From a virus, in IMG/VR virus record IMGVR_UViG_3300030107_001040, positions 1-64,000 of that record: a stretch of DNA of 64,000 nucleotides; one strand, given 5' to 3'. The translations under genes and the position numbers were made by a program. Under the pieces are notes generated by a model. The model was not told the origin of the DNA and did not search any database. It saw only the letters and a program-made list of their open reading frames with translations. Positions within the stretch are counted from its first letter, which is position 1. The number at the start of each line of letters is the position of its first letter. This document shows, piece by piece, positions 1 through 64,000 of the stretch.

Positions 1-5
1 TTTAA

Positions 6-79
6 GGGATAGTAGTTCAGTGGTTTAGAACGCTGCCCTGTCACGGCAGAGGTCGTGGGTTCAAATCCCATCTGTCCCG
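6..79 (+). tRNA. tRNA-Asp (anticodon GTC)
   Basis: Full cloverleaf: acceptor arms GGGATAG (6-12) and CTGTCCC (72-78) pair over 7 bp with one G-U, the anticodon loop is CTGTCAC with anticodon GTC, and the T loop is GTTCAAATC. No CCA is encoded; the discriminator base is G79. Codon supplementation during infection is the usual role proposed for cyanophage tRNAs. Confidence 0.95.
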
Positions 80-126
80 CTTCCCATTTTTGTTACACCT
101 TGAACTGTTTGTTACGGTTTCAAGAT

Positions 127-134
127 CATAAATA
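127..134 (+). promoter_or_regulatory. T4-type late promoter (CATAAATA)
   Basis: Seven of eight match to the T4 late box TATAAATA. It lies about 8 bases upstream of the riboswitch-like RNA, so transcription would start almost at the first base of the aptamer. Confidence 0.55.
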
Positions 135-138
135 GTTA

Positions 139-194
139 CAACGTTCATCCCATTAGGGACGCAAGTAAGTCACGGAACGCATTACGTTCATCCT
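139..194 (+). ncRNA. Candidate downstream-peptide / glutamine-II riboswitch
   Basis: The segment has the layout of the downstream-peptide RNA known from marine cyanobacteria and their phages. CGTTC (142-146) can pair with GAACG (175-179). TCCC (148-151) pairs with GGGA (156-159) around an ATTA loop. The conserved-looking purine-rich stretch GACGCAAGTAAG follows. A second ACGTTCATCC copy (184-193) ends just before the start codon at 195 and could compete for the same GAACG. As in the known class, a very short gene follows. The family assignment is from memory of the consensus; no covariance search was possible. Confidence 0.7.
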
Positions 195-350
195 ATGATC
201 CCATTTTTAATTGCCACTTCTTTAACTTGCTCTGACGCTCAAGTCTTAGTCGATAAGATGAAGACTTATAAGGTTGAAGAGGAAGTGCGAGCTGAAATGA
301 TTCAGGTCATTAAAGAAGAGACAAAGGATTGTTGGGACGGAAATGACTAA
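195..350 (+). CDS. Small peptide gene downstream of the riboswitch candidate (51 aa)
   Basis: Begins at the ATG directly after the aptamer-like RNA. The product has a hydrophobic N-terminus (MIPFLIATSLTC), then an acidic/basic helix, and ends CWDGND. It resembles the small peptides that accompany downstream-peptide RNAs in marine Synechococcus and their phages, but the function of that group is unknown. No Shine-Dalgarno is visible, so initiation may depend on folding of the leader. Confidence 0.65.
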   Translation: MIPFLIATSLTCSDAQVLVDKMKTYKVEEEVRAEMIQVIKEETKDCWDGND

Positions 351-390
351 AGGAACGGGCCTCAAAATCCAATTACTTTAGGAGTCAATC

Positions 391-519
391 ATGGCACAAG
401 TCACATATAGAGGTGTAAAATATAGCACCGACAAAAAGCAAACCTGCAAGGAGATCAATGCTGATCTAACCTACAGGGGAATCAAGCATACGGAGACTAA
501 AGCAGTCTGCGACATTTAG
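391..519 (+). CDS. Small DUF4278-like protein (42 aa)
   Basis: Starts 7 bases after TAGGAG. The protein contains two similar strands, VTYRGVKYS and LTYRGIKH, matching the short YRG motif of the cyanobacterial DUF4278 family. Two cysteines (C17 and C40) are present. Function unknown; family assignment is by motif only. Confidence 0.65.
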   Translation: MAQVTYRGVKYSTDKKQTCKEINADLTYRGIKHTETKAVCDI

Positions 520-544
520 TTTGAATCCAAGACATACTTGATAC

Positions 545-584
545 AGAGAGGGTTATTGACACCCTCTCTTTTTTGTTGTACAAT
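545..584 (+). promoter_or_regulatory. Composite terminator-promoter upstream of talC
   Basis: AGAGAGGGT (545-553) pairs with ACCCTCTCT (561-569) and is followed by a T run, an intrinsic terminator. The loop and first arm base supply TTGACA (556-561). After exactly 17 bases comes TACAAT (579-584), a sigma-70 type promoter. A late-like AATAAATA box (582-589) overlaps the -10. Confidence 0.75.
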
Positions 585-618
585 AAATACATGAAATTAT
601 ATAAGTTGATAGAGAGTC

Positions 619-1272
619 ATGAAACTTTTTCTGGACTGCTCTGATGTTGACCAAATCAGAGAAGCGTTTGAGACTGGTTTAATTGATGGGGTTACTACTA
701 ATCCATCATTGATGCTTAAGAACGGGCAAGATCCTGTAACAGTTATCAAACAGATCTCTGAGATATTTCCATTTCATGCTTCCATATCTGCAGAGGTAGT
801 AGGTGATACTGCTGAGGATATGTTGGACATGGCAGAAGGATATATTGACATTGGACCAAACATAACAATCAAAGTGCCTTGCACAGTTGAAGGTCTTAAA
901 GCATGTAAAAATTTAACAGAGGATGATATCCCTGTTAATGTTACACTTGTATTCTCACAGGTACAAGCCATCCTTTCTGCAAAAGCAGGTGCTACTTACG
1001 TGTCACCATTCGTAGGTAGAGTAGATGACAATTCATTTGGTGGATTGTGTCTCGTCAAAGACATTGCTAATGTATTTGAGAGACATGAAGTAAAGACTGA
1101 AGTCCTTGCTGCATCTATTAGAAATGTAAGAGATGTAGGAAGAGCATTTGAATATGGTGCTGACATTTGCACACTTCCCAATAAAGTCTTTGAAGGAATG
1201 TATAAACATATCCTTACTGATCAAGGACTAGCTACATTTAATTCAGACTGGCAGAAGCTAGTCGGTGGATAA
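619..1272 (+). CDS. talC: Transaldolase, short TalC/MipB type
   Basis: Transaldolase of the pentose phosphate pathway, 217 aa, the compact TalC/fructose-6-phosphate-aldolase-like form carried by many cyanomyoviruses. Visible motifs are Asp6 in FLDCSDV, TTNPS (26-30) and the Schiff-base lysine K85 in ITIKVPCT. In infected cyanobacteria it is thought to help redirect carbon from the Calvin cycle to pentose phosphate flux for nucleotide synthesis. It sits behind the composite terminator-promoter and a late-like box. The next gene begins inside its last codons. Confidence 0.95.
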   Translation: MKLFLDCSDVDQIREAFETGLIDGVTTNPSLMLKNGQDPVTVIKQISEIFPFHASISAEVVGDTAEDMLDMAEGYIDIGPNITIKVPCTVEGLKACKNLTEDDIPVNVTLVFSQVQAILSAKAGATYVSPFVGRVDDNSFGGLCLVKDIANVFERHEVKTEVLAASIRNVRDVGRAFEYGADICTLPNKVFEGMYKHILTDQGLATFNSDWQKLVGG

Positions 1273-1465
1273 CCCTCCTTTTCCTCAATACCCTGAGTAT
1301 ATGAACGGCAGACTTAAAAAAGTAGACATGACCGCTAGGATCTTGAATATCAAGAGAGATATAGATAATCGCTCTTGGTATCCAAAATGGGATGGTAAAG
1401 AAAGATGGGCGGCACAACAAGCCCTTAATAATGTTCTAGACATATTAGACGAATACCATTATTAA
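1265..1465 (+). CDS. Conserved cyanophage hypothetical protein (66 aa)
   Basis: GTG start overlapping the end of talC by 8 bases; an ATG at 1301 is an alternative. The C-terminal half (WDGKERWAAQQALNNVL) looks like an amphipathic helix. The gene resembles a small protein commonly found beside talC in cyanomyoviruses. No domain or function recognised. Confidence 0.7.
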   Translation: MDNPPFPQYPEYMNGRLKKVDMTARILNIKRDIDNRSWYPKWDGKERWAAQQALNNVLDILDEYHY

Positions 1466-1468
1466 TAC

Positions 1469-1627
1469 ATGCAAAAGACAAATCTAAAAATATTAGTTGC
1501 CGATTTAGAAAGAGCAATAGCAGAATTAAAATCAGAGATTTATTCTGACACTAAAGCGTATCGTATAGATAGTGATACACCAAGATCATATCTTGATACA
1601 AATGATGACGACGGAGAGCTTGACTAA
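1469..1627 (+). CDS. Small hypothetical protein, coiled-coil-like (52 aa)
   Basis: ATG start just after the preceding stop. The N-terminal 25 residues form a heptad-like helix (LVADLERAIAELKSEI) and the tail is acidic. It overlaps the next gene by 26 bases in another frame. Unknown function. Confidence 0.55.
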   Translation: MQKTNLKILVADLERAIAELKSEIYSDTKAYRIDSDTPRSYLDTNDDDGELD

Positions 1628-2102
1628 TGGCTTGGAAACCCCCAATGAGACCAAAGTGGTTGAGGGAACTTATGAAAATCCCTGGACCTATCAAGGTTCA
1701 ACTTTTACTTCTAATGACATTGACGACTTCTTCGGTTTTGTCTACAGGATTACAAATTTACGAACTGGGAAGCAATACATCGGGAGGAAATACTTCGTCC
1801 AAAAACGAAAGCCTAGAGGTGGCGGACGCAAACGGACGAGTGAAAGTAACTGGAAAGCATACTACGGAAGTTCTAAGGAACTTGGAGAAGACAGGAAACT
1901 TCTGGGGAATAGTAATTTCAAAAGAGAAATAATAAGCCTACATAAAACACTAGGTAAGGTTAATTACGAGGAGACTCGTCAGTTATTCTTACACAATGTT
2001 CTTACGGAGGCCAATGAAGATGGATCACCAGCATACTACAACAGTAACATCCTCGGTAGGTACATGCGAAAGGACTATTTTGAAACTGGCACACTTGATT
2101 GA
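1602..2102 (+). CDS. GIY-YIG-like endonuclease
   Basis: About 166 aa. The segment FGFVYRITN followed by GKQYIGRK fits the paired strands of a GIY-YIG nuclease (GFVY replacing GIY, QYIG replacing YIG), with an Arg-rich stretch (KRKPRGGGRKR) next. Phage proteins of this kind are often called Seg-like homing endonucleases. I chose ATG 1602 (a second ATG follows at 1605); a GTG at 1572 is also in frame. The catalytic Glu (probably in NYEETRQLF) was not firmly placed. Confidence 0.65.
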   Translation: MMTTESLTNGLETPNETKVVEGTYENPWTYQGSTFTSNDIDDFFGFVYRITNLRTGKQYIGRKYFVQKRKPRGGGRKRTSESNWKAYYGSSKELGEDRKLLGNSNFKREIISLHKTLGKVNYEETRQLFLHNVLTEANEDGSPAYYNSNILGRYMRKDYFETGTLD

Positions 2103-2128
2103 CTGAGGCAGTTCTATACTGCTATAAT
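2099..2128 (+). promoter_or_regulatory. Sigma-70 type promoter upstream of tRNA-Thr
   Basis: TTGACT (2099-2104), 18-base spacer, perfect TATAAT (2123-2128). It would transcribe tRNA-Thr and the two genes after it. Confidence 0.65.
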
Positions 2129-2226
2129 TATCAGGTAGTCTGTTTCTAAGTCCATGCACTTCTCCAATGAGAGTAGGTTGGATCTTTATATTGATTCGTT
2201 ACATGAACTAGCAGAACTATCTGACT

Positions 2227-2298
2227 GCCTCTATAGCACAGCGGTAGTGCAGGGCTTTTGTAAAGCCAAGGTCGGCGGTTCAAATCCGTCTGGAGGCA
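2227..2298 (+). tRNA. tRNA-Thr (anticodon TGT)
   Basis: Acceptor GCCTCTA (2227-2233) pairs with TGGAGGC (2291-2297) with one wobble pair. The D stem is GCAC/GTGC, the anticodon loop TTTGTAA gives TGT (ACA codons), and the T arm is GGCGG-TTCAAAT-CCGTC with one wobble pair. The top pair of the anticodon stem is a mismatch. A 66-codon reading frame that runs through this tRNA is not a gene. Confidence 0.9.
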
Positions 2299-2319
2299 TG
2301 TCTCTTAAAGGAGTCTCTC

Positions 2320-2520
2320 ATGACTACGAAAGAAAAGTTCTCATTGCATCTTGACATTCTATGGAGTGCTATTGATAGAAAGATAACACTTGACATAGAC
2401 TATCCAATCATCTATAATGAGGTGGTTAGATACTTCGAGACTAAAGGTGTAGACTTCTACGGTGATGTAGATGAAGATTATGATATACTGTTAACCAAAT
2501 TAGAAAAGGAACTATTATGA
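2320..2520 (+). CDS. Hypothetical protein (66 aa)
   Basis: Start preceded by AAAGGAG at good spacing. A small acidic protein with predicted helices and a C-terminal LLTKLEKELL. It overlaps the next gene by the ATGA arrangement, indicating translational coupling. Not recognised. Confidence 0.7.
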   Translation: MTTKEKFSLHLDILWSAIDRKITLDIDYPIIYNEVVRYFETKGVDFYGDVDEDYDILLTKLEKELL

Positions 2521-2852
2521 CTTGCGGATTACATTCAAAATTTGAGACTGCTGTTGATGGCGTGAAGGAAGCCTTCAAACAAGCAGTAGACACTAAGGAC
2601 TTTGATAGAAGTACTCTTAGTGAGGTATGGAGACATTATCAAGGCTTACAGACTATTCTGGAGGGATTGCCTAAGCATGAAGAGCACGATAGTATTTCCT
2701 TTGAAGGTATTACATTACCTGACGGGTGTTATGATCCAGATTACAATATAACTTTTGATAAGAATGACTTAGCATTTGATGCTGCTCAACCAGTGACATT
2801 CCCTGTTGCTTCTGATAGTCAGAGTGGAGGAGAAGATAAGATTGTTTTATAG
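2517..2852 (+). CDS. Hypothetical protein (111 aa)
   Basis: Starts in an ATGA overlap with the previous stop. N-terminal half helical, C-terminal half acidic and probably disordered (DSQSGGEDKIVL end). Unknown function. Confidence 0.7.
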   Translation: MTCGLHSKFETAVDGVKEAFKQAVDTKDFDRSTLSEVWRHYQGLQTILEGLPKHEEHDSISFEGITLPDGCYDPDYNITFDKNDLAFDAAQPVTFPVASDSQSGGEDKIVL

Positions 2853-2931
2853 TCTTTGCCAATAGACTATAAACTAGATGGTTTTCAGCGAGTGGCCATC
2901 GCACATATAGCGGATCATTAAATTACCTTAT

Positions 2932-2963
2932 AAGGATCATCAGAAATGGTGATCCTTTTTTCT
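2932..2963 (+). terminator. Intrinsic terminator
   Basis: AAGGATCA (2932-2939) pairs with TGATCCTT (2949-2956), followed by a run of T. It closes the tRNA-Thr transcription unit ahead of the hli promoters. Confidence 0.8.
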
Positions 2964-2976
2964 GTCATGGGGTGGG

Positions 2977-2984
2977 TATAAATA
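2977..2984 (+). promoter_or_regulatory. T4-type late promoter (TATAAATA)
   Basis: Perfect late box, ending two bases before the -35 of a sigma-70 promoter. The hli unit could therefore be read both early and late. Confidence 0.65.
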
Positions 2985-2986
2985 CC

Positions 2987-3015
2987 TTGACAGGTCTTTA
3001 GATTTGCTATATAAT
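2987..3015 (+). promoter_or_regulatory. Sigma-70 promoter of the hli genes
   Basis: TTGACA (2987-2992), 17-base spacer and TATAAT (3010-3015): a full consensus match, 28 bases upstream of the first hli start. Confidence 0.85.
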
Positions 3016-3043
3016 ATTGTTACTTTACTTTACATAACTTAAG

Positions 3044-3256
3044 ATGACTTCATCTACCGCTTCAACGAAGCGATATGTTACTACAGAAGGTGGAGGCAGA
3101 CAGAATATGTTTGCTCATGAACCTCAGATAGAAGTAATCGATCATGATTACTGGAAAGAAGCAGAGTTACTCAATGGTCGCCTAGCGATGATTGGTTTAT
3201 TCGCAGCAGTACACAACTACATCCTTTTTGGATGGATTATTCCCCCTATTTTTTAA
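3044..3256 (+). CDS. hli: High-light-inducible protein (Hli), 70 aa
   Basis: Single-helix chlorophyll-binding stress protein. The signature E41-L-L-N44-G-R46-L-A-M-I-G matches the ExxNGRxAM core of Hli and LHC helices, followed by the transmembrane helix and a typical IIPPIF end. Hli proteins bind chlorophyll and carotenoid in thylakoids and protect photosystem II assembly. It is first in an operon with a second, shorter hli. Confidence 0.95.
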   Translation: MTSSTASTKRYVTTEGGGRQNMFAHEPQIEVIDHDYWKEAELLNGRLAMIGLFAAVHNYILFGWIIPPIF

Positions 3257-3262
3257 AGAACC

Positions 3263-3370
3263 ATGACACCAGAAGCAGAAAAGTTTAACGGTTGGGCAGC
3301 AATGATCGGTTTCGTAGCCGCTATCGGAGCCTATGCATCAACAGGACAGATTATACCAGGTATATTCTAA
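3263..3370 (+). CDS. hli: Short high-light-inducible protein, 35 aa
   Basis: Little more than the Hli helix: E6-K-F-N9-G-W11-A-A-M, then FVAAIGAY and TGQIIPGIF. The usual Arg after NG is Trp here; I recall such forms from Prochlorococcus. It lies seven bases after the first hli and is probably co-translated. Family assignment is firm despite the length. Confidence 0.9.
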   Translation: MTPEAEKFNGWAAMIGFVAAIGAYASTGQIIPGIF

Positions 3371-3422
3371 ATCTTAACAAATCTAAATAGTTACTCGTAA
3401 ATTTATCCGTAAATACAAACAA

Positions 3423-3614
3423 ATGGGCGACTTAGTAGCCGCATCAGACAGTATATCACCACTAATGGCAGTCCTCTGGGTCTTTTATCCTATGACTGCT
3501 TTAGTGTTGATTGAACTATTCTTAAGAGCAATTAATAATGACGATGATGATGATACCAATGGAGGTAAAGGAGTAAGAATAGCACAACCAGTAGCAGTAC
3601 CATCAGGTGCTTGA
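3423..3614 (+). CDS. Small single-pass membrane protein (63 aa)
   Basis: One transmembrane helix (about residues 12-36, MAVLWVFYPMTALVLIELFL) followed by an acidic patch NNDDDDD. Its position among photosynthesis genes suggests a thylakoid location, which is inference. Not recognised. Confidence 0.75.
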   Translation: MGDLVAASDSISPLMAVLWVFYPMTALVLIELFLRAINNDDDDDTNGGKGVRIAQPVAVPSGA

Positions 3615-3639
3615 CACAGAGTAAAAATACCTATATAAT
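3611..3639 (+). promoter_or_regulatory. Sigma-70 promoter of the psbN-like unit
   Basis: TTGACA (3611-3616), 17-base spacer, TATAAT (3634-3639). The -35 overlaps the stop codon of the gene before. Confidence 0.85.
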
Positions 3640-3665
3640 ACTGTAGAGTATTTTTACCTAGTCAA

Positions 3666-3740
3666 ATGCCACAAATAATCTTTTTATCAACAGTAGCAAT
3701 ATTCGCATACACCAATGTCGGTCAATACGTTCTTCAGTAG
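3666..3740 (+). CDS. Membrane micropeptide (24 aa)
   Basis: Begins 27 bases after a strong promoter. Almost entirely one hydrophobic helix (IIFLSTVAIFAY). It overlaps the next small frame by 26 bases. Short and not recognised, so only moderately supported. Confidence 0.45.
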   Translation: MPQIIFLSTVAIFAYTNVGQYVLQ

Positions 3741-3816
3741 TCCTTACTACGCACTATATGAATTTGCATTCTTCTGTAGCGTAGGTTTTACAGCAGGGAG
3801 TTTAGGCTTATTATGA
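3715..3816 (+). CDS. Membrane micropeptide (33 aa)
   Basis: Aromatic, hydrophobic peptide (SPYYALYEFAFFCSVGF) whose stop is joined by ATGA to the psbN-like gene. Size and context recall small photosystem subunits, but I could not match it to a known one. Confidence 0.5.
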   Translation: MSVNTFFSSPYYALYEFAFFCSVGFTAGSLGLL

Positions 3817-3977
3817 TAATGGTAATTTTTATTGTTTCACTTCTCGCTCTCCTAGTTGGTCTAGGAGTATGGCAGACATTTGGCTCAGGCAAAAAAGAAT
3901 TAAGAGATCCGATAGCAGAACATGCTAGAATGCATGAACTAGGAATAGCACACGGACATGGAAAAGGAAGCAACTAA
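3813..3977 (+). CDS. psbN: PsbN-like photosystem II assembly protein (54 aa)
   Basis: An N-terminal transmembrane helix (about 3-20) is followed by QTFGSGKKELRDPIAEH, which matches the signature of PsbN (FG-x-PS-x-x-LRDPFEEH). PsbN is a thylakoid protein needed for assembly and repair of photosystem II, so a phage copy would fit psbA and hli. The C-terminus is extended by a His/Gly-rich tail (about 38-54) not typical of PsbN. The start overlaps the previous stop as ATGA. Confidence 0.75.
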   Translation: MIMVIFIVSLLALLVGLGVWQTFGSGKKELRDPIAEHARMHELGIAHGHGKGSN

Positions 3978-4107
3978 AATTTTAAACAGGGCAGGTTTCT
4001 CAGGACCAGGTGTGGAGAAATGTGTTCAGGAGTGGTGCAGTAAACAATCTGTTAACTTCGGTATTGTCAGTTACTATAAAGCATACTATAATAGTTTTAA
4101 CTCATAA
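3958..4107 (+). CDS. Small hypothetical protein (49 aa)
   Basis: Overlaps the end of the psbN-like gene by 20 bases. It reads EATKILNRAGFSGPGVEKCV at the N-terminus and ends with aromatic residues. No family recognised. Confidence 0.5.
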   Translation: MEKEATKILNRAGFSGPGVEKCVQEWCSKQSVNFGIVSYYKAYYNSFNS

Positions 4108-4113
4108 TAAATA
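4106..4113 (+). promoter_or_regulatory. T4-type late promoter (AATAAATA)
   Basis: Seven of eight match to the late box, 22 bases upstream of the start at 4136; it supports that start over the longer reading frame. Confidence 0.5.
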
Positions 4114-4135
4114 TGAGTGTAAGGGTACATTACCA

Positions 4136-4543
4136 ATGAATGAAGAAGAGTTAGATTTGGCACCTTCAGAGTATGAACCACCTCATCCCCATGATTCAAT
4201 GCCGATTGCTAATGGGACTAATCGATATGCGCCTCCTGAAAAAATGACAGAATTAGAATCCAATCCAAGACCAGAAGAAGAAGCAGCAGACTGGTTTAAT
4301 CAAACCGATAGTTATTCTTCTCGTCATAAGTCAACACCAGACCATGAGAAAGGTGCTGAAGAAGTAGTTACTATGCATGAACAGATGTATCGTATGGCAA
4401 CTGCTAGATACAATCCATTTCATATGGGTGCATCCGAGAACTATCATGCTGATATAGAATATGCTGGTGGATCTGAACAGGCATGGTGGACTGATGGAGA
4501 GCAGAAATTTACACCTGAAAATGATCCTTATGGTGGCTATTAA
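4136..4543 (+). CDS. Acidic hypothetical protein (135 aa)
   Basis: The frame is open from 4010, but 4136 is the sensible start because a late box sits just before it and upstream residues are covered by another gene. The protein is acidic and Pro/Tyr-rich (SEYEPPHPHDSMP) with a conserved-looking WFNQTDSYSSRH. Likely late-expressed; function unknown. Confidence 0.65.
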   Translation: MNEEELDLAPSEYEPPHPHDSMPIANGTNRYAPPEKMTELESNPRPEEEAADWFNQTDSYSSRHKSTPDHEKGAEEVVTMHEQMYRMATARYNPFHMGASENYHADIEYAGGSEQAWWTDGEQKFTPENDPYGGY

Positions 4544-4556
4544 TATAAAGAAAATC

Positions 4557-4564
4557 TATAAATA
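4557..4564 (+). promoter_or_regulatory. T4-type late promoter (TATAAATA)
   Basis: Exact late consensus 34 bases upstream of the small gene before psbA. Confidence 0.6.
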
Positions 4565-4598
4565 TTAATGAGAAAGGCTAGCGTTGGAGGTGCTTGCC

Positions 4599-4763
4599 AT
4601 GAAGAAGGATTTACATAAGCCAGACATGGAATCTAGAGTTGAGAAGCTGAAAGACGAACTCTATGATCGCTGTGAGCGACTGGAATTAACCTTTGAAGAA
4701 TGTAGAGGAGCAGACGAATATTTAAATAAAGTATCAGATGTACTAAATGAGTTTTCGTATTGA
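4599..4763 (+). CDS. Small coiled-coil-like hypothetical protein (54 aa)
   Basis: Preceded by TGGAGG at slightly long spacing. Charged helical protein (ESRVEKLKDELYDRCERLEL), ending just before the psbA promoter. Unknown. Confidence 0.6.
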   Translation: MKKDLHKPDMESRVEKLKDELYDRCERLELTFEECRGADEYLNKVSDVLNEFSY

Positions 4764-4770
4764 TTGATAC

Positions 4771-4800
4771 TTGACAAAACTTAACAGAAGCATATATAAT
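4771..4800 (+). promoter_or_regulatory. Sigma-70 promoter of psbA
   Basis: TTGACA (4771-4776), 18-base spacer and TATAAT (4795-4800) within TATATAAT. It gives psbA an untranslated leader of about 140 bases. Confidence 0.85.
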
Positions 4801-4945
4801 ACTGTGTAAGGGCATTGTCAATAAGTCCCCCCGCATGGTGGTTGGGCCTCCAGTAAGGAGGATATCCACTTTTACTTCCCCCTAACCAAGACCACGGGGT
4901 AATAATGTCTTTTTATAACAAGTAAAACATCGCACTCTTTTTTCA
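4801..4945 (+). other. Long psbA leader with hairpin and possible upstream reading frame
   Basis: Unusually long leader for this genome. It holds a CCTCC (4847-4851) / GGAGG (4857-4861) hairpin and a 16-codon frame starting at ATG 4835. No good Shine-Dalgarno precedes the psbA start. A regulatory role is inference only. Confidence 0.4.
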
Positions 4946-6028
4946 ATGACTACTCTGCAAAGACAGAGCAGCTCACCGCTTAAGAATTGGGACGAGTTTT
5001 GTGAGTGGGTAACATCCACTAACAATCGCTTATATGTTGGTTGGTTTGGAATCTTAATGGTTCCTTGTCTTCTAGCTGCTGCTACTTGTTTCATCGTAGC
5101 GTTTATAGCTGCACCTCCCGTTGATATTGACGGGATCAGAGAACCAGTTGCTGGCTCTCTATTATACGGTAACAACATCATCTCTGGTGCTGTCGTTCCA
5201 TCCTCTAATGCCATCGGTATGCACTTCTATCCAATATGGGAAGCTGCTACCATTGATGAATGGTTATATAACGGAGGACCATATCAACTTGTTATCTTCC
5301 ACTTCCTTATCGGAATTTGTGCCTACATGGGTAGACAGTGGGAGTTATCATACCGCTTAGGTATGAGACCTTGGATCTGTGTTGCATATTCTGCACCAGT
5401 ATCTGCTGCCTTCGCAGTATTTTTAATATATCCATTTGGTCAGGGTTCATTCTCTGATGGTATGCCTCTCGGTATATCAGGTACGTTTAACTTCATGTTC
5501 GTATTCCAAGCAGAACATAATATCTTGATGCATCCATTCCATATGGCAGGTGTCGCAGGTATGTTCGGTGGAGCACTCTTTAGTGCTATGCATGGTTCAC
5601 TCGTTACATCTTCTCTAATCAGAGAAACAACAGAGAATGAATCTCAAAACTATGGTTATAAGTTTGGTCAAGAAGAAGAGACCTACAACATTGTTGCTGC
5701 TCATGGATACTTCGGACGTTTAATCTTCCAGTATGCATCATTCAACAACAGTAGATCACTTCACTTCTTCCTCGCAGTCTTCCCTGTGGTGTGTGTCTGG
5801 TTAACCTCTATGGGTATATCAACTATGGCATTCAACCTTAACGGATTTAATTTCAACCAGAGTATCATAGATGCTTCAGGTAGAGTTGTTCCAACATGGG
5901 CAGACGTTCTAAACAGAGCGAACTTAGGTATGGAAGTTATGCACGAGCGTAATGCTCACAACTTCCCTCTAGACCTCGCTGCTGCTGAGGTAACAGAAGT
6001 TGCACTTGTTGCTCCTGCTATCGGTTGA
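4946..6028 (+). CDS. psbA: Photosystem II D1 protein
   Basis: 360 aa, intact D1 reaction-centre subunit, five transmembrane helices. With numbering one higher than the standard D1 (one extra N-terminal residue), TyrZ is Y162, its partner His is H191, the P680 ligand is H199, the Mn ligand is D171, and the C-terminal processing site follows A345. Position 131 (130 in standard numbering) is Gln, as in low-light D1 forms. No intron interrupts it. Phage D1 replaces the fast-turning host protein and sustains photosynthesis during infection. Confidence 0.98.
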
Positions 6029-6047
6029 TAAAAACAGAATAATCTGT

Positions 6048-6055
6048 TATAAATA
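6048..6055 (+). promoter_or_regulatory. T4-type late promoter (TATAAATA)
   Basis: Exact late box overlapping the 5' side of the psbA terminator stem; it would start transcription close to the gene at 6082. Confidence 0.55.
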
Positions 6056-6081
6056 GAGGGGTCTAACCCCTCTATTTTTTT
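6052..6081 (+). terminator. Intrinsic terminator after psbA
   Basis: ATAGAGGGG (6053-6061) pairs with CCCCTCTAT (6067-6075), followed by a run of T. Confidence 0.9.
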
Positions 6082-6318
6082 ATGGAATTACCTAGGATAC
6101 CAAAGGAACAACTGAGTCAGGAGTTAAGAGAAGTAGTAGGAGACAATGACTTGGAGTTTGATTCAGTCGTTGATCCATCAGATATATTTGATATTTCATT
6201 TAATCCTCACACCTATGAGCAGGGTACAAGAGACATTGGAAAAAAACTAATAGAATTAAGAGAACAAAACGAATTACATGGACGAAGCTCAAAGGAAAGA
6301 TACAAGGAAAACAGCTAA
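6082..6318 (+). CDS. Hypothetical protein (78 aa)
   Basis: ATG directly after the psbA terminator T run, so translation must come from a transcript reading through or starting at the late box. Acidic N-terminal half, basic helical C-terminus. Not recognised. Confidence 0.6.
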   Translation: MELPRIPKEQLSQELREVVGDNDLEFDSVVDPSDIFDISFNPHTYEQGTRDIGKKLIELREQNELHGRSSKERYKENS

Positions 6319-6454
6319 AAGACTTATTAAAAAAGCCAAAGAACATCCAGGATGGTATACTAAATCGGATATTAAGTATGCTAAGATGATACGGAGAACC
6401 CTAAAGAAAAAGAAGGTGGACACTACTGAAACTGGCACAGTTGACAAGATTTAA
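6278..6454 (+). CDS. Small basic hypothetical protein (58 aa)
   Basis: Overlaps the previous gene by 41 bases. Strongly basic (RKTAKRLIKKAKEHPGWY and RRTLKKKKV), which could bind nucleic acid. It resembles a small protein often seen near psbA in cyanomyoviruses; function unknown. Confidence 0.6.
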   Translation: MDEAQRKDTRKTAKRLIKKAKEHPGWYTKSDIKYAKMIRRTLKKKKVDTTETGTVDKI

Positions 6455-6469
6455 AGTTTCTGTTATACT
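6441..6469 (+). promoter_or_regulatory. Sigma-70 promoter of the porin-like gene
   Basis: TTGACA (6441-6446), 17-base spacer, TATACT (6464-6469). It overlaps the end of the preceding gene and gives a leader of about 120 bases. Confidence 0.75.
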
Positions 6470-6476
6470 AAATACT

Positions 6477-6595
6477 ATCATACAAAGGACTCGAAAGAAT
6501 CGTAACCCTGTGTAGATGTTAATAACGGTTCCCCATGTCGGGGGAATTATCATCCGCAGGATTTTTTTATTCTTGCGAGACACTAAGAGACAATT
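6477..6595 (+). other. Structured leader of the porin-like gene
   Basis: Contains TTCCCC (6529-6534) paired with GGGGAA (6541-6546) and a CGCA...TGCG stem flanking the T run at about 6562. No Shine-Dalgarno close to the start. A role in expression control is speculative. Confidence 0.35.
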
Positions 6596-6979
6596 ATGTC
6601 AATCAAATCAACAATCGCAGCACTAGCTGCATCACCTTTCCTGTTCGCTGGAGCCGCTTTTGCTGGTCCTTATGTGAACGTAGAGGCTAACGCATCATAT
6701 CCTGATGGGGATTATACCTCAGCAACTACAGACGTTCATATTGGCGTTGACGGTGGTTCAGGTCAGACTTCTTGGTACGTTCAGGGCGGTCCTGCTTTCG
6801 TTCATACTGAGTCTGCTGACGATACAGAGACAGAATTCTCTGGTAAGGCAGGTCTATCATATGCTGCTACAGAGACACTTGCTTTCTACGGCGAAGTTTC
6901 TGGTATCTCTAATGAGGACAGCAGTGGAGACGACATCATCGATTTCGGTGGTAAGATCGGAGCTACTTTCCGCTTCTAA
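6596..6979 (+). CDS. Secreted beta-barrel (porin-like) protein (127 aa)
   Basis: Clear signal peptide (about residues 1-23, ending AGAAFA). The mature part alternates polar and aromatic residues, with beta-strand repeats such as VHIGVDGG, TSWYVQGGPA and LAFYGEVSG, and ends in Phe (GKIGATFRF) as outer membrane beta-barrels do. It has its own promoter and terminator, so it may be strongly expressed. An outer membrane role is inferred from sequence features. Confidence 0.65.
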   Translation: MSIKSTIAALAASPFLFAGAAFAGPYVNVEANASYPDGDYTSATTDVHIGVDGGSGQTSWYVQGGPAFVHTESADDTETEFSGKAGLSYAATETLAFYGEVSGISNEDSSGDDIIDFGGKIGATFRF

Positions 6980-7002
6980 GGACGGAGTTGGATAACTAAA
7001 TA

Positions 7003-7028
7003 AAGGGTATCTTCGGATACCCTTTTTT
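7003..7028 (+). terminator. Intrinsic terminator with TTCG loop
   Basis: AAGGGTATC, loop TTCG, GATACCCTT and a T run. The tetraloop is the very stable UUCG type. Confidence 0.9.
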
Positions 7029-7043
7029 ATTCTAAGAAAATAT

Positions 7044-7280
7044 ATGAACTTTACAGTTTACTCCAAGGACGGGTGTCCTTTTTGCGAACAGATCAAGCAG
7101 GTTTTTGACGGTAAGGGATTCAATTATGTAGAGTATAAATTAGGGCAGGACTTTGGTAAGGATGCATTCTATGGTCAGTTTGGAGATGGATCTACCTTCC
7201 CTCAAGTCGTGTTAAATGCTGAGAATCTTGGTGGATGTACTGAAACCGTGAAATACCTCAAAGAAAAGAATTTAATTTGA
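7044..7280 (+). CDS. nrdC: Glutaredoxin
   Basis: 78 aa thioredoxin-fold protein with active site C11-P-F-C14 and the cis-proline in TFP53. The glutathione-side GGC motif appears as LGGCTETV. In T4-like phages glutaredoxin/thioredoxin supplies electrons to ribonucleotide reductase for nucleotide synthesis. Monocistronic between two terminator/promoter signals. The symbol follows T4 usage. Confidence 0.9.
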   Translation: MNFTVYSKDGCPFCEQIKQVFDGKGFNYVEYKLGQDFGKDAFYGQFGDGSTFPQVVLNAENLGGCTETVKYLKEKNLI

Positions 7281-7281
7281 G

Positions 7282-7310
7282 TAGACAAATTTTCCTAACA
7301 GTGGTATAAT
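7282..7310 (+). promoter_or_regulatory. Sigma-70 type promoter
   Basis: TAGACA (7282-7287), 17-base spacer, TATAAT (7305-7310). It would head the operon from 7360 that leads toward thyX and ho1. Confidence 0.75.
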
Positions 7311-7359
7311 ATGTGAGTCTAGAAACCCTCTAAATATTTTTAGCTAGGGAGTTAACCTT

Positions 7360-7590
7360 ATGGAAATCGCATTAGTTGTTTTGATGGTAATTGGTGCATT
7401 CCTTCTGGGAATTGTTATATCATGGTTAGCGAAGGGATATGTAGAAGACTACATTGAAAACGCTGCTTATGCTAAATCAGTTACTCACCCTGAGATGCTA
7501 GATGAAGATGGGAATATTATTCATGATGAACTTATCTACTTACGTAAGGAGACCCAGTTTGAACTTGATGATGACGATGATGAGGATTAA
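7360..7590 (+). CDS. Single-pass membrane protein with acidic tail (76 aa)
   Basis: N-terminal transmembrane helix (about 3-25), then a soluble segment and a C-terminal run of Asp/Glu (ELDDDDDED). Unknown; first gene behind the promoter at 7282. Confidence 0.7.
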   Translation: MEIALVVLMVIGAFLLGIVISWLAKGYVEDYIENAAYAKSVTHPEMLDEDGNIIHDELIYLRKETQFELDDDDDED

Positions 7591-7592
7591 AC

Positions 7593-8060
7593 ATGCCAAC
7601 TAAATCACTTGAAAATAGTAACCCTCGGTTACTAATTACAGAGATCTTGCGTAAGGTCTCTAATGCTAAAACAAAAGCAGAGAAGGTAAAACTTCTGCAG
7701 AAAAATAACAGCACTGCACTACGTCAGTTATTGATTATTAACTTTGACGAATCGGTAGTGTCACTTATGCCTGAAGGAGAGGTTCCTTATACACCTAATG
7801 ATGCACCTGTAGGAACGGATCACACCCGTTTAGAGCAGGAGTATAGAGGTTTGTATAGGTTCTTTAAAGGTGGTGACGGTTCTCTTAAGACTATGAAGCG
7901 TGAACAAATGTTTGTTCAGTTGCTTGAAGGTCTTGCTGCTGAAGAGGCAGAACTATTAGTCTTAGTAAAGGACGGTAAACTAACCGAAAAGTATAAACGT
8001 ATTACCAAAGCCGTTATATCTGAAGCATTTCCTCAGATAGAATGGGGTGGGAGGTCTTAA
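7593..8060 (+). CDS. Conserved phage protein of unknown function (155 aa)
   Basis: Soluble, helical protein with NAKTKAEKVKLLQKNN near the N-terminus and an Asp/Pro-rich middle. It resembles a family widespread in T4-like phages without assigned function, possibly the one called DUF6433. Its distance to the previous gene (2 bases) indicates one operon. Confidence 0.7.
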   Translation: MPTKSLENSNPRLLITEILRKVSNAKTKAEKVKLLQKNNSTALRQLLIINFDESVVSLMPEGEVPYTPNDAPVGTDHTRLEQEYRGLYRFFKGGDGSLKTMKREQMFVQLLEGLAAEEAELLVLVKDGKLTEKYKRITKAVISEAFPQIEWGGRS

Positions 8061-8103
8061 TCTCGTGCATGTATTCAAAGAAGATTGTACGAAAGAGGAG
8101 GCA

Positions 8104-8343
8104 ATGAATCCAAAGCTTCCTTATACATGTTACCTTGTAACATATAAGGTTGATGGTAAAGAAAAATATGATCTGAGTATAGCTCAGAAAGAAGTTGAAC
8201 TCTTTGATTATTATTATGATCTCTATAAGAAAGACTTCGTTACGTTTAAACAAGCAGGAGGTAAAGTCAATCCTAAATTATGGAACAGTCAATCTATACC
8301 CAAAAAACCAAAACCAAAGAAAAAGAAGGAAGAATTAGAATGA
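8104..8343 (+). CDS. Hypothetical protein (79 aa)
   Basis: The frame is open earlier, but GAGGAGG lies just upstream of ATG 8104, which decides the start. Aromatic-rich core (YTCYLVTYKVDGKEKYDL, DYYYDLYKKDF), basic end rich in Lys/Pro. Overlaps the next gene by 4 bases (ATGA). Not recognised. Confidence 0.65.
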   Translation: MNPKLPYTCYLVTYKVDGKEKYDLSIAQKEVELFDYYYDLYKKDFVTFKQAGGKVNPKLWNSQSIPKKPKPKKKKEELE

Positions 8344-8579
8344 CAACAACACCATCTGAAAAACAGAATAAGAATGGTCTAACAGATGATCAGCAAAAAG
8401 GTGTTGAAGCAGTAGGTGAACTACTATCATTCTTTATTAAACCATTACTTCTTAAATGGTTATGGAACTGGGTAATACCTGGTGTATTTGGACTTGCAAC
8501 CATTACATATTTGCAAGCACTTGCTCTTTATTTCATCGCTAAAATAATATTTGATCATGCAAAAGTTAAAGTTGATTAG
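8340..8579 (+). CDS. Membrane protein (79 aa)
   Basis: Start in an ATGA overlap with the gene before. A polar N-terminus is followed by hydrophobic segments (FFIKPLLLKWLW and GVFGLATITYLQALALYFI), probably two membrane passes. Overlaps thyX. Unknown. Confidence 0.65.
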   Translation: MTTTPSEKQNKNGLTDDQQKGVEAVGELLSFFIKPLLLKWLWNWVIPGVFGLATITYLQALALYFIAKIIFDHAKVKVD

Positions 8580-9195
8580 TGTTACTCCTGATGCTGAACA
8601 AACTGTTGGATATGTAGCACGAGTAAGTAACCCTAATAACCAAGAGAACCCAAAGGTCTCTGGTCTTTTATCATATTGTATTAAACATGGTCATTGGAGT
8701 GTCTTTGAACAGGCACACATGACGGTGGAGATTGAGACCACACGTGGTCTTGCAGCACAGATCTTACGTCATAGATCATTTACATATCAAGAATTTTCAC
8801 AACGGTATGCTGATGTATCATATATCAGAGAAGATATACCATTGCCTGAACTTCGCAGACAAGATACGAAGAACAGACAGAACAGTATTGATGATATAGA
8901 TCCAGTAACACAACAGAATTTTGAGATTGAGATGCGAAAGCATTTTGATCAAGCTATAGATCTGTATAAGAAGATGCTTCATGCAGGTATTGCTAAGGAG
9001 TGTGCTAGATTTGTTCTGCCTCTAGCAACTCCAACTAGACTCTACATGACAGGATCTATAAGATCTTGGATACATTATATTGATCTACGTTCAGCACATG
9101 GTACTCAGAAAGAGCACATGGAAATTGCTGAAGGAGTGAGAGCAATCTTTGCAGAACAATTCCCAATTATATCAGAGGCACTAGGATGGCTGTAG
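8557..9195 (+). CDS. thyX: Flavin-dependent thymidylate synthase
   Basis: 212 aa from ATG 8557 (a TTG at 8551 is upstream). The ThyX signature RHRx7S is exact: R71-H72-R73 and S81 within RHRSFTYQEFSQRY. ThyX makes dTMP from dUMP using FAD, NADPH and methylene-tetrahydrofolate, feeding phage DNA synthesis. It overlaps both neighbours, so the operon is tightly packed. Confidence 0.97.
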   Translation: MQKLKLISVTPDAEQTVGYVARVSNPNNQENPKVSGLLSYCIKHGHWSVFEQAHMTVEIETTRGLAAQILRHRSFTYQEFSQRYADVSYIREDIPLPELRRQDTKNRQNSIDDIDPVTQQNFEIEMRKHFDQAIDLYKKMLHAGIAKECARFVLPLATPTRLYMTGSIRSWIHYIDLRSAHGTQKEHMEIAEGVRAIFAEQFPIISEALGWL

Positions 9196-9869
9196 CATTT
9201 TCACAACAGATAAAGGAGGGGACTAAGAAGTCTCATAACGCAGCAGAGAATACTAAGTTTGTAGGTAGTTTCCTTAAGGGTGTATTAGATCCTGAAGAGT
9301 ATCGTAAGTTACTTACTAACTTCTGGTATGTTTATGACACTATGGAGCAGAGGATACAGGAAACTAATGATCCTCTAGTGAATGCAATAAAGAAATGGAA
9401 TGTAGATCTGTTTCGTACAATGGCTCTACAAGAGGATCTTAGATATTACTATGGTCCTATGTGGAGAGAGAAACAGATACCTTCAGAGGCATGTAATACA
9501 TATTGTTATAGAATTAATGAGGTAGCAGAGAAAGATCCGTATCTATTGATAGCACATCATTATACTAGATACATTGGTGATCTATCTGGTGGTCAGATAC
9601 TTAAAGGTATTGCTCAGAAAGCATTACAACCACCTGTAGGTGAAGGATTACATTTCTATGACTTCCCTAGGATTGAAGATGCTAAAGAATGGAAGACAAA
9701 TTATAGAGCAACTCTTGATACGTTAGCCTTATCAGAGCAAGCAATTAATGCATTGATCACTGAAGCAAATTATGCTTTCCGTCTTAACATGTATATGTTT
9801 GACGAGATCCAAGGTAGTGCTAGTAAGTCCTTGGGAAAAATTCTATGGAACACTATCAGAGGTAAGTAA
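9186..9869 (+). CDS. ho1: Heme oxygenase
   Basis: 227 aa. The proximal heme ligand is H17 in TKKSHNAAE and the distal helix carries GDLSGGQ (131-137). It opens heme to biliverdin IXalpha with ferredoxin, the first step to phycobilins. Cyanophages often pair it with bilin reductases (pebS/pcyA), not present in this window; the cpeT-like gene at 27.9 kb belongs to the same theme. Confidence 0.97.
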   Translation: MAVAFSQQIKEGTKKSHNAAENTKFVGSFLKGVLDPEEYRKLLTNFWYVYDTMEQRIQETNDPLVNAIKKWNVDLFRTMALQEDLRYYYGPMWREKQIPSEACNTYCYRINEVAEKDPYLLIAHHYTRYIGDLSGGQILKGIAQKALQPPVGEGLHFYDFPRIEDAKEWKTNYRATLDTLALSEQAINALITEANYAFRLNMYMFDEIQGSASKSLGKILWNTIRGK

Positions 9870-10100
9870 ATGCCGACATATCCCGTAATAAATAAGAGCA
9901 CAGGAGAGAAACAGGAACTCTCCATGTCCATGAAATCTTATGATCAATGGAGGAAGGACAATCCCGACTGGGATAAAGACTGGTCTGCTGGTGTCGGTGG
10001 ACATACTTATGGTAATCCTAAGCAGTCTGATGGCTTTAAAGAAGTCATGTCTAAAGTTCAACAAGAACATCCCCTAGCTAACCTGAGTCGTTTCACCTAA
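9870..10100 (+). CDS. Hypothetical protein, FmdB-like without zinc cysteines (76 aa)
   Basis: Starts immediately after ho1. The opening MPTYPVINKSTGEKQELSMS and the repeated WxxDNPDW-type pattern recall the short FmdB-like proteins of cyanophages, but no Cys is present, so no zinc ribbon can form. Function unknown. Confidence 0.6.
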   Translation: MPTYPVINKSTGEKQELSMSMKSYDQWRKDNPDWDKDWSAGVGGHTYGNPKQSDGFKEVMSKVQQEHPLANLSRFT

Positions 10101-10104
10101 TTTT

Positions 10105-10869
10105 ATGCCAAGAGCAAGAAAGAAAACCAATGGTAATGGATCATCTACCAACGGAATGACCCCTAAACAAATGAAAAGGAAGAAACCGATTGATAAGTCA
10201 TACATGACTAATATCACTCCACTTACAGATAATCAGACGACTGCCTTTGAAGCTTATAAGGAAGGTAAGAATCTTTTATTGCATGGTGCTGCTGGAACAG
10301 GTAAAACTTTCATCACTTTATATCTTGCTCTACAAGAGGTGCTTGACGTTACTACACCTTATGATAAAATTATTATTGTAAGGTCTCTAGTACCTACTAG
10401 AGAGATTGGTTTCCTACCAGGTGACCATGAGGATAAGTCCTACCTTTATCAGATACCATACAAGAACATGGTTAGATACATGTTCAGTATGCCTGATGAC
10501 AATTCATTCCAAATGCTTTATGACAACCTACGAGCGCAGGAGACTATTGACTTCTGGTCTACATCTTTTATTCGGGGTGTTACCCTTGATAGTGCTATTG
10601 TTATTGTAGATGAGTTCAGTAACTTGAACTTCCATGAACTTGATTCAATGATCACTCGCATAGGTGAGGACTCTAAGATCATGTTCTGTGGTGACATTAC
10701 TCAGACTGATCTTACACGTGAGAAAGAAACATCTGGTATCTCAGATTTCATTAAGATAGTTGAGAACATGAAAGATGTTTTCACGTGTGTTGAGTTTGAT
10801 ATTAATGATATTGTTCGCTCTGGTCTTGTAAGATCTTATCTCATATCAAAATATAATCTTGGTTTCTAA
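10105..10869 (+). CDS. phoH: PhoH-like P-loop ATPase
   Basis: 254 aa. Walker A GAAGTGKT (61-68) and Walker B IVIVDE (165-170), with conserved VRSLVPTREIGFLPG and the GDITQTDL sensor region. A basic N-terminal tail precedes the domain. PhoH is a near-universal cyanophage gene of uncertain biochemical role, linked to phosphate stress in bacteria and possibly to RNA metabolism. Confidence 0.95.
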   Translation: MPRARKKTNGNGSSTNGMTPKQMKRKKPIDKSYMTNITPLTDNQTTAFEAYKEGKNLLLHGAAGTGKTFITLYLALQEVLDVTTPYDKIIIVRSLVPTREIGFLPGDHEDKSYLYQIPYKNMVRYMFSMPDDNSFQMLYDNLRAQETIDFWSTSFIRGVTLDSAIVIVDEFSNLNFHELDSMITRIGEDSKIMFCGDITQTDLTREKETSGISDFIKIVENMKDVFTCVEFDINDIVRSGLVRSYLISKYNLGF

Positions 10870-11550
10870 ATGACTTTTACTTTTGTTGATGTTGACCTCA
10901 AAGTTCCAGAGGTTGAACCTGTGAATAGAGATGGAGTTAGGTTCTACCCTATTCCTGGTGCTGATAAATATTATCCAAGCGTTACCTCAATCACATCGTT
11001 TAAGAACGCAGCTTTCTTCGCAGGTTGGAGAAAGAGAATAGGTGAAGAAGAGGCGAATCGTATCACTGCTAGAGCTACACAAAGAGGAACAGCGTTCCAT
11101 AATATCACTGAAGATTATATTAATGATGAATTAAATCTCAACAAATACTTGGCAAACAATCCATTATCTGTTAGAATGTTTCAAGCATCTAAGGATACTC
11201 TTAATCGGATTGATAAGATACATTGTTTAGAAACTTTTCTATACTCTCATTATCTTGGTCTTGCTGGTAGAGTTGACTGTATTGCCGAGTTTGATGGTGA
11301 GTTAGCAGTTATCGATTTCAAAACTTCTACTAAAGAAAAACAAGAGAACTATATTGAACATTACTTTGTTCAAGAAACTGCATACGCAGCAATGTTCCTT
11401 GAGCGTTCAGGCATTGAGGTCAAGAAAATTGTCACACTTATCACAACCGAGGAAGGATCTGTTCAAGTATTTGAGAAGTACAATCTTGATGACTATTTAC
11501 AATTACTCAAGTCCTACATTGAAGAATTTGTTAGGGGAAAAAATGCCTAA
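10870..11550 (+). CDS. PD-(D/E)XK exonuclease, RecB-type
   Basis: 226 aa. Core motifs are in order: H77 in RGTAFH, GRVD136, D149-F-K151 and the QxxxY motif (Q168, Y172). This is the RecB/Cas4-like nuclease layout found in many T4-like cyanophages. It probably acts in recombination or DNA repair. It follows phoH without a gap and overlaps gp33. Confidence 0.85.
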   Translation: MTFTFVDVDLKVPEVEPVNRDGVRFYPIPGADKYYPSVTSITSFKNAAFFAGWRKRIGEEEANRITARATQRGTAFHNITEDYINDELNLNKYLANNPLSVRMFQASKDTLNRIDKIHCLETFLYSHYLGLAGRVDCIAEFDGELAVIDFKTSTKEKQENYIEHYFVQETAYAAMFLERSGIEVKKIVTLITTEEGSVQVFEKYNLDDYLQLLKSYIEEFVRGKNA

Positions 11551-11800
11551 AGAGAAACAACAAACTGAGGATAATTTCCTGACACCAACAAAATTCTCTC
11601 AAGAGATAGAAAGACTGGTGAAAAAAAGTGATGGGTTAATAACCTACATTGAAGCGATAGTAACCTATTGCCAAGAGAATGAAATTGAATTGGAAACAGT
11701 TCCTAAGTTAGTTTCTAAACCATTAAAGGAACGGTTGCGACATGAGGCACAACGTCTAAATTATATGAAGCAATCATCTAAAGGAGTATTACCTTTATGA
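11543..11800 (+). CDS. gp33: Late-transcription accessory protein, gp33-like (85 aa)
   Basis: The frame is open from further upstream, but ATG 11543 follows GGGG-A-rich sequence and gives the expected size. The pattern (SYxEA-like TYIEAIVTYCQENEIE, then PLKERLRHEAQRLN) matches T4 gp33 (YLEATTAFLEENSI). gp33 links RNA polymerase to the sliding clamp at late promoters, consistent with the many NATAAATA boxes here. Overlaps both neighbours. Confidence 0.8.
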   Translation: MPKEKQQTEDNFLTPTKFSQEIERLVKKSDGLITYIEAIVTYCQENEIELETVPKLVSKPLKERLRHEAQRLNYMKQSSKGVLPL

Positions 11801-12120
11801 ATTTTTTTAATTCACCACAGGTACAAGAAAATTTACAGGACATCTTTCACACTTATCAACAGGTAGCATCCATGACTAGCAAGATGGCTAGCATGGGTAG
11901 AGAGGCTAAATTAGAACACATTGATGAGTGTAAAGAACTTATAGACAAACAAAAAACATTTTATACTAGGTTGTGTCTTGCTGCTATGGAAGGAGATGAA
12001 GGAGCAGCAGACATGAAGACAAGAATTAATGCCATGTCACAAGCATTTGGATTTAACGATCTTGCAGAGTGCATGGATGCTATGGTAGATACATTAAATA
12101 AAGCTGCTGCAAATACATAA
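11797..12120 (+). CDS. DUF1825-like protein (107 aa)
   Basis: Four-base overlap with gp33. The start MNFFNSPQVQENLQDIFHTY and LIDKQKTFYTRL fit the cyanobacterial DUF1825 family, a small helical protein of unknown role common to cyanobacteria and their myoviruses. Confidence 0.75.
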   Translation: MNFFNSPQVQENLQDIFHTYQQVASMTSKMASMGREAKLEHIDECKELIDKQKTFYTRLCLAAMEGDEGAADMKTRINAMSQAFGFNDLAECMDAMVDTLNKAAANT

Positions 12121-12677
12121 TGGATTTTATTAGGTCGTATGAGAATGCTCTAAGCGAAGAGACATTAACCAATTTAATAATGTTAGCGACCAATCAGATA
12201 ACTTGGAAGTCAAACCGTCATCCTAATCGCTCAGATAAACAGTTAGCGATTGAACCATTTTGGCCTGACTTAGCAGGAGATATTAATAATAGATTACTTA
12301 ATTTTTTTGATGCGTATGTTACAGACTTCCCTTACTTGAAGCAACAAGGTGAAGACTGGATGAGTGGACAGTTTATATTACAGAAGACAGAACCTATGGA
12401 AGGGTACCATGTCTTTCATGCAGAGAATAGTAATTACAATAATGCAGTAAGGATGTTAGCGTGGATGATATATCTTAATGATGTTGAAGAGGGTGGTGAG
12501 ACTGAGTTCCTCTATCAAAAGAGGAGGGTTAAACCAACCAGAAACACCTGCTTAATTTGGCCAGGTTGTTTCACCCATTTGCATCGGGGTCTTCCCCCGA
12601 TCAGTGGTAGCAAGTTCATTCTTACTGGATGGTTTGCACCTTTGTCAGGGTCTAGTCACTTTAGATTCGGGTCTTGA
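12120..12677 (+). CDS. 2OG-Fe(II) oxygenase, prolyl-hydroxylase-like
   Basis: 185 aa. Candidate iron ligands are H100 and E102 (HAE instead of the usual HxD), then GGETEF (125-130), which is typical of prolyl 4-hydroxylase-type enzymes, and H153 or H155 with a late basic residue. Expected to hydroxylate a substrate using 2-oxoglutarate, O2 and iron; substrate unknown. It joins the previous gene by TAATG. Confidence 0.75.
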   Translation: MDFIRSYENALSEETLTNLIMLATNQITWKSNRHPNRSDKQLAIEPFWPDLAGDINNRLLNFFDAYVTDFPYLKQQGEDWMSGQFILQKTEPMEGYHVFHAENSNYNNAVRMLAWMIYLNDVEEGGETEFLYQKRRVKPTRNTCLIWPGCFTHLHRGLPPISGSKFILTGWFAPLSGSSHFRFGS

Positions 12678-12702
12678 CTTAGCCTAAATAGTATGCTACG
12701 AT
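12674..12702 (+). promoter_or_regulatory. Sigma-70 type promoter of gp32
   Basis: TTGACT (12674-12679), 17-base spacer, TACGAT (12697-12702). The spacer also contains a late-like CTAAATA (12684-12690). Confidence 0.6.
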
Positions 12703-12743
12703 TACCTAGTAGCATTAATACACACAATACGGAGAATACAATT

Positions 12744-13652
12744 ATGTCTTTTGCAACACTTAAGAAAGCGTCTGCCGCTGGCAATACGCTTGCTAAACTC
12801 ACGCAGGAGATTGAGAAGTTAAATCAACCCCAATCTGGTGGCGGCAACGATGAACGCCTATGGAAACCAGAGTTAGATAAAGCAGGTAACGGTTACGCTG
12901 TAATTCGTTTCCTTCCCGCACCAGATGGTGAGGATATGCCTTGGGCTAAAGTATGGTCACATGCTTTCAAGGGACCTGGAGGTCAGTGGTACATTGAGAA
13001 CAGTCTTACTACACTTGGTAAGGATGATCCCGTTGGAGAACTGAACAGAGAACTTTGGAACAGTGGACGTGAAGCAGATAAATCAACTGCTAGAACCCAG
13101 AAGCGTAAGCTTTCATACTACAGCAACATATATGTTGTAAGTGATCCAGCACACCCAGAGAACGAAGGTCAAGTCTTCCTATACAAATATGGTAAGAAGA
13201 TCTTTGATAAACTTGTTGAAGCAATGCAACCTGCATTTGCTGACGAGACTCCACTAGATCCATTTAATCTATGGAAGGGTGCTGACTTTAAAGTTAAGAT
13301 CAGGAAGGTTGATGGATACTGGAATTATGATAAGAGTGAATTTGCTGCACCAGGAACCCTTGGCAGCCTAGATGATGATCAGTTAGAAGAAATCTGGAAG
13401 AAAGCATACTCTCTAGCAGAGTTTGAAGACCCTAAGAACTTCAAGTCTTATGAACAACTACAAGCAAGGTTAAACCTTGTTCTTGGTACTCGTCCTGCTC
13501 CTGTAGCAGTTGATGAGTCGGAGGAAGAAGTTACTCCACAAAACTGGGGTAAAGAAGTCTCTGAGTTTAGAGAGAAAGCAGTTGCTTCCTCTCCTGTTGA
13601 GGATAAGGGAGATACCCTTTCTTATTTTCAATCTTTAGCAGAGGAGGACTGA
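12744..13652 (+). CDS. gp32: Single-stranded DNA-binding protein gp32
   Basis: 302 aa from ATG 12744 (the frame opens earlier, but the promoter and GGAG before this ATG fix it). N-terminal basic segment, OB-fold core with YYSNIYVVSDPAHPENEGQV and KYGKKIFDKL as in T4 gp32, and an acidic C-terminus ending in SYFQSLAEED. It coats ssDNA and organises the replisome. No cysteine is seen, so the zinc site of T4 gp32 is absent. Confidence 0.93.
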   Translation: MSFATLKKASAAGNTLAKLTQEIEKLNQPQSGGGNDERLWKPELDKAGNGYAVIRFLPAPDGEDMPWAKVWSHAFKGPGGQWYIENSLTTLGKDDPVGELNRELWNSGREADKSTARTQKRKLSYYSNIYVVSDPAHPENEGQVFLYKYGKKIFDKLVEAMQPAFADETPLDPFNLWKGADFKVKIRKVDGYWNYDKSEFAAPGTLGSLDDDQLEEIWKKAYSLAEFEDPKNFKSYEQLQARLNLVLGTRPAPVAVDESEEEVTPQNWGKEVSEFREKAVASSPVEDKGDTLSYFQSLAEED

Positions 13653-13658
13653 TAAATA
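13651..13658 (+). promoter_or_regulatory. T4-type late promoter (GATAAATA)
   Basis: Seven of eight match, overlapping the gp32 stop codon; it would drive the secreted-protein gene at 13725. Confidence 0.45.
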
Positions 13659-13666
13659 ACTGGCAC

Positions 13667-13702
13667 AAAGGGGGTTTAATTTAACCCCCTTTCTGCTATA
13701 AT
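13667..13702 (+). promoter_or_regulatory. Composite terminator-promoter after gp32
   Basis: AAAGGGGGTT (13667-13676) pairs with AACCCCCTTT (13683-13692), though the T run is short. A perfect TATAAT follows at 13697-13702, with only a weak -35 (TTTAAT) in the loop. Same layout as the elements before talC and at 57.1 kb. Confidence 0.6.
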
Positions 13703-13724
13703 AAAGATATACAAAAGGAAAATT

Positions 13725-14144
13725 ATGAAACTAGCTCTCGCAGCATTGTTTGCTTTGACTCCTGTATCAGCAATGGCAGGGGAATACCAACCAGGATACT
13801 CTGAAGAGAGGACTTGTTTTAGAACAGAGTATCGTGAAGAGTATGTGCCTGGTACTGAAGATTCACCAGGATATGTGAAGTCATGGAAGGATACCATTGA
13901 GGTTCCTTGTCAAGACCACCCCAACGTTGGTTGGAGAAACAATCCACGTCCACATACTTATAGAAGACATGTAACAGTGTATGAGGATGTAGATACAAAT
14001 GATTGTTCAGATGGAACCGTTGCTGGAGCACTCCTTGGTGGAGGACTAGCAGGATTTGGTTCAAGAGGAAAGGATAGATGGTGGGCAATCCCTGCTGGTA
14101 TCATAGGTGGTGCTACGCTAGGATGTGCTGTAGACGGAGGATGA
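13725..14144 (+). CDS. Secreted glycine-zipper protein (139 aa)
   Basis: Signal peptide (about 1-18, ending SAMA). A central part has four Cys and many Tyr/Arg; the C-terminus has a glycine zipper (GALLGGGLAGFGSRG, IPAGIIGGATLG), as in Gly-zipper outer-membrane or periplasmic proteins. It may insert in the envelope of the host. Function not known. Confidence 0.7.
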   Translation: MKLALAALFALTPVSAMAGEYQPGYSEERTCFRTEYREEYVPGTEDSPGYVKSWKDTIEVPCQDHPNVGWRNNPRPHTYRRHVTVYEDVDTNDCSDGTVAGALLGGGLAGFGSRGKDRWWAIPAGIIGGATLGCAVDGG

Positions 14145-14145
14145 T

Positions 14146-14460
14146 ATGACTGAAGAAACCATCCGCAAGTACACTTATACTAAAGCAGAAGTTGACAAGA
14201 TGATTGCGGATGCTTTAGCAGAAGCACGTGCAATTGATGAAGAGTCTATGCGTAAGCACAATAGGACTGCAACTATCATTAGTATGATATTGGGGTTCAC
14301 TTGTCTTGCATTGTTTGTGGATGGTTTGCTTAGGATACTTGGCATCATTCCACCATTTATGGACTTAGATGTCAATGTTATTGATGATATTGTAGAGAAG
14401 GTTGAGAGTGACATCATGCCACTCGTTCAACAGGGAGCAAAATATATACCACGGATATGA
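14146..14460 (+). CDS. Membrane protein (104 aa)
   Basis: Charged N-terminal helix (about 1-40), then one transmembrane segment (about 43-66, IISMILGFTCLALFVDGLL) and a hydrophobic C-terminal helix. First of a chain of genes joined by 4-base overlaps. Unknown. Confidence 0.7.
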   Translation: MTEETIRKYTYTKAEVDKMIADALAEARAIDEESMRKHNRTATIISMILGFTCLALFVDGLLRILGIIPPFMDLDVNVIDDIVEKVESDIMPLVQQGAKYIPRI

Positions 14461-14558
14461 TTGACACTTCACCCAGTTCTATTAGACTTTTTGCTGTCAT
14501 AGTACTGGGTGTTGTGTGGTTTTACTTATTAAATCAACATTTGAGGAGTGACGAATGA
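14457..14558 (+). CDS. Membrane micropeptide (33 aa)
   Basis: ATGA overlaps at both ends. One helix (IRLFAVIVLGVVWFYLL). The overlaps and a TGAGGAG before the next start support real translation. Confidence 0.6.
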   Translation: MIDTSPSSIRLFAVIVLGVVWFYLLNQHLRSDE

Positions 14559-14650
14559 CACATGCATCATCTACACCACTACTAGACTTAGCATTAATAG
14601 GTTTAGTAGTTGGTCTGTTTGTTATCCAACGTGAAAGGAGATTAAAGTGA
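14555..14650 (+). CDS. Membrane micropeptide (31 aa)
   Basis: ATGA/GTGA overlaps at both ends, GAGGAG upstream of the start. Helix LLDLALIGLVVGLFVI followed by a basic tail (QRERRLK), consistent with an inside C-terminus. Confidence 0.6.
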   Translation: MTHASSTPLLDLALIGLVVGLFVIQRERRLK

Positions 14651-14736
14651 ATTTAATTTATGTTGTAGGTGCCTTATGCACCATTGGTATAGCTACAGTT
14701 TCCTACATATTATGGAGGTATGATCCCCACGCATGA
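14647..14736 (+). CDS. Membrane micropeptide with GTG start (29 aa)
   Basis: GTG start overlapping the previous stop, AAAGGAG at normal spacing upstream. One transmembrane helix, ending WRYDPHA. Confidence 0.55.
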   Translation: MNLIYVVGALCTIGIATVSYILWRYDPHA

Positions 14737-15110
14737 ATATTCTATTGCCACTATTGTTTATGGCATTCATGGTAGCGATAGCAGGTGCTGCTTTTGCTCT
14801 GATGTTTAAGAATATTAGTGACATATCTAAGATGCGTATGGATCCTATCAGGAGACCAAGATTTAAGCATCCAGAACTACAAGAAGTAGAAGATGGAGAT
14901 GAATTATTAGTGGTGAAGTTTAAACCAGAAATTGAAGAGGCAGGAACAGTTGACCTACACTTCACCCCAGACGAAGAGTTTAATGATAAAGTAAAACGTT
15001 CAGATAATTATTTACAGCAGTCATTACAAAGTCGTATAGAAGAGATCAATGATCCATGGTACGAAGATGATGACGATGATGGAGATGTTCCAGCAGTAGT
15101 AAGAAGATGA
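14733..15110 (+). CDS. Membrane protein with acidic C-terminal domain (125 aa)
   Basis: N-terminal transmembrane helix (about 2-26), basic turn (MRMDPIRRPRFKHP), then an acidic soluble part ending in an Asp-rich stretch. Similar proteins are common in cyanomyoviruses near gp32; unknown role. Confidence 0.7.
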   Translation: MNILLPLLFMAFMVAIAGAAFALMFKNISDISKMRMDPIRRPRFKHPELQEVEDGDELLVVKFKPEIEEAGTVDLHFTPDEEFNDKVKRSDNYLQQSLQSRIEEINDPWYEDDDDDGDVPAVVRR

Positions 15111-15289
15111 TTACTAAAGTAGAATTGTTACACCATAGACTTCAGGCAGTCTTAAGAGAACATACATTCTCTGGTGAGAATGCCCTTGAATATCTTGGTG
15201 AAGATGAACGTGGTCACAAATATAATATTGGTGGCAACGAGGTTTATGTTGATCAGATTGAAGAATTTGAAGCAGGTGAAGATCAATGA
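15107..15289 (+). CDS. Small acidic hypothetical protein (60 aa)
   Basis: ATGA overlaps on both sides. HHRLQAVLREHTF near the N-terminus, acidic C-terminal end (QIEEFEAGEDQ). Not recognised. Confidence 0.65.
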   Translation: MITKVELLHHRLQAVLREHTFSGENALEYLGEDERGHKYNIGGNEVYVDQIEEFEAGEDQ

Positions 15290-15567
15290 TTTTTCTAATT
15301 TCAATTATGTCATTCGCAAACTTTGTATTCTATCCAATGGTGATAGGTGCAATCATTGCAGTGATTATAGAACAGATCTTCAGAGCTACAGGTGATGAAG
15401 ATAATCCTAAAGCAGTCAGAAATGTGTTAGTATCTATGGGTATCAGAAAATATCTGATCAGACAAGCATGGATATTTAATATCATATGGTTTGTCTGTTA
15501 TGCTATACTACTATTTGTAGTAAGACCAGGGCAACAAGCAATGCCCGATATGATTTGGCAAGGATGA
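15286..15567 (+). CDS. Membrane protein (93 aa)
   Basis: Two hydrophobic segments (about 1-28 and 62-82) separated by a soluble loop (RATGDEDNPKAVRN). ATGA overlaps on both sides. Unknown. Confidence 0.65.
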   Translation: MIFLISIMSFANFVFYPMVIGAIIAVIIEQIFRATGDEDNPKAVRNVLVSMGIRKYLIRQAWIFNIIWFVCYAILLFVVRPGQQAMPDMIWQG

Positions 15568-15818
15568 TGACTGAACAACTTGAACTAAATGATTTGAATG
15601 TCAACAACGTACTCAATGAGATCCGTCCTTACATTGAAGCAGATGGAGGTTACCTTGAGTATGTTGCGATAGATTACCTTGACAGTGGTCCAGTGGTAAT
15701 CATAAGAATGCTTGGTGCTTGTGCTGGATGTGCTATGAGTGCTGAGACATTAAAGCTAGGCATAGAACGTCTAGTCAAGGAGAAATTTCCTGAAGTAACA
15801 GGAGTTGTTAATTGCTAA
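15564..15818 (+). CDS. NifU-like iron-sulfur scaffold protein (84 aa)
   Basis: Matches the C-terminal domain of NifU/NfuA: RPYIEADGGY at 21-30 and C53-A-G-C56, the pair that binds a transferable iron-sulfur cluster. It would mature Fe-S proteins in infected cells, for example photosystem I or ferredoxin. I chose the first ATG of ATGATG because it continues the ATGA chain; 15567 is equally possible. Last gene before strand switching. Confidence 0.88.
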   Translation: MMTEQLELNDLNVNNVLNEIRPYIEADGGYLEYVAIDYLDSGPVVIIRMLGACAGCAMSAETLKLGIERLVKEKFPEVTGVVNC

Positions 15819-15825
15819 ACGAAAA

Positions 15826-15875
15826 CCGAACTTTTTTTCCCATATATTCGGAAAAAAAACTCGGCAAATTTTTTC
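15826..15875. repeat. Intergenic hairpin element, copy 1
   Basis: CCGAA (15826-15830) pairs with TTCGG (15847-15851). Then come A-tract, ACTCGGCA and ATTTTTT. It shares its layout and many bases (TTTCCCA, CGG-A7, ACTCGGCA, ATTTTTT) with the element at 19040. It lies between convergent genes (NifU-like and gp53), so a bidirectional terminator is the simplest role. Confidence 0.65.
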
Positions 15876-15888
15876 AACTCTTTAGATT

Positions 15889-16635
15889 TTAAGTAACTGT
15901 TGTAGTAGTAGAGCCAGGTCCGTTATCATAAGAAGTAACGGTTCCTGTTCTTTCTGTAACAGTAACACTTCCACTAACATAGCCAGCAGTAGTTAAGAAT
16001 CTGCTTGCTAGGTTGAGTGGACTTTTTTTGTTTCCGTATAGATCCAGTTCTGAATGAGGTTCATAAGCAACCAACTCTTGAAACTCAGATAGAATAAGTT
16101 CTACTACTGGTGGTTGTGCTAGTCTAATATTTCTTTTCTTCTCATTCAAATAAGTTTCGTGTTCATAATTTGTTACAGGATATACTGAAGAGGTTTCTCC
16201 AAGTGTAGTTCCATCAGGAAGAACAGTTCTCCAAGTTGAATTAACTTCAATACCTTTCTTTAAGAACACTTCACCATTGTATAGTGCTTCTTGTGTTTCG
16301 TAGTGATGAAGACCATCTGGTTCAGGATACTTAGATCTCACAAAATTTTGTAGATCAATTAGATTCTTTGGCCACTCTTCATATACATCAATTATATTAT
16401 TAGTTAATAATACTATCCAATCTAAATATGGATCACCGTAAGCAGTTAGTGCAACTTGAGCTGGAGTTTCATCTTCTGCTAATTCATAGGCTTCCATTAA
16501 AGTTATGTACTGATCTAGATCTGCTCTAGTCTTTGCTCTTCTGAATATATTTTTAACCAAACGATACTTGTAGTCCTCATCATCTTTGATGCCTTCTCCT
16601 ACATATACATTTGGTAGATATGAAAAGTATGCCAT
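15889..16635 (-). CDS. gp53: Baseplate wedge protein gp53
   Basis: 248 aa. The segment AYGDPYLDWIVLLTNNI and the following DVYEEWP match the conserved centre of T4 gp53 (AIYGNPQLYWVLLMCN). The Thr/Ser-rich C-terminus is extra. gp53 joins neighbouring wedges of the baseplate. On the minus strand downstream of gp48 with a one-base TAATG overlap. Confidence 0.88.
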   Translation of the reverse strand: MAYFSYLPNVYVGEGIKDDEDYKYRLVKNIFRRAKTRADLDQYITLMEAYELAEDETPAQVALTAYGDPYLDWIVLLTNNIIDVYEEWPKNLIDLQNFVRSKYPEPDGLHHYETQEALYNGEVFLKKGIEVNSTWRTVLPDGTTLGETSSVYPVTNYEHETYLNEKKRNIRLAQPPVVELILSEFQELVAYEPHSELDLYGNKKSPLNLASRFLTTAGYVSGSVTVTERTGTVTSYDNGPGSTTTTVT

Positions 16636-17687
16636 TAGTAACCAGCCGCAGCGTCCATTTGTGTTAGTAGTCTAGTCTCAGTAAATGTAACAGTTAAAAC
16701 AACTGCAGGGACATCTACTTGTTGACCATTTATATTTTTGAATGATGTGTATTGATTGTCTGGTGTATAGTTAACGTTAATACCTGTGCAAACAGAAGGA
16801 TATATTTTAAAGTGTAAATCTCTTCTCTCACGATCATCAATCTCTGTCAGATGTTCACTGAAGCGAACGAATCTTAGTTGATATCTATCAGGGATTTCAA
16901 AGTAACGATCTGTAGAAGCGTAACTACTGTTCTTACCCCATGAATCTTGTTTAAACCAATCCATTGCAAAGACATCAGTCTTATCTCTTTCTTTGGTTTT
17001 ACCCCAAGCATCATACTTCTTATTTTTGTTGATGAATTTCTTATTAAATTCACCACTTTGTATTCTAGGTAAACTTCCTATCTTTATGTAATCAATTATA
17101 TCTTTAACTTCTTGTGCTTCTCTAGCATTCCTTGCTAAGAATTTAAATGCAAAGTTGTGAGTTCTAAAACTCATACCTTGGAAGATCTGTTCACTGTATG
17201 GGTTGAAGATCTTACCATTTTGTAACGATTGTATAGTATTAATATCTAAGTTACCCTGTAGTCCAACAAACTGGTTGAAACTATTGATCATCTGAAGAAT
17301 CATACCAGTAGAGAATTCTGGTATTGCAGCAGCAGAAGCAGCTTGTAATGTGTCTGCCATTGAACTGAAGTCTTTACCTGCCCCCATCATTCCCATTGCA
17401 GCAAGACCTGATACACCAATGTCTGCTCTTCTATAGGCAGGACTGTATTGTGTAGTAATTTGTGGAGGTATTGCAATGTAGCATCTATCTGGATGAGCAA
17501 TTATATTTGCTTTGTTTCCTGGTAATGCTCTACTGTAAAATGCTTTTGGTGGACCTGAGTCCTCGTATTTAAATCTCTCACGTCTTATACAAATATAGTC
17601 AGTTGCTTCAGTAGGTGCATCAGCTGCTTTACCACCGTGTTGTGATCTCTGTGCAGGAGATCTATATGGGTACTTAAAAATTGACAA
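16635..17687 (-). CDS. gp48: Tail tube cap / baseplate protein gp48
   Basis: About 350 aa from a TTG start at 17687 (reading MSIFKYPYRSP). The frame is open to 17738, but a late box on this strand at 17719-17726 would place the transcript start near 17713, excluding the longer form. Ala/Met/Gly-rich middle with aromatic C-terminal beta part (NVNYTPDNQYTSF). Its place next to gp53 and gp54 and overall pattern fit gp48 of cyanomyoviruses, which with gp54 starts tail tube polymerisation. Confidence 0.75.
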   Translation of the reverse strand: MSIFKYPYRSPAQRSQHGGKAADAPTEATDYICIRRERFKYEDSGPPKAFYSRALPGNKANIIAHPDRCYIAIPPQITTQYSPAYRRADIGVSGLAAMGMMGAGKDFSSMADTLQAASAAAIPEFSTGMILQMINSFNQFVGLQGNLDINTIQSLQNGKIFNPYSEQIFQGMSFRTHNFAFKFLARNAREAQEVKDIIDYIKIGSLPRIQSGEFNKKFINKNKKYDAWGKTKERDKTDVFAMDWFKQDSWGKNSSYASTDRYFEIPDRYQLRFVRFSEHLTEIDDRERRDLHFKIYPSVCTGINVNYTPDNQYTSFKNINGQQVDVPAVVLTVTFTETRLLTQMDAAAGY

Positions 17688-17695
17688 GTTTCTGC

Positions 17696-17702
17696 CTAAA
17701 TA
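17696..17702 (+). promoter_or_regulatory. Late promoter for gp4/gp54 (CTAAATA)
   Basis: Late-like box on the + strand, 21 bases upstream of the gp4 start. It faces the opposite late box at 17719. Confidence 0.5.
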
Positions 17703-17718
17703 TATTGTGACCTCTTTA

Positions 17719-17726
17719 TATTTATG
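17719..17726 (-). promoter_or_regulatory. Late promoter for gp48/gp53 (CATAAATA on minus strand)
   Basis: Plus-strand TATTTATG reads CATAAATA on the minus strand. It includes the gp4 ATG and lies about 31 bases upstream of the gp48 TTG start. Confidence 0.55.
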
Positions 17727-18146
17727 CGTTATAAGCAAGGAAAATATATTCCAAGGCTTCCAAGGAAGTATAAAGGTGATCCTCGTAACATAGTTTACAG
17801 ATCATCATGGGAATATAAGTTCATGCTTTGGTGTGATCAAACCCCGTCAGTCACTGAATGGGGTAGTGAAGAGATTGCTATACCATATATTTCTCCTCTT
17901 GATGGTAAACGACATAGATATTACCCAGATTTCTATGTTAAAGTCGGTAAGAAAAAATATATGGTTGAAGTAAAACCCTCTAGGCAGACTAAAGAACCTA
18001 AAACTCAAAGGAAACATACTAAAAGGTATATTACTGAAGTTGTTACTTGGAGTATTAACAAGGCAAAATGGAAAGCCGCAACAGAGTTTTGTAGAGATTA
18101 TGGATGGGAGTTCATGTTAATTACAGAAAAAGAACTTAAAGTATAA
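17724..18146 (+). CDS. gp4: Head completion nuclease gp4
   Basis: 140 aa. The TnsA/gp4-type nuclease pattern is seen: W29EYKFM, then PDFYVKVGKKKYMVEVKP (PD...ExK). T4 gp4 is a head completion protein with endonuclease fold acting after DNA packaging. One-base overlap with gp54. Confidence 0.88.
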   Translation: MRYKQGKYIPRLPRKYKGDPRNIVYRSSWEYKFMLWCDQTPSVTEWGSEEIAIPYISPLDGKRHRYYPDFYVKVGKKKYMVEVKPSRQTKEPKTQRKHTKRYITEVVTWSINKAKWKAATEFCRDYGWEFMLITEKELKV

Positions 18147-19024
18147 TGTTTGGAAAAGTAGTATCTGGTATTAGTGCCTTTTTACAAGGATGGAATATCC
18201 AAGACATAATAAATGGTGGTGACCTTCCTAATAAAGAAGAAGCAAGAGACTCTTCTTTACAGGAGTTTATTGCTTTCTTTAGGCAGCAGGCTAATGTTCC
18301 GAGTTATACTAACATGTACTCGGTTCACTTCTCAACTCCATCAATGATGGGGAGTCATGCTGACTGGAGTTTTTCAACTGGAGATAATAGATTACTGTTA
18401 GATTACTATGCAGATAGTGTGAACCTTCCTAGTAAACAGATGACTACGGGACAGATTGTTACTCAGGGTGCATCTTATAGGTATCCTACTGGTAGTGCAT
18501 TCAGTCAAATTAATATAGTTTTTAAAATGCCATCTAGTTATAAGACTAGAGCATTATTTGAGAGATGGATGTCATTCATGAGAAATGATGCAGATCAATA
18601 TGTAGATTACTATGACAATATTACTGCACCTACAGTAAGGATATTTAAATGGGAGAGAGGTGGTGGTTCACGTATTACGACATTTGATCCTTTAGCCCAT
18701 CAAGTATTAAAATGTGGAACTGGACAACCATTGTTCAATAACCCTAGACGGAATCGTGTTGTTGCTATGTGGGAATTGAGAAATGTGTTCCCCTTCAACG
18801 TTGGTTCTTCACAGTTAAACAATATGGAATCAAGGTTAACAACTATGTCAGTTGGATTCTACTTTGAACGATATAGATTCTATGTTCCTAGTCAGATTGA
18901 CTGGGCTAGTAAGAACACTGATATACCTGGAGGGTTATTAACTAACCCAAATAGAAGAGATAATAGACCAGAAGCAGCGAAGGATCATAGTAGAAGTAAT
19001 TGGATCACATATAATTATGCTTGA
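18146..19024 (+). CDS. gp54: Tail tube initiator gp54
   Basis: 292 aa. The aromatic, beta-rich body (PTGSAFSQINIVFKMPSSY, FERWMSFMRNDADQYVDYYD) resembles gp54 of T4-like cyanophages, itself related to the tail tube protein. Neighbours gp48, gp53 and gp4 support this. It would cap the baseplate and nucleate the tube. Confidence 0.8.
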   Translation: MFGKVVSGISAFLQGWNIQDIINGGDLPNKEEARDSSLQEFIAFFRQQANVPSYTNMYSVHFSTPSMMGSHADWSFSTGDNRLLLDYYADSVNLPSKQMTTGQIVTQGASYRYPTGSAFSQINIVFKMPSSYKTRALFERWMSFMRNDADQYVDYYDNITAPTVRIFKWERGGGSRITTFDPLAHQVLKCGTGQPLFNNPRRNRVVAMWELRNVFPFNVGSSQLNNMESRLTTMSVGFYFERYRFYVPSQIDWASKNTDIPGGLLTNPNRRDNRPEAAKDHSRSNWITYNYA

Positions 19025-19039
19025 GTCTCATATATAATT

Positions 19040-19087
19040 CGACTTTTGTTTCCCAGAAAGTCGGGAAAAAAACTCGGCATATTTTTT
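19040..19087. repeat. Intergenic hairpin element, copy 2
   Basis: CGACTTT (19040-19046) pairs with AAAGTCG (19057-19063), followed by A-tract, ACTCGGCA and ATTTTTT, parallel to the element at 15826. The stem sequences differ but both pair, which suggests a maintained fold. It follows gp54 and precedes a late promoter. Confidence 0.65.
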
Positions 19088-19104
19088 GACCCTCAAGGTT
19101 TTTG

Positions 19105-19112
19105 AATAAATA
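19105..19112 (+). promoter_or_regulatory. T4-type late promoter (AATAAATA)
   Basis: Seven of eight match, 21 bases upstream of gp26. Confidence 0.55.
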
Positions 19113-19133
19113 ATAGTACTGAATTGACTAACT

Positions 19134-19844
19134 ATGGCATTACCTACGTTAAATACCCCACGCTTCAAAATGAAGCTACCGTCTACAGGACAGGCGATAA
19201 ATTATAGACCTTTTCTTGTAAAAGAAGAAAAAGTGCTTCTTATCGCAACTGAGACGGGTGACCAGAATAGCATTGTAAACGCTATTAAGGATATCATTGC
19301 AGCTTGCACTGATATTAAGAATGTTGATGATTTACCAACTTTTGATATTGAGTTCGTTTTCCTCCAAATCCGAACTAAGTCTGTTGGTGAAAGTGTTGAT
19401 GTTCAAGTCATTTGTCCAGATGATGAAGAAACTCAAGTGGAAGTAAAAATTCCATTAGATGAAATCAAAGTCGTAAAGACTAGGGGTCATAAAACGGAAA
19501 TTAAATTGGATGAGGAAGTTGTTTTAACAATGGGATATCCAAGTTTGGATACTTTCGTTAAAATGAACTTTACTGAAGAAGAATATGGAGCTGATCAAAT
19601 ATTTGAAATGGCAGCTAGTTGCATAAAGCAAATTGCTGATCCTGAGCAAGTATATGACTGCACTGATCTTCCTAAGAGTGAAGTAATTGAATTTATTGAA
19701 GGAATGAGTTCTGCACAGTTCAAGAAGGTTCAAGACTTTTTTGAAACTATGCCAAAACTCTCCCATACAGTTAAGGTTACAAATCCAAATACTGAAAAAG
19801 AGAACGAAATTAAACTGGAAGGTTTAGCGGCTTTTTTCGGTTAG
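19134..19844 (+). CDS. gp26: Baseplate hub assembly protein gp26
   Basis: 236 aa. The N-terminal MALPTLNTPRF and RPFLVKEEKVLLIA, then ICPDD and the EEVVLTMGYPSL region fit the T4 gp26 family of hub proteins. In tailed phages this position before the tape measure is that of the tail assembly chaperone. The last codons contain a T6C slippery run; see the gp51-like frame. Confidence 0.85.
   Translation: MALPTLNTPRFKMKLPSTGQAINYRPFLVKEEKVLLIATETGDQNSIVNAIKDIIAACTDIKNVDDLPTFDIEFVFLQIRTKSVGESVDVQVICPDDEETQVEVKIPLDEIKVVKTRGHKTEIKLDEEVVLTMGYPSLDTFVKMNFTEEEYGADQIFEMAASCIKQIADPEQVYDCTDLPKSEVIEFIEGMSSAQFKKVQDFFETMPKLSHTVKVTNPNTEKENEIKLEGLAAFFG
19832..19838 (+). other. Candidate -1 frameshift site (TTTTTTC)
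   Basis: In the gp26 frame the bases read T TTT TTC, a canonical X-XXY-YYZ heptamer, two codons before the gp26 stop. GGAAGG (19817-19822), Shine-Dalgarno-like, lies 9 bases upstream, as in dnaX-type frameshift sites. A 9-bp hairpin begins 14 bases downstream. Confidence 0.7.
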
Positions 19845-20038
19845 CCCTCCTTCATAATAATCTTCGTAATTATTATGACACTAACTTTGCACTGATACAT
19901 CATCATAAATGGCAAATTGATCATATAGACAATCTCATGCCTTGGGAAAAAGAGATCTATGTGAAAATGTTGGTAGATTTCCTCAAAGAAGAGGAAAATC
20001 GTATGAAGGAGCAACAAGCACAACAAGCAGCTAGTTGA
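19832..20038 (+). CDS. gp51: gp51-like frame, expressed as gp26-gp51 fusion by -1 frameshift
   Basis: Open without a stop from the slippery run to the TGA at 20036. After slippage it adds 66 aa to gp26 (RLALLHNNLRNYYDTNF... to QQAAS), giving about 301 aa. The extension is helical (PWEKEIYVKMLVDFLKEEE) like small gp51-type proteins. It lacks a start codon: the first in-frame ATG is at 19937, inside the conserved-looking part and without a Shine-Dalgarno. Its TGA overlaps the next ATG. Confidence 0.7.
   Translation, partial: FFRLALLHNNLRNYYDTNFALIHHHKWQIDHIDNLMPWEKEIYVKMLVDFLKEEENRMKEQQAQQAAS
19853..19877 (+). other. Hairpin downstream of the frameshift site
   Basis: CATAATAAT (19853-19861), 7-base loop, ATTATTATG (19869-19877): a perfect 9-bp stem inside coding sequence. 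AT-rich, so moderately stable; a possible frameshift stimulator. Confidence 0.6.
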
Positions 20039-23000
20039 TGGCTAAAATAGTACCATATAAATTTGTTAATCCTGGGAGTTCAGGGGTAAAGACTCTTTCC
20101 TCTACTGGTCCTAGGACGTTTTTGCTGGCTACCAATAAAATTGGTAAAACAGTAACTGGTTTGGGTGCTATTGCTAAAGATATACATGCTATATCTCTTG
20201 CCAGAACGAAGAATGATAAGTTGCAGGAGAAGGCGGAGCGTCGCAAATTAAGAAGAGAGCGAGATCAAGCCGCTGAAGATAATATGGAGCGTAGAAACGC
20301 TCTAATGGGTAAAGGGATTAAAACTCCCAAAAAACCTGGAGGTAAACAGAAATCATCTTTAGATAGGATGATGGATAGTCTTCTTGGTGGTTTCATGGGG
20401 ATTTTAAGTACCGCCATGAAGTTTATTGCCATGATTGGTGGTTGGATGGCCACCAAAGAGATAATGGAATGGATGGCAAATCCTGCGAATAAGAAAAAAT
20501 TAGAGATTTTTCTTAAAAGGACGGATTTTGTTATTAGGAAAATTGCAAGTTTTGCATCAGGTAGTGTAACGAAAGTCTTGGATGGATTTTCTGCACTTGT
20601 AGATAAAGATAAAAGTTTTATTGGTAGACTAAAAGGATTTGGGACACTTTTAGTAGGAATAGTTGGATTAGGAGCCCTTTTAAATCCATTTGGAATGATG
20701 GATGCTATTCTGCAGTTGTTGAATTTAGACTTCTACAGAGATAGAGGTAGAGGAAGAGATAGGGGTAAAGGTAAAGGACGATCAACATCTACCCCTAGAG
20801 GTAAAACTCCGAATTGGAAGAAAGTTACCAGAACTAGCAATAATGTTGCTAGAAGGTTTGGTAAAAATGGTAGTAGAGTATACCGAGATGCTCTTAAGCA
20901 AGGATTAAGTGAGTCACAAGCACTTAAGAGAGTAAAGAGATTAGCAAATAAGAAACCAGGCGCATTTAGACCACCACCTAAGACATCAGGTCTAACACCA
21001 GGAACTGCTAAGACAGGGAGGGTTCTTAGCAGAGGACTTCAAAGGGGTATGGGTAGAGGAGCACTTAAGTTCCTAGGTCCAGCAAACTTGAAGTTACTTA
21101 AAGGTGCGTTTAAACAAACCTTTGGTAGAATTCCTATATTTGGAGCGATATTAACAGGTCTATTCTCCATTCTTGCAGGGGATCCTTGGCAAGCGGCACT
21201 ATTTAAAACTGCAGGTGCTGCTATTGGTGGAGCATTAGGTACACTTATCCCACTTCCAGGTATCGGTAGTCTTATCGGTATGATGGGTGGTGAATATGTT
21301 GGTGAACTTTTATATATTGGTTTCTCAGGTGGAGGTTGGAAAAAAGCAGGTAAGAAGTTAAGAGAAGACTTGGTAGGTCTTTTCAACAACTTTACAAAGA
21401 TGCTTGGTTGGATCAAAAATGGTTGGACAAGATTCTATAAGGGTATTCCTAAGTTTAAGATACCTGATTTCCCTAAAGATCCGCCAGGTCTGCTCTCAAA
21501 AGTTTGGGGTGGTAATAAGATCTGGACTGGCTTAAAGGTAATGATGAAAGCCATGATGGGACCAATGGGTTTCATGCTTGGCAAGGAGGTACCTAACCCT
21601 GTTTGGATGCTTAATCTGACAGGAAATACATTCCCCTTATTACATAAATCGTTCTTCCCAACTGCAGGAACTACAGGTCAGGGTCAGGTAGAAGAAGGTC
21701 AAGCCATAAAAGGTGAGAAGTATTCTCCCGAAGATGGTTCAGATGGTGGAGATGCTACTGGAACCACTCAAGGTAAAGGAGAACCAATATACAACAAACG
21801 TGGAAGAATAGTTGGTTATACTGGTGATAAGAATAATACTACTTCTAGTTCTAGTTCTGCATATAAGAGTGATGTAAAATCTCCATTTAAAGGGAAGTCA
21901 GAGAGACAAAAAAATAGGCATGGTACTGGTGCTATAAGAGAAGATCATGCTTCAAAACCAGAATATCAGAACCAGTGGTGGGATTTTCTTGATGTATTTG
22001 AGAATAAGAAAGTTCATTCTCCATCAACACAGGGTTGGGGACCATTAGCACCAGGTGCTGGTGGTGATGCATACGGTGATTTCTTAAATAAACAACAACC
22101 AAAAAAGGATAAGAAAAGAGCATGGTGGGATCCTAGAGGTTGGGGATCTAAAGGTCCAATGGAAGGGAGTAGATCCCGATTTAAAGAAACTGGTGGTAAA
22201 TTATTAAAAGCTTATCCACGTTTGACACGTAAACAGTTCTTCTTAGGTAAAGTTTTTAAAGGTATTAGTAAAGCAGTATCTGGTGTTGTAAAAGGTGTAG
22301 GTAAGGCTGTTAGTGGAATTATGAATTCTCCACTTGGCAGTATTTTAGGTACTGTTGTGCCTATTGTATTCCCTGCTGCTGCACCGTTCATTTATGCAGC
22401 ACAGGGTATTAGTGCCTTATCTCAAGGCAATATTATGGGTGCCATTACTGCAGGTCTTGGAGCTGCATCTGGTTTCTCTACTCATTTTGGTAGTGGTAAA
22501 TTTGCTGCTGGAATGGATAAATTCTTCTCCACTGGAATTGGAGGAGTTGCTAAAGGATTTTTAAATGGTGGTATAGGTGGAGCTCTTGGTGGATTAACTA
22601 AGATGTTACCTGGTAATGTTGGTAACTTCTTAGGTAATGTTGGTGGATTCTTAAGGAATAACCCTGCCATTAGTGGACTTATTGGATCTATTCCTGGTCT
22701 TTCTAATATACCAGGATTGTCTCAAATGTTTGGTTTGGATAGTTTTGGTCCGCAAGGATTCTCTCCTATGGGATTACTTGGTAATATTGCTGATAATATG
22801 GGATTTGGTTCAATATTCCGAACTATTACAGGAATGATGGGTGGAGGAGGTCCAATGGCAATGTTGGGTGGTCTGAGAGAAATGGCTGCTGAACTTGGAG
22901 TTGATCCTGCAGTTCTTGGTGTTACGAGTCAAAATAAACCTACATTTGGTAAACATAGCAGAGGAACCTCTCAAGATTATGCTATGCAAGCAACAATAGA

Positions 23001-23106
23001 GTTTATGCCTGTACCTATGCTATTAGAGAAACTGGTAGCAATTGAACGACCAGTACCTATACCAAAACGTATTCCAGTACCAGTGCCACAACCACAACAA
23101 GCGTAA
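20038..23106 (+). CDS. Tape-measure-like tail protein 1 (1022 aa)
   Basis: Starts in TGATG overlap with the gp51-like frame. Basic, helical N-terminus (ERRKLRRERDQ), hydrophobic Gly/Ala segments (about 100-145, 200-230, 360-440) and a long Gly-rich C-terminus, ending in a Pro-Val-Gln repeat. Position after gp26 and size suggest the tail tape measure (gp29-like). It is paralogous to the next gene. Confidence 0.7.
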   Translation: MAKIVPYKFVNPGSSGVKTLSSTGPRTFLLATNKIGKTVTGLGAIAKDIHAISLARTKNDKLQEKAERRKLRRERDQAAEDNMERRNALMGKGIKTPKKPGGKQKSSLDRMMDSLLGGFMGILSTAMKFIAMIGGWMATKEIMEWMANPANKKKLEIFLKRTDFVIRKIASFASGSVTKVLDGFSALVDKDKSFIGRLKGFGTLLVGIVGLGALLNPFGMMDAILQLLNLDFYRDRGRGRDRGKGKGRSTSTPRGKTPNWKKVTRTSNNVARRFGKNGSRVYRDALKQGLSESQALKRVKRLANKKPGAFRPPPKTSGLTPGTAKTGRVLSRGLQRGMGRGALKFLGPANLKLLKGAFKQTFGRIPIFGAILTGLFSILAGDPWQAALFKTAGAAIGGALGTLIPLPGIGSLIGMMGGEYVGELLYIGFSGGGWKKAGKKLREDLVGLFNNFTKMLGWIKNGWTRFYKGIPKFKIPDFPKDPPGLLSKVWGGNKIWTGLKVMMKAMMGPMGFMLGKEVPNPVWMLNLTGNTFPLLHKSFFPTAGTTGQGQVEEGQAIKGEKYSPEDGSDGGDATGTTQGKGEPIYNKRGRIVGYTGDKNNTTSSSSSAYKSDVKSPFKGKSERQKNRHGTGAIREDHASKPEYQNQWWDFLDVFENKKVHSPSTQGWGPLAPGAGGDAYGDFLNKQQPKKDKKRAWWDPRGWGSKGPMEGSRSRFKETGGKLLKAYPRLTRKQFFLGKVFKGISKAVSGVVKGVGKAVSGIMNSPLGSILGTVVPIVFPAAAPFIYAAQGISALSQGNIMGAITAGLGAASGFSTHFGSGKFAAGMDKFFSTGIGGVAKGFLNGGIGGALGGLTKMLPGNVGNFLGNVGGFLRNNPAISGLIGSIPGLSNIPGLSQMFGLDSFGPQGFSPMGLLGNIADNMGFGSIFRTITGMMGGGGPMAMLGGLREMAAELGVDPAVLGVTSQNKPTFGKHSRGTSQDYAMQATIEFMPVPMLLEKLVAIERPVPIPKRIPVPVPQPQQA

Positions 23107-23112
23107 TAAATA
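23105..23112 (+). promoter_or_regulatory. T4-type late promoter (AATAAATA)
   Basis: Seven of eight match, overlapping the stop of the previous gene, 5 bases before the next ATG; that start may be served mainly by readthrough. Confidence 0.35.
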
Positions 23113-23117
23113 ATTAA

Positions 23118-26100
23118 ATGGCAAAGATATCACTAGCAAAATTTACTCCATATACACCTATAGCAGCAGGTGTTGCAACTCAAGCAGCCGCTAGTCAGGA
23201 AAGTAAGGCTGGGTCTGTCTATATGGCAAAAAGTATCCAAGCTTTTAATAATCTTGGTAATACTCTTAATTCTTTTGGTGGTGTTCTTAATGATATTAGA
23301 AAAATTGAACTTAAACGTTTAGAGTCTGAAAGGTTAAAATTAAGAAAATCAGCGTTTAAACCAATGTACGGCAAAGGCGAAATGCCTAAGTTTGCTGGTT
23401 TTATTAATGATTATATTGGGAGAGGTGCGCCTAAATTCTGGGAAGCGTTAGTTAATTTCTTTACTGCTCTATTAAAGTTTGCAATAATTCGTCCAGCTTT
23501 GAAATGGCTGGCGAATCCTGAAAATCATCAAAAAATTAAGAAAGTCCTAGAAACGCTTGCTTCTGTATTCAAATGGATTAGTAATTTCCTTCGAGGGAGG
23601 ATAGTAAACACCATCAATGGGCTTTATGATATGCTCAGGGATGATGCGACCTGGTGGCAACGACTGACGGGATTTGCAAAATCATTTGTAAATCTAGGAG
23701 CATTATTCTTAGGATTGCGATGGTTAACTAATCCTGTACGATTAATTAAAGATGTTAGGTGGGTTTTAACTACCTTCTATAAATCATTAACTAGATTCCA
23801 TAAAGGACTTTTAAGAGGTCGTGCAGGCCGATTAATGGGCGGTAAGTGGGGAACAGCAGCTAAAGTTGTAACTGCTGTTGCTGGAACAGCATATCTTGGT
23901 AAGAAAGCATTAGAACTTGGTGATGATGATCAACCAGCATTAGTTGATGGTGATCTACCACAAAGAGCAAAAGGTGGTTGGGTTACTGGACCAGATTCTG
24001 GATATGCTGTTTCTACATCACCTGGAAAAGGTAGTCCTGAATTTATTGGTCATGGAACTGAATATGTAGCTAAAAAAGCTGATGGTAGTAGTTTTGTAAT
24101 ACCATTCAACAACTTTGCTACAAGGCAAATGCCTGGGTTGACCATGGCCAATATGCAAATGGCTCATGCTCAGGGATTTGACCTTCCAAATTCACTTCCT
24201 AGATTGAGTGGTAAGGAACAATTCTTAGGTGGTGTTGGTAGTTGGTTTAAGAATAAATTTACTGATAATAAAGGTATATCTTCATTATGGCATAAGCCAA
24301 AGCAACAAAAACCAATGACTTTTGGTCAAAAATTTGCTGCTGGAAACAAAGGTTGGCAAGGTAGATTAGGCGATTGGATGAAAGGTGGTGGTGCCGCCCA
24401 GATAGGTGGATCATTATTTGGTAATAAAGGAGCTAGTATTGGTGGTGCCTTAACAACTTTATTTGGTGGTGGAGGTTCTGGTGAAGGTGGTAAAGCTACT
24501 GGATGGGATATATTTAAGAGTATTGGTGGTATTGCATCAACATTTATAAAACCAGGAAGTAAAGCTTCTAATATTCTTGGTATGGCAGGTGGTATTGGTA
24601 ATATGATGTTTGGACCAGGTGGCGAAGGTATGTCATTTGGTCAAAAACTTGGTGGACTTGCACAACAATTCTTAGGTGGAACTCCTGTTGGTGGTGCTAT
24701 TAGTGCTATTGCTGGAAGTGGTGGTCTTTCTGGTGGTATTGATTCTTTAGGTGGAGGAGTTGGTGGAGGTCACTCAGGTGGTGGTGGTGGACCTGGTAGC
24801 CAAGGTTCTGGTGGAATGTACCAGAAGAAGCAAGGTGGTGGAAGAATGGCAGTTACTGCTACTGGTAAGCAGATATTGTCTAAAGGATATAGTGTATTCA
24901 ACCATCCTGATTTTAAAAATAATAAATGGAAGAAAGGACCACCTAATAGAGGAGGAGCACATAAACCTGGTGGTGGACAGAGACATCCTAAAGGTGGACT
25001 TTATGGATTAGGTCTTGGATTAGATGCAGCATGGTATGGACCTGGTAATAAAAGTGCAAAAGCAAATTCATTAGCAGGTGAAATGTTTGGTAATAGAGAT
25101 GGTGCTAAATTAACTAATATCGTTAGTGATGGATGGGGATCATGGACAGAAGGTGGAAGTAAGAAAGGACCAGGTGGATATGGATATCCAGGAGTGGTAC
25201 ATTTAGGATTTGCTGATAGGCAAGTTGCTGGATCTGGTGTAATGGGAATGGGTGAAGCAGATTACACCCGAATGAAGCAAGCCATCATTGCTAATGCTGG
25301 AGATGCTGGACCAGAAGGTATGGCACTTGCTGCTAGATCTATCTTCAATCAAGCAAATGCTATTGATGGTGGCACAGGAAGTTCTGCTTTCCGTGGTGCT
25401 AAAACTATGTCCGATATACTTGGAAATTTAGGTATTGGTAGTGGTAAATATAGTCCTAACCAGTTAGGTAAGGCAGATGAAGCCATACAAATGGCATTTA
25501 ATACTCCTGCTATGGGTAAGATGATGACCAATTTAGGTTTATCAGAACCATATCAGGCACTTTTATTAAATTCTACTACCTTTAAGAAAGGTGGAACTCC
25601 GTTTGGAATAGGTTCTGATCCTATAGGAAAGTTCAAAAATTTAACTTTTGCTGCTAATGATCCTAAGATTGGTGAGATTTGGAAGAAGTCTGGTATTGGA
25701 GATACCGAAGACGCAAGAAATCAGTTGGATAAAGAAAATAAAGGTTATGTAAGTCCTCGTGAAAGGAAGTTTGGTCCGCAGCCAAAGAGCTCTGGATCAA
25801 GCACTGGAGCTGAAATGTCATCACCTAGTTCTGCTGCTAGTGGATCTATACTAGGAGCTAGTGCTAAAGGTACTAGTTCTAATATAGTTTCTGGTAAGGC
25901 TTCTGGAAATGAGCAGGACAGAAGAGAGTCCTATCATATGAAGAAGATACATAGAGAACGTGCTAGAGCACAAGAAGGTATCATGGGTAGGACACAACGT
26001 CTTGTCCAAGAAACTATGCAACAAGTGGAATCACATAATGCTGGTGTTCGTTCATCAGTAGCAGAAGCACAAGCATTTGTTCAAAAAGCAATGCAAGGTG

Positions 26101-26189
26101 GTGGAGGACAAGGTGGATTAGCATCTGCTAGTATGGGTTCTCGTAATAGAATACAGTCAGCAATGTCATTAACTTTAAATACCATTTAA
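23118..26189 (+). CDS. Tape-measure-like tail protein 2 with possible cell-wall hydrolase domain (1023 aa)
   Basis: N-terminal 250 residues share layout with the previous protein (WLANPEN versus WMANPAN, then TGFAKSFVNLGALFLGL versus KGFGTLLVGIVGLGAL). The middle is Gly-rich. Near residues 710-790 a segment (AGPEGMALAARSIFNQANAI, later YSPNQLGKADEAI) recalls SleB-type cell wall hydrolases, where the Glu is catalytic. A virion peptidoglycan hydrolase would suit, since the gp5 here has no lysozyme domain; this is inference. Confidence 0.65.
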   Translation: MAKISLAKFTPYTPIAAGVATQAAASQESKAGSVYMAKSIQAFNNLGNTLNSFGGVLNDIRKIELKRLESERLKLRKSAFKPMYGKGEMPKFAGFINDYIGRGAPKFWEALVNFFTALLKFAIIRPALKWLANPENHQKIKKVLETLASVFKWISNFLRGRIVNTINGLYDMLRDDATWWQRLTGFAKSFVNLGALFLGLRWLTNPVRLIKDVRWVLTTFYKSLTRFHKGLLRGRAGRLMGGKWGTAAKVVTAVAGTAYLGKKALELGDDDQPALVDGDLPQRAKGGWVTGPDSGYAVSTSPGKGSPEFIGHGTEYVAKKADGSSFVIPFNNFATRQMPGLTMANMQMAHAQGFDLPNSLPRLSGKEQFLGGVGSWFKNKFTDNKGISSLWHKPKQQKPMTFGQKFAAGNKGWQGRLGDWMKGGGAAQIGGSLFGNKGASIGGALTTLFGGGGSGEGGKATGWDIFKSIGGIASTFIKPGSKASNILGMAGGIGNMMFGPGGEGMSFGQKLGGLAQQFLGGTPVGGAISAIAGSGGLSGGIDSLGGGVGGGHSGGGGGPGSQGSGGMYQKKQGGGRMAVTATGKQILSKGYSVFNHPDFKNNKWKKGPPNRGGAHKPGGGQRHPKGGLYGLGLGLDAAWYGPGNKSAKANSLAGEMFGNRDGAKLTNIVSDGWGSWTEGGSKKGPGGYGYPGVVHLGFADRQVAGSGVMGMGEADYTRMKQAIIANAGDAGPEGMALAARSIFNQANAIDGGTGSSAFRGAKTMSDILGNLGIGSGKYSPNQLGKADEAIQMAFNTPAMGKMMTNLGLSEPYQALLLNSTTFKKGGTPFGIGSDPIGKFKNLTFAANDPKIGEIWKKSGIGDTEDARNQLDKENKGYVSPRERKFGPQPKSSGSSTGAEMSSPSSAASGSILGASAKGTSSNIVSGKASGNEQDRRESYHMKKIHRERARAQEGIMGRTQRLVQETMQQVESHNAGVRSSVAEAQAFVQKAMQGGGGQGGLASASMGSRNRIQSAMSLTLNTI

Positions 26190-26192
26190 ATT

Positions 26193-27569
26193 ATGCCTAT
26201 AAAAAGAACTAATGCTGGTGAAATAGGTTATCGTCTAAGTCTTTATAGGAACGGTAAACGGTTAAAGAATGAAGAAGGTGCATGGAACCTTATAAACTTC
26301 TGTAGAGGTTGGGAGATTCGTGAATCTATTGATTCTGCAACTATGGAAGCGTCTTTTATATTTGAAGATGCTGCTGGATTGCTCAATTCTATGACTGGAT
26401 CTGAAACACTTAAACTACAGGTTCAGAGTTCTCTTGTTGACAAGGATTATAATTTTATAATATATCAGATACATTCTCGTTCTAGATCAAATCAAGGTAA
26501 TGATGTCTTCATGGTTGAATGTGTTTCGGAAGAGTATATAAGGAATGAAACGCTTACACTTTTTGGACAGTCGGATAGAATTTTTAAAGGTAGAACGGAA
26601 GCATCTTACATAATAAGACAATTGCTTACAAAAGATGCATGGATAGGATCAAAGAAAAATCTATACTTAGAAGAAACGATTAACAATCAACAGTTTGTTT
26701 CACCTAATTGGAGACCATTTGACGCAATTTATTGGATGGCTCAAAGGAGTGTTAGAAAATCTCAAAAGGGTGGTGCATTACAGAATGGTTTTATGTTCTA
26801 TGAGAATGGAATGGGATATCATTTCAGATCTTTAGATAAATTGGTTGATGATATTAATGAACAGACTATGGAAAAGGATACTGATCCTAAGACTGGTAAA
26901 GCAAGGATGTACAAGTATTACTACACTCCCAAAAAGATGAGTGGTGATGCGTTAGACATCTATACTATTGATGGTATTACATTCCCTGAAGAAAAGAATT
27001 TATTGAATGTTCTTAGAGATGGTAATTTTGCTGGATATACTGCTGGATTTGATCCAGTAACCATTACACAATCCAAGATGGGATTGAGTAAAGAAACAAG
27101 TACAGAAAGTCCTGCATATGGTCTTGATAGGTTATGGAGTAAAATGTCTCATCTTAATGGTAAGACAACTGTTAACCCTATGACTCAAATGGATAGGAAG
27201 ATCAAATCAGCAGTTGCTAAACCAAGAAGAGTTAGATATAATCTTTTACCTAATCAGTCATTTGATCCTAAGTTTGTAATGAATCCTCAAGCGAATATGC
27301 AGGAACTGGCAGAATTACAGGCATATCAATATATGAGAATAGAATCTATTAGGAATATACAGTTGGTTATAACTGTTCCAGGTAATTTAGATCTTTATGT
27401 TGGGTGTGGTATTGATGTGCAGATCCCTGCTACGTTTAAAGCAGGTAGAAAGACACAGATTGATAAGAAGTATAGTGGTAAATATATGATTTCAAAAGTT
27501 AAGCATTCAACAACAGGTCATATTTTGGAGACAGAACTCAGACTAATGAAGGATTCTGTGCTAAGATAG
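26193..27569 (+). CDS. gp27: Baseplate central hub protein gp27
   Basis: 458 aa. It has the hub pattern of tube-like domains: FIFEDAAGLLNSMTGSETLK, YNFIIYQIHSRS, VECVSEEYIRN, and RPFDAIYWMAQRSV, and ends VKHSTTGHILETELRLMKD as hub proteins do. It forms the trimeric cup that holds gp5. Immediate neighbours (tape measure, gp5) agree. Confidence 0.82.
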   Translation: MPIKRTNAGEIGYRLSLYRNGKRLKNEEGAWNLINFCRGWEIRESIDSATMEASFIFEDAAGLLNSMTGSETLKLQVQSSLVDKDYNFIIYQIHSRSRSNQGNDVFMVECVSEEYIRNETLTLFGQSDRIFKGRTEASYIIRQLLTKDAWIGSKKNLYLEETINNQQFVSPNWRPFDAIYWMAQRSVRKSQKGGALQNGFMFYENGMGYHFRSLDKLVDDINEQTMEKDTDPKTGKARMYKYYYTPKKMSGDALDIYTIDGITFPEEKNLLNVLRDGNFAGYTAGFDPVTITQSKMGLSKETSTESPAYGLDRLWSKMSHLNGKTTVNPMTQMDRKIKSAVAKPRRVRYNLLPNQSFDPKFVMNPQANMQELAELQAYQYMRIESIRNIQLVITVPGNLDLYVGCGIDVQIPATFKAGRKTQIDKKYSGKYMISKVKHSTTGHILETELRLMKDSVLR

Positions 27570-27577
27570 GATAAATA
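27570..27577 (+). promoter_or_regulatory. T4-type late promoter (GATAAATA)
   Basis: Seven of eight match, just after the gp27 stop and 20 bases before the next start. Confidence 0.5.
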
Positions 27578-27597
27578 ATTTCAGTTGAAGTCTACTT

Positions 27598-27888
27598 ATG
27601 ACAACTATGAGCGAATTCGGAGAGAACCCTCAAGCGAAAAGATCTCATGACTTAGACCATGAAGTGTATATTGATCCAAAGGATCATAAAGAACATACTA
27701 ATCATGGTATGCATGAGTATAGCGAGGAAGATTTAAAAAACGTATCAGCAAATTATGATGAATACCATAAGGGTGATGAGCCTGAAACTGGTATCAACGA
27801 TTATCATCTCAGACACCAGGATAAGCAACTAGATCAGTATTGCGACAATCATCCTGATGCTTTTGAGTGCCGAGTGTATGACGAATGA
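27598..27888 (+). CDS. His/Asp-rich hypothetical protein (96 aa)
   Basis: Very polar, rich in His and Asp/Glu (HDLDHEVYIDPKDHKEHTNH). Two Cys near the C-terminus (DQYCDNHPDAFECRVY). It overlaps cpeT by 11 bases. Possibly metal binding; unknown. Confidence 0.6.
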   Translation: MTTMSEFGENPQAKRSHDLDHEVYIDPKDHKEHTNHGMHEYSEEDLKNVSANYDEYHKGDEPETGINDYHLRHQDKQLDQYCDNHPDAFECRVYDE

Positions 27889-28339
27889 TATTGATGCCTT
27901 TCTTTTAGGACACTGGCACAATAGATCTCAAGCACAATCTAATCCTCATATCTACGCACAAACTGAAGTAGTTTGGAAGAAAGAGGATGATTGGTATTTT
28001 TCTAAAAATTTTTATAGGGTGGATGGTCCTACAAGTCCATACCGTGAAGGAAAACATAAATTTCATTATGTAACTGATACTATTGGTGTTATGGAGAACT
28101 ATCGTTCAGATGGTTCAAGACAAGAACAGTGTGATATGCATTTCAAATTTAATGAAATGAGTAAATCTTGGCATGGGAGATTGGATAGTGACATGTGTAC
28201 TGGAACAAGAGGAAATAGGATTGTTTCAGAGATCCATTTATATGGCGATAAACTACAAAGTAGGGATCAAGGGTTCTATGAAGATGGAACTTGGGCGTGG
28301 GGAAGTGATAATCTTTACAAATTTTTGCGGAAATCTTAA
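27878..28339 (+). CDS. cpeT: CpeT-like phycobiliprotein lyase
   Basis: 153 aa from ATG 27878. The pattern FLLGHWHNRSQAQSNPH, then FYRVDGPTSPYREG, DMCTGTRGNRIVSE and a WGS near the end matches the CpcT/CpeT chromophore lyase family (GHWxNRxQA). It attaches phycobilins to phycobiliproteins, linking with ho1. Such genes are common in T4-like cyanophages, frequently inside the structural region. Confidence 0.9.
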   Translation: MTNDIDAFLLGHWHNRSQAQSNPHIYAQTEVVWKKEDDWYFSKNFYRVDGPTSPYREGKHKFHYVTDTIGVMENYRSDGSRQEQCDMHFKFNEMSKSWHGRLDSDMCTGTRGNRIVSEIHLYGDKLQSRDQGFYEDGTWAWGSDNLYKFLRKS

Positions 28340-28347
28340 AAGATCCT

Positions 28348-28355
28348 TATAAATA
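28348..28355 (+). promoter_or_regulatory. T4-type late promoter (TATAAATA)
   Basis: Exact late box after cpeT. Confidence 0.6.
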
Positions 28356-28383
28356 GACGTTTTTGTGTTGAATCGCTTATAAT
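28354..28383 (+). promoter_or_regulatory. Sigma-70 type promoter
   Basis: TAGACG (28354-28359), 18-base spacer, TATAAT (28378-28383). It overlaps the late box, giving a second early/late tandem. Confidence 0.5.
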
Positions 28384-28411
28384 TACTTACACAAAACAAA
28401 AAAATCCAGGA

Positions 28412-28579
28412 ATGACTTACCAAAGCCAAACCTTAGTACAAGAAAATTTACAACGATTATCTGATTCGGAGTGGGTGGAGATGATCGCAATCAAACAAGC
28501 TATTAGTGAAAATCCCGCTTCAGTACATCCAGACAAGATGGAGTATTTTACTGAATTGCTGGTGAGGTCACATTCATGA
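28412..28579 (+). CDS. Small hypothetical protein (55 aa)
   Basis: Preceded by CCAGGA. Helical protein (VQENLQRLSDSEWVEMIAIK) with ATGA overlap to the next gene. Not recognised. Confidence 0.55.
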   Translation: MTYQSQTLVQENLQRLSDSEWVEMIAIKQAISENPASVHPDKMEYFTELLVRSHS

Positions 28580-28737
28580 GTGGGGATGGGCATCCAAAAG
28601 ACCAACCACTAATCTTCTATAGTGACGAGATGACTACTGCTAAGAAGATACTTCTTAATAAGAAACAAGAAGTTATTGAGATCCAAGGAGTGATGTTTCA
28701 GAAAAGATGGAGAACGGGCAGTCCCATGCAGGGATAA
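28576..28737 (+). CDS. Small basic hypothetical protein (53 aa)
   Basis: Overlaps the previous stop as ATGA. Reads DQPLIFYSDEMTTAKKILL, then a basic C-terminus (QKRWRTGSP). Unknown. Confidence 0.55.
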   Translation: MSGDGHPKDQPLIFYSDEMTTAKKILLNKKQEVIEIQGVMFQKRWRTGSPMQG

Positions 28738-28741
28738 ATAA
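28734..28741 (+). promoter_or_regulatory. T4-type late promoter (GATAAATA)
   Basis: Seven of eight match, overlapping the stop of the previous gene and 20 bases upstream of gp5. Confidence 0.55.
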
Positions 28742-28761
28742 TAAAAAAACTGCCTAGAAGA

Positions 28762-31305
28762 ATGAAGCTAATTGACGGTATTCAACATGAGAACGGTACT
28801 GGATTTGTCGGTAAGGACGGTTTTTTCTGGTGGGTTGGTGAAGTTGAGGATAACGAAGATCCAATGGAATTGGGTCGTGTAAAAGTTCGTATCCTTGGTT
28901 ACTATACAAATTTTAGAGGTGGGACTACAGCAGATCTTCCTACTGATGGATTGCCTTGGGCTACAGTATTACAACATACTTCTCAAGCAGGTAATGATGG
29001 ACAAGGAGAATCTTCAGGACAGTTACAGCCTGGTGCTGTTGTTATGGGATTCTTTATGGATGGAGAATCTGCTCAAATGCCAATAGTTATTGGTGTTATG
29101 AGAATAAGAAAGTCTAATGATACCAGAGGTATTAATGCTTTTGCTTTCTCAGATTTAACCAGTGCAGACGGTGTTGCACCTAATCCATCTGCTATTCATC
29201 CTGCAGAGAAAAATACTGTTAGACCACTTAGACCTTTAAGACAAAGTATAAGCAATAACGTTGCTTATCCAGGTCAGATGTATTCTGAGGCAGGAGGAGA
29301 TGGGTCTCCAAGAAATGTTGGATCATCTTTAGGAGTTGATGGAAGTAGTGGTAATCCTATTAAACCAACAAATCCAGTTAAACCTCTTCCTGCTGCTAAT
29401 GGTGTTGGTGGTCCTTGGAAGACGTTAGAATATAAATTATCTTATTTAATTGAAGACTTAGCAAATTCTGCTTCAACTCTAGTTAAGATTGATAGTTCAC
29501 AGTATTTGGATCTTGTTACTGGAAAATATGTTAAGAAAGGAGATTTAACTTCAAGACTTGAGAATTATATAACTGTTATCTATTCTCAGGTAGTTTCTGC
29601 TATGCGTTCTTCTGTAGCAAATTTAGCAGAAGAATTGAAGATTTCTAATATCCTTAGAGATTCTACAGGTGTTCCTTTTTCTTCTTATAATAATATTCAG
29701 CAATCAGTTAGCACGATTTTAACCTCTTTATGCCAACTTGATTCTAATATTGCGGTTTATAAAAAGGCAACTCTTTCAACTGTTACAGGATATATTGACG
29801 GATATTTGGCAGGTAATAGTCTTTCAACCAAGCCTGAGCTGGTTATGACAACTGTAAACACCCTTATTGATGATATTGTTCTTAATAGTATGAAAATTAC
29901 TATGGGTGTTGGAGATGTTGTTAAGAGTGTTAAAACTCAAGTCGCTGCAATAGATAAGAATGCTACTAAGATTATTGATGAATGGGAGAAGGGAAGTGGT
30001 ATATACGAATTCAATACTAATATTTTTAATACAACTGAAACTAATCTTACTGGATTAATGAAGTTGTTGGTTAAATTTACAGATAGTAATTGTACGAGAA
30101 CTACTGTAGGTGGAACAGACACGATTGGTTGGTTCCCTTTATTTGGTGTTACTCGTTGTACTGGAACTGATTTAGATGCAATTAATAAGTTAAGAGGTAA
30201 GAGTACTACTGATAATGTTGATCTGTATGAGTCTATGTTTGAGAAAGCAGATCCTAACATGACTACTGCTAAGAATTATCCGAATGGTTCATATGATCTA
30301 TATCTTGGAACACCTGGTCGTTTAGGTCAAGTTCATAAGAAAGTAAATGGAACAACTCATACGTCTATATCATTTAATAATGCTGTTTTAGCAGAGAAAG
30401 AAATAAGAGATAAGTTAAGGAAGGAAGAAAGACATTCTCTTTGGAGTGATGAGACAATAGAAGATACGGTAAAAGAATTTGTTGATGATGCAGTTAATAA
30501 AGGTGGTGATACTGGTAATCTAGTTGCAGATCATGTTTCCTATGCTGGAACACTTACCCAAGAAGTTCATGGTGATGATTGTAAAATGGTCAACCATGAC
30601 TATGTTCGCACCATTGAAGGTGATTATCTTTTAAAGATAACTGGTAATTGTCATATTGAAGTGGGTGGTGGATTCTTCTTTAGTGCTGAAGGAGCTCCTG
30701 TATCTGTTAATAAGCATGGTGCTACTAGAGGTACTCTAGTTCAGAAGCATTCACTTAGGTTTGGATCAGATGTTGATATGAATGTTGTTGGTGCTGCTTT
30801 TGAATTACAGGGTGCAGAATGCAACTTGGCATCAATATCAACTAAAATATCTGGAAGTTTGTTTGAGAACTCATGTTATCAGCAAACAATGAGTGGTGTA
30901 GAGATCTCAATGACTGCAGATAATTCTATTGAAATGGTCACACCACATATACTACAATTAATTAATTGTGAACCTTCTACTACAACAAAGAAAGTCGTTG
31001 GATTACGTACTGTTGTTGTTGGTGGAGTGGAAACTATTGTTAATCCCAAGAATGCTAAGGAATATGAAGTGAAATTGGATTCTAAAAATGCCGCTTATGC
31101 CTTACCTATTGCTGATAAGTTGTATAAGGTTGATGCGACTGGTGGAACTGTTGACCTAATTGCTGGTGCTGCCGACCCATTTGCTGTCACCACAGAAACT
31201 GATACTAGTACCAGTTCTAGTTCTGATGGTGGTATCAATACGTCGTCCAGCTCTTCCAGTACGTCCACTTCAACAACTGGCGGAGGTAACTTGACACTCG
31301 CCTAG
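28762..31305 (+). CDS. gp5: Baseplate hub spike protein gp5-like
   Basis: 847 aa. The N-terminus has the OB-fold of gp5/VgrG proteins (WWVGEVEDNEDPMELGRVKVRILGYY split over residues 23-48, GAVVMGFFMDGESAQMPIVIG). The C-terminal part contains the beta-prism-like stretch EGDYLLKITGNCHIEVGGG and a Ser/Thr-rich tail. No T4 lysozyme catalytic motif is seen between them; the middle is helical instead. It should form the membrane-piercing spike on gp27. Confidence 0.85.
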   Translation: MKLIDGIQHENGTGFVGKDGFFWWVGEVEDNEDPMELGRVKVRILGYYTNFRGGTTADLPTDGLPWATVLQHTSQAGNDGQGESSGQLQPGAVVMGFFMDGESAQMPIVIGVMRIRKSNDTRGINAFAFSDLTSADGVAPNPSAIHPAEKNTVRPLRPLRQSISNNVAYPGQMYSEAGGDGSPRNVGSSLGVDGSSGNPIKPTNPVKPLPAANGVGGPWKTLEYKLSYLIEDLANSASTLVKIDSSQYLDLVTGKYVKKGDLTSRLENYITVIYSQVVSAMRSSVANLAEELKISNILRDSTGVPFSSYNNIQQSVSTILTSLCQLDSNIAVYKKATLSTVTGYIDGYLAGNSLSTKPELVMTTVNTLIDDIVLNSMKITMGVGDVVKSVKTQVAAIDKNATKIIDEWEKGSGIYEFNTNIFNTTETNLTGLMKLLVKFTDSNCTRTTVGGTDTIGWFPLFGVTRCTGTDLDAINKLRGKSTTDNVDLYESMFEKADPNMTTAKNYPNGSYDLYLGTPGRLGQVHKKVNGTTHTSISFNNAVLAEKEIRDKLRKEERHSLWSDETIEDTVKEFVDDAVNKGGDTGNLVADHVSYAGTLTQEVHGDDCKMVNHDYVRTIEGDYLLKITGNCHIEVGGGFFFSAEGAPVSVNKHGATRGTLVQKHSLRFGSDVDMNVVGAAFELQGAECNLASISTKISGSLFENSCYQQTMSGVEISMTADNSIEMVTPHILQLINCEPSTTTKKVVGLRTVVVGGVETIVNPKNAKEYEVKLDSKNAAYALPIADKLYKVDATGGTVDLIAGAADPFAVTTETDTSTSSSSDGGINTSSSSSSTSTSTTGGGNLTLA

Positions 31306-31319
31306 ACCCGTGATATGAT
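31291..31319 (+). promoter_or_regulatory. Sigma-70 type promoter inside the gp5 3' end
   Basis: TTGACA (31291-31296), 17-base spacer, TATGAT (31314-31319), 26 bases upstream of the next gene. Confidence 0.6.
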
Positions 31320-31344
31320 ACATAGGTAATTGAGAGACACCTTA

Positions 31345-31557
31345 ATGTCCAATCAAAGTTTTAGCCCATCTGACGATACTGCTCTTGAGCATGTATTTGT
31401 GAACCTATCTAAGCGTCAAGTAAAAATTCTTGATGAAGAGGGTTATGAGGCAGACGTAAACTGGAACTGGGAATCCAGTGGCACTAATGGTTTTGTTGAA
31501 ACCCTTGCTGCTATTCGGGAAGTAGTTCCTGCAGACCAAGTTACAATTTATGACTGA
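31345..31557 (+). CDS. Conserved hypothetical protein (70 aa)
   Basis: ATG 31345 chosen over a TTG at 31330. Reads LEHVFVNLSKRQVKILDEEG, WNWESSGTNGF and a hydrophobic end. Resembles a small protein often found after gp5 in cyanomyoviruses; unknown. Confidence 0.65.
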   Translation: MSNQSFSPSDDTALEHVFVNLSKRQVKILDEEGYEADVNWNWESSGTNGFVETLAAIREVVPADQVTIYD

Positions 31558-31849
31558 TATCCAAGATATTACAGAAGAAGAGGCAGTTTCAAACCTGCCT
31601 TTTCTTCTCACAATGACTGAAAGGAATAGAACTATATGGCGTATTAAGAGACCTGACGGAGCAGTTGCTCTATTATCTCCCGTCTTACAGTCTGGACCAC
31701 CAGTTGATAATGAAGTTTTAGATCAAGTGGAGGAGTTCCGTAAGAACTTTATCGAAAATGAAAATCCCGAATTGGCAGCATCACAGCAAAAAGGAGGCGA
31801 AGAGAACTCTGAAACCTCAAGCGTTGAGAGCAGCCAAGAAGAGACTTAA
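31550..31849 (+). CDS. Acidic hypothetical protein (99 aa)
   Basis: Overlaps the gene before by 8 bases. Ordered N-terminal part (TMTERNRTIWRIKRPDGAVA), then an acidic Ser/Glu-rich tail. Unknown. Confidence 0.65.
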   Translation: MTDIQDITEEEAVSNLPFLLTMTERNRTIWRIKRPDGAVALLSPVLQSGPPVDNEVLDQVEEFRKNFIENENPELAASQQKGGEENSETSSVESSQEET

Positions 31850-31870
31850 AGTTCTTAAGAAACAATTGTT

Positions 31871-32473
31871 ATGGAAGTAAAAGCATATGAGAACCCTTTA
31901 CCTTTTATATACATAGAAAACCTTTATACTGAAGAGGAATTAAAAGGTATATGGGCAGAACTTGACTATTATCAAGCGAATGGTAATATCTTAGGTAATG
32001 GTACTAGACCAGCAAAGGATGAAAATGATCAAGAGAAAACGGTAAAGACTGGTATATTCACTGATAATGTATTTTACAATAGAGAACATTCTAATATTCT
32101 CACATTAAATAGAAAGATATTTGAAAATAATATCATTTGCGATAATCCTGATAGTTGGTATTTTAGACATTTCTCACCTAATCAGGATTTTACTTTAACA
32201 TCATATTATGAAGATGGTGGGGTTTACCTACCACATACAGATAATGCTAATGTTACAGTGATTACATGGTTATATAAAGAACCTAAGAAGTTCAAAGGAG
32301 GAGATTTTCATTTTCCAGAACATAATATAGATATAAAATGTCTTCATAATCATGCAGTTGCTTTTCCTGGACAAGCAGCTCATGCAGTTGATATGGTTAA
32401 GATGGATAAAGAAGATTGCGGTAAAGGTCTAGGAAGATATGCTATTTCACAGTTCCTATCATTTAAAGATTAA
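31871..32473 (+). CDS. 2OG-Fe(II) oxygenase
   Basis: 200 aa with a complete double-stranded beta-helix triad: H122-T-D124, distal H171 and R189 for 2-oxoglutarate; GGDF (143-146) fits the prolyl-hydroxylase branch. Substrate unknown. It lies between gp5 and the first large fibre-like protein. Confidence 0.85.
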   Translation: MEVKAYENPLPFIYIENLYTEEELKGIWAELDYYQANGNILGNGTRPAKDENDQEKTVKTGIFTDNVFYNREHSNILTLNRKIFENNIICDNPDSWYFRHFSPNQDFTLTSYYEDGGVYLPHTDNANVTVITWLYKEPKKFKGGDFHFPEHNIDIKCLHNHAVAFPGQAAHAVDMVKMDKEDCGKGLGRYAISQFLSFKD

Positions 32474-32475
32474 TT

Positions 32476-32628
32476 ATGACTAAAAAAACATACGAAACAG
32501 TTGATAAGAAAGGTCGTCAGTCTACATGGGAATGGGAGGAAACTCCAGAACTCCTGGCTGCACTTAGTAAGTTGCGTAAGTCCACGGAACAATTACACAA
32601 TGACATACGGGAGAAAACCAATGACTGA
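32476..32628 (+). CDS. Small hypothetical protein (50 aa)
   Basis: Begins 3 bases after the oxygenase stop. Trp/Glu-rich centre (STWEWEETPELLAALSKL) and a helical end. It overlaps the following gene by 8 bases. Confidence 0.55.
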   Translation: MTKKTYETVDKKGRQSTWEWEETPELLAALSKLRKSTEQLHNDIREKTND

Positions 32629-32863
32629 TTTAAGAGTAGTCCCTGCTATTGATCCAGTAGGTTCTGATAGAAGAGAGCGTGTTTATGAAGTTTTAGGAGA
32701 TTATATCAACGATAAAAATGTTGGTGCTCAAGAAACTTATGAAGAAGTACTTGCTGAGGTTGAAGGTTGGATCAAGTTTCATAGTGATAGTTTAGAAAAG
32801 GCAAGTGAGCTTTACAATCTTCTGATTGGTCGTGGATTAGAAAAGGCAAAGGAAAACTTATAA
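32621..32863 (+). CDS. Hypothetical protein (80 aa)
   Basis: ATG 32621 overlaps the previous stop. Mostly helical, with TYEEVLAEVEGWIKFH. Ends just at a perfect late promoter. Unknown. Confidence 0.6.
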   Translation: MTDLRVVPAIDPVGSDRRERVYEVLGDYINDKNVGAQETYEEVLAEVEGWIKFHSDSLEKASELYNLLIGRGLEKAKENL

Positions 32864-32866
32864 ATA
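32859..32866 (+). promoter_or_regulatory. T4-type late promoter (TATAAATA)
   Basis: Exact late box overlapping a stop codon, 29 bases upstream of the structural gene at 32896. Confidence 0.7.
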
Positions 32867-32895
32867 GACCTGTAGCCAATAGTGTGAATTGAAAC

Positions 32896-34212
32896 GTGGG
32901 AACCAAAAAGATTTCTCAGTTAGAAACGATTTCAGACGCTAACCTGTCTGGGGAAGCAATTCTTCCAGTGGTTGTTTCTGACCCATTGATTCCTAACAGA
33001 AAAGCAAAAGTTAATCAGTTATTCAGAGGCGTTGCTCAAGGAACCAAGGCGGCTCCTGGCATAGCTTTTGATCTCGATAGAGATTCTGGAGTATATCAAA
33101 ACGCATATGACCAGATAGGAGTTGCATTTGGTGATGGTGGTCTTTATATGAGCCGCATTACTAATAGTGCAACTAGCACATCTTTATATGTAACAGCAGT
33201 TGATGATATTGCAGATAATTCAGATATTGTATTAGCACCAAAAGGAACGGGTGTTGTTAAAGTAACAGGTCAGTTCTTGATGGATGATGGATCCTTTATC
33301 TTAGAAGATGCTCAAGGTCCGAAAGCAAGATTTGAAGTAAGTAATGTCGGTACTGGAACGAATACTCGTATATTTACCTTACCTGCTATTACTGCTGGTA
33401 ATGGAACAACTATTGTTGGTGATGATACACAGCAAACTTTAAGGAACAAGACAATCCTCATAGACGAGGATAATCTTGTTGTTACTGATAGCACTAATGA
33501 AGCTATTTTCCAGATTAACTGGGCGATTACTTCTGGTGCTCGTAGATCATATTTACTACCTGATGGTGGAACTGTTACTACTACTGCAGAACCTACAGCT
33601 ACTTCATCTACATTATTAGATACGAAATCAGAACAAACGGTATTAAACAAAACATTTGTTATGCCGAAAATTATTGCTGGTGCAGACTCAACTGTTTCTG
33701 CTCAGTTTAATGTTGATGCTGTATCTTCTAATAGGATTGTATCAATCCCTGATACTAACCTTACAATGGTTGGTACTGATACTACACAGGTTATAAAGAA
33801 CAAGACATATGAAACTCTAGTTCTTCAAGATCCTACTGATCCTACTAAAAAAATTACCTTTAATGTTTCTAATCAGAATACATTTTCAAATGAAACATTT
33901 ATAGTTCCAGCAACGACTGCACTAAATAATAGCGGTGCTAATAATGTAATTGCAACGGAACTAGCAACACAAAGTCTTTCTAATAAGACTCTGGTTGATC
34001 CTAAAGTTAAAGCGATAAACAATTCATATAATATTTCACTTTCTGGTGATAACCTTACTGGAGATAGGGTAATTAGATTCCCAGACGCAGACGCAACTCT
34101 GTTATCTACAGTAAACGTTACGTTAGATGACGTTACATTTGGTGCTGGTATCGCAGCAGCAACCTTAGCAGGTCGGACACGACAACAACAATTCTTTTAC
34201 GCAGGTTTTTAA
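32896..34212 (+). CDS. Virion structural protein, fibre-like (438 aa)
   Basis: GTG start behind a late promoter. Starts GTKKISQLETISDANLSGE, a typical opening of fibre/baseplate attachment regions. It then repeats a motif of about 75 residues ending TL/LVxPK (QQTLRNKTILI, EQTVLNKTFVMPKI, TQVIKNKTYETL, TQSLSNKTLVDPKV), which marks a repetitive beta-structured shaft. The function as a fibre component is inferred. Confidence 0.75.
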   Translation: MGTKKISQLETISDANLSGEAILPVVVSDPLIPNRKAKVNQLFRGVAQGTKAAPGIAFDLDRDSGVYQNAYDQIGVAFGDGGLYMSRITNSATSTSLYVTAVDDIADNSDIVLAPKGTGVVKVTGQFLMDDGSFILEDAQGPKARFEVSNVGTGTNTRIFTLPAITAGNGTTIVGDDTQQTLRNKTILIDEDNLVVTDSTNEAIFQINWAITSGARRSYLLPDGGTVTTTAEPTATSSTLLDTKSEQTVLNKTFVMPKIIAGADSTVSAQFNVDAVSSNRIVSIPDTNLTMVGTDTTQVIKNKTYETLVLQDPTDPTKKITFNVSNQNTFSNETFIVPATTALNNSGANNVIATELATQSLSNKTLVDPKVKAINNSYNISLSGDNLTGDRVIRFPDADATLLSTVNVTLDDVTFGAGIAAATLAGRTRQQQFFYAGF

Positions 34213-34218
34213 TTAACA

Positions 34219-35670
34219 ATGGCTAATCAAGGTATTCTGGCAAAAGGCAAACCAGGCAATAGTCTCGCTGTATTATACAGTTGTCCTATTGACAAATCTG
34301 CTAGTACTGTTCTTCACGTGGCAAACGATGGTACTGGTGCTGCCATTGATGTAGCAATAAAAGATTTTGATCAAAAATTAACTGTAGACGGTTCGGGAGC
34401 ATATAAACTACACAAAGGCGATGTAATTACTGAATTTAATGTTCAAGTAAACAGTCCTTTTCAATCTGGTGTGTTCACTGGAGGACAATCAATAACTTCT
34501 TCTGATGGAGAAAAAACTCTTAAATTTGAATCTTTATTAACACCTGCCTATACTGAAGTTTTTGTTAAATCAATCTCAATAAGAGCAATTACTGTTGAAT
34601 CTTTAACAGGATCATTTGCTGTAGGAGAAACACTTACTAAAGGATCAGGTAGTGATACAACTACTGCAGTAATTTACGGAGTTAATACTAGCACTAATAT
34701 AGTTTATATTGGTGCTTCTACGATCAATGGATCTGGAGCTGAATTTGCTGCAGGTGATAGTGTTGCTAACACTGGTGCTACTGCATCTGCAACCATTGCA
34801 TCTGGTGGTGTCGCAACTGCTGCTAATAAATTCGTATTTTCAACAACAACTGCTGGTGGAACATATGATCTTTACTTAGTTAGTGCTGGTAATACATTAC
34901 CACTATTCGCTGATAGAGCATATCGTTTCAACGTTGCTGACGCTTCAATGTCAAGTAAAGATTTTTCAATCTCTACTACATTGAATGGTGAGTGGGGTCC
35001 TGATGGTACTGCTGGAAACTCTGATGACGGCGCAGAATATACTACTGGTAGAACAACTAATGGTACTGCTGGATCTTCTGGAGCATATGTTCAGTATGAT
35101 TTTTCTGCCAATGCTTCATTACAAGCATTGATGTATTGGTATGAAGGAACAACTGGTACTGCTGCTAACTCAAGTTATGGTGGTAGTGACGCATACTTCT
35201 CTACAAATACAACTCCAACATGGAAAGATTTTTATGTTTATGATGTAACAGGAACATGGACAACTAGCGATAGTTTCTTATTCGGTGGTGTTACTTATAC
35301 ACTTACTGCTGTTAACTCTGGTGCATTTGGTTATGTTCGTAGTTACAGTTCAACAACATTATATGTTGTTAAAGGTGCAGAGTCTGCTGACTTCGCTGGC
35401 TCAGATACATTTAAGGATTGTCCGAAAGTTAATACTGCAACTCGTTCAACCGTTACTGTAAGTAGTGTTGCTGTTGCAACTACTGCTGTTGAGGCAGAAA
35501 ATTATATTATTGATGGAGTATCCGTTGGTAACAATGCAATTAATAGAACTACATCATTGGTCATTGGACCTGGTGAGAAACTGTTAGCATTAAGTGCCAC
35601 AGCAAATAATGTTTTTAGCCTGATTGGCTTTGAAGATGCTAGTGCTGCTTTCACTACTAGAACCTTCTAA
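34219..35670 (+). CDS. Virion structural protein (483 aa)
   Basis: Thr/Ser/Ala/Gly-rich beta protein beginning MANQGILAKGKPGNSLAVLY. Several segments such as GSFAVGETLTKGSGSDTTTA resemble the repeats in tail sheath-associated or fibre proteins of cyanophages. No specific T4 homologue recognised. Confidence 0.7.
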   Translation: MANQGILAKGKPGNSLAVLYSCPIDKSASTVLHVANDGTGAAIDVAIKDFDQKLTVDGSGAYKLHKGDVITEFNVQVNSPFQSGVFTGGQSITSSDGEKTLKFESLLTPAYTEVFVKSISIRAITVESLTGSFAVGETLTKGSGSDTTTAVIYGVNTSTNIVYIGASTINGSGAEFAAGDSVANTGATASATIASGGVATAANKFVFSTTTAGGTYDLYLVSAGNTLPLFADRAYRFNVADASMSSKDFSISTTLNGEWGPDGTAGNSDDGAEYTTGRTTNGTAGSSGAYVQYDFSANASLQALMYWYEGTTGTAANSSYGGSDAYFSTNTTPTWKDFYVYDVTGTWTTSDSFLFGGVTYTLTAVNSGAFGYVRSYSSTTLYVVKGAESADFAGSDTFKDCPKVNTATRSTVTVSSVAVATTAVEAENYIIDGVSVGNNAINRTTSLVIGPGEKLLALSATANNVFSLIGFEDASAAFTTRTF

Positions 35671-35675
35671 TTTGT

Positions 35676-35683
35676 AATAAATA
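35676..35683 (+). promoter_or_regulatory. T4-type late promoter (AATAAATA)
   Basis: Seven of eight match, 23 bases upstream of the largest gene of the window. Confidence 0.6.
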
Positions 35684-35706
35684 ACCATATATAAGCGCAG
35701 TAGGAA

Positions 35707-38700
35707 ATGTCCCTAACTAGACTAAAGAATATTATTACGTCCCGTACGGGACGTATTATTTACGTTAACCCAGACGACTTTGATGCTTCTGATTCCATTG
35801 ACAACAGGGGTAACTCTGCTCTGCGTCCTTTTAAGTCTTTACAAAGGGCATTCCTAGAAGTAGCAAGATTTTCATATAGAGTTGGTTTGAGTAATGACGA
35901 GTTTGATGCTTTCAGCATCATGCTTTATCCTGCTGAGTATGTGGTAGATAATAGACCAGGAGATGTTTTATATACTAACGTTGCACCTATTGACGCTAAC
36001 TCAAACTTAGATTTAACCTCACCTAATAATGTATTATATAAGTATAACTCAACAGAAGGTGGTATTATTGTACCTAGAGGTTGTTCTGTTGTTGGTACAG
36101 ACCTTAGAAGAACTAAAATAATTCCAAAGTATGTTCCTTATCCTACAACATACGCTGCTAAAGGCATAAACACAGAAGCACAGATTCCACCTAGGACAGC
36201 AATTTTCAAGGTAACTGGTGGTACTTACTTCTGGCAATTCTCATTCTTTGATGGTGCAGAAGAAGGTGTATATTTCAAACCAGATTCTACAGAGACATTA
36301 GCACCTAAGTATTCACACCATAGACTCACATGTTTTGAGTTTGCTGATGGTTTGAATACACTATCAACACTTATTACAAATGGTACAGTTCCTAACGCAG
36401 ATTATTCTGCAGTTGCTAATATATTAACAAGAACTGACCTAGACATATACTATCAGAAAGTATCTAAGGCATTCGCAACTATTCCTGATACATCTGGTGA
36501 TCCTACAACTGACCAGATTCAAGCAAGGGTAGAAGAAAATAGAATCGTTGGTCCTATTAGTGATGAATACAGAGTTTTACAAATTACAAGAAACGGACAA
36601 ACCGCTACTGCTGTTACTGTTGATGAATTTGACAATCCTAGAGATCATGGATTCTCTGTGGGTGTTAATATTAACGTATCTGGTGTTACTGGGTCAACAG
36701 GACCACAGTCAGAACCTGATGCGGCGATATATAATGGATCGTTTACTGTAACATCTGCATCTGGTAACGTATTTACATATCAAATGCAATCAGAACCTTC
36801 AGGTAATGCTGTTGGTTCAAACATAACAGTTAAGACTGAGATTGATACTGTTGACTCAGCATCACCTTATGCTTTCAACCTATCACTAAGAAGTGTGTGG
36901 GGTATGAATGGTATGCACGCTGATGGTAGTAAAGCAACTGGTTTCAAATCAATGGTTGTTGCTCAGTTTACTGGACTATCACTACAGAAAGATGACAGAG
37001 CATTCGTTAGATATAATGCAACAACAGGTAGCTATGATGTAGCAACTTCTGGAGATGGTGCTCACTTAGATGGATTTGCTGAGTATAGAAAAGGTTGGGG
37101 ACATAGACATATATTAGCATCTAATGATGCGTTCATACAGGCAGTTTCTGTGTTCGCTGTTGGATTCCAAGGACACTTCACTGCTGAGGCTGGTGCTGAT
37201 ATGTCCATTACGAACTCCAACTCTAACTTTGGTAGTACTGCATTAAGATCTGCTGGATTTAAAGCTAAAGCATTCTCTAAAGATAAAGCAGGAGCAGTAA
37301 CTCACGTTGTTCCACCTAAAGCACTCAATGTTATTTCAACATCTGCTACAGGAGTAAGTGGTGCTAATACAATTACATTAACTGATGATGGATCTGTTAA
37401 TGGTGTTATTGAAGGTATGACGGTTCATGGAACAGGTATTGGAACTTCATCTACAGTTGGTAATGTTAATACAAATACTAGAGTTATCACATTAACAGTT
37501 AATAATAGTGCTACTGTTAGTGGTAATGTTATTTTCGGTGAAGAAACATCTGTTAACTGGGTTAACATTGATATTCAAAGAACTAAGACAGTTAACGCTG
37601 CATTAGCAGGTCAGGGTGGTACTCCTGGAACAAGATTGTACCTATATGGTTACACAGTTCAGGCATCTCCACCAACGACAAGAGTTCAAGGTTACACAGT
37701 TGGTGCTAGACAAGATGGCACTGGTGGTAGTGCAGTACCAGATAAGATTAATTGTTTGCTTGTTGCTCAAGGAGCATCTGAAGCATCAACACATTACGCA
37801 TCTATATCACCTTATGGTCCTAGTGTATCTGGTCTTGCTGCTGGTGTTGCTGGATCACCACTTCAATATGACAGTGCAACTTATACTATAGGTGGTGTTG
37901 CTAACTCAGTTGGTGGATGGTATTTAAATGTTAGTGCAACTAACAACACAATTTATACTACTCTATCTACTAATACTACTTACAATACAGTCAACTTTAC
38001 TCCAACAACATTCCTTAAGAGAATACCTGACCCAAGAGACTTACAAGATAGAACTTATCGTGTTAGGTATGTAATTGATAAAGATAAGACTAACCCATTA
38101 CCAAGAGATCCTATCTCTGGTTATGTATTACAACCATTGAACAGTGATACTACATCATATAATCTTACTAAGTGTTTCTACATCTATGATATTGAAACGG
38201 TTCAGAAGTTTGTAAGAGGATCTACAGATGGTATCTATTATCTAACTCTTCTTTGCGGATCTATTGCACCTTCAACATCTAACTTCAATGATAGGAAGTT
38301 CTCACAGAATGTGAACGAAGTTTATCCTACGTTTGACAGAGATAATCCTGTTGCTGATCCTACTGCTGCAACTTCTGTAGCAAATAATGAAACTATTGGA
38401 TTGGTTAATTCAACTGATGGTGCAACTCCACCAGCATTAGATCCAAAACTTTCTATTACTAAGGAAGCAATTCAATTTATGTTGCAGGATAGTGGTTGGA
38501 CTCAACCAGGTACTACTCCAAACTATGATTCCGTTAATGGTAGATTATCTAGTATTGATTTAACTGCTCGTGCAGGTGATGAGGAAACAAGAAAGATTAA
38601 TATAAGAGAAAATAATGATGGAACAGTCGCACCTATTAACGTAGAGTTTAGACGACATTCAATTCTAAGATCTGGTAACCATACATTTGAGTATCTCGGT

Positions 38701-39666
38701 TTTGGTCCAGGTAACTACTCAACAGCATTCCCTCAAGCACAGGTTGAAACTTTAGATTCTAACCAAGTTAGATTCTCTCAGAGTATTAAAGAGGAAGCGG
38801 GTGTTGCATTCTATTCAGGATTGAACTCTCAAGGTGACCTATACATTGGTAACCAGGTTATTAACCCAGTTACAGGTCAGGTTACTACTGAAGATGTTGC
38901 TCAACTTAATGTTGTTGGTGAAGAGAACACAACTATTGAGACTTTCTCTGAATTAGTATTAACAGATAAATTAACCGTAATTGGTGGTGCATCTAACCAG
39001 TTAGAATCTATATTCGCTGGTCCAGTTACATTCCAAGGACAGACAACATTTACTGGTAATGCTTCTGTTAGAAAATTAACTTATACTAATGCAGATGGTA
39101 CTGTAATTAAACAGACATTACTTGCACCGAAACTTGCAACTGGTTTACCTGACTTCTCTAATATCGTAGGATATGATACACCTGCTGATGGTGATTTAGT
39201 TTATAATATTAACTGGACACCTGGTGATTCACTTGGTTGGATACACTATAATGGAAATTGGAAAGAATTTGGTTTAACTGACACTGGTCAAATTAATATT
39301 GCTACATTTACTAATGACCAACATATTGGTATTGGAGTAGCAGCATCATCTGGATATAGGGTTGATGTTAATGGTAACGTCAGAGTTGATGGTAACTTAG
39401 TTGTTACTGGAACTGGTGGTATTTCCTCTGCAGGATATATTACTAAGTCATACACTGGTGATGGATCACAGTTAACATTTGCTGTGACTACTTACGGTGG
39501 TGGCATTAAGCACACTGCAAGTTCGTTGTTAGTGTCCTTAAATGGTGTTGTGCAAATTGCAGGAACAAATTATACCGTTGACACTAATGGTGCTAACGTT
39601 GTATTTGGCTCTGGTGATGCACCACTGGCAACAGACGTAGTTCACATCCTAGAGATGCCTATATAA
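35707..39666 (+). CDS. Large virion structural protein, probable tail fibre / baseplate pin (1319 aa)
   Basis: Largest protein here. The opening (TRLKNIITSRTGRIIYVNP, then DDFDASDSIDNRGNSALRPF) is typical of a conserved cyanomyovirus structural protein. A pectate-lyase-like start (SLQRAFLEVARFSYRVG, PRGCSVVGTDLRRTKIIP) leads into beta repeats. The C-terminus (YTGDGSQLTFAVTTYGGG, LLVSLNGVVQIAGTNYTV) is a known beta module of fibre ends. It may bind the adhesins encoded downstream. Confidence 0.8.
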   Translation: MSLTRLKNIITSRTGRIIYVNPDDFDASDSIDNRGNSALRPFKSLQRAFLEVARFSYRVGLSNDEFDAFSIMLYPAEYVVDNRPGDVLYTNVAPIDANSNLDLTSPNNVLYKYNSTEGGIIVPRGCSVVGTDLRRTKIIPKYVPYPTTYAAKGINTEAQIPPRTAIFKVTGGTYFWQFSFFDGAEEGVYFKPDSTETLAPKYSHHRLTCFEFADGLNTLSTLITNGTVPNADYSAVANILTRTDLDIYYQKVSKAFATIPDTSGDPTTDQIQARVEENRIVGPISDEYRVLQITRNGQTATAVTVDEFDNPRDHGFSVGVNINVSGVTGSTGPQSEPDAAIYNGSFTVTSASGNVFTYQMQSEPSGNAVGSNITVKTEIDTVDSASPYAFNLSLRSVWGMNGMHADGSKATGFKSMVVAQFTGLSLQKDDRAFVRYNATTGSYDVATSGDGAHLDGFAEYRKGWGHRHILASNDAFIQAVSVFAVGFQGHFTAEAGADMSITNSNSNFGSTALRSAGFKAKAFSKDKAGAVTHVVPPKALNVISTSATGVSGANTITLTDDGSVNGVIEGMTVHGTGIGTSSTVGNVNTNTRVITLTVNNSATVSGNVIFGEETSVNWVNIDIQRTKTVNAALAGQGGTPGTRLYLYGYTVQASPPTTRVQGYTVGARQDGTGGSAVPDKINCLLVAQGASEASTHYASISPYGPSVSGLAAGVAGSPLQYDSATYTIGGVANSVGGWYLNVSATNNTIYTTLSTNTTYNTVNFTPTTFLKRIPDPRDLQDRTYRVRYVIDKDKTNPLPRDPISGYVLQPLNSDTTSYNLTKCFYIYDIETVQKFVRGSTDGIYYLTLLCGSIAPSTSNFNDRKFSQNVNEVYPTFDRDNPVADPTAATSVANNETIGLVNSTDGATPPALDPKLSITKEAIQFMLQDSGWTQPGTTPNYDSVNGRLSSIDLTARAGDEETRKINIRENNDGTVAPINVEFRRHSILRSGNHTFEYLGFGPGNYSTAFPQAQVETLDSNQVRFSQSIKEEAGVAFYSGLNSQGDLYIGNQVINPVTGQVTTEDVAQLNVVGEENTTIETFSELVLTDKLTVIGGASNQLESIFAGPVTFQGQTTFTGNASVRKLTYTNADGTVIKQTLLAPKLATGLPDFSNIVGYDTPADGDLVYNINWTPGDSLGWIHYNGNWKEFGLTDTGQINIATFTNDQHIGIGVAASSGYRVDVNGNVRVDGNLVVTGTGGISSAGYITKSYTGDGSQLTFAVTTYGGGIKHTASSLLVSLNGVVQIAGTNYTVDTNGANVVFGSGDAPLATDVVHILEMPI

Positions 39667-39687
39667 AAAGGAGGAAACTAAAGCAAT

Positions 39688-40104
39688 ATGGCAATTTCAA
39701 AGATTAGTGGAAATCAAATTTCTACTTCCACATCCGCAATCATTACTACTTTAAGTTTCTTAAACACGAATAGTGTTTTGAAGATTCCTACAGGTACTAC
39801 AGCACAACGTCCAACGGGTGTTAGTGTTGGAACAATGCGTTTTAACTCATCAACAGACGCAGCAGAAATTTATAAAGCAGATGATGGAACTGGTAGTGCT
39901 GGATGGGCTTCAGTTTCTGGTGGAGGACCATCTTTAGGAGATAAGTCTGTCATTAGAACTAATGCAGCAACAATAGCAGAGAATATTACGGTTGGACCAA
40001 CCGCAGGAGCAGAATTTGCAAACGGAATGAGTGCAGGTCCGATAACAATTAACTCAGGTTTCACAGTAACAGTAGAATCTGGTGGAGCATGGAGTATTAG
40101 ATAA
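39688..40104 (+). CDS. Short fibre/adhesin-like protein (138 aa)
   Basis: Strong AAGGAGG before the start. Contains the shared module IPTGTTAQRPTGVSVGTMRF, continuing NSSTDAAEIY to GW, found in the next adhesins, but with a short beta tail (ITINSGFTVTVESGGAWSI) instead of a big head domain. Joined to the next gene by TAATG. Confidence 0.7.
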   Translation: MAISKISGNQISTSTSAIITTLSFLNTNSVLKIPTGTTAQRPTGVSVGTMRFNSSTDAAEIYKADDGTGSAGWASVSGGGPSLGDKSVIRTNAATIAENITVGPTAGAEFANGMSAGPITINSGFTVTVESGGAWSIR

Positions 40105-40994
40105 TGAAACTCAATGTCGGTCAAATACAAGGCTTGTCTGGCAACAGTTTCAATGTCACAATACCAGATAATACAGCACTAGAATTTAATGGGAGTTCGT
40201 TGAGGATTTTAAATCCTGCTACGGGTTCCTTTCCTTGTCCTAATGGGACAGCAGCAGAATGGGATGCTAACGAAAGAGAGAAACAACATAAACCTTACAT
40301 AGATGGTCAGATAAGATTTAATGCTGACACTAATGGATTACAGTGTTACTATAATGGTCAGTGGATGGTTGCTTCTACTGATTCTTCAAATCCAGGAGAC
40401 AGTCAAGATAATCCTGCAGCAAGTGGAACTGCAATTAAAGATGCTGGAAAACCAAGTGGTCTTTATTGGATTAAACCTAATAGTGGTTCAACTGCATACG
40501 AGATGTATGTTGACACAACTAGAAATGGTGGTGGATGGGTATTAGTTGCTAGAGTTACTACAGCAAGTTGTCAGGCACACATGACCACTTCAGCAGTTGG
40601 TGTATCTGGAACTACTGGTCCTAGGTTAACTAATACCTCAACAGTTAAGATGTCAGATAGTTGGATAAATGAACTAAGGACTGCTTCTCCTTATACTGGT
40701 TCAACACGTTGGTGGCTTGAAGCAGATGGATGGAATAAGGATATGTTTGTTGATTCTGCTGCAACAATGGATGGTTTATCCAGTGCATCTAACCAGAATG
40801 AAAGAACAAGAGTATCTACTTCATACGAAGGAACTATAAGTGATCAAGGTCCGAATACTGGTACTAGAGGATTTGGTGACCACCATACAAACAGTACATA
40901 TTTTGCTTGGGGTAGACACCCTGAACAGAATAACAACTGTGGATTCCGTCAGGATAGTTTAGGTTCTTCTAACGGATACCTGTGGCTTAAATAA
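40104..40994 (+). CDS. Adhesin with fibrinogen-like domain 1 (296 aa)
   Basis: N-terminal attachment part, then from about residue 105 a fibrinogen-related domain: PSGLYWIKP, AYEMYVDTTRNGGGWVLVAR (compare the GVYxIxP and CDMxTxGGGWTL motifs), ending NGYLWLK. Such domains bind sugars in animals, and in phages they sit on receptor-binding tips. Its C-terminal half is closely similar to the protein at 41975. Receptor binding is inference. Confidence 0.75.
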   Translation: MKLNVGQIQGLSGNSFNVTIPDNTALEFNGSSLRILNPATGSFPCPNGTAAEWDANEREKQHKPYIDGQIRFNADTNGLQCYYNGQWMVASTDSSNPGDSQDNPAASGTAIKDAGKPSGLYWIKPNSGSTAYEMYVDTTRNGGGWVLVARVTTASCQAHMTTSAVGVSGTTGPRLTNTSTVKMSDSWINELRTASPYTGSTRWWLEADGWNKDMFVDSAATMDGLSSASNQNERTRVSTSYEGTISDQGPNTGTRGFGDHHTNSTYFAWGRHPEQNNNCGFRQDSLGSSNGYLWLK

Positions 40995-40997
40995 ATA
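40990..40997 (+). promoter_or_regulatory. T4-type late promoter (AATAAATA)
   Basis: Seven of eight match, overlapping the previous stop and 18 bases upstream of the next adhesin. Confidence 0.5.
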
Positions 40998-41015
40998 TAG
41001 AAAAGTAGTAATCTT

Positions 41016-41972
41016 ATGAGTCAATTACAAACTGGTGGATTAGGAGGAATCGCTCAAACACTGAATCAAGTTACAGTTCCCGCAGGACATAATTTGGTAA
41101 TTGATGGTGATATACTTCATCATAATGGTAATGGAGCATTTACGATTCCTGCTGGTACAACAGCCCAGAGACCAGGAAGTCCAAATAGGGGCGATATGAG
41201 ATTTAATACTTCTGATGATGCTCTTGAAGTTTGGACTGGAACTGATTGGAAACAATATGGTATTGCTTTAGGTACTAGTTCTGGTAATCCTGCAGAATCT
41301 GCTGCTGCTATTCTTGCTAATGATGCTAGTGCAACTGATGGTGTTTACTGGTTAAGTCATTCAGGAGGATCGGGAGCATATCAAGCATATTGTGATATGA
41401 GTAATGGTGGTTATATATTAGTTGGTAAGGTATCATCTTCACCTGCTGATACATCTAACCCTTGGTCATATAGTGGAGCAAGATGGACTGCAACTTCACC
41501 TCATAGTGAAGATGGTTGTCAGAGTACTGGTGCTGGTGATTCCCTAAATAGAGGGTATTATGAACATACTCTTGCCACAGGATTTAGATTTTCTATGAAT
41601 ACAGTTGGTAATGTTCTTTCAGTAGCAAGGACGGGAGTTACTCCTAGACAAGCATTTACTGGAGCAGCATACAACACTAATAAGAGTAGAAGTGATTTTC
41701 TAAACTGGATACCTAATAGTAGTAGTGAGTGGAACAACCAACCTCATTGTAATAGAAACGGTTTTAACAGAACTGACTCTAGTGGTAGTGCTATGAGATA
41801 TGGTCATACTATGAACAATGAGAATGAGTGTAACTCTAACGATTCTGCTATTGGATTTGGTTGTTATACTAATAGCCAAAGTAGCAGTGGTGATAGAAAT
41901 TGTGCTTGCGGTGGTTTCCGATGGAATGGAACTACAAGATGGGCATACAACGGTTGGATTTGGGTTAAGTAA
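41016..41972 (+). CDS. Adhesin with fibrinogen-like domain 2 (318 aa)
   Basis: Has the shared module IPAGTTAQRPGSPNRGDMRF ... EVWTGTDW (about 47-86), then a divergent fibrinogen-like domain (DGVYWLSHSG, AYQAYCDMSNGGYILVGKV) rich in Asn/Ser and Cys, ending WAYNGWIWVK. It differs much from its two neighbours in the domain body. Confidence 0.75.
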   Translation: MSQLQTGGLGGIAQTLNQVTVPAGHNLVIDGDILHHNGNGAFTIPAGTTAQRPGSPNRGDMRFNTSDDALEVWTGTDWKQYGIALGTSSGNPAESAAAILANDASATDGVYWLSHSGGSGAYQAYCDMSNGGYILVGKVSSSPADTSNPWSYSGARWTATSPHSEDGCQSTGAGDSLNRGYYEHTLATGFRFSMNTVGNVLSVARTGVTPRQAFTGAAYNTNKSRSDFLNWIPNSSSEWNNQPHCNRNGFNRTDSSGSAMRYGHTMNNENECNSNDSAIGFGCYTNSQSSSGDRNCACGGFRWNGTTRWAYNGWIWVK

Positions 41973-41974
41973 CT

Positions 41975-42877
41975 ATGAGTATTATACGTGTAGGAACAAT
42001 AGAAGGAACTTCTGATACTGACTATCATATTCAGATGGAATCTACTGCTGATATTAAAGTAGAGGGTGGATTAACTGTTGCAGATAGAGCGCAAGTTACT
42101 ATCCCTGTAGGAACTGAGGCACAAAGACCAGGTACTCCTGCTGCTGGAATGATAAGAGTAAATACAGAGAATGATGGTGCATTTGAAGTTTATACTGGAT
42201 CAGGATGGGCTCCAATACTAACACCACCACCACCCCCTGAAACTGGAGGCGGCGGTGGCGGCGGCGGAGGACCAGAAATAGGTTCTAATGGTAATCCTGC
42301 TACAAGTGGTATGGCATTATTAGCAGCAGGTAAGACCAGTGGAATATATTGGGTGAAACCTGGAAGTGAATCAGCATACGAAATGTATTATAATGGTAGT
42401 GATAACGGTGGAGGATGGATACTTTGTGCTCGTGTAAGAACTAATACTTGTCAGGATCATGTAAATAATGGTGCTGTTCGTATCAGTGGAACTACTGGTC
42501 CGAGGACTGGAGACACTGATACATCAAAAATGCCAGATAGTTGGATCAATGCTTTGCGTTCAGCATCAACATATACTGGTCCTACTGCATATTGGTTAGA
42601 AGCAGATGGTTGGGGTGCAAATATGTTTGTTGACTCTAATGCTACTGTTGATTTAGTATCTTCTGCTAGTAATCAAAACGAAAGGACAAGAGTAACTACT
42701 TCATATGAAGGTGGTTTAAGTGATAGAGGTCCGAACTCTGGTACTAGAGGATTTGGTGACCACCATACTTCTGGTAATACATACTATGCGTGGGCTAGAC
42801 ACCCAGAGCAAGGTAATAATTGCGGATTTAGATCTGATGCTAGAGGTGCCTCACATGGCAGACTCTGGGTTAAATAA
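41975..42877 (+). CDS. Adhesin with fibrinogen-like domain 3 (300 aa)
   Basis: Shared module IPVGTEAQRPGTPAAGMIRV ... FEVYTGSGW, a Pro6 and Gly9 linker (TPPPPPPE, then GGG repeats), then a fibrinogen-like domain (SGIYWVKPG, AYEMYYNGSDNGGGWILCAR). The last 100 residues are nearly those of the protein at 40104 (SSASNQNERTRV, TRGFGDHHT), so one arose by duplication. Confidence 0.75.
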   Translation: MSIIRVGTIEGTSDTDYHIQMESTADIKVEGGLTVADRAQVTIPVGTEAQRPGTPAAGMIRVNTENDGAFEVYTGSGWAPILTPPPPPETGGGGGGGGGPEIGSNGNPATSGMALLAAGKTSGIYWVKPGSESAYEMYYNGSDNGGGWILCARVRTNTCQDHVNNGAVRISGTTGPRTGDTDTSKMPDSWINALRSASTYTGPTAYWLEADGWGANMFVDSNATVDLVSSASNQNERTRVTTSYEGGLSDRGPNSGTRGFGDHHTSGNTYYAWARHPEQGNNCGFRSDARGASHGRLWVK

Positions 42878-42885
42878 TATAAATA
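42878..42885 (+). promoter_or_regulatory. T4-type late promoter (TATAAATA)
   Basis: Exact late box directly after the third fibrinogen-like adhesin, 23 bases before the glycine-rich gene. Confidence 0.65.
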
Positions 42886-42908
42886 ACTAACAAAAGACAG
42901 TTGCAACA

Positions 42909-44096
42909 ATGTCAGAAATAAGAGTTGATAAAATCAAAGGAACTAATGTCGGAGCTGGTGGCAAGGACATTCAGTTTGATGGTAGTGGTAATATAGTATA
43001 TACTGGCAACTTGAGCAGTGTCGGAACTATTACAGCATCAAACGCTACACTTTCTACACTATTAACAATTCCCAACTATGCTACTGCTAGTTTACCTGCT
43101 AGCCCTGCTGTTGGAACTATAGCGTATGATACTGATGAAACAGTAATGAAAGTATACACTGGATCTGATAATGGATGGGTCGGTGTAGGATCTGCTGCTG
43201 GTGGTGCAGCAACTGGAAGTGGAGGAAACGTAACAACTTCTGGTGGATATACCATACACCAATTTACAGGTAATGGAACATTTACTGTTGCAGGAGCATC
43301 TGGTTTAACTGTTGACGTTCTTCTCGTAGGAGGAGGTGGAGGCGGTGGAACCCGTAATGCTGGTCCTAATACTGGTGGAACTGATGGAGGTTCTGGTGGT
43401 GGTGCTGGAGGATGGGTTCAAGTTTCTGGACAAACTCTTGCAGAAGGAAGTTTCCCAGTCAATGTTGGTGGTGGAGGAACTGGATATAATAATCCAGGTC
43501 AACAACAACATGGAACCTCTGGTAGTCCATCAACCTTTAATGGTCTTGTAGCATACGGTGGAGGTTGGGGTGCATCTGGACCTGGCAACCGACCTGGTGG
43601 ACAAGGCGGATCAGGCGGTGGAGCAGGAGGAGGCGGTGGTTCACCTGGACAAGGTGGACAAGCAACTCAACCTGGCGCACCTGGTCAATCAGGTTCTAAT
43701 GGTCATGGTCACGATGGTGGTCCTAATCCTAACCAAGCACCTTACACTGGATCTGGTGGAGGTGGTGCTGGCGGTGGCGGAGCACAAGGAGGTAACTCAC
43801 GTCAAGCACCTGGAGGAAGTGGACGTGCTAGTACATATTCTGGCAGTTCAGTAACCTACGCTGGTGGTGGCGGAGGTGGAGGTGGTTATCCTTCACCAAC
43901 TAGAGGTGGTAACGGTGGACCTGGTGGCGGTGGTCATGGTGGTTCTTCACCTCAAAGATCAGGAGATGGTAGAGGTGGTAATGGATCTGGAAACCGTGGC
44001 GGCGGTGGAGGAGGCGGTGCAGGAAGCAGTTGGCCTCAAGGTGGTGCTGGACAAGGTGGATCTGGTATCGTTGTTATTCGCTATCCAACCCCTTAA
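42909..44096 (+). CDS. Glycine-rich adhesin (395 aa)
   Basis: N-terminal attachment module (IPNYATASLPASPAVGTIAY ... YTGSDNGW), then YTIHQFTGNGTFTVAG, which opens the bacterial/phage glycine-rich domain, and about 250 residues made of poly-Gly runs with Ser/Pro/Gln, ending SGIVVIRYPTP, the usual end of that domain. It resembles polyglycine sandwich tips such as gp38 adhesins of T-even phages. The stop overlaps the convergent carbamoyltransferase by 4 bases. Confidence 0.78.
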   Translation: MSEIRVDKIKGTNVGAGGKDIQFDGSGNIVYTGNLSSVGTITASNATLSTLLTIPNYATASLPASPAVGTIAYDTDETVMKVYTGSDNGWVGVGSAAGGAATGSGGNVTTSGGYTIHQFTGNGTFTVAGASGLTVDVLLVGGGGGGGTRNAGPNTGGTDGGSGGGAGGWVQVSGQTLAEGSFPVNVGGGGTGYNNPGQQQHGTSGSPSTFNGLVAYGGGWGASGPGNRPGGQGGSGGGAGGGGGSPGQGGQATQPGAPGQSGSNGHGHDGGPNPNQAPYTGSGGGGAGGGGAQGGNSRQAPGGSGRASTYSGSSVTYAGGGGGGGGYPSPTRGGNGGPGGGGHGGSSPQRSGDGRGGNGSGNRGGGGGGGAGSSWPQGGAGQGGSGIVVIRYPTP

Positions 44097-45700
44097 ATTA
44101 AGACTTCATAGTCAGGAAAATATATATGATCTATTTCAGAATCTTGTAAGGTTCTGACAGCATCTTCAGGAGTTTCTACAATACATTTACCAGCAAGGTT
44201 AAATGATGTATTGAATAACACAGGAACTCCTGTTTTTTCATGGAATTTTTTAATTAGATCATAGAAATGTTTGTTCTGTTCTCTAGTTACTGTCTGAACC
44301 CTACATGTAGAATCGATGTGAGTGATTCCAGGTAAATTTTTGGTCAATGTACTTACAGCATACATCATAAAAGGACTTTCTTTTAGTCCACGCATATCAA
44401 AATATTCATCTGCATACTCTTGTAACACTGCACCAGCAAAGGGTCTAAAGTGTTCTCTCTTTTTAATTCTGTTTATCTTATCCTTTGCATTAGGATCACG
44501 TGGATCATATAGTATAGATCTATTACCTAATGCTCTTGGTCCTGCTTCAGATCTCTTTTGGAATATAGCAACAACCTTTCCATCTACTAATAGATCAGCA
44601 ACTTCATCAACAGTAGTAGACCATAGGTTTGGTAGGAAACCAACTTCTCTTTCTGGTCCTAGGTATAGACTGGTGAGTTTTCTTTTAGTAGTATCACCCG
44701 TTTCTTTATGCCACATGTATTTGGCAGCACCAATAGATGTTCCTGCATCACTTGATACTGGTTCAATATAAAGGTTCACATCTTTAGGAAGGATACTTAG
44801 ATAATAATAGTTTGCTACACAATTAAGAAAGAAACCACCAGACAGACATACGTTTTTCTGTCCAGTTAATCTAATCATATCTAAGATGTATTGTCCTACA
44901 TGTTCTTGTGTTTGTTTCTGTAGAGTATAGGCAAGATCACACTTACTTTGAAAATCTAGTACAGTATAATTGACCCCAGTTTCGAGCAATGTACTTCCAA
45001 TGTAGAATATTTCATTGTTTATGAAACCATCCTTGTATATTTCTATTGGTAATTCCTTTCCATAAGATGCCATACCCATTACCTTTCCAGCATCTAGTTC
45101 ATGGAAACCATATAGCATGGAGAGTTTCTGAAATGCTAATGCTTCTCCAATATTATTGGATATAACTAACTCATCAAACCTATTGTTTGCTTCAAATGGT
45201 ACAGCAACATGCTTGTCAACAGTTACAAAATCTGCTGGATATGATCCAATATATGTTGTTGTTAGTTCTCTTCCATAGGTTCCTTTCATAAAATGATCTC
45301 CTATTAAAGGATAGTCAGAACCCATACCATCCTTTACAATACATAATGCTTCATCAAATCCAGAGTTATAGAAGGCATGAGCAGCATGTAACTTATGATG
45401 TGATAGAGAGAGATCGTGAACCTTTGTATCGTATTTGTTTTCTTTTGTTTTTACATATAAACTATAAGCATCATCATCAATAAAACAATCTGCTGGAGTC
45501 AGTTTACCAACACCAGCAATACATATATTATCTAAGTCACTTGTATCTAATTTCTGAAGACATTGGAAAGGAAAACCATCATATTTTCTACCCGATAGTC
45601 TCTCGTTCTCTAGGTGGTAGACAAATTCACCATTCTGTAGTAGAGTGGTAGCAGAGTTATGGACACGACTTATTCCTAAATTTCTCACGTTCTTATTCAT
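44093..45700 (-). CDS. Carbamoyltransferase, NodU/CmcH family
   Basis: 535 aa. N-terminal ASKHA-type domain (ISRVHNSATTLLQNGEFVYH, HHKLHAAHAFYNSGFDEAL), SGGFFLNCVAN and the C-terminal EAGPRALGNRSIL and NTSFN motifs are diagnostic. The family moves carbamoyl from carbamoyl phosphate to hydroxyl groups of sugars or antibiotics. Only gene on the minus strand in this part. Between the adhesins and oxygenases it may modify glycans or virion parts; substrate unknown. Confidence 0.92.
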   Translation of the reverse strand: MNKNVRNLGISRVHNSATTLLQNGEFVYHLENERLSGRKYDGFPFQCLQKLDTSDLDNICIAGVGKLTPADCFIDDDAYSLYVKTKENKYDTKVHDLSLSHHKLHAAHAFYNSGFDEALCIVKDGMGSDYPLIGDHFMKGTYGRELTTTYIGSYPADFVTVDKHVAVPFEANNRFDELVISNNIGEALAFQKLSMLYGFHELDAGKVMGMASYGKELPIEIYKDGFINNEIFYIGSTLLETGVNYTVLDFQSKCDLAYTLQKQTQEHVGQYILDMIRLTGQKNVCLSGGFFLNCVANYYYLSILPKDVNLYIEPVSSDAGTSIGAAKYMWHKETGDTTKRKLTSLYLGPEREVGFLPNLWSTTVDEVADLLVDGKVVAIFQKRSEAGPRALGNRSILYDPRDPNAKDKINRIKKREHFRPFAGAVLQEYADEYFDMRGLKESPFMMYAVSTLTKNLPGITHIDSTCRVQTVTREQNKHFYDLIKKFHEKTGVPVLFNTSFNLAGKCIVETPEDAVRTLQDSEIDHIYFPDYEVLI

Positions 45701-45731
45701 AACTACATAATTATAACACGAATTTTTTAAT

Positions 45732-46286
45732 ATGGCATATCAGACAATGTGGTTTGATACTGAGATACCAGAAGACCTCGTTGATATTATAGAGAGGGAG
45801 ATCAGTCATTATGAGGATAAATCTAATGCTGCTTCAATTTCTAGTGGTATAGATAAAGAGATCAGAGATAGTAGAACTGCTTGGATCAGTGACAACCATT
45901 GGGTACCTGGTCTTTGTATGTCCTATATTTTAAAGGCAAACAAGGACAATTTCCAGTATGATATTACTGGTATAGATGGTGGTGAGATGCAATACACTAT
46001 CTATGAGGAAGGTATGTTTTATGATTGGCATCAAGATGCTGGTGTTGAAGCATTAGAAAATGATGCAGTAAGAAAGTTATCAATCATTCTTCAGTTGTCT
46101 AATCCTGAAGATTATGAGGGTGGAGAAGTGGAACTAATAAATGAATCAGGTAATCCATATTTCGTTCCTAAGAAGCGTGGAACATTAATTGTATTTGATA
46201 GTAGAACTAAGCATAGGGTTAAGGAAGTCTTTAGTGGTAAGAGGAAATCATTAGTCGGATGGGTTGTTGGACCTAGGTGGAAGTAA
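45732..46286 (+). CDS. 2OG-Fe(II) oxygenase (184 aa)
   Basis: Triad H100-Q-D102 and H161, with R171 or K172 for 2-oxoglutarate; GGEVEL (130-135) in the PKHD/prolyl hydroxylase style. Divergent from the carbamoyltransferase, only 31 bases apart. First of three consecutive oxygenases. Confidence 0.85.
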   Translation: MAYQTMWFDTEIPEDLVDIIEREISHYEDKSNAASISSGIDKEIRDSRTAWISDNHWVPGLCMSYILKANKDNFQYDITGIDGGEMQYTIYEEGMFYDWHQDAGVEALENDAVRKLSIILQLSNPEDYEGGEVELINESGNPYFVPKKRGTLIVFDSRTKHRVKEVFSGKRKSLVGWVVGPRWK

Positions 46287-46822
46287 TGTTTCATATTCCT
46301 TTATACCATTATAAAGTTCAGGACTGGGAGCGAAAGCAAGATAAATTACTTGATTTGTATTGTGACATTGCTTCAGACTTAGAGAACTGTAATGATGAGT
46401 TGTCTGACGTTTATACTGACTACTTTAATAACTATGGTAAGACTAGATATAAGAATTTTGTTGTTGATATATTACGTGATGAACTAGGTAGGTTTCAAGA
46501 TGAGGAACAGTTATACAAACCATTTGTAGATGAGATGTGGATACAGAAATATGTTGAAGGATCTTTCCATACTCCTCATAATCATGGTCAATTAGGATTT
46601 AGTTCAGTATTATACGTTAAATTTGATGCCAATGTACATACTCCTACACGATTTATTGCACCATTCCCCGATATTCGTGGTAATATATTAGAGCATTCAC
46701 CAGAAGTAGAAGAAGGATCTATAGTATTTTTTCCATCCATGTTACACCATTACGTCTTACCAAATGAAGCAAAAGATGTTAGAATAATACTCTCCATGAA
46801 TATTCGGGAGGGTAAAGACTAA
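46286..46822 (+). CDS. 2OG-Fe(II) oxygenase-like protein (178 aa)
   Basis: ATG 46286 overlaps the previous stop (TAATG). Reads FHTPHNHGQLGFSSVLYV (H98/H100), GSIVFFPSMLHHYVLPN (H154/H155) and R166, the arrangement of the putative 2OG-FeII family PF13759, where the acid of HxD is replaced. Substrate unknown. Confidence 0.75.
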   Translation: MFHIPLYHYKVQDWERKQDKLLDLYCDIASDLENCNDELSDVYTDYFNNYGKTRYKNFVVDILRDELGRFQDEEQLYKPFVDEMWIQKYVEGSFHTPHNHGQLGFSSVLYVKFDANVHTPTRFIAPFPDIRGNILEHSPEVEEGSIVFFPSMLHHYVLPNEAKDVRIILSMNIREGKD

Positions 46823-47403
46823 TGCAGATAGAGAAAGGTCAATGGAGTTTGATCCAACTGAATAACCTAGTTGATGTTCGTGGTATTGTTGAAGAACCCC
46901 CAAAAGATAGAGGTAAGTTTGGATATGATAAGAAAGGACGGTTAAACTCTTGGATAGAGGAAGGACAAGTAGCAGGTAGTCTTGCTAGATATAATCATCC
47001 TAAGTTTAAAGAACTTCATACATGTGTTATGGAGATGGTTGAACAGGTAATCCATGAGAAATTATATCCAACATATTATTTTGATAGATTCTATTTTAGA
47101 GGACAAGAATTAAAGAGACATAGTGATAGAGGTTCATGTGAGATTAGCGTCTCTATGCACATATCAACTAATGCAAAATACCCTTGGCCGATATACTTTG
47201 AAGTAGACAATACCGTAAAAGAATTAACATGTAAACCTGGAGATGCGATACTATATAAAGGGTGTGAGTTAGATCATTGGAGAGAACCTTTAAAAGGTCC
47301 ATCTGATACTTACTTTCACCAAATATTCTTCCATTATGTTAGGGCAAATGGTTATTACCTACAACATGCCTATGACACATGTGTAGAAGATACTGCTAAA
47401 TAG
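46822..47403 (+). CDS. 2OG-Fe(II) oxygenase-like protein (193 aa)
   Basis: One-base overlap with the previous gene. H100-S-D102 in LKRHSDRG, GDAILYKGCELDHWREP gives H152. The usual late Arg is not clearly placed. Third member of the array. Confidence 0.72.
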   Translation: MQIEKGQWSLIQLNNLVDVRGIVEEPPKDRGKFGYDKKGRLNSWIEEGQVAGSLARYNHPKFKELHTCVMEMVEQVIHEKLYPTYYFDRFYFRGQELKRHSDRGSCEISVSMHISTNAKYPWPIYFEVDNTVKELTCKPGDAILYKGCELDHWREPLKGPSDTYFHQIFFHYVRANGYYLQHAYDTCVEDTAK

Positions 47404-47426
47404 TACTATTAAAAGACCCGATTTCG

Positions 47427-47795
47427 ATGGCACATTACGCACAATTAGATGAAAATAACAATGTCATTTCTGTCCGTCTTTTGGATGATTTCTATGAAAT
47501 GAATGACATTGGGGAACTAGATGAAGAGAAGGCAATCTGCCTTCTTCAAAAGGAGAATGGTAGAGAAACCATTTGGAAGAAAACTTCATATAGTGGAAAA
47601 ACGAGAGGCAAGTTTGCTTCTGTAGGTGGAACATACCATGCAGCAACAGATGAGTTTAGAGATCCTAAACCATACAAAAGTTGGGTGTATGATGATGACG
47701 CAAACCAATGGAAACCACCAATTCCAAGACCAGGAGTCTTATGGGATTGGGATGAGGAAAATTTAAAATGGGTTGAGGAAGAACAAGACACATGA
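47427..47795 (+). CDS. Hypothetical protein common near cyanophage fibres (122 aa)
   Basis: Starts MAHYAQLDENNNVISVRLLD and ends with Pro/Trp-rich PYKSWVYDDDANQWKPP. Proteins with this opening and end are frequent in cyanophage tail fibre regions; role unknown, perhaps fibre assembly. ATGA overlap with the next gene. Confidence 0.65.
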   Translation: MAHYAQLDENNNVISVRLLDDFYEMNDIGELDEEKAICLLQKENGRETIWKKTSYSGKTRGKFASVGGTYHAATDEFRDPKPYKSWVYDDDANQWKPPIPRPGVLWDWDEENLKWVEEEQDT

Positions 47796-48133
47796 AACCA
47801 GTTTATGAATGGGTCGCATTTGACTCAGCGATTTCGTTATTAAGACCTAAAGCAAAATGGTCATTAAATCATGGAACTCTTGAGTGGCAAGATCCTAGAC
47901 CAATGCCAACATTAGAAGAAATCCAAGATACCATTAAAAAGATTAAAGATTTTGAAGAGAGTATAGATTATATTCTCTTACCAGAGCAACAGGAAGAACA
48001 ACCTGATCTTGCTCAAGAAGATGTGACTCATGGTATTAAACCTTATGATGATTCTGACATGTCAGGAGGTGGACCAGATGGATTACAAGGTAAGAGTGGA
48101 GTTCCACCAACAGGGTGGCATGTTCCACAATAG
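47792..48133 (+). CDS. Hypothetical protein, possible fibre chaperone (113 aa)
   Basis: ATGA start. YEWVAFDSAISLLRPKAKWS and repeated Trp/Pro (LEWQDPRPMPTLEEI), Gly-rich end (MSGGGPDGLQG, PTGWHVPQ). No known domain. Confidence 0.55.
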   Translation: MKPVYEWVAFDSAISLLRPKAKWSLNHGTLEWQDPRPMPTLEEIQDTIKKIKDFEESIDYILLPEQQEEQPDLAQEDVTHGIKPYDDSDMSGGGPDGLQGKSGVPPTGWHVPQ

Positions 48134-48141
48134 TATAAATA
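48134..48141 (+). promoter_or_regulatory. T4-type late promoter (TATAAATA)
   Basis: Exact late box right after the previous stop, 25 bases upstream of the collar-domain protein. Confidence 0.7.
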
Positions 48142-48166
48142 ACCGTAAGGAGTTTAAATATCATCC

Positions 48167-48796
48167 ATGTCTCAAATTAATGCGGGGACTCTAAACGTCA
48201 CCACGACAACTTATGCAGATAGCACTTCACAAACAAGTGGTTCTATTTCTGGTTTAATTACTGGATCTCCTTCTAATGGTGACTCAGTTCAGTACAATGG
48301 ATCCGCATGGGTTCCTGCTGCTGTATCAGGAGCACCAGTTGGTGCTATTTTTGCTTATGCAAAGAACACACCGCCAACTGGATTTTTGAAGTGCAATGGT
48401 GCATCAATTAGCACCTCTACATATTCTGCTTTACATACAGTTATAGGTACCACTTTTGGTGGATCAGGTAGTAACTTTAATGTTCCTGATCTTAGAGGGG
48501 AGTTTATCAGAGGATGGGATGATGGTAGAAATGTGGACAACGGAAGAAATTTTGGATCCACTCAGGGTGATATGGTAGAGGAGCATAGGCACTGGATCTC
48601 ATCTATGGCAACTGACGACAGAAACATCACTGGTACTGGTGGTAACGGTCAGGAATATGGTTTAGTATCTGACGCTGGTGGTTACTCTGCAAATGACCCT
48701 AATAAGTCAACTGGTCGTTATACGAGGAATGACCCTAGCGGTAATGGAGAAACTCGTCCTCGTAATTTAGCACTCATGTATATAATCAAGTATTAA
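48167..48796 (+). CDS. Tail collar domain fibre protein (209 aa)
   Basis: Contains the phage tail collar domain: GAIFAYAKNTPPTGFLKCNG, FGGSGSNFNVPDLRGEFIRG and the end RPRNLALMYIIKY (about 60-209), as in short tail fibres gp12. N-terminal part is a trimerising leader (SQINAGTLNVTTTTYAD). A likely receptor-contacting or collar component. Confidence 0.88.
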   Translation: MSQINAGTLNVTTTTYADSTSQTSGSISGLITGSPSNGDSVQYNGSAWVPAAVSGAPVGAIFAYAKNTPPTGFLKCNGASISTSTYSALHTVIGTTFGGSGSNFNVPDLRGEFIRGWDDGRNVDNGRNFGSTQGDMVEEHRHWISSMATDDRNITGTGGNGQEYGLVSDAGGYSANDPNKSTGRYTRNDPSGNGETRPRNLALMYIIKY

Positions 48797-48798
48797 TC

Positions 48799-49260
48799 AT
48801 GGCATCAGGAAATTTAGACATATTAGTTTATCACTATGACCCAGTGAGTTACATCTATCAGGAACTATGGGAACCTGCGGATGAGTCTCCATTGGAACCT
48901 GGTAAATATTTGGTTCCAGCATTTGCTACTACAGTATGTCCACCACCTATAGAAGAGGGTTGGCAAGCAAAATGGATTGGTGACCACTGGGAACTCTCAG
49001 AAAAAAGATTAGAAGATGATCCAACAGTAACAAATGTAACCTATCCTTTTGAGGATATTACACCTGAGAGACAGTTAAGAGAAACAAGAAGAGGTAAGTT
49101 AAGATCTAGTGATTGGACACAACTTCCAGATGTACCTTTAGATGCTAAACAAAAAGAAGCATGGGGTAAATATCGTCAGGAATTAAGAGATCTTCCTTCT
49201 CAACAAACAGCAGAAGATATTGAACTAACTAATATTGTTTGGCCAAATCCACCCACATAA
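48799..49260 (+). CDS. Probable tail fibre assembly chaperone (153 aa)
   Basis: The end LRSSDWTQLPDVPLDAKQKE, then WGKYRQELRDLPSQ and IVWPNPP match the common C-terminus of tail fibre assembly chaperones (SDWTQLPD...YRQALRDLP...WPxxP). N-terminus is Pro-rich. Its position right after the collar fibre fits. Confidence 0.8.
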   Translation: MASGNLDILVYHYDPVSYIYQELWEPADESPLEPGKYLVPAFATTVCPPPIEEGWQAKWIGDHWELSEKRLEDDPTVTNVTYPFEDITPERQLRETRRGKLRSSDWTQLPDVPLDAKQKEAWGKYRQELRDLPSQQTAEDIELTNIVWPNPPT

Positions 49261-49803
49261 ATGTATTTTTTTCGTTATTGGATCAACGATCCACTCCTTG
49301 AAAAAATTAAAGAAGAAGTCAATGAAGCAAAGGATACTTATGATTCTCTAGTTAGTAAAGAGAAGCATAATATCAGCACTTGTGGTAGTAAACAATATGA
49401 TTTGAGTCCGAAGGTTGCTTCAGATAAATTAGTTCAGACTAACAAGACTTTAAAAGAAATAATAAAAGACTCTTTAGATAAAGAGGTATTCTACAAAACC
49501 GCTTGGAGTGTTATAGGCACAAAGGGCGGTTATCATACTGTACATAATCATAATAATTATGTTAATGGTGCATTTGGTCAGACTACTGATAAAGATATAT
49601 GCACTGTATTATATTTGGATGTTGAACCAGAAGAGAGACCTTGGGAACAAGGCACATTTTTCTATTGGAAGGATAACACCTTCCATGAGGTAGAACCTAA
49701 GTCAGGAGATCTATTGGTATTTCCTGCCGATCTATATCATGGAACCTATCCTCAATCAGCAGAGACTAGATGGACATTGAACATTGACTTTGGAATAAAA
49801 TGA
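49261..49803 (+). CDS. 2OG-Fe(II) oxygenase-like protein (180 aa)
   Basis: Follows the chaperone with no gap. H95-N-H97 in YHTVHNHNNY, SGDLLVFPADLYHGTYP (H160) and R170. PF13759-like layout. First of four overlapping oxygenase genes. Confidence 0.78.
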   Translation: MYFFRYWINDPLLEKIKEEVNEAKDTYDSLVSKEKHNISTCGSKQYDLSPKVASDKLVQTNKTLKEIIKDSLDKEVFYKTAWSVIGTKGGYHTVHNHNNYVNGAFGQTTDKDICTVLYLDVEPEERPWEQGTFFYWKDNTFHEVEPKSGDLLVFPADLYHGTYPQSAETRWTLNIDFGIK

Positions 49804-50351
49804 AACCTATATTTTATAATGACTTCTACTTCCAATACAGGATGCCTTTCTTTGATAAGTTATTGGAAGCAATACCAGAAGATAATTTTGATGAGAATTT
49901 TACATGGGGTGATCTCTGTAAGATAAACAGAGTATCCTTAGATGCTGAGGACTATAGAGATCTATTACTTCAACCATTACATCAATTAGGTTCACAGTTA
50001 GGGATTGACTTTGATGCTCAGATACTACACCCTTGGATGAATGTATATGGTGAGGGAGATTTCCAAGAGGTTCACTACCATGACGACTGTGACATAGCGT
50101 CAGTTATATTTCTAAATGATGGTCCAGATTTTGCTAAGTTCTATTTCTGGGATTCAAATCACACAGCATTTACAAAACCTTGGATTAAGATAATCACTAA
50201 GATGAAGATGAGTAACATATACTATCCTGAAGTCAAAGCAGGTGATATAATAATGTTCCCATCTCATACCTATCATGGTGTTACGCCACATAAATCAAAA
50301 GAGAAGAGAAGGACTCTTAGTTTTAATACGGTGATTACGAATGTCAACTGA
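49800..50351 (+). CDS. 2OG-Fe(II) oxygenase-like protein (183 aa)
   Basis: ATGA overlap. VHYHDDCDIASVIFLN gives H94-D-D96 (HxD), AGDIIMFPSHTYHGVTPH gives H159, then R170/R171. Same family and order as its neighbours. Confidence 0.8.
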   Translation: MKPIFYNDFYFQYRMPFFDKLLEAIPEDNFDENFTWGDLCKINRVSLDAEDYRDLLLQPLHQLGSQLGIDFDAQILHPWMNVYGEGDFQEVHYHDDCDIASVIFLNDGPDFAKFYFWDSNHTAFTKPWIKIITKMKMSNIYYPEVKAGDIIMFPSHTYHGVTPHKSKEKRRTLSFNTVITNVN

Positions 50352-50883
50352 AGTTCATGTAATACCAGACTTCCTCTCCAAAGAGGAGTGTGAGTGGTTC
50401 TCTGCATTCCATAAGGTTATGTGGAGGTATCATGGTGTGACATTCTCTGATCGTAAGATCCTTAACGTTAATCAAATGATTGATTATCTAGCAGATGAGA
50501 AGGCATACAACAGCACTGATCCATTAAAGAAAATATTAGCAGATATTGCTTGTAATATTCGTAAGTATGATGAGAGAGCATATCCAAACTATAGTCACAT
50601 AACTGGGTGGGTAGCACCCATAAGACAACCAATGCACTTTGATTTTCCACAACACGCATGGACATCTATAATCTATTTGAATGAGGATTTTGTAGGTGGT
50701 TCAACTATAATAGAAGATCAGAACATACAACCAGAGCAAGGCATGATGGTCTTGTTTGAGGGTTGTAAGTTGAATCATGGTGTAGAAAATGTAACGCATG
50801 GTACTAGATATACTATCTCTACGTGGTATAAGAGTTTCATGGAGGACAACCAGTCCTACCTTTATCAGATTCAGAACAAGTGA
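50341..50883 (+). CDS. 2OG-Fe(II) oxygenase (180 aa)
   Basis: Overlaps the previous gene by 11 bases. MHFDFPQHAWTSIIYLN gives H99-F-D101, GGST (119-122), LNHGVENVTHGTRYTIS gives H146 and R156: a complete triad of the prolyl hydroxylase branch. Confidence 0.85.
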   Translation: MSTEVHVIPDFLSKEECEWFSAFHKVMWRYHGVTFSDRKILNVNQMIDYLADEKAYNSTDPLKKILADIACNIRKYDERAYPNYSHITGWVAPIRQPMHFDFPQHAWTSIIYLNEDFVGGSTIIEDQNIQPEQGMMVLFEGCKLNHGVENVTHGTRYTISTWYKSFMEDNQSYLYQIQNK

Positions 50884-51491
50884 TAATAGATCTATTCCCT
50901 ACTTCAGTATATGTTGATGAGTTTAGTCTCACTGATACTGAGAGGGATTTTTTATTGTCTGTTCCCCTTAATAGAAATGATGATGACGTAGCGTCAGTCA
51001 GTTCTACTAGATTGAATGAAGAGGAGGGATACCAGAGTTTTTTAAGGAAGGTTGACCAGCATGTGTACGAGTATGCTTTTAATATAATGAAGTTGGATCC
51101 TCAGTATGGTTTAAAATGTCATGGTGCATGGGTCAATAGGAATGATACAGGAGATAGAACAAACCCACATCACCACTCTAACTCATTGATTAGTGGTGTG
51201 TATTATATTGATGTAGAGGCAGAGTCACAAGGAGCAATAGACTTTACTGATGAGAAATGTGGTCCATTTGGTAAGTTCTTTACTCTTCTCAAGTATACTG
51301 AGCAGGAGATCAGGAACTCTCACATATCTCAGATCAAGGTTAAAAATGGTATGATCCTGCTGTTCCCATCTATCTTGAAGCATGGTGTGGCAATGAATAG
51401 ATCTCTGACTCCACGTTACACAACAGCGTTTGATTATATGATTGAAGGTCAGGTCAGTGGGTGGGTTAATAGAATGGACGTGACACTTTAA
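50880..51491 (+). CDS. 2OG-Fe(II) oxygenase-like protein (203 aa)
   Basis: GTG start in GTGA overlap. TNPHHHSNSLISGVYYIDV (H97-H99), ILLFPSILKHGV (H168) and R179, the classical PF13759 pattern. Last of the second array. Confidence 0.82.
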   Translation: MIIDLFPTSVYVDEFSLTDTERDFLLSVPLNRNDDDVASVSSTRLNEEEGYQSFLRKVDQHVYEYAFNIMKLDPQYGLKCHGAWVNRNDTGDRTNPHHHSNSLISGVYYIDVEAESQGAIDFTDEKCGPFGKFFTLLKYTEQEIRNSHISQIKVKNGMILLFPSILKHGVAMNRSLTPRYTTAFDYMIEGQVSGWVNRMDVTL

Positions 51492-51565
51492 CGACTGTCC
51501 AATGGTCAATGTACTTAATCTGTGCTATAGTTGACAGGTATTGAAACAGGAGCAATTTTTGAACA

Positions 51566-51835
51566 GTGCCACAATTTACATTAGTTGCCGTTGACGAGGA
51601 CGGTGTATGCACAACCTCTAAAGAATTTGAAACCGTATTTTTAAATGATGCAGTTGAATACTATGGTGATTTTCTTCGTGGTGTGGGATATGAGTTTGAT
51701 GAACTCAGTGTCTCTGCATCTATTGGAGAAGTTCCTGAAGAGGAAATCAACATTGTCAAATCTGATAATGGTCCAGCATTAAAAGCGAAGGACTCTGCAT
51801 ACGTTGAACAGTATCGTCAAAACGGTGCTGATTGA
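51566..51835 (+). CDS. Hypothetical protein (89 aa)
   Basis: GTG start; 75 bases after the oxygenase with no clear promoter (a TATAGT at about 51530 is weak). Acidic protein (FETVFLNDAVEYYGDFLRGV). Similar small proteins occur in cyanophages; unknown role. Confidence 0.6.
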   Translation: MPQFTLVAVDEDGVCTTSKEFETVFLNDAVEYYGDFLRGVGYEFDELSVSASIGEVPEEEINIVKSDNGPALKAKDSAYVEQYRQNGAD

Positions 51836-51852
51836 TACCGAACACTGGGTTC

Positions 51853-51881
51853 TTGACATTAAGAGAACCTTGTGTTACTAT
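51853..51881 (+). promoter_or_regulatory. Sigma-70 type promoter
   Basis: TTGACA (51853-51858), 17-base spacer, TACTAT (51876-51881). Confidence 0.65.
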
Positions 51882-51919
51882 ATAAAAATGTAGTTCAGTT
51901 TTTTCTACAAGACATACAC

Positions 51920-52117
51920 ATGGGCAAGACATTCAGGCGAGGTGGTAGCGAACAAGGTTACTACTATGGCGGAAAATCCCTTCGTGACAAGAGGCAAAAA
52001 GGTACCAATCGTTCTTCATTCAGAGAGGAGTCTTATGACTACGATAGATCCAAAAAAGGTAACAACAAGTCCAGAGACCAGCGAACCTATGATGAATTTG
52101 AAGGAGGAGTTACGTGA
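51920..52117 (+). CDS. Small Arg/Gly/Tyr-rich protein (65 aa)
   Basis: ATG 39 bases after the promoter above. MGKTFRRGGSEQGYYYGGKS and then RDKRQKGTNRSSF: highly charged, probably disordered, perhaps nucleic-acid binding. Its 3' part overlaps another plausible gene in a different frame. Confidence 0.5.
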   Translation: MGKTFRRGGSEQGYYYGGKSLRDKRQKGTNRSSFREESYDYDRSKKGNNKSRDQRTYDEFEGGVT

Positions 52118-52190
52118 AGATTATGATGAGATTGAGTACGATGATGGATCGTATGCTGACATAGAAATAGACTACACAACACAATATTAA
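52035..52190 (+). CDS. Small acidic protein (51 aa)
   Basis: Start preceded by AGAGGAGTCTT. Acidic, Asp/Tyr-rich C-terminus (DYDEIEYDDGSYADIEIDY). Overlaps the previous gene by 83 bases and the next by one. Both frames look translatable; this one has the better ribosome site. Confidence 0.5.
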   Translation: MTTIDPKKVTTSPETSEPMMNLKEELREDYDEIEYDDGSYADIEIDYTTQY

Positions 52191-52390
52191 TGCCAAGTAA
52201 AGATCAGAGAACAATAGATGACAATGAGTCCAAAGACCAGAAATGGAACCGAGGACTTGATTTGTACATTGAATCTATTCATAAAGCAGACCACTCTTTG
52301 CGTGGATGCGCTCACAATCAGAAATGTTACGTTGAATTGATGGAAGTTCGTGATAATATATTAGAGTATGCCAAGACCCTACGGAGATGA
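52190..52390 (+). CDS. Hypothetical protein (66 aa)
   Basis: TAATG-type junction with the gene before, ATGA overlap with the next. Charged helical protein (DQKWNRGLDLYIESIHKADH) with two Cys. Unknown. Confidence 0.6.
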   Translation: MPSKDQRTIDDNESKDQKWNRGLDLYIESIHKADHSLRGCAHNQKCYVELMEVRDNILEYAKTLRR

Positions 52391-52590
52391 TTGGAATCCA
52401 CTCTGCTATATTGACAAGACAACAAAAACTGATAGTGAAGGATGCGCTGATAACTTACGTCTGTCAACTACAGAAGCAATTCTTTAGAGACAACGATATT
52501 CCTTTTGATGAATACACACAGCGTATGCAGGAAATTGACGACATCACTGACAAATTACATTTGAAGGAACTCTACAAATATGACTATTGA
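52387..52590 (+). CDS. Hypothetical helical protein (67 aa)
   Basis: ATGA start. LTRQQKLIVKDALITYVCQL, then a charged helix. Overlaps the next oxygenase by 11 bases. Unknown. Confidence 0.6.
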   Translation: MIGIHSAILTRQQKLIVKDALITYVCQLQKQFFRDNDIPFDEYTQRMQEIDDITDKLHLKELYKYDY

Positions 52591-53227
52591 AATGTTCTGT
52601 CCTCGTTGGTATTATTGTGGGTCAGTCCCAGAAGATAACCAACAAGAGATAAAAGAACTCTTTGAGGAATTTTTATCTATTGATAAGAATTTCATTAATC
52701 CTGATGATTTGAATGGAGAGTTACTCACTTCATACGGTTTACCTACAAATCAGACAGCACCTTGGACTGACTGGTTAGGGTTGATTAAACCTTGCTTGAC
52801 TGAAATGGTTGAGCAGTTGAAACCTAAGTTAGATATTGAGATAGTACCGCAAGAAGCATGGTGTAATAGGTATGATAAAGGACATTATCAGGAGTATCAC
52901 TGCCACTCTGTTCAGCACTGCAACCTAGCAGCAGTATACTTTTTTAAATTAGAAGAGGATAAGTGTCCTTACTTCAAATTCTATAATAATCAACACGCAC
53001 AATATAAGATGAGTGGGTTGGCAGATACGTTTGAGATACCAACGGATGCTACTGTTACGCCAAGAGTTAGTGAAGGTGATCTAATAGTATTCCCTGCTCA
53101 CTATCCTCATTTGGTATCACCTAATAAAAATGGAAGTGAAAGGATAACGTTTAGTGCTAATTTTGATGTTGTACCAGCGAAGAGAGTGTCACATGGCAGC
53201 ACTGGAAAGGACATGGATCTATTATAA
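52580..53227 (+). CDS. 2OG-Fe(II) oxygenase-like protein (215 aa)
   Basis: QEYHCHSVQHCNLAAVYFF gives H107-C-H109, EGDLIVFPAHYPHLVSPN gives H177, then R188. PF13759-like. Separated from the other oxygenases by four small genes. Confidence 0.8.
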   Translation: MTIEMFCPRWYYCGSVPEDNQQEIKELFEEFLSIDKNFINPDDLNGELLTSYGLPTNQTAPWTDWLGLIKPCLTEMVEQLKPKLDIEIVPQEAWCNRYDKGHYQEYHCHSVQHCNLAAVYFFKLEEDKCPYFKFYNNQHAQYKMSGLADTFEIPTDATVTPRVSEGDLIVFPAHYPHLVSPNKNGSERITFSANFDVVPAKRVSHGSTGKDMDLL

Positions 53228-53250
53228 TTGATTCATGTAACGGAGTCTCC

Positions 53251-53730
53251 ATGACTTTAGAATTTAACAAGGTATACTCATTTAAGGTTGAGCACCTATT
53301 CCATCCTCAGTGTCCTAAGAATTACGTCAATTCTATGGTCAAGAAGATACAGACAGATGCTAGGACATCATCTCCTATCATCACTTCATTTGTATCAGAG
53401 CAGTGGTTCTGTGGTCTTGAGTATGTTGATGAGAAGTATCGTGACTTCGTTGGTGGTGGTTATAATATAGAGAAGAAGATGTTTGGTAGATACGGTTCTA
53501 AGTTCTGTCCTTCCTACATGGTAGGATCAGGTAGAACTATTGATCCTGAGAAGTCACTTAAGATATGCAAGGATAATGAGTTGGTTTACTTGCTTGCTGA
53601 TGCTAACGAGTTTCCTAATGTGTATCTCACATTCGTTGATGGTATTGAGTTGCATAAGCGTCACGCTTCATGTTCTATAGGTTACAGTAACAAGTGGAGA
53701 CAATTTTATTTTAATCGTGATGTTGTATAA
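53251..53730 (+). CDS. Hypothetical protein paired with a methyltransferase (159 aa)
   Basis: Soluble protein with several Cys and Arg/Lys; motifs include FYLT-like NVYLTFVDGIELHKRHASC and ITSFVSEQWFCGLEYV. It overlaps the methyltransferase by 11 bases, so the two are probably translated together. No nuclease motif recognised. Confidence 0.6.
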   Translation: MTLEFNKVYSFKVEHLFHPQCPKNYVNSMVKKIQTDARTSSPIITSFVSEQWFCGLEYVDEKYRDFVGGGYNIEKKMFGRYGSKFCPSYMVGSGRTIDPEKSLKICKDNELVYLLADANEFPNVYLTFVDGIELHKRHASCSIGYSNKWRQFYFNRDVV

Positions 53731-54505
53731 CGAGGACTGCTTAACTGGGATGAGTAAACTTGATGATAGGTCAGTTGATGCTATCGTCACATCCCCACCA
53801 TATAACCTTAATATCAAATACAGCAAGTATGAGGACAAGAAACCGAGAGATCAATATATCAGTTGGTTGCAGGATATATTTACTGAGTGTAAGAGAGTAT
53901 TAAAGGATAATGGTCACTTGTTCGTTAATATGGGGTATTCAAATATTGATCCTTGGGTAGGTATTGAGGTGGGTATGTCACTCAGGAACACATGGCACCT
54001 ACAGAATCATATTGCATGGGTCAAATCAATCCATGTCAATAATAAGACAAGTGGTCATTTTAAACCTATCAACAGTAAGAGGTATTTGTGTCCTACATGG
54101 GAGCATCTATTCCATTTGACTAAGAGTGGTGATGTGGAAATTGATAGACTGTCTGTTGGTGTCCCTTACGAATACTATGAAGCGAATATTCGTGGTAAGA
54201 ATACAAAGGAGAATAAACCTAACCTAAGAGACAAGGGTAACAGTTGGTTTATACCTTATGAGACTGTGAACAGTAAAGATTTACGTGGTAAGCATCCTGC
54301 TACCTTCCCAGTTAAATTAGTTGAGGACTGTATTAAGATGACTGGTATTACTTCTGGTATAGTATTAGATCCTTTCATGGGAACTGGTACTACTGGACTA
54401 GCAGCACTCAACCTTGGATGGGATTATATTGGATATGAGATAGATGAGGATTATATTAAGTTTTCCTTAAGAAGACTAGATCAAGGGTTATTATCCATAT
54501 TATAA
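53720..54505 (+). CDS. DNA methyltransferase 1 (TSPPY, N4-cytosine/N6-adenine type)
   Basis: 261 aa, beta-class order: catalytic SPPY (25-28) first, AdoMet motif DPFMGTG (217-223) last. SPPY is usual in N4-cytosine enzymes but also found in some N6-adenine ones. It would protect phage DNA or change its modification; target site unknown. ATG 53720 chosen over GTG 53717. Confidence 0.9.
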   Translation: MLYNEDCLTGMSKLDDRSVDAIVTSPPYNLNIKYSKYEDKKPRDQYISWLQDIFTECKRVLKDNGHLFVNMGYSNIDPWVGIEVGMSLRNTWHLQNHIAWVKSIHVNNKTSGHFKPINSKRYLCPTWEHLFHLTKSGDVEIDRLSVGVPYEYYEANIRGKNTKENKPNLRDKGNSWFIPYETVNSKDLRGKHPATFPVKLVEDCIKMTGITSGIVLDPFMGTGTTGLAALNLGWDYIGYEIDEDYIKFSLRRLDQGLLSIL

Positions 54506-54590
54506 TGGATATATAATCTGTATAACGAAATTGATGGAAGATACACCAATCGGAAGTTAGTTTCAAACTCACAAAATTAGAGGAAAAATT

Positions 54591-55709
54591 ATGACGCTTC
54601 AGTTGGAAGTTGGGGTATGGTATGTGTTACCAGGAATCCCAAATGTAGAAATAGGTTTACTACCTACGAAAGAATTTTTAGATCTCCCTGAGTGGATAAC
54701 TCAGCGTAATACGGAGAACAGACTTAAGAAGAAAGGTGTGATAGATCACCTAAGAAAAGTATTCCCCACTCATCATATTGTAGCAGTTGGAGAGATAACA
54801 GCACAAGATGAATGGGAAGATGGAACGATATATGAGGAAGGATCAAGTTGGAGACTTGATGCCAATACAAGAGCGAAGGTGTGGGATAGAGGTTTATCTG
54901 ATACTACACCAGAAGTAGTACTAGCGATTAAGTATAAAGGTAAAACACTAAAGGATCTTAGGAGTATTTACTGGGCGTTTGATAACCCAACAGCAGCAGA
55001 GATAGCAGCAGAAGTGGTTACTGGATGTCTTAAGTCTCTTGGCATAGAGTTACAGACTAAGAAGTTTCAAGATGGTCAGTTTGTAACAGCACTATCATAT
55101 ACTTGCAAGTATAATGCACCTGAAGTATATGGTGAGAAGGGTTTATGGTCAGAACCATCTGACGACTCAGTTACTATAAGTGACTACAAGAGAACTCAGA
55201 CTCTTCATGCTGTTAGAGATTACTCTGAGACTATCGTGGCAGTTGATGAACTGTTATCTAAGACTGGTATCATATCAGACTTTGACCAGACCTTCATCAC
55301 AGCATTATTTTTGTTTCATAGACAGTACGGTGTCTTTGATGACCACGTGACTGACTTATGCTTAAACCTTACAGGCAGATTAAAGGATGAGGATGGCGAG
55401 CAGTTATTGATAGCAACTGCCCCTAACGCTGGTGCTAAGTTGAATGCAGCAGGGTGGATAAAGAGAGAGAACGACAAGACCTACGAGAAGTATGACAAGC
55501 AAGTGGTCATCAAAGATCGTGGTAAAATGGATGGATTTGCTCAGGGTGTTCCCTTCTTCTGCTACTGGTTGACCATAGCATCACAGAATGGATTCAAGCA
55601 CAGACAAAATCAAGGAGCAAAGGGAGGATATACTAACTGGTTTAATGAGGTCTTTCTAAAGACCAATAGGAAAGCACTGGTAGAAAAACTAGAAAAACTG
55701 GTCAGTTGA
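54591..55709 (+). CDS. Hypothetical protein with ParB-like segment (372 aa)
   Basis: Start with TAGAGG at good spacing. Near residues 85-95 SSWRLDANTRAKVW resembles the DGNTR box of ParB/Srx-like nuclease domains. The rest (WAFDNPTAAEIAAEVVTGCL, KSLGIEL) is not recognised. Without further motifs the assignment is weak; DNA binding is a guess. Confidence 0.6.
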   Translation: MTLQLEVGVWYVLPGIPNVEIGLLPTKEFLDLPEWITQRNTENRLKKKGVIDHLRKVFPTHHIVAVGEITAQDEWEDGTIYEEGSSWRLDANTRAKVWDRGLSDTTPEVVLAIKYKGKTLKDLRSIYWAFDNPTAAEIAAEVVTGCLKSLGIELQTKKFQDGQFVTALSYTCKYNAPEVYGEKGLWSEPSDDSVTISDYKRTQTLHAVRDYSETIVAVDELLSKTGIISDFDQTFITALFLFHRQYGVFDDHVTDLCLNLTGRLKDEDGEQLLIATAPNAGAKLNAAGWIKRENDKTYEKYDKQVVIKDRGKMDGFAQGVPFFCYWLTIASQNGFKHRQNQGAKGGYTNWFNEVFLKTNRKALVEKLEKLVS

Positions 55710-55937
55710 GATAGTGGCACATACTTCCACACAGAATGCTCTGAGTGGTATACCATATAAATATGGGAAACAAAGGAGGTTTCTTTCTAGTCTGACAAGT
55801 AGGGTTCAATCATTTTGAATACGGAATACCAGCAATGGTACACTTCTTATATGATTACTACAAGAAGCAGACACATGACGAAAGAGTAATGCACCGCCCC
55901 CTCTTTTTGTTTCTCTCACCTTATCACATACGAGGAG
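55710..55937 (+). other. Intergenic stretch with a late box and a doubtful 50-codon frame
   Basis: Holds an exact TATAAATA (55756-55763). A frame starts at ATG 55835 and runs to 55987, overlapping the gene at 55938, but it has no Shine-Dalgarno and unconvincing composition. No terminator seen. Confidence 0.5.
55756..55763 (+). promoter_or_regulatory. T4-type late promoter (TATAAATA)
   Basis: Exact late box about 175 bases upstream of the gene at 55938; the gap suggests a long leader or a missed small gene. Confidence 0.5.
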
Positions 55938-56195
55938 ATGGATGTGCCTCTCGGTTCGCAACCGAAGAAAGAACTAACATCCGCTAGCAATTTAAGGAGG
56001 TTACACGAGTTGAAATTCTTCTCAACCAAAACCCAAATTTATGGGATCAAGAAGGCACTTAAAGCAGCAGAGAAAGATCCCTTCCTGTATAAGGATGAGG
56101 AGTTAATCAAATTGAAAACTTCTCTTCGCAAACTACGTGAAGAAGAAGAACTCACCAGACAAGCACAAAATGGAGGATTTGGTTACAATGTCTAA
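55938..56195 (+). CDS. Charged helical hypothetical protein (85 aa)
   Basis: Start preceded by ACGAGGAG. Lys/Glu-rich helices (IYGIKKALKAAEKDPFLY, LKTSLRKLREEEELTRQ). Unknown. The next gene starts within its last codons. Confidence 0.6.
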   Translation: MDVPLGSQPKKELTSASNLRRLHELKFFSTKTQIYGIKKALKAAEKDPFLYKDEELIKLKTSLRKLREEEELTRQAQNGGFGYNV

Positions 56196-56337
56196 ACCCA
56201 TCAAAGTGGACTACGATTCTCAATTTGACTTATGTCAAGAGCAAGAGGATGAGTGGGTCTCTGACATCCTAGGAGGTGTCAAATGCTATGTTGATGAGGA
56301 TGAAGTCAACTGCAAAACTTGGAAACCTGACTATTAA
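56188..56337 (+). CDS. Small acidic protein (49 aa)
   Basis: ATG 56188 follows GGAGG at somewhat long spacing; an upstream in-frame ATG exists at 56170. Three Cys and many Asp/Glu (DLCQEQEDEWVSDILGGVKC). Unknown. Confidence 0.55.
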   Translation: MSKPIKVDYDSQFDLCQEQEDEWVSDILGGVKCYVDEDEVNCKTWKPDY

Positions 56338-56339
56338 CC

Positions 56340-56765
56340 ATGAACTACAACACTTACGAAGTTCTATTAGGACGTGACAACGGTTACAACAAAACTGTTC
56401 ATGTCCATGACTGTATGTACGAGGATGAGGCAAGACTACTTGCTGAATCACAGTATGGTCTTTCTGCTTTAAGGGTGTTGTATCAAGGCAGAACTGACCA
56501 GCAAAGAACACAGGATGAGTTAGCACCACCATACTATCAACCTAGAGGTTCTCTCTGGTCAGGTTTAGCAGTTCCTTCAGTATTGCTAGGACTCGTGGGT
56601 GTTGTTTTAGTTGTGGAATTCTGGTGGGTGTTTCTACTAGGAGCAGGAGGAGTAGCAGGTTATAAAGCATATCGTGACCGTCCTAACTTAGGTAAAGATA
56701 CTACTGAGTATGAGGAGGAAGACGAGGAGGAAATGACACTAGATGAGTATTTGAACTCAATTTAG
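56340..56765 (+). CDS. Membrane protein (141 aa)
   Basis: Soluble N-terminal domain (TYEVLLGRDNGYNKTVHVHD), Pro-rich linker, two adjacent transmembrane segments (about 76-96 and 98-110), then an acidic C-terminus ending LDEYLNSI. Unknown. Confidence 0.65.
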   Translation: MNYNTYEVLLGRDNGYNKTVHVHDCMYEDEARLLAESQYGLSALRVLYQGRTDQQRTQDELAPPYYQPRGSLWSGLAVPSVLLGLVGVVLVVEFWWVFLLGAGGVAGYKAYRDRPNLGKDTTEYEEEDEEEMTLDEYLNSI

Positions 56766-56835
56766 ATATGTGTAGATTGTCAGTGGATCAGCACCAAAAT
56801 GCCTAAATAGTAGCAGAGTTATCGGAGGTGTTAAA

Positions 56836-56943
56836 ATGATCCCTACTTCTCTATATCATGTTGGCGTAAACAGTCCATTTGGAGATCTAACCTATGCACA
56901 ATATCCTTTCTCAAAACCGATTAATAGAATGGCAACATTCTAG
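56836..56943 (+). CDS. Small hypothetical protein (35 aa)
   Basis: CGGAGGTGTTAAAATG gives a strong ribosome site. The peptide begins MIPTSLYHVGVNSPFG. It overlaps the next gene by 50 bases. Confidence 0.45.
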   Translation: MIPTSLYHVGVNSPFGDLTYAQYPFSKPINRMATF

Positions 56944-57067
56944 TAATTACACGACACAACCAAGTGCAGACGATCTTATGGACGATTATTTTGAGTGTCT
57001 CATAGATTGCTCAGACAGTTCACATGACGCTTCATGCAGGAGGATATGTTCTGAAATGCTACGATAA
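56894..57067 (+). CDS. Small Cys-rich hypothetical protein (57 aa)
   Basis: Four Cys spaced as C..C and C..C (FECLIDCSDSS, SCRRICSE) suggest a helical hairpin with disulfides or bound metal. A protein of this pattern is common in cyanomyoviruses. Unknown. Confidence 0.6.
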   Translation: MHNILSQNRLIEWQHSSNYTTQPSADDLMDDYFECLIDCSDSSHDASCRRICSEMLR

Positions 57068-57081
57068 GTTAAGTTATTTGA

Positions 57082-57117
57082 GACCACCTTGACGGTGGTC
57101 TTTTTTTTATGTACAAT
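57082..57117 (+). promoter_or_regulatory. Composite terminator-promoter before the nuclease gene
   Basis: GACCACC (57082-57088) pairs with GGTGGTC (57094-57100), followed by eight T. TTGACG (57089-57094) occupies the loop and TACAAT (57112-57117) follows after exactly 17 bases, giving terminator and sigma-70 promoter in one. Confidence 0.78.
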
Positions 57118-57144
57118 ATTCCTATACACGCAACAGAAACAACC

Positions 57145-57678
57145 ATGTTTACTGAGATCTTTGAAGACGGCAGTCTAACCAACTATATCGGCACTAACGT
57201 GCAAGACCCTTGGCAGTCCACCCCATTTGAAGGATATGTCCACATGAGTCCTAAGCAGAAGGGTGAGTTTGGTGAAAGGTTCGTGACTAAGTATTTTGAG
57301 TTACAGGGATCAGGAGTCAAGAGGGCAAAGACATCTACAGCAGGACATGATAGAGTTGTTGACGAGATACTAACAGAGATCAAGTTCTCTCTTGCTACAC
57401 GTGACAGAAAAGGAGGAGTCAAGAAGGACTCATTCATCATCAACCACGTATCTAAGGACAAGGACTGGGAGAGATTAGTTTTCTTTGGCATCAACCCAGA
57501 CAACAGCAGCAGATTGGTCTGGTTCACTAAGGGAGATTTCCTTGCACACCTTGAGTCAGATGAGTGCTTGTTTGCTCATCAGCAGGGAGGCAAGAGCATA
57601 GAGAATGACGACTTCATTTGCACTAAAGTTAAAGATCTGCTAGAATGTGACTGGGTTAAGTCTGTGGAGGTATGGTAG
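57145..57678 (+). CDS. PD-(D/E)XK endonuclease, restriction-like (177 aa)
   Basis: ATG 57145 chosen because the promoter -10 (57112) lies after the earlier in-frame ATG at 57109. The nuclease core is KGEFGERFV (E41/E44), AGHD69 and E78-I-K80 in EILTEIKFS, the standard D-ExK layout. It overlaps the DNA methyltransferase by 7 bases. It might cut host DNA or be the nuclease part of a restriction-modification pair; target unknown. Confidence 0.72.
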   Translation: MFTEIFEDGSLTNYIGTNVQDPWQSTPFEGYVHMSPKQKGEFGERFVTKYFELQGSGVKRAKTSTAGHDRVVDEILTEIKFSLATRDRKGGVKKDSFIINHVSKDKDWERLVFFGINPDNSSRLVWFTKGDFLAHLESDECLFAHQQGGKSIENDDFICTKVKDLLECDWVKSVEVW

Positions 57679-58397
57679 ATTTATTATATGGTGACTGCTT
57701 AAAACTGTTACCTAATTTGCTTGATGATAGTATTGATATGTTACTGGTAGATTTACCGTATGGTACTACTGCTTGTAAATGGGATAGTGTGTTACCACTT
57801 GACAAACTATGGGAGCAATACAATAGAGTATGTAAGAAGGATGCCGCTATGGTATTCACAGCAGCACAACCATTTACTACTGTCTTGGCATCATCCAATA
57901 TCAGTAATTTCAGGTATGAGTGGATATGGGAGAAACCGCAGGGAACTAATCCTATGAACTCTAAGATCATGCCACTAAAGGCACATGAGAATATATTGGT
58001 ATTTTATAGAATTAAACCAACATATAATCCTCAAATGTGGTATTCTACTCCTTACAGTGGGTTCAGTTCTGATACTGCTAAGATAGGTGAGGTCTATGGT
58101 CAGCAGCAGTCTAAGCATAGAGATAATCCTGAAGGATCACGCTACCCTAAGACAGTATTGAAATTTAAACAAGAGAAGGGACAGCACCCAACACAGAAAC
58201 CAGTCAAGTTGATGGAATATTTGATTAAGACCTATACTAACGAGGGTGATACAGTATTGGATAATACTATGGGATCAGGCACGACTGGAGTGGCAGCAGT
58301 TGACACTGGTAGAAACTTCATTGGTATGGAGAATAATAGAGACTACTACCAGACAGCAGAGAATAGAATTAATCATCCTATCAGGTCTCTACTATGA
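57672..58397 (+). CDS. DNA methyltransferase 2 (DLPY, N6-adenine type)
   Basis: 241 aa. Catalytic D27-L-P-Y30, then HPTQKPVKL (172-180) and AdoMet motif DNTMGSGTTG (197-206), beta-class order. DxPY points to adenine methylation. Start overlaps the nuclease; stop overlaps the next methyltransferase (ATGA). Likely protects phage DNA against the partner nuclease or host defence. Confidence 0.9.
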   Translation: MVDLLYGDCLKLLPNLLDDSIDMLLVDLPYGTTACKWDSVLPLDKLWEQYNRVCKKDAAMVFTAAQPFTTVLASSNISNFRYEWIWEKPQGTNPMNSKIMPLKAHENILVFYRIKPTYNPQMWYSTPYSGFSSDTAKIGEVYGQQQSKHRDNPEGSRYPKTVLKFKQEKGQHPTQKPVKLMEYLIKTYTNEGDTVLDNTMGSGTTGVAAVDTGRNFIGMENNRDYYQTAENRINHPIRSLL

Positions 58398-59365
58398 AGG
58401 ATACTATTTTATATGGAGACTGTAGAGAAACACTGCCAGCATTTATAGACAAAGCACGAATGTGTGTCACCTCACCACCATACTACGGATTAAGAGACTA
58501 TGGTGGTAAGGATGAGCAGATAGGGCAGGAGCAGTCACCAGAAGAGTATATTGACCAGTTAGTACAAGTGTTCAGGAAGGTTAGAGACTGTCTTACAGAT
58601 GATGGCACCTTATGGGTTAATATTGGTGATTCATATTATAATTATAGACCTGGAAAAGGTCAGGCACTAAACAAGCAGTCAGTCAGTAAGACTAAGCAGG
58701 ATTTACCAGACGAGTGTCCACGTAGAGGAAACAAATTAGAAGGACTCAAAGAAAAGGATTTAATCGGCATCCCTTGGATGTTGGCATTTGCTCTACGTGC
58801 AGATGGATGGTATTTGAGGCAGGATATTATATGGCACAAACCTAATCCCATGCCAGAGTCAGTCAAGGACAGATGCACTAAGGCACATGAGTATATTTTT
58901 CTATTCAGTAAAAATAAGAAGTATTTCTATGACAACGAAGCAATCAAGGAACCTGCAAAGGACTGGGGAACCAGAGACAGATCAAAAGGAAAGTATCACA
59001 ACGAGGGAACAGGACTGCAACCGCATACAGGTCTTACAAAATCATATCCAACAAAAAATAAACGATCTGTCTGGTCAGTAACTAACAAACCATACAAGGG
59101 ATCACATTTTGCAGTGTTTCCACCTGACCTGATTGAACCATGTATCAAGGCAGGTAGTGAGAAGGGTGATGTGGTATTAGATCCATTTATGGGATCAGGC
59201 ACAACTGGTATGGTAGCGAAACAGTTAGGCAGATACTACCTAGGATGCGAACTGAACGAGGACTATAGAAATTTGATAGAGACACGTGTGTCGGATAACA
59301 AAGTGGTACAAATTTGTGACAAACCCGTAACAAACGGGTTGAGTGACTTGATTCAGTCTGTATAA
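58394..59365 (+). CDS. DNA methyltransferase 3 (TSPPYYGLRDYG)
   Basis: 323 aa. SPPY (27-30) followed by YGLRDYG, typical of phage and cyanobacterial N4-cytosine/N6-adenine enzymes; the AdoMet motif DPFMGSGTTG lies near residue 260. The segment HKPNPMPESVKDRCTKAHEY is the conserved target-side region. Third enzyme of this kind within 6 kb. Confidence 0.9.
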   Translation: MKDTILYGDCRETLPAFIDKARMCVTSPPYYGLRDYGGKDEQIGQEQSPEEYIDQLVQVFRKVRDCLTDDGTLWVNIGDSYYNYRPGKGQALNKQSVSKTKQDLPDECPRRGNKLEGLKEKDLIGIPWMLAFALRADGWYLRQDIIWHKPNPMPESVKDRCTKAHEYIFLFSKNKKYFYDNEAIKEPAKDWGTRDRSKGKYHNEGTGLQPHTGLTKSYPTKNKRSVWSVTNKPYKGSHFAVFPPDLIEPCIKAGSEKGDVVLDPFMGSGTTGMVAKQLGRYYLGCELNEDYRNLIETRVSDNKVVQICDKPVTNGLSDLIQSV

Positions 59366-59366
59366 T
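59339..59366 (+). promoter_or_regulatory. Sigma-70 type promoter in the methyltransferase 3' end
   Basis: TTGAGT (59339-59344), 16-base spacer, TATAAT (59361-59366). Confidence 0.5.
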
Positions 59367-59418
59367 GTGAGGAGGCAGCACACCGTTGCCTAAATGTTCA
59401 AAAAATCATCATTTTAAA

Positions 59419-59748
59419 ATGACAGCAACGACCTTGACTACCCCTTCAACATCTAAAACAACTAGAAAAAGAAGGTCTAGGAAGGCAAAGACTACTCCAC
59501 TAAATAGAACACCTAAGACTGAGGTAATTACTGTGACCGAATCAACCGCACCTGCCAGAGTCCGTCCAGAGAAACCAAACCTAACTTGGGAAGACTACAG
59601 AGATGACGCTAAAGTCAGATATGAGATTCACCAGTATGAGGTTCAGGAATTATGGAACGACTGCAAGTGGGTTTATCAACAGTCACTACCATACGTCACT
59701 AAGGGTTTCAACTACGTGAGAGATAGATTCAATTCCTTCAAGAAGTAA
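59419..59748 (+). CDS. Hypothetical protein with basic Thr-rich N-terminus (109 aa)
   Basis: ATG 59419 chosen over a TTG at 59386. N-terminal half is Thr/Ser/Lys/Arg-rich and probably disordered (TTRKRRSRKAKTT), C-terminal half helical and aromatic (WEDYRDDAKVRYEIHQYEVQ). Unknown; may bind DNA. Confidence 0.6.
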   Translation: MTATTLTTPSTSKTTRKRRSRKAKTTPLNRTPKTEVITVTESTAPARVRPEKPNLTWEDYRDDAKVRYEIHQYEVQELWNDCKWVYQQSLPYVTKGFNYVRDRFNSFKK

Positions 59749-59771
59749 TCCGCATTTCAAAGTGTCACATG

Positions 59772-59804
59772 TCCCCTCTAACGAGGGGATTTTTCATGTA
59801 CAAT
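59772..59804 (+). promoter_or_regulatory. Terminator followed by -10 box
   Basis: TCCCCTC (59772-59778) pairs with GAGGGGA (59783-59789), T run, and TACAAT (59799-59804) 16 bases after the second arm begins. The -35 position is weak. CAAAGTGTCAC lies just upstream (59758-59768), as at other sites in this region. Confidence 0.6.
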
Positions 59805-59827
59805 GAAATTATTCAGAAGAGAACCGA

Positions 59828-61060
59828 GTGACAACACTGAGACCACATCAGCAACGTGCATACGATAAGATGAACACAGCAGTATGTGGTCAGGTTATTG
59901 TTCCTACTGGTGGTGGCAAGACTTATATAATGATACAGGACTGCATCAGGAGATTAAAGACTAGGCATGATGACAGAGTGATCGTGGTGGTGGCACCTCG
60001 TATATTATTAGCAAACCAGTTGAGCAGTGAGTTCACTGGTCTATTAGATGATGATATAAATGTATTACACGTGCATAGCGGAGAAACACATTTTGACAGC
60101 ACGACTAATGCGGAGGAGGTAGCGCAGTGGGTAAGTGATAGGACTGGTAACAGTATAATATTTACCACTTACCACTCCTTACCACGTATTGTCAAGAGTG
60201 CTATACAGATTGATACCATATATTTTGATGAAGCGCACAACGGATGCGGAAAGAAGTTTTTTGAGGGCATTTTGAATACTGCTGAATATGCGAAGAGAAG
60301 ATTTTACTTTACTGCTACACCTCGTATAGGTAGAGGCACCAGCAAAGAACGTGGTATGAATAATACTACTGTATGGGGTGAAGTGTTAGAGCAGGTTGAA
60401 GCACGTGAACTGATTAACAGTGGTGCTATACTTCCACCGAAGGTCACACCATTTGAGACTGATCGGACTCGTGATAAGATTAACGCTCACGAGGTTGACG
60501 CTAGTAACCTAAAGGACATCATTAAGCAGTTTGATTCTAATGCCAAGGTATTAGTAGCAGCACCGAGCACTAGGATACTATGGAACATGCTCACTAAGAC
60601 TGATATTCTTGACTGGTTCAAAAAGCAGAATTATGACGTGATGCACATCACATCTAAGCATGGTGCCTACGTTAATGGCAAGAAGGTAGGAAGAGAATCA
60701 TTTTTTGATACCTTGTCAGACTGGGGTAACAGCAACCGCAGATTTGTGGTATTCCATTACAGCATATTGTCAGAGGGTATAAATGTACCAGGATTGACTC
60801 ATACTGTATTATTGAGGAATTTACCTATTATTGAAATGGCACAAACCATAGGTAGAGTTATCAGAGTTCATCCTGAAGATAGGAAGGATGTAGAAGATGG
60901 TATCATACCAGCAGCGCAGTTCACTTTATACCGTAAAGGTTATGGTAGTGTTACTGTTCCCTTGACTGGTAAGTATGGTGCCAAGATCGCTCAAAGATTA
61001 GAGCGAGTGGTTACCGACATATTTGTAGAGGGAAGACCACCAACTGCCTACACATCTTAG
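59828..61060 (+). CDS. uvsW: SF2 helicase, UvsW-like
   Basis: 410 aa with GTG start. Q-like RPHQQRAYDKM, Walker A PTGGGKT (26-32), DEAH (134-137), FYFTATP, and motif VI QTIGRVIR are all visible. It looks like the ATP-dependent helicases related to T4 UvsW, which remodel R-loops and stalled forks. The symbol is by analogy. Confidence 0.85.
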   Translation: MTTLRPHQQRAYDKMNTAVCGQVIVPTGGGKTYIMIQDCIRRLKTRHDDRVIVVVAPRILLANQLSSEFTGLLDDDINVLHVHSGETHFDSTTNAEEVAQWVSDRTGNSIIFTTYHSLPRIVKSAIQIDTIYFDEAHNGCGKKFFEGILNTAEYAKRRFYFTATPRIGRGTSKERGMNNTTVWGEVLEQVEARELINSGAILPPKVTPFETDRTRDKINAHEVDASNLKDIIKQFDSNAKVLVAAPSTRILWNMLTKTDILDWFKKQNYDVMHITSKHGAYVNGKKVGRESFFDTLSDWGNSNRRFVVFHYSILSEGINVPGLTHTVLLRNLPIIEMAQTIGRVIRVHPEDRKDVEDGIIPAAQFTLYRKGYGSVTVPLTGKYGAKIAQRLERVVTDIFVEGRPPTAYTS

Positions 61061-61120
61061 GACAGTTTGCAAAGTGAACACATTTTCCCCCACTGTCCCC
61101 TTGCTTTGCTATTATATAAA
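61061..61120 (+). other. Leader with an inverted repeat and AT-rich promoter-like box
   Basis: GGACAGT (about 61060) can pair with ACTGTCC (61092). CAAAGTGAACAC is again present at about 61070. TATTAT or TATAAATG near 61110-61122 could act as -10 or late box; no good -35. Confidence 0.4.
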
Positions 61121-61273
61121 TGTTGAGGGATACGTGGTTCTACTGCCCAAAACTCATTTGTGGGGTTATCCTACTAAGATATGAGGAGTAGGGGTTCAGG
61201 TGTAAGCGATTCCCAGTAGGTAAATTTGGTCTCTTGGGTGAAACCCATTGAAGTTAGACCCACTCTCTCAACA
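61121..61273 (+). ncRNA. Candidate multibranched structured RNA
   Basis: Nested stems seen by eye: outer TGTTGAGGGA (61121-61130) with TCTCTCAACA (61264-61273), 10 bp with one wobble; CTACTG (61140-61145) with CAGTAG (61214-61219); CCCA/TGGG (61146-61149, 61161-61164); CCTACT/AGTAGG (61170-61175, 61187-61192); and GGTCT...AGACC (61228-61232, 61256-61260) enclosing TGGGT/ACCCA. No convincing gene covers it. It may be a leader of the downstream operon or an independent RNA. Confidence 0.5.
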
Positions 61274-61308
61274 CCCCAAACCATGATCTTATTCAAGTGC
61301 ATTACCAA

Positions 61309-61416
61309 ATGACTGAAGAGTGTTACAAGTTGCTTTGCAACCCTACTCCGATCATCAAGTACTATTTCTTGACTGGTATCGGATCTTATCAACCACGCAA
61401 GGAGGAAAAGAAATGA
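61309..61416 (+). CDS. Small hypothetical protein (35 aa)
   Basis: Peptide MTEECYKLLCNPTPIIKYYF followed by a short Lys/Glu end. It overlaps the next start by 4 bases (ATGA), which supports translation. Directly downstream of the structured RNA candidate. Confidence 0.45.
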   Translation: MTEECYKLLCNPTPIIKYYFLTGIGSYQPRKEEKK

Positions 61417-61625
61417 AATCCGCAGTATTTCAAGTTCGCATCCAACTAGATGATGAGAACGATCCGATCAACCCAGTTCACTTATGCGAAGAGATTCAAG
61501 CATATTTGAACTCTTGGCACTCTCAACTGGACGAGTCCACTGACGAGTATCAGGATGCTAGAGTTGTAGGATACAAGTTTGAATACGACAAGTTTCTACC
61601 ATTCACTGCTCAGGAGGAATACTAA
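61413..61625 (+). CDS. Hypothetical protein (70 aa)
   Basis: AAGGAGG upstream of ATG 61413 fixes the start. Reads KSAVFQVRIQLDDENDPINP, a beta-alpha type small protein. One-base overlap with the next gene (TAATG). Unknown. Confidence 0.65.
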   Translation: MKSAVFQVRIQLDDENDPINPVHLCEEIQAYLNSWHSQLDESTDEYQDARVVGYKFEYDKFLPFTAQEEY

Positions 61626-61783
61626 TGAAGGAATTCAGAATCGTTGCTTCACGTGTTACCAATTATGTTGCATACGTGGAAGCAGAGAACGAAGCAGAAG
61701 CAGAATTTCTTTCTAGTGATGTTGACTGGCAGTTTTTGGATGATGAGGACTACGAGGTCTACACAGTTGAGGAGGTTGAGTAA
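61625..61783 (+). CDS. Small acidic protein (52 aa)
   Basis: Follows in a TAATG junction. FRIVASRVTNYVAYVEAENE and an acidic end (DDEDYEVYTVEEVE). The alternation suggests a small beta-alpha domain. Unknown. Confidence 0.6.
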   Translation: MKEFRIVASRVTNYVAYVEAENEAEAEFLSSDVDWQFLDDEDYEVYTVEEVE

Positions 61784-61960
61784 ATGAAATTACATCAAGA
61801 CTGGTCACAACGCTACATGAAAGACTGTCGTTTGACTTTTGAAGAGCATCACCTAAACAACGAGTGGTTTAACAAGATGCTCTACATGCTTAAGGATGAT
61901 GGACAGTTATATGTCCCATTTCTTAAGAAATCGTTTAACAAGCGAGGTGAGGAACTATGA
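61784..61960 (+). CDS. Small hypothetical protein (58 aa)
   Basis: Starts right after the previous stop. His/Trp-containing helical protein (LTFEEHHLNNEWFNKMLYML). ATGA overlap with the zinc-ribbon gene. Unknown. Confidence 0.6.
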   Translation: MKLHQDWSQRYMKDCRLTFEEHHLNNEWFNKMLYMLKDDGQLYVPFLKKSFNKRGEEL

Positions 61961-62130
61961 ACTGGAAACCAGTTGACAAGTATACAAGGTCAGGCAAGGA
62001 TGGTAAACTGTTAAAGTGTCCCAAGTGTGAATCCATCCATAAGGTTTATCACTTTGCATGGTCAGCACTTGGTTGCAACCACTGTGGTAAATCATTTGAG
62101 AAAAACCTATGGTTAGTGGAGACAGCATAA
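61957..62130 (+). CDS. Zinc-ribbon protein (57 aa)
   Basis: C-P-K-C (21-24) and C-N-H-C (40-43) form a two-knuckle zinc ribbon, with basic residues around. Such small proteins may bind RNA polymerase or nucleic acids. ATGA start. Confidence 0.7.
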   Translation: MNWKPVDKYTRSGKDGKLLKCPKCESIHKVYHFAWSALGCNHCGKSFEKNLWLVETA

Positions 62131-62131
62131 A

Positions 62132-62365
62132 ATGGCACTTATCATTACACCAGATGACCCCAACCTGTATAAAAGTATGAGAACACCAGAAGAAATTCGC
62201 AGAAGGCAGGAATTATGCCTTGATCTCATTCAAGTATGTCAAGATGATTTGACTGTCCTTGAACAACTGGTAGATGACCACGTTTATGACCTGACGTTAG
62301 AGCAGGTCAAAGAATACGAGGAATTATGCACCAGTATTCTGTCTCATCCTGATTATGTCAAGTGA
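62132..62365 (+). CDS. Hypothetical protein (77 aa)
   Basis: One base after the previous stop. Helical, EEIRRRQELCLDLIQVCQDD. Unknown. Confidence 0.6.
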   Translation: MALIITPDDPNLYKSMRTPEEIRRRQELCLDLIQVCQDDLTVLEQLVDDHVYDLTLEQVKEYEELCTSILSHPDYVK

Positions 62366-62394
62366 TAAGGGACAGTACGACAAAGTGTCCACTA

Positions 62395-62429
62395 AATGCC
62401 CCATTAGGGGCATTTTTTGTGTATATTAT
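62395..62429 (+). promoter_or_regulatory. Terminator followed by -10 box
   Basis: AATGCCCC (62395-62402) pairs with GGGGCATT (62407-62414), T run, then TATATTAT (62422-62429). Upstream CAAAGTGTCCAC (62380-62391). Same compact arrangement as at 59.8 and 63.7 kb. Confidence 0.6.
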
Positions 62430-62452
62430 AAGAGTAAACAAAAGAGGACTTT

Positions 62453-62797
62453 ATGACCACTTCCTTTCCTGATCTTCCAACACTATCACTTGACGCAAAA
62501 GTGGAGTTGTGGGTTTTGGATTTGGTAGACGCACTTGAAGCAAACTACGCAAGTCGCTATCCAGATTCATCATGCCCTGTAAAGTTTGAAACTAAGATAG
62601 GTAAAAAGTACATCAAGATTATTCAGGTTGATGGAGGTGTCCACGCATTTGTTGACAAGAAAACTGGTGAGGTCTACAAACCAGCATCTTGGAAAGCACC
62701 AGCAAAGCACGTAAGGTATGATCTCAGGATCATCAACCAACGTCAAGAGTGTCTAGCACGTGCTGACTGGGCAGGTGGTTATCTTTATCTACGCTAG
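62453..62797 (+). CDS. Conserved cyanophage protein (114 aa)
   Basis: Recognisable conserved blocks are KIIQVDGGVHAFVDKKTGEV, YKPASWKAPAKHVRYDLR and ADWAGGYLYLR at the C-terminus. I recall this end from many T4-like cyanophage proteins of unknown function. Confidence 0.7.
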   Translation: MTTSFPDLPTLSLDAKVELWVLDLVDALEANYASRYPDSSCPVKFETKIGKKYIKIIQVDGGVHAFVDKKTGEVYKPASWKAPAKHVRYDLRIINQRQECLARADWAGGYLYLR

Positions 62798-62809
62798 GAG
62801 GAAATCAAA

Positions 62810-63001
62810 ATGTCTTATCTTGAAGCAATCAGAGCACAACCTATGGATCAAATTGATTTCCTACAGGAAGTATATGCAGACTATGTGGTCAAGCATAGAC
62901 TACCTATGGTATCAGCAGATGAGCAGGATTTTCATCCTGAGCACACTGCATGGTTTCACAATTTCATTAAAGCATGGGATCATGCTCAGGAGGTATCATA
63001 A
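62810..63001 (+). CDS. Hypothetical protein (63 aa)
   Basis: Start preceded by AGGAGG. His/Asp-rich, FLQEVYADYVVKHRLPMVSA, ends with WDHAQEVS. One-base overlap with the next gene. Confidence 0.6.
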   Translation: MSYLEAIRAQPMDQIDFLQEVYADYVVKHRLPMVSADEQDFHPEHTAWFHNFIKAWDHAQEVS

Positions 63002-63231
63002 TGCACCATTCTGAAACATTTGGACGCATATTCTGGGTTGATGAGGATTTTGAGTTTAGATCCTGTCCACAATACCTAGATGGAACTGGCGATTTTGATA
63101 ATTCTGATTATGTATCAGAGTGGGATGACTGGGAAGGAGTGGATCTACAAAAACTCTTTGCCATTCATAAATCATGCGTTATTAACAAGGTTGAGCACGC
63201 AAATTCACTTACATTCAAGGAGGCACTCTAA
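63001..63231 (+). CDS. Acidic hypothetical protein (76 aa)
   Basis: ATG 63001 overlaps the previous TAA and follows AGGAGG. Asp/Trp-rich (YVSEWDDWEGVDLQKLF). Unknown, directly followed by the next gene. Confidence 0.6.
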   Translation: MHHSETFGRIFWVDEDFEFRSCPQYLDGTGDFDNSDYVSEWDDWEGVDLQKLFAIHKSCVINKVEHANSLTFKEAL

Positions 63232-63501
63232 ATGTCAAATCTACCTAAGAACGCAGCACAACTAGATGCGATCATTGAGCAGTATACAGATATTGTCCTT
63301 GAGCGCATGGATTACCAAGCACTTGAGCAGTATGTGTATGACTCTCTTATAGACTATTATTCCAAAATGAGCAAGGTTGAACTAAAGGAGCATATCATAG
63401 AAATGGAAAATTCAGGATGTCCAGAAGATAACCTATGGGACGAACTCGCCGATAATGTTAAAGATCTTGAAGATGCTATCCCGATTGACTATAATGGATG
63501 A
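63232..63501 (+). CDS. Hypothetical helical protein (89 aa)
   Basis: No gap to the previous gene, with AAGGAGG upstream. Charged helices, DYYSKMSKVELKEHIIEMEN, and DAIPIDYNG end. Unknown. Confidence 0.6.
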   Translation: MSNLPKNAAQLDAIIEQYTDIVLERMDYQALEQYVYDSLIDYYSKMSKVELKEHIIEMENSGCPEDNLWDELADNVKDLEDAIPIDYNG

Positions 63502-63540
63502 TATACTACTAGAAGGAACCAACCTAATGAGGACATCCAA

Positions 63541-63714
63541 ATGACCGTCACCAGAGTCAAAACCGATCATCACGTGATTGACTTCAGATCTAAGAAACTA
63601 TACAAAGAGGTTCTGAAGGACTGCCGAGATCTAGGAATTTCACTTGACTACTACTTCTTTGAGTTTGAACTGGAGGCAGATGACCTACCAGAAGACGAGA
63701 TAGATGACGATTGA
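63541..63714 (+). CDS. Small acidic hypothetical protein (57 aa)
   Basis: Preceded by TGAGGA. VIDFRSKKLYKEVLKDCRDL and an acidic tail (ELEADDLPEDEIDDD). Unknown; followed by a terminator. Confidence 0.6.
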   Translation: MTVTRVKTDHHVIDFRSKKLYKEVLKDCRDLGISLDYYFFEFELEADDLPEDEIDDD

Positions 63715-63729
63715 AGTACTGTCACACTA

Positions 63730-63762
63730 AACCCCCATTAGGGGGTTTTTTATGTGTATAAT
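63730..63762 (+). promoter_or_regulatory. Terminator followed by -10 box
   Basis: AACCCCC (63730-63736) pairs with GGGGGTT (63741-63747), T run, and a perfect TATAAT (63757-63762) 16 bases after the second arm begins. Upstream ACTGTCACACTAAA resembles the box at 62380. The -35 is weak. Confidence 0.62.
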
Positions 63763-63786
63763 GAGTATAACAAACAAAGAGACCTT

Positions 63787-64000
63787 ATGAACAAAACTCA
63801 AACCATTATCAACAGAATACTACAGGTTGAGAATTTCCAAAATGTTGCCTGTGTATGTGCTAACTGGGAAGAGTTTGTTCAGGAGTTGAGCGAGTGGGGT
63901 GTTACAGGATGTGCCAAAATAGAATTTGATGATCCTGAACTAGACATCCCAACACTTGACAAATTTATGGTCACTGAAAATGGATATATCAGGGAGGTTG
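63787..64000 (+). CDS. Hypothetical protein, cut by window end (71 aa seen)
   Basis: Begins MNKTQTIINRILQVENFQNV with a helix and contains three Cys. Open to the last base; the rest lies outside the window. Unknown. Confidence 0.6.
   Translation, partial: MNKTQTIINRILQVENFQNVACVCANWEEFVQELSEWGVTGCAKIEFDDPELDIPTLDKFMVTENGYIREV

Follow-up and report, generated by a model that had tools for sequence, protein, structure and literature searches.

Gp26 and gp51 are, as we take it from the literature, the tail assembly chaperones (TACs) of phage T4. Vladimirov, Gautam and Davidson (Virology 566:9-15, 2022) are said to have recognized which genes of T4-like phages encode TACs, with frameshifting reportedly being seemingly conserved in several T4-like groups and T4's own group using genes 26 and 51. 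PMC12846349 cites the same authors for T4-like phages whose TAC-N genes carry poly-T -1 frameshift signals, and PMC10885494 (PRFect) cites them for T4-like phages having one short and one long gene. The TAC-N and TAC-NC described in 2022 belong to the same gene family (gp26/gp51) as the locus analyzed here. A 2016 recoding review had described frameshifting of the G-T type as widespread among phages with long tails "except T4" (PMC5009743). In the TAC locus of phage Adele and in the Vandenendeviridae and Andersonviridae, which are phage families other than that of the virus studied here, TAC-N ends at an invariant poly-T (GTTTTT) -1 site, and the extension is conserved and often unannotated, as it is in relatives of our locus (PMC12846349). 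When compared with lambda gpG/gpGT and related siphophage TACs (Xu, Hendrix, Duda 2004), our locus differs in its slip heptamer, T_TTT_TTC, and in carrying a Shine-Dalgarno (SD)-like element 5' of the slip site, the likeness being one of analogy.

The DNA analyzed (the window) comprises the first 64,000 nucleotides of the 101,655-base IMG/VR virus record IMGVR_UViG_3300030107_001040, itself a fragment of a phage genome. Among named phages, T4-like cyanophages infecting Synechococcus and Prochlorococcus come closest to it at the locus (334 records, 60-80% nucleotide identity). The features of the locus are as follows.

19134..19844, + strand: gp26-like short product (TAC-N), zero frame, 236 aa; PF12322, E=9.4e-76; phrog_150, E=3.8e-86
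19817..19822, + strand: SD-like GGAAGG, candidate stimulator, 9 nt 5' of the slip site; anti-SD pairing in the window -6.2 kcal/mol
19832..19838, + strand: slippery heptamer T_TTT_TTC; T_TTT_TT(C/T/A) invariant in 158/158 representatives
19842..19844, + strand: zero-frame stop TAG, one codon past the slip site; identical spacing in 148/158
19852..19878, + strand: 10-bp stem-loop, candidate stimulator, 13 nt 3' of the heptamer; MFE -6.6, z -6.85
19838..20038, + strand: -1 frame extension with the TAC-C domain, 66 codons plus TGA; phrog_634 "baseplate hub assembly catalyst", E=8.7e-30; pN/pS 0.43; homology to the T4 gp51 C-terminus
20038..23106, + strand: next gene, 1022 aa, candidate tape measure by position and size; start overlaps the -1 frame stop

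The gp26 ORF ends with GCG GCT TTT TTC GGT TAG, which places the heptamer in the phase GC[T TTT TTC], correct for tandem -1 slippage. The -1 frame opens at CGG (19838-19840) and closes at TGA (20036-20038), whose last base is also the first base of the ATG (20038-20040) of the next gene, and the predicted fusion product has 235+66 = 301 aa. The initial annotation had described a canonical heptamer two codons before the gp26 stop, GGAAGG 9 bases upstream of the heptamer, and a -1 frame that stays open over 66 codons and ends at a TGA overlapping the following start, and in these particulars it was accurate; the perfect stem that it placed downstream is also present, but with 10 bp and a distance of 13 nt rather than the 9 bp and 14 bases given. 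Among the 79 window ORFs of at least 80 aa, only gp26 combines an in-frame XXXYYYZ heptamer near the stop with a long -1 extension, which reaches 194 nt beyond the stop, the next best ORF reaching 32 nt. A second near-stop heptamer, in the ORF at 10870-11550, was rejected as being the SD sequence and start of the following gene. The 1022-aa next gene bears the PHROG label "endolysin", and we regard it as a candidate tape measure from its position and size. It lies in tandem with the gene at 23118-26189, and the two (~1022-1023 aa) have overlapping PHROG matches (790, 1200, 2588, 12696 and 17500) and look like diverged paralogues; their relatives are often annotated as "endolysin", while place and size suggest tape-measure-type proteins.

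Relatives were drawn from IMG/VR and from named phages, giving 276 loci with a gp26-type gene, which were clustered at 85% amino acid identity into 158 non-redundant representatives. A C-terminal domain in the -1 frame together with an in-frame slippery heptamer was found in 271 of the 276 loci, the five exceptions being two truncated contigs, RB43 (which has two genes), the Stenotrophomonas-type relative L198, whose run is T5, and a fragment that yielded no such domain. T_TTT_TT occurred in the same phase in all 158 representatives, the seventh base being C in 138, T in 16 and A in 4, and the zero-frame stop was exactly one codon past the slip site in 148. The same layout was present in phages of Aeromonas, Vibrio, Pseudomonas, Stenotrophomonas, Ochrobactrum, Pelagibacter and Nitratidesulfovibrio. 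The in-frame X_XXY_YYZ heptamer is kept beyond amino acid demands in all 158 representatives: the codon 5' of the TTT was always NNT (AGT, TCT, GAT, AAT, GCT, GGT or CAT), spanning six amino acids (S, D, N, A, G, H) with a constant third base. Against background codon use, log10 P was about -33 for the NNT codons and about -26 for TTT at the first F, both values assuming independent genomes, which these are not. In L198 (positions 1915-1930), the slip site has T5 instead of T6, so that gp26 enters a third frame; this is probably a sequencing error.

Purifying selection acts on the -1 frame. In the 50 of 158 representatives whose -1 frame begins with 18 codons free of ATG and GTG, pN/pS over codons 4 to 18 was 0.43 in that frame versus 1.29 in frame 0, the former being near the value of gp26 itself (0.52), and an FFR(I/L)AL... 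motif is conserved 5' of any usual start codon. The comparison of gp26 3' ends suggested in the initial annotation thus yielded an invariant heptamer and a downstream frame both conserved and selected. The arrangement is not due to chance, given the invariant phase of the heptamer, the constant NNT and the selected -1 frame. The conserved -1 domain stands without an annotated gene in Aeromonas phage AS-zj (L093:2762-2940) and Vibrio phage VH7D (L097:2007-2180), and other records place its start within gp26 or directly after it.

Across the 158 genomes, pairing with the anti-SD sequence is maximal 7-9 nt 5' of the heptamer (z about -10.7), which is the strongest signal in the final 300 nt of the gene and well above every other position. 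A strong SD-like element was found in 65% of the genomes lacking an early ATG and in 81% of those with one, versus 4.2% at control positions. The conserved Glu codon at this element is GAG in 98 of 133 cases (GAA in 35), against a background elsewhere in genes of 946 GAG and 2197 GAA (about 30% GAG). The distance from the element to the commonest early ATG is about 22 nt, too long for a ribosome-binding site, which favors a role as a frameshift stimulator. In dnaX an SD-like element acts in this manner, and we consider the element at our locus a strongly supported candidate stimulator.

Downstream, the window stem is perfect over 10 bp (19852-19861 with 19869-19878, 7-nt loop) and folds with an MFE of -6.6 kcal/mol (z = -6.85), none of 200 shuffles folding equally well. 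Across relatives the RNA is most stable directly past the slip site, where the mean z of -1.66 is the lowest among 18 positions tested, and stems of at least 10 bp occur in about 18% of relatives versus 1% of control positions. Strong hairpins in individual genomes fall into three main registers without a uniform position, and RNAalifold detected no consensus RNA structure across all relatives. In the commonest register (27 genomes), pairing exceeded permutation controls (z 6.8); for the window's own register, the permutation test detected no covariation (z -1.7). The SD-like element and the downstream hairpins are thus both enriched as sequence features with varying positions, and the hairpin is a moderately supported candidate stimulator.

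Gp26 and gp51 of T4 both belong to PF12322 and are paralogues. T4 gp26 ends at about the point where the zero-frame cyanophage product ends and therefore corresponds to the short form, whereas T4 gp51 corresponds to the full long form read in one frame and shares the same C-terminal domain. Phrog_634 matches T4 gp51 residues 147-246, and the TAC-C profile matches residues 207-246 of T4 gp51 and 194-245 of RB43 gp51, with no match to gp26 of either phage. The cyanophage "gp51" is, by homology, only the C-terminal domain of a T4-type gp51. The fusion anticipated by the initial annotation thus stands, but what follows in the -1 frame is less than a complete gp51 gene. T4 has two separate paralogous genes without a frameshift, in contrast to the single gene with a -1 site in the window phage, and only one PF12322 gene was found in the 101,655-base fragment, a second, long-form gene beyond that fragment being conceivable. 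The paralogy of the T4 proteins and the restriction of cyanophage "gp51" to the C-terminal domain suggest that TAC-N and TAC-NC would be made here by frameshifting and in T4 from two genes. Cyanophage and marine vibriophage gp51 proteins have been described as lacking approximately the first 200 residues, and cyanophage gp51 as having about 20% of the length seen in its counterparts (PMC3037559); this shortness would arise because the C-terminal domain is reached by frameshifting from gp26.

An alternative is that gp51 is a separate gene that initiates near the gp26 stop, by re-initiation or from a non-canonical start, and that no fusion is made. GenBank annotates such a gp51, starting just past the gp26 stop, in P-SSM2, P-RSM4, S-PM2 and others, and an ATG lies within 8 codons of the slip site in about half of the representatives, so a separate C-domain protein is possible in those phages too. 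The slip site is invariant, however, and the ATG is not: 30 of 158 representatives, the window among them, lack ATG, GTG and TTG over codons 1 to 18 of the -1 frame, and yet this stretch is conserved. In the window the first ATG is codon 34 with no earlier GTG or TTG, just as the initial annotation had noted. Even where an early ATG exists, the SD-like element is too far away to serve it, and T4 and RB43 hold the same domain fused in frame. We consider separate initiation in place of a fusion very unlikely. In many cyanophages, among them L081, L096 and L092, an ATG soon after the gp26 stop sits in a strong hairpin (for example GTATGTCTCA...TGAGACATAC) while being in frame with the -1 extension, which leaves room for a separately initiated C-domain.

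A shifted message could also come from slippage of RNA polymerase, instead of the ribosome, on the T6 run, and the conserved motif is indeed a homopolymer run of T6 to T7. The exact codon phase, the SD-like element and the downstream hairpins nevertheless typify -1 ribosomal sites, and the heptamer ends in C in 138 of 158 representatives, so that the T run stays at six, which argues against polymerase slippage; six U is also short for productive bacterial transcriptional slippage. This origin appears a shade less probable still than a self-initiated gp51. That run-length variants occur in the data, as in L198, might further suggest a pseudogene or a sequencing error in which one base was lost from a single continuous gene, but the identical T6 layout recurs in many independent isolates and metagenomes, and purifying selection acts on both frames. 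The conservation data lead us to reject this reading, whose probability we regard as negligible.

Programmed -1 frameshifting at the end of gp26 is thus very probably the means by which this virus of ocean bacteria would yield a short TAC-N and a long TAC-NC chaperone, as judged from the comparative sequence evidence, which strongly supports the lambda G/GT-like fusion initially proposed. The two proteins would be encoded from the single start codon of a T4-like cyanophage gene. The majority of ribosomes would terminate at TAG, releasing the 236-aa TAC-N (gp26), and a fraction would pause at T_TTT_TTC, aided by the upstream SD-like element and the downstream hairpin, slip back one base and read 66 more codons to give the 301-aa TAC-NC. 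If they resemble lambda gpG/gpGT in action, the two proteins may cover the tape measure and bring in tube subunits. Whereas the anatomy of the locus, its conservation, the selection on the -1 frame, the lack of a usable start and the homology of the fusion to T4 gp51 can be read directly from the genomes, the chaperone role is inferred, and so are ribosomal slippage and how efficient it is.

The predicted gp26 structure is of good quality (pLDDT 86) but gave no significant match in a search against the PDB; its best TAC match, to HK97 2OB9, was weak (E = 1.4-1.8, probability 0.14-0.20), and among predicted viral structures it matched best with baseplate hub proteins of the gp26 family and with uncharacterised phage proteins. 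Sequence searches of the PDB gave chance matches only with the profile and none with T4 gp51. As the TAC fold match is not significant, the proposed chaperone role rests on position, homology and the literature. T4 gp51 is reported not to be in the final particle.

The initial annotation was not aware of any description of frameshifting in gp26/gp51 of T4-like phages, but PMC12846349 cites Vladimirov et al. 2022 for such signals. With frameshifting in T4-like TACs already proposed in 2022, the window locus is a strong new example rather than a new mechanism, and, from its sequence, a well-supported further case of a published concept. It is also conceivable, if rather improbable, that relatives having both the slip site and an early ATG make TAC-N, TAC-NC and a free TAC-C, with frameshifting driven by the SD-like element and hairpin far above lambda's few percent; if this were true, three products and a higher frameshift rate would give T4-like tails a different chaperone stoichiometry. 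Frameshifting would also explain why gp51 is missing or doubtfully started in many records. It would mean that frameshifting and gene duplication, two encodings of one protein pair, coexist in one phage superfamily, in which the conserved -1 sites would form an easily testable set with T4 as a natural comparison lacking the frameshift.
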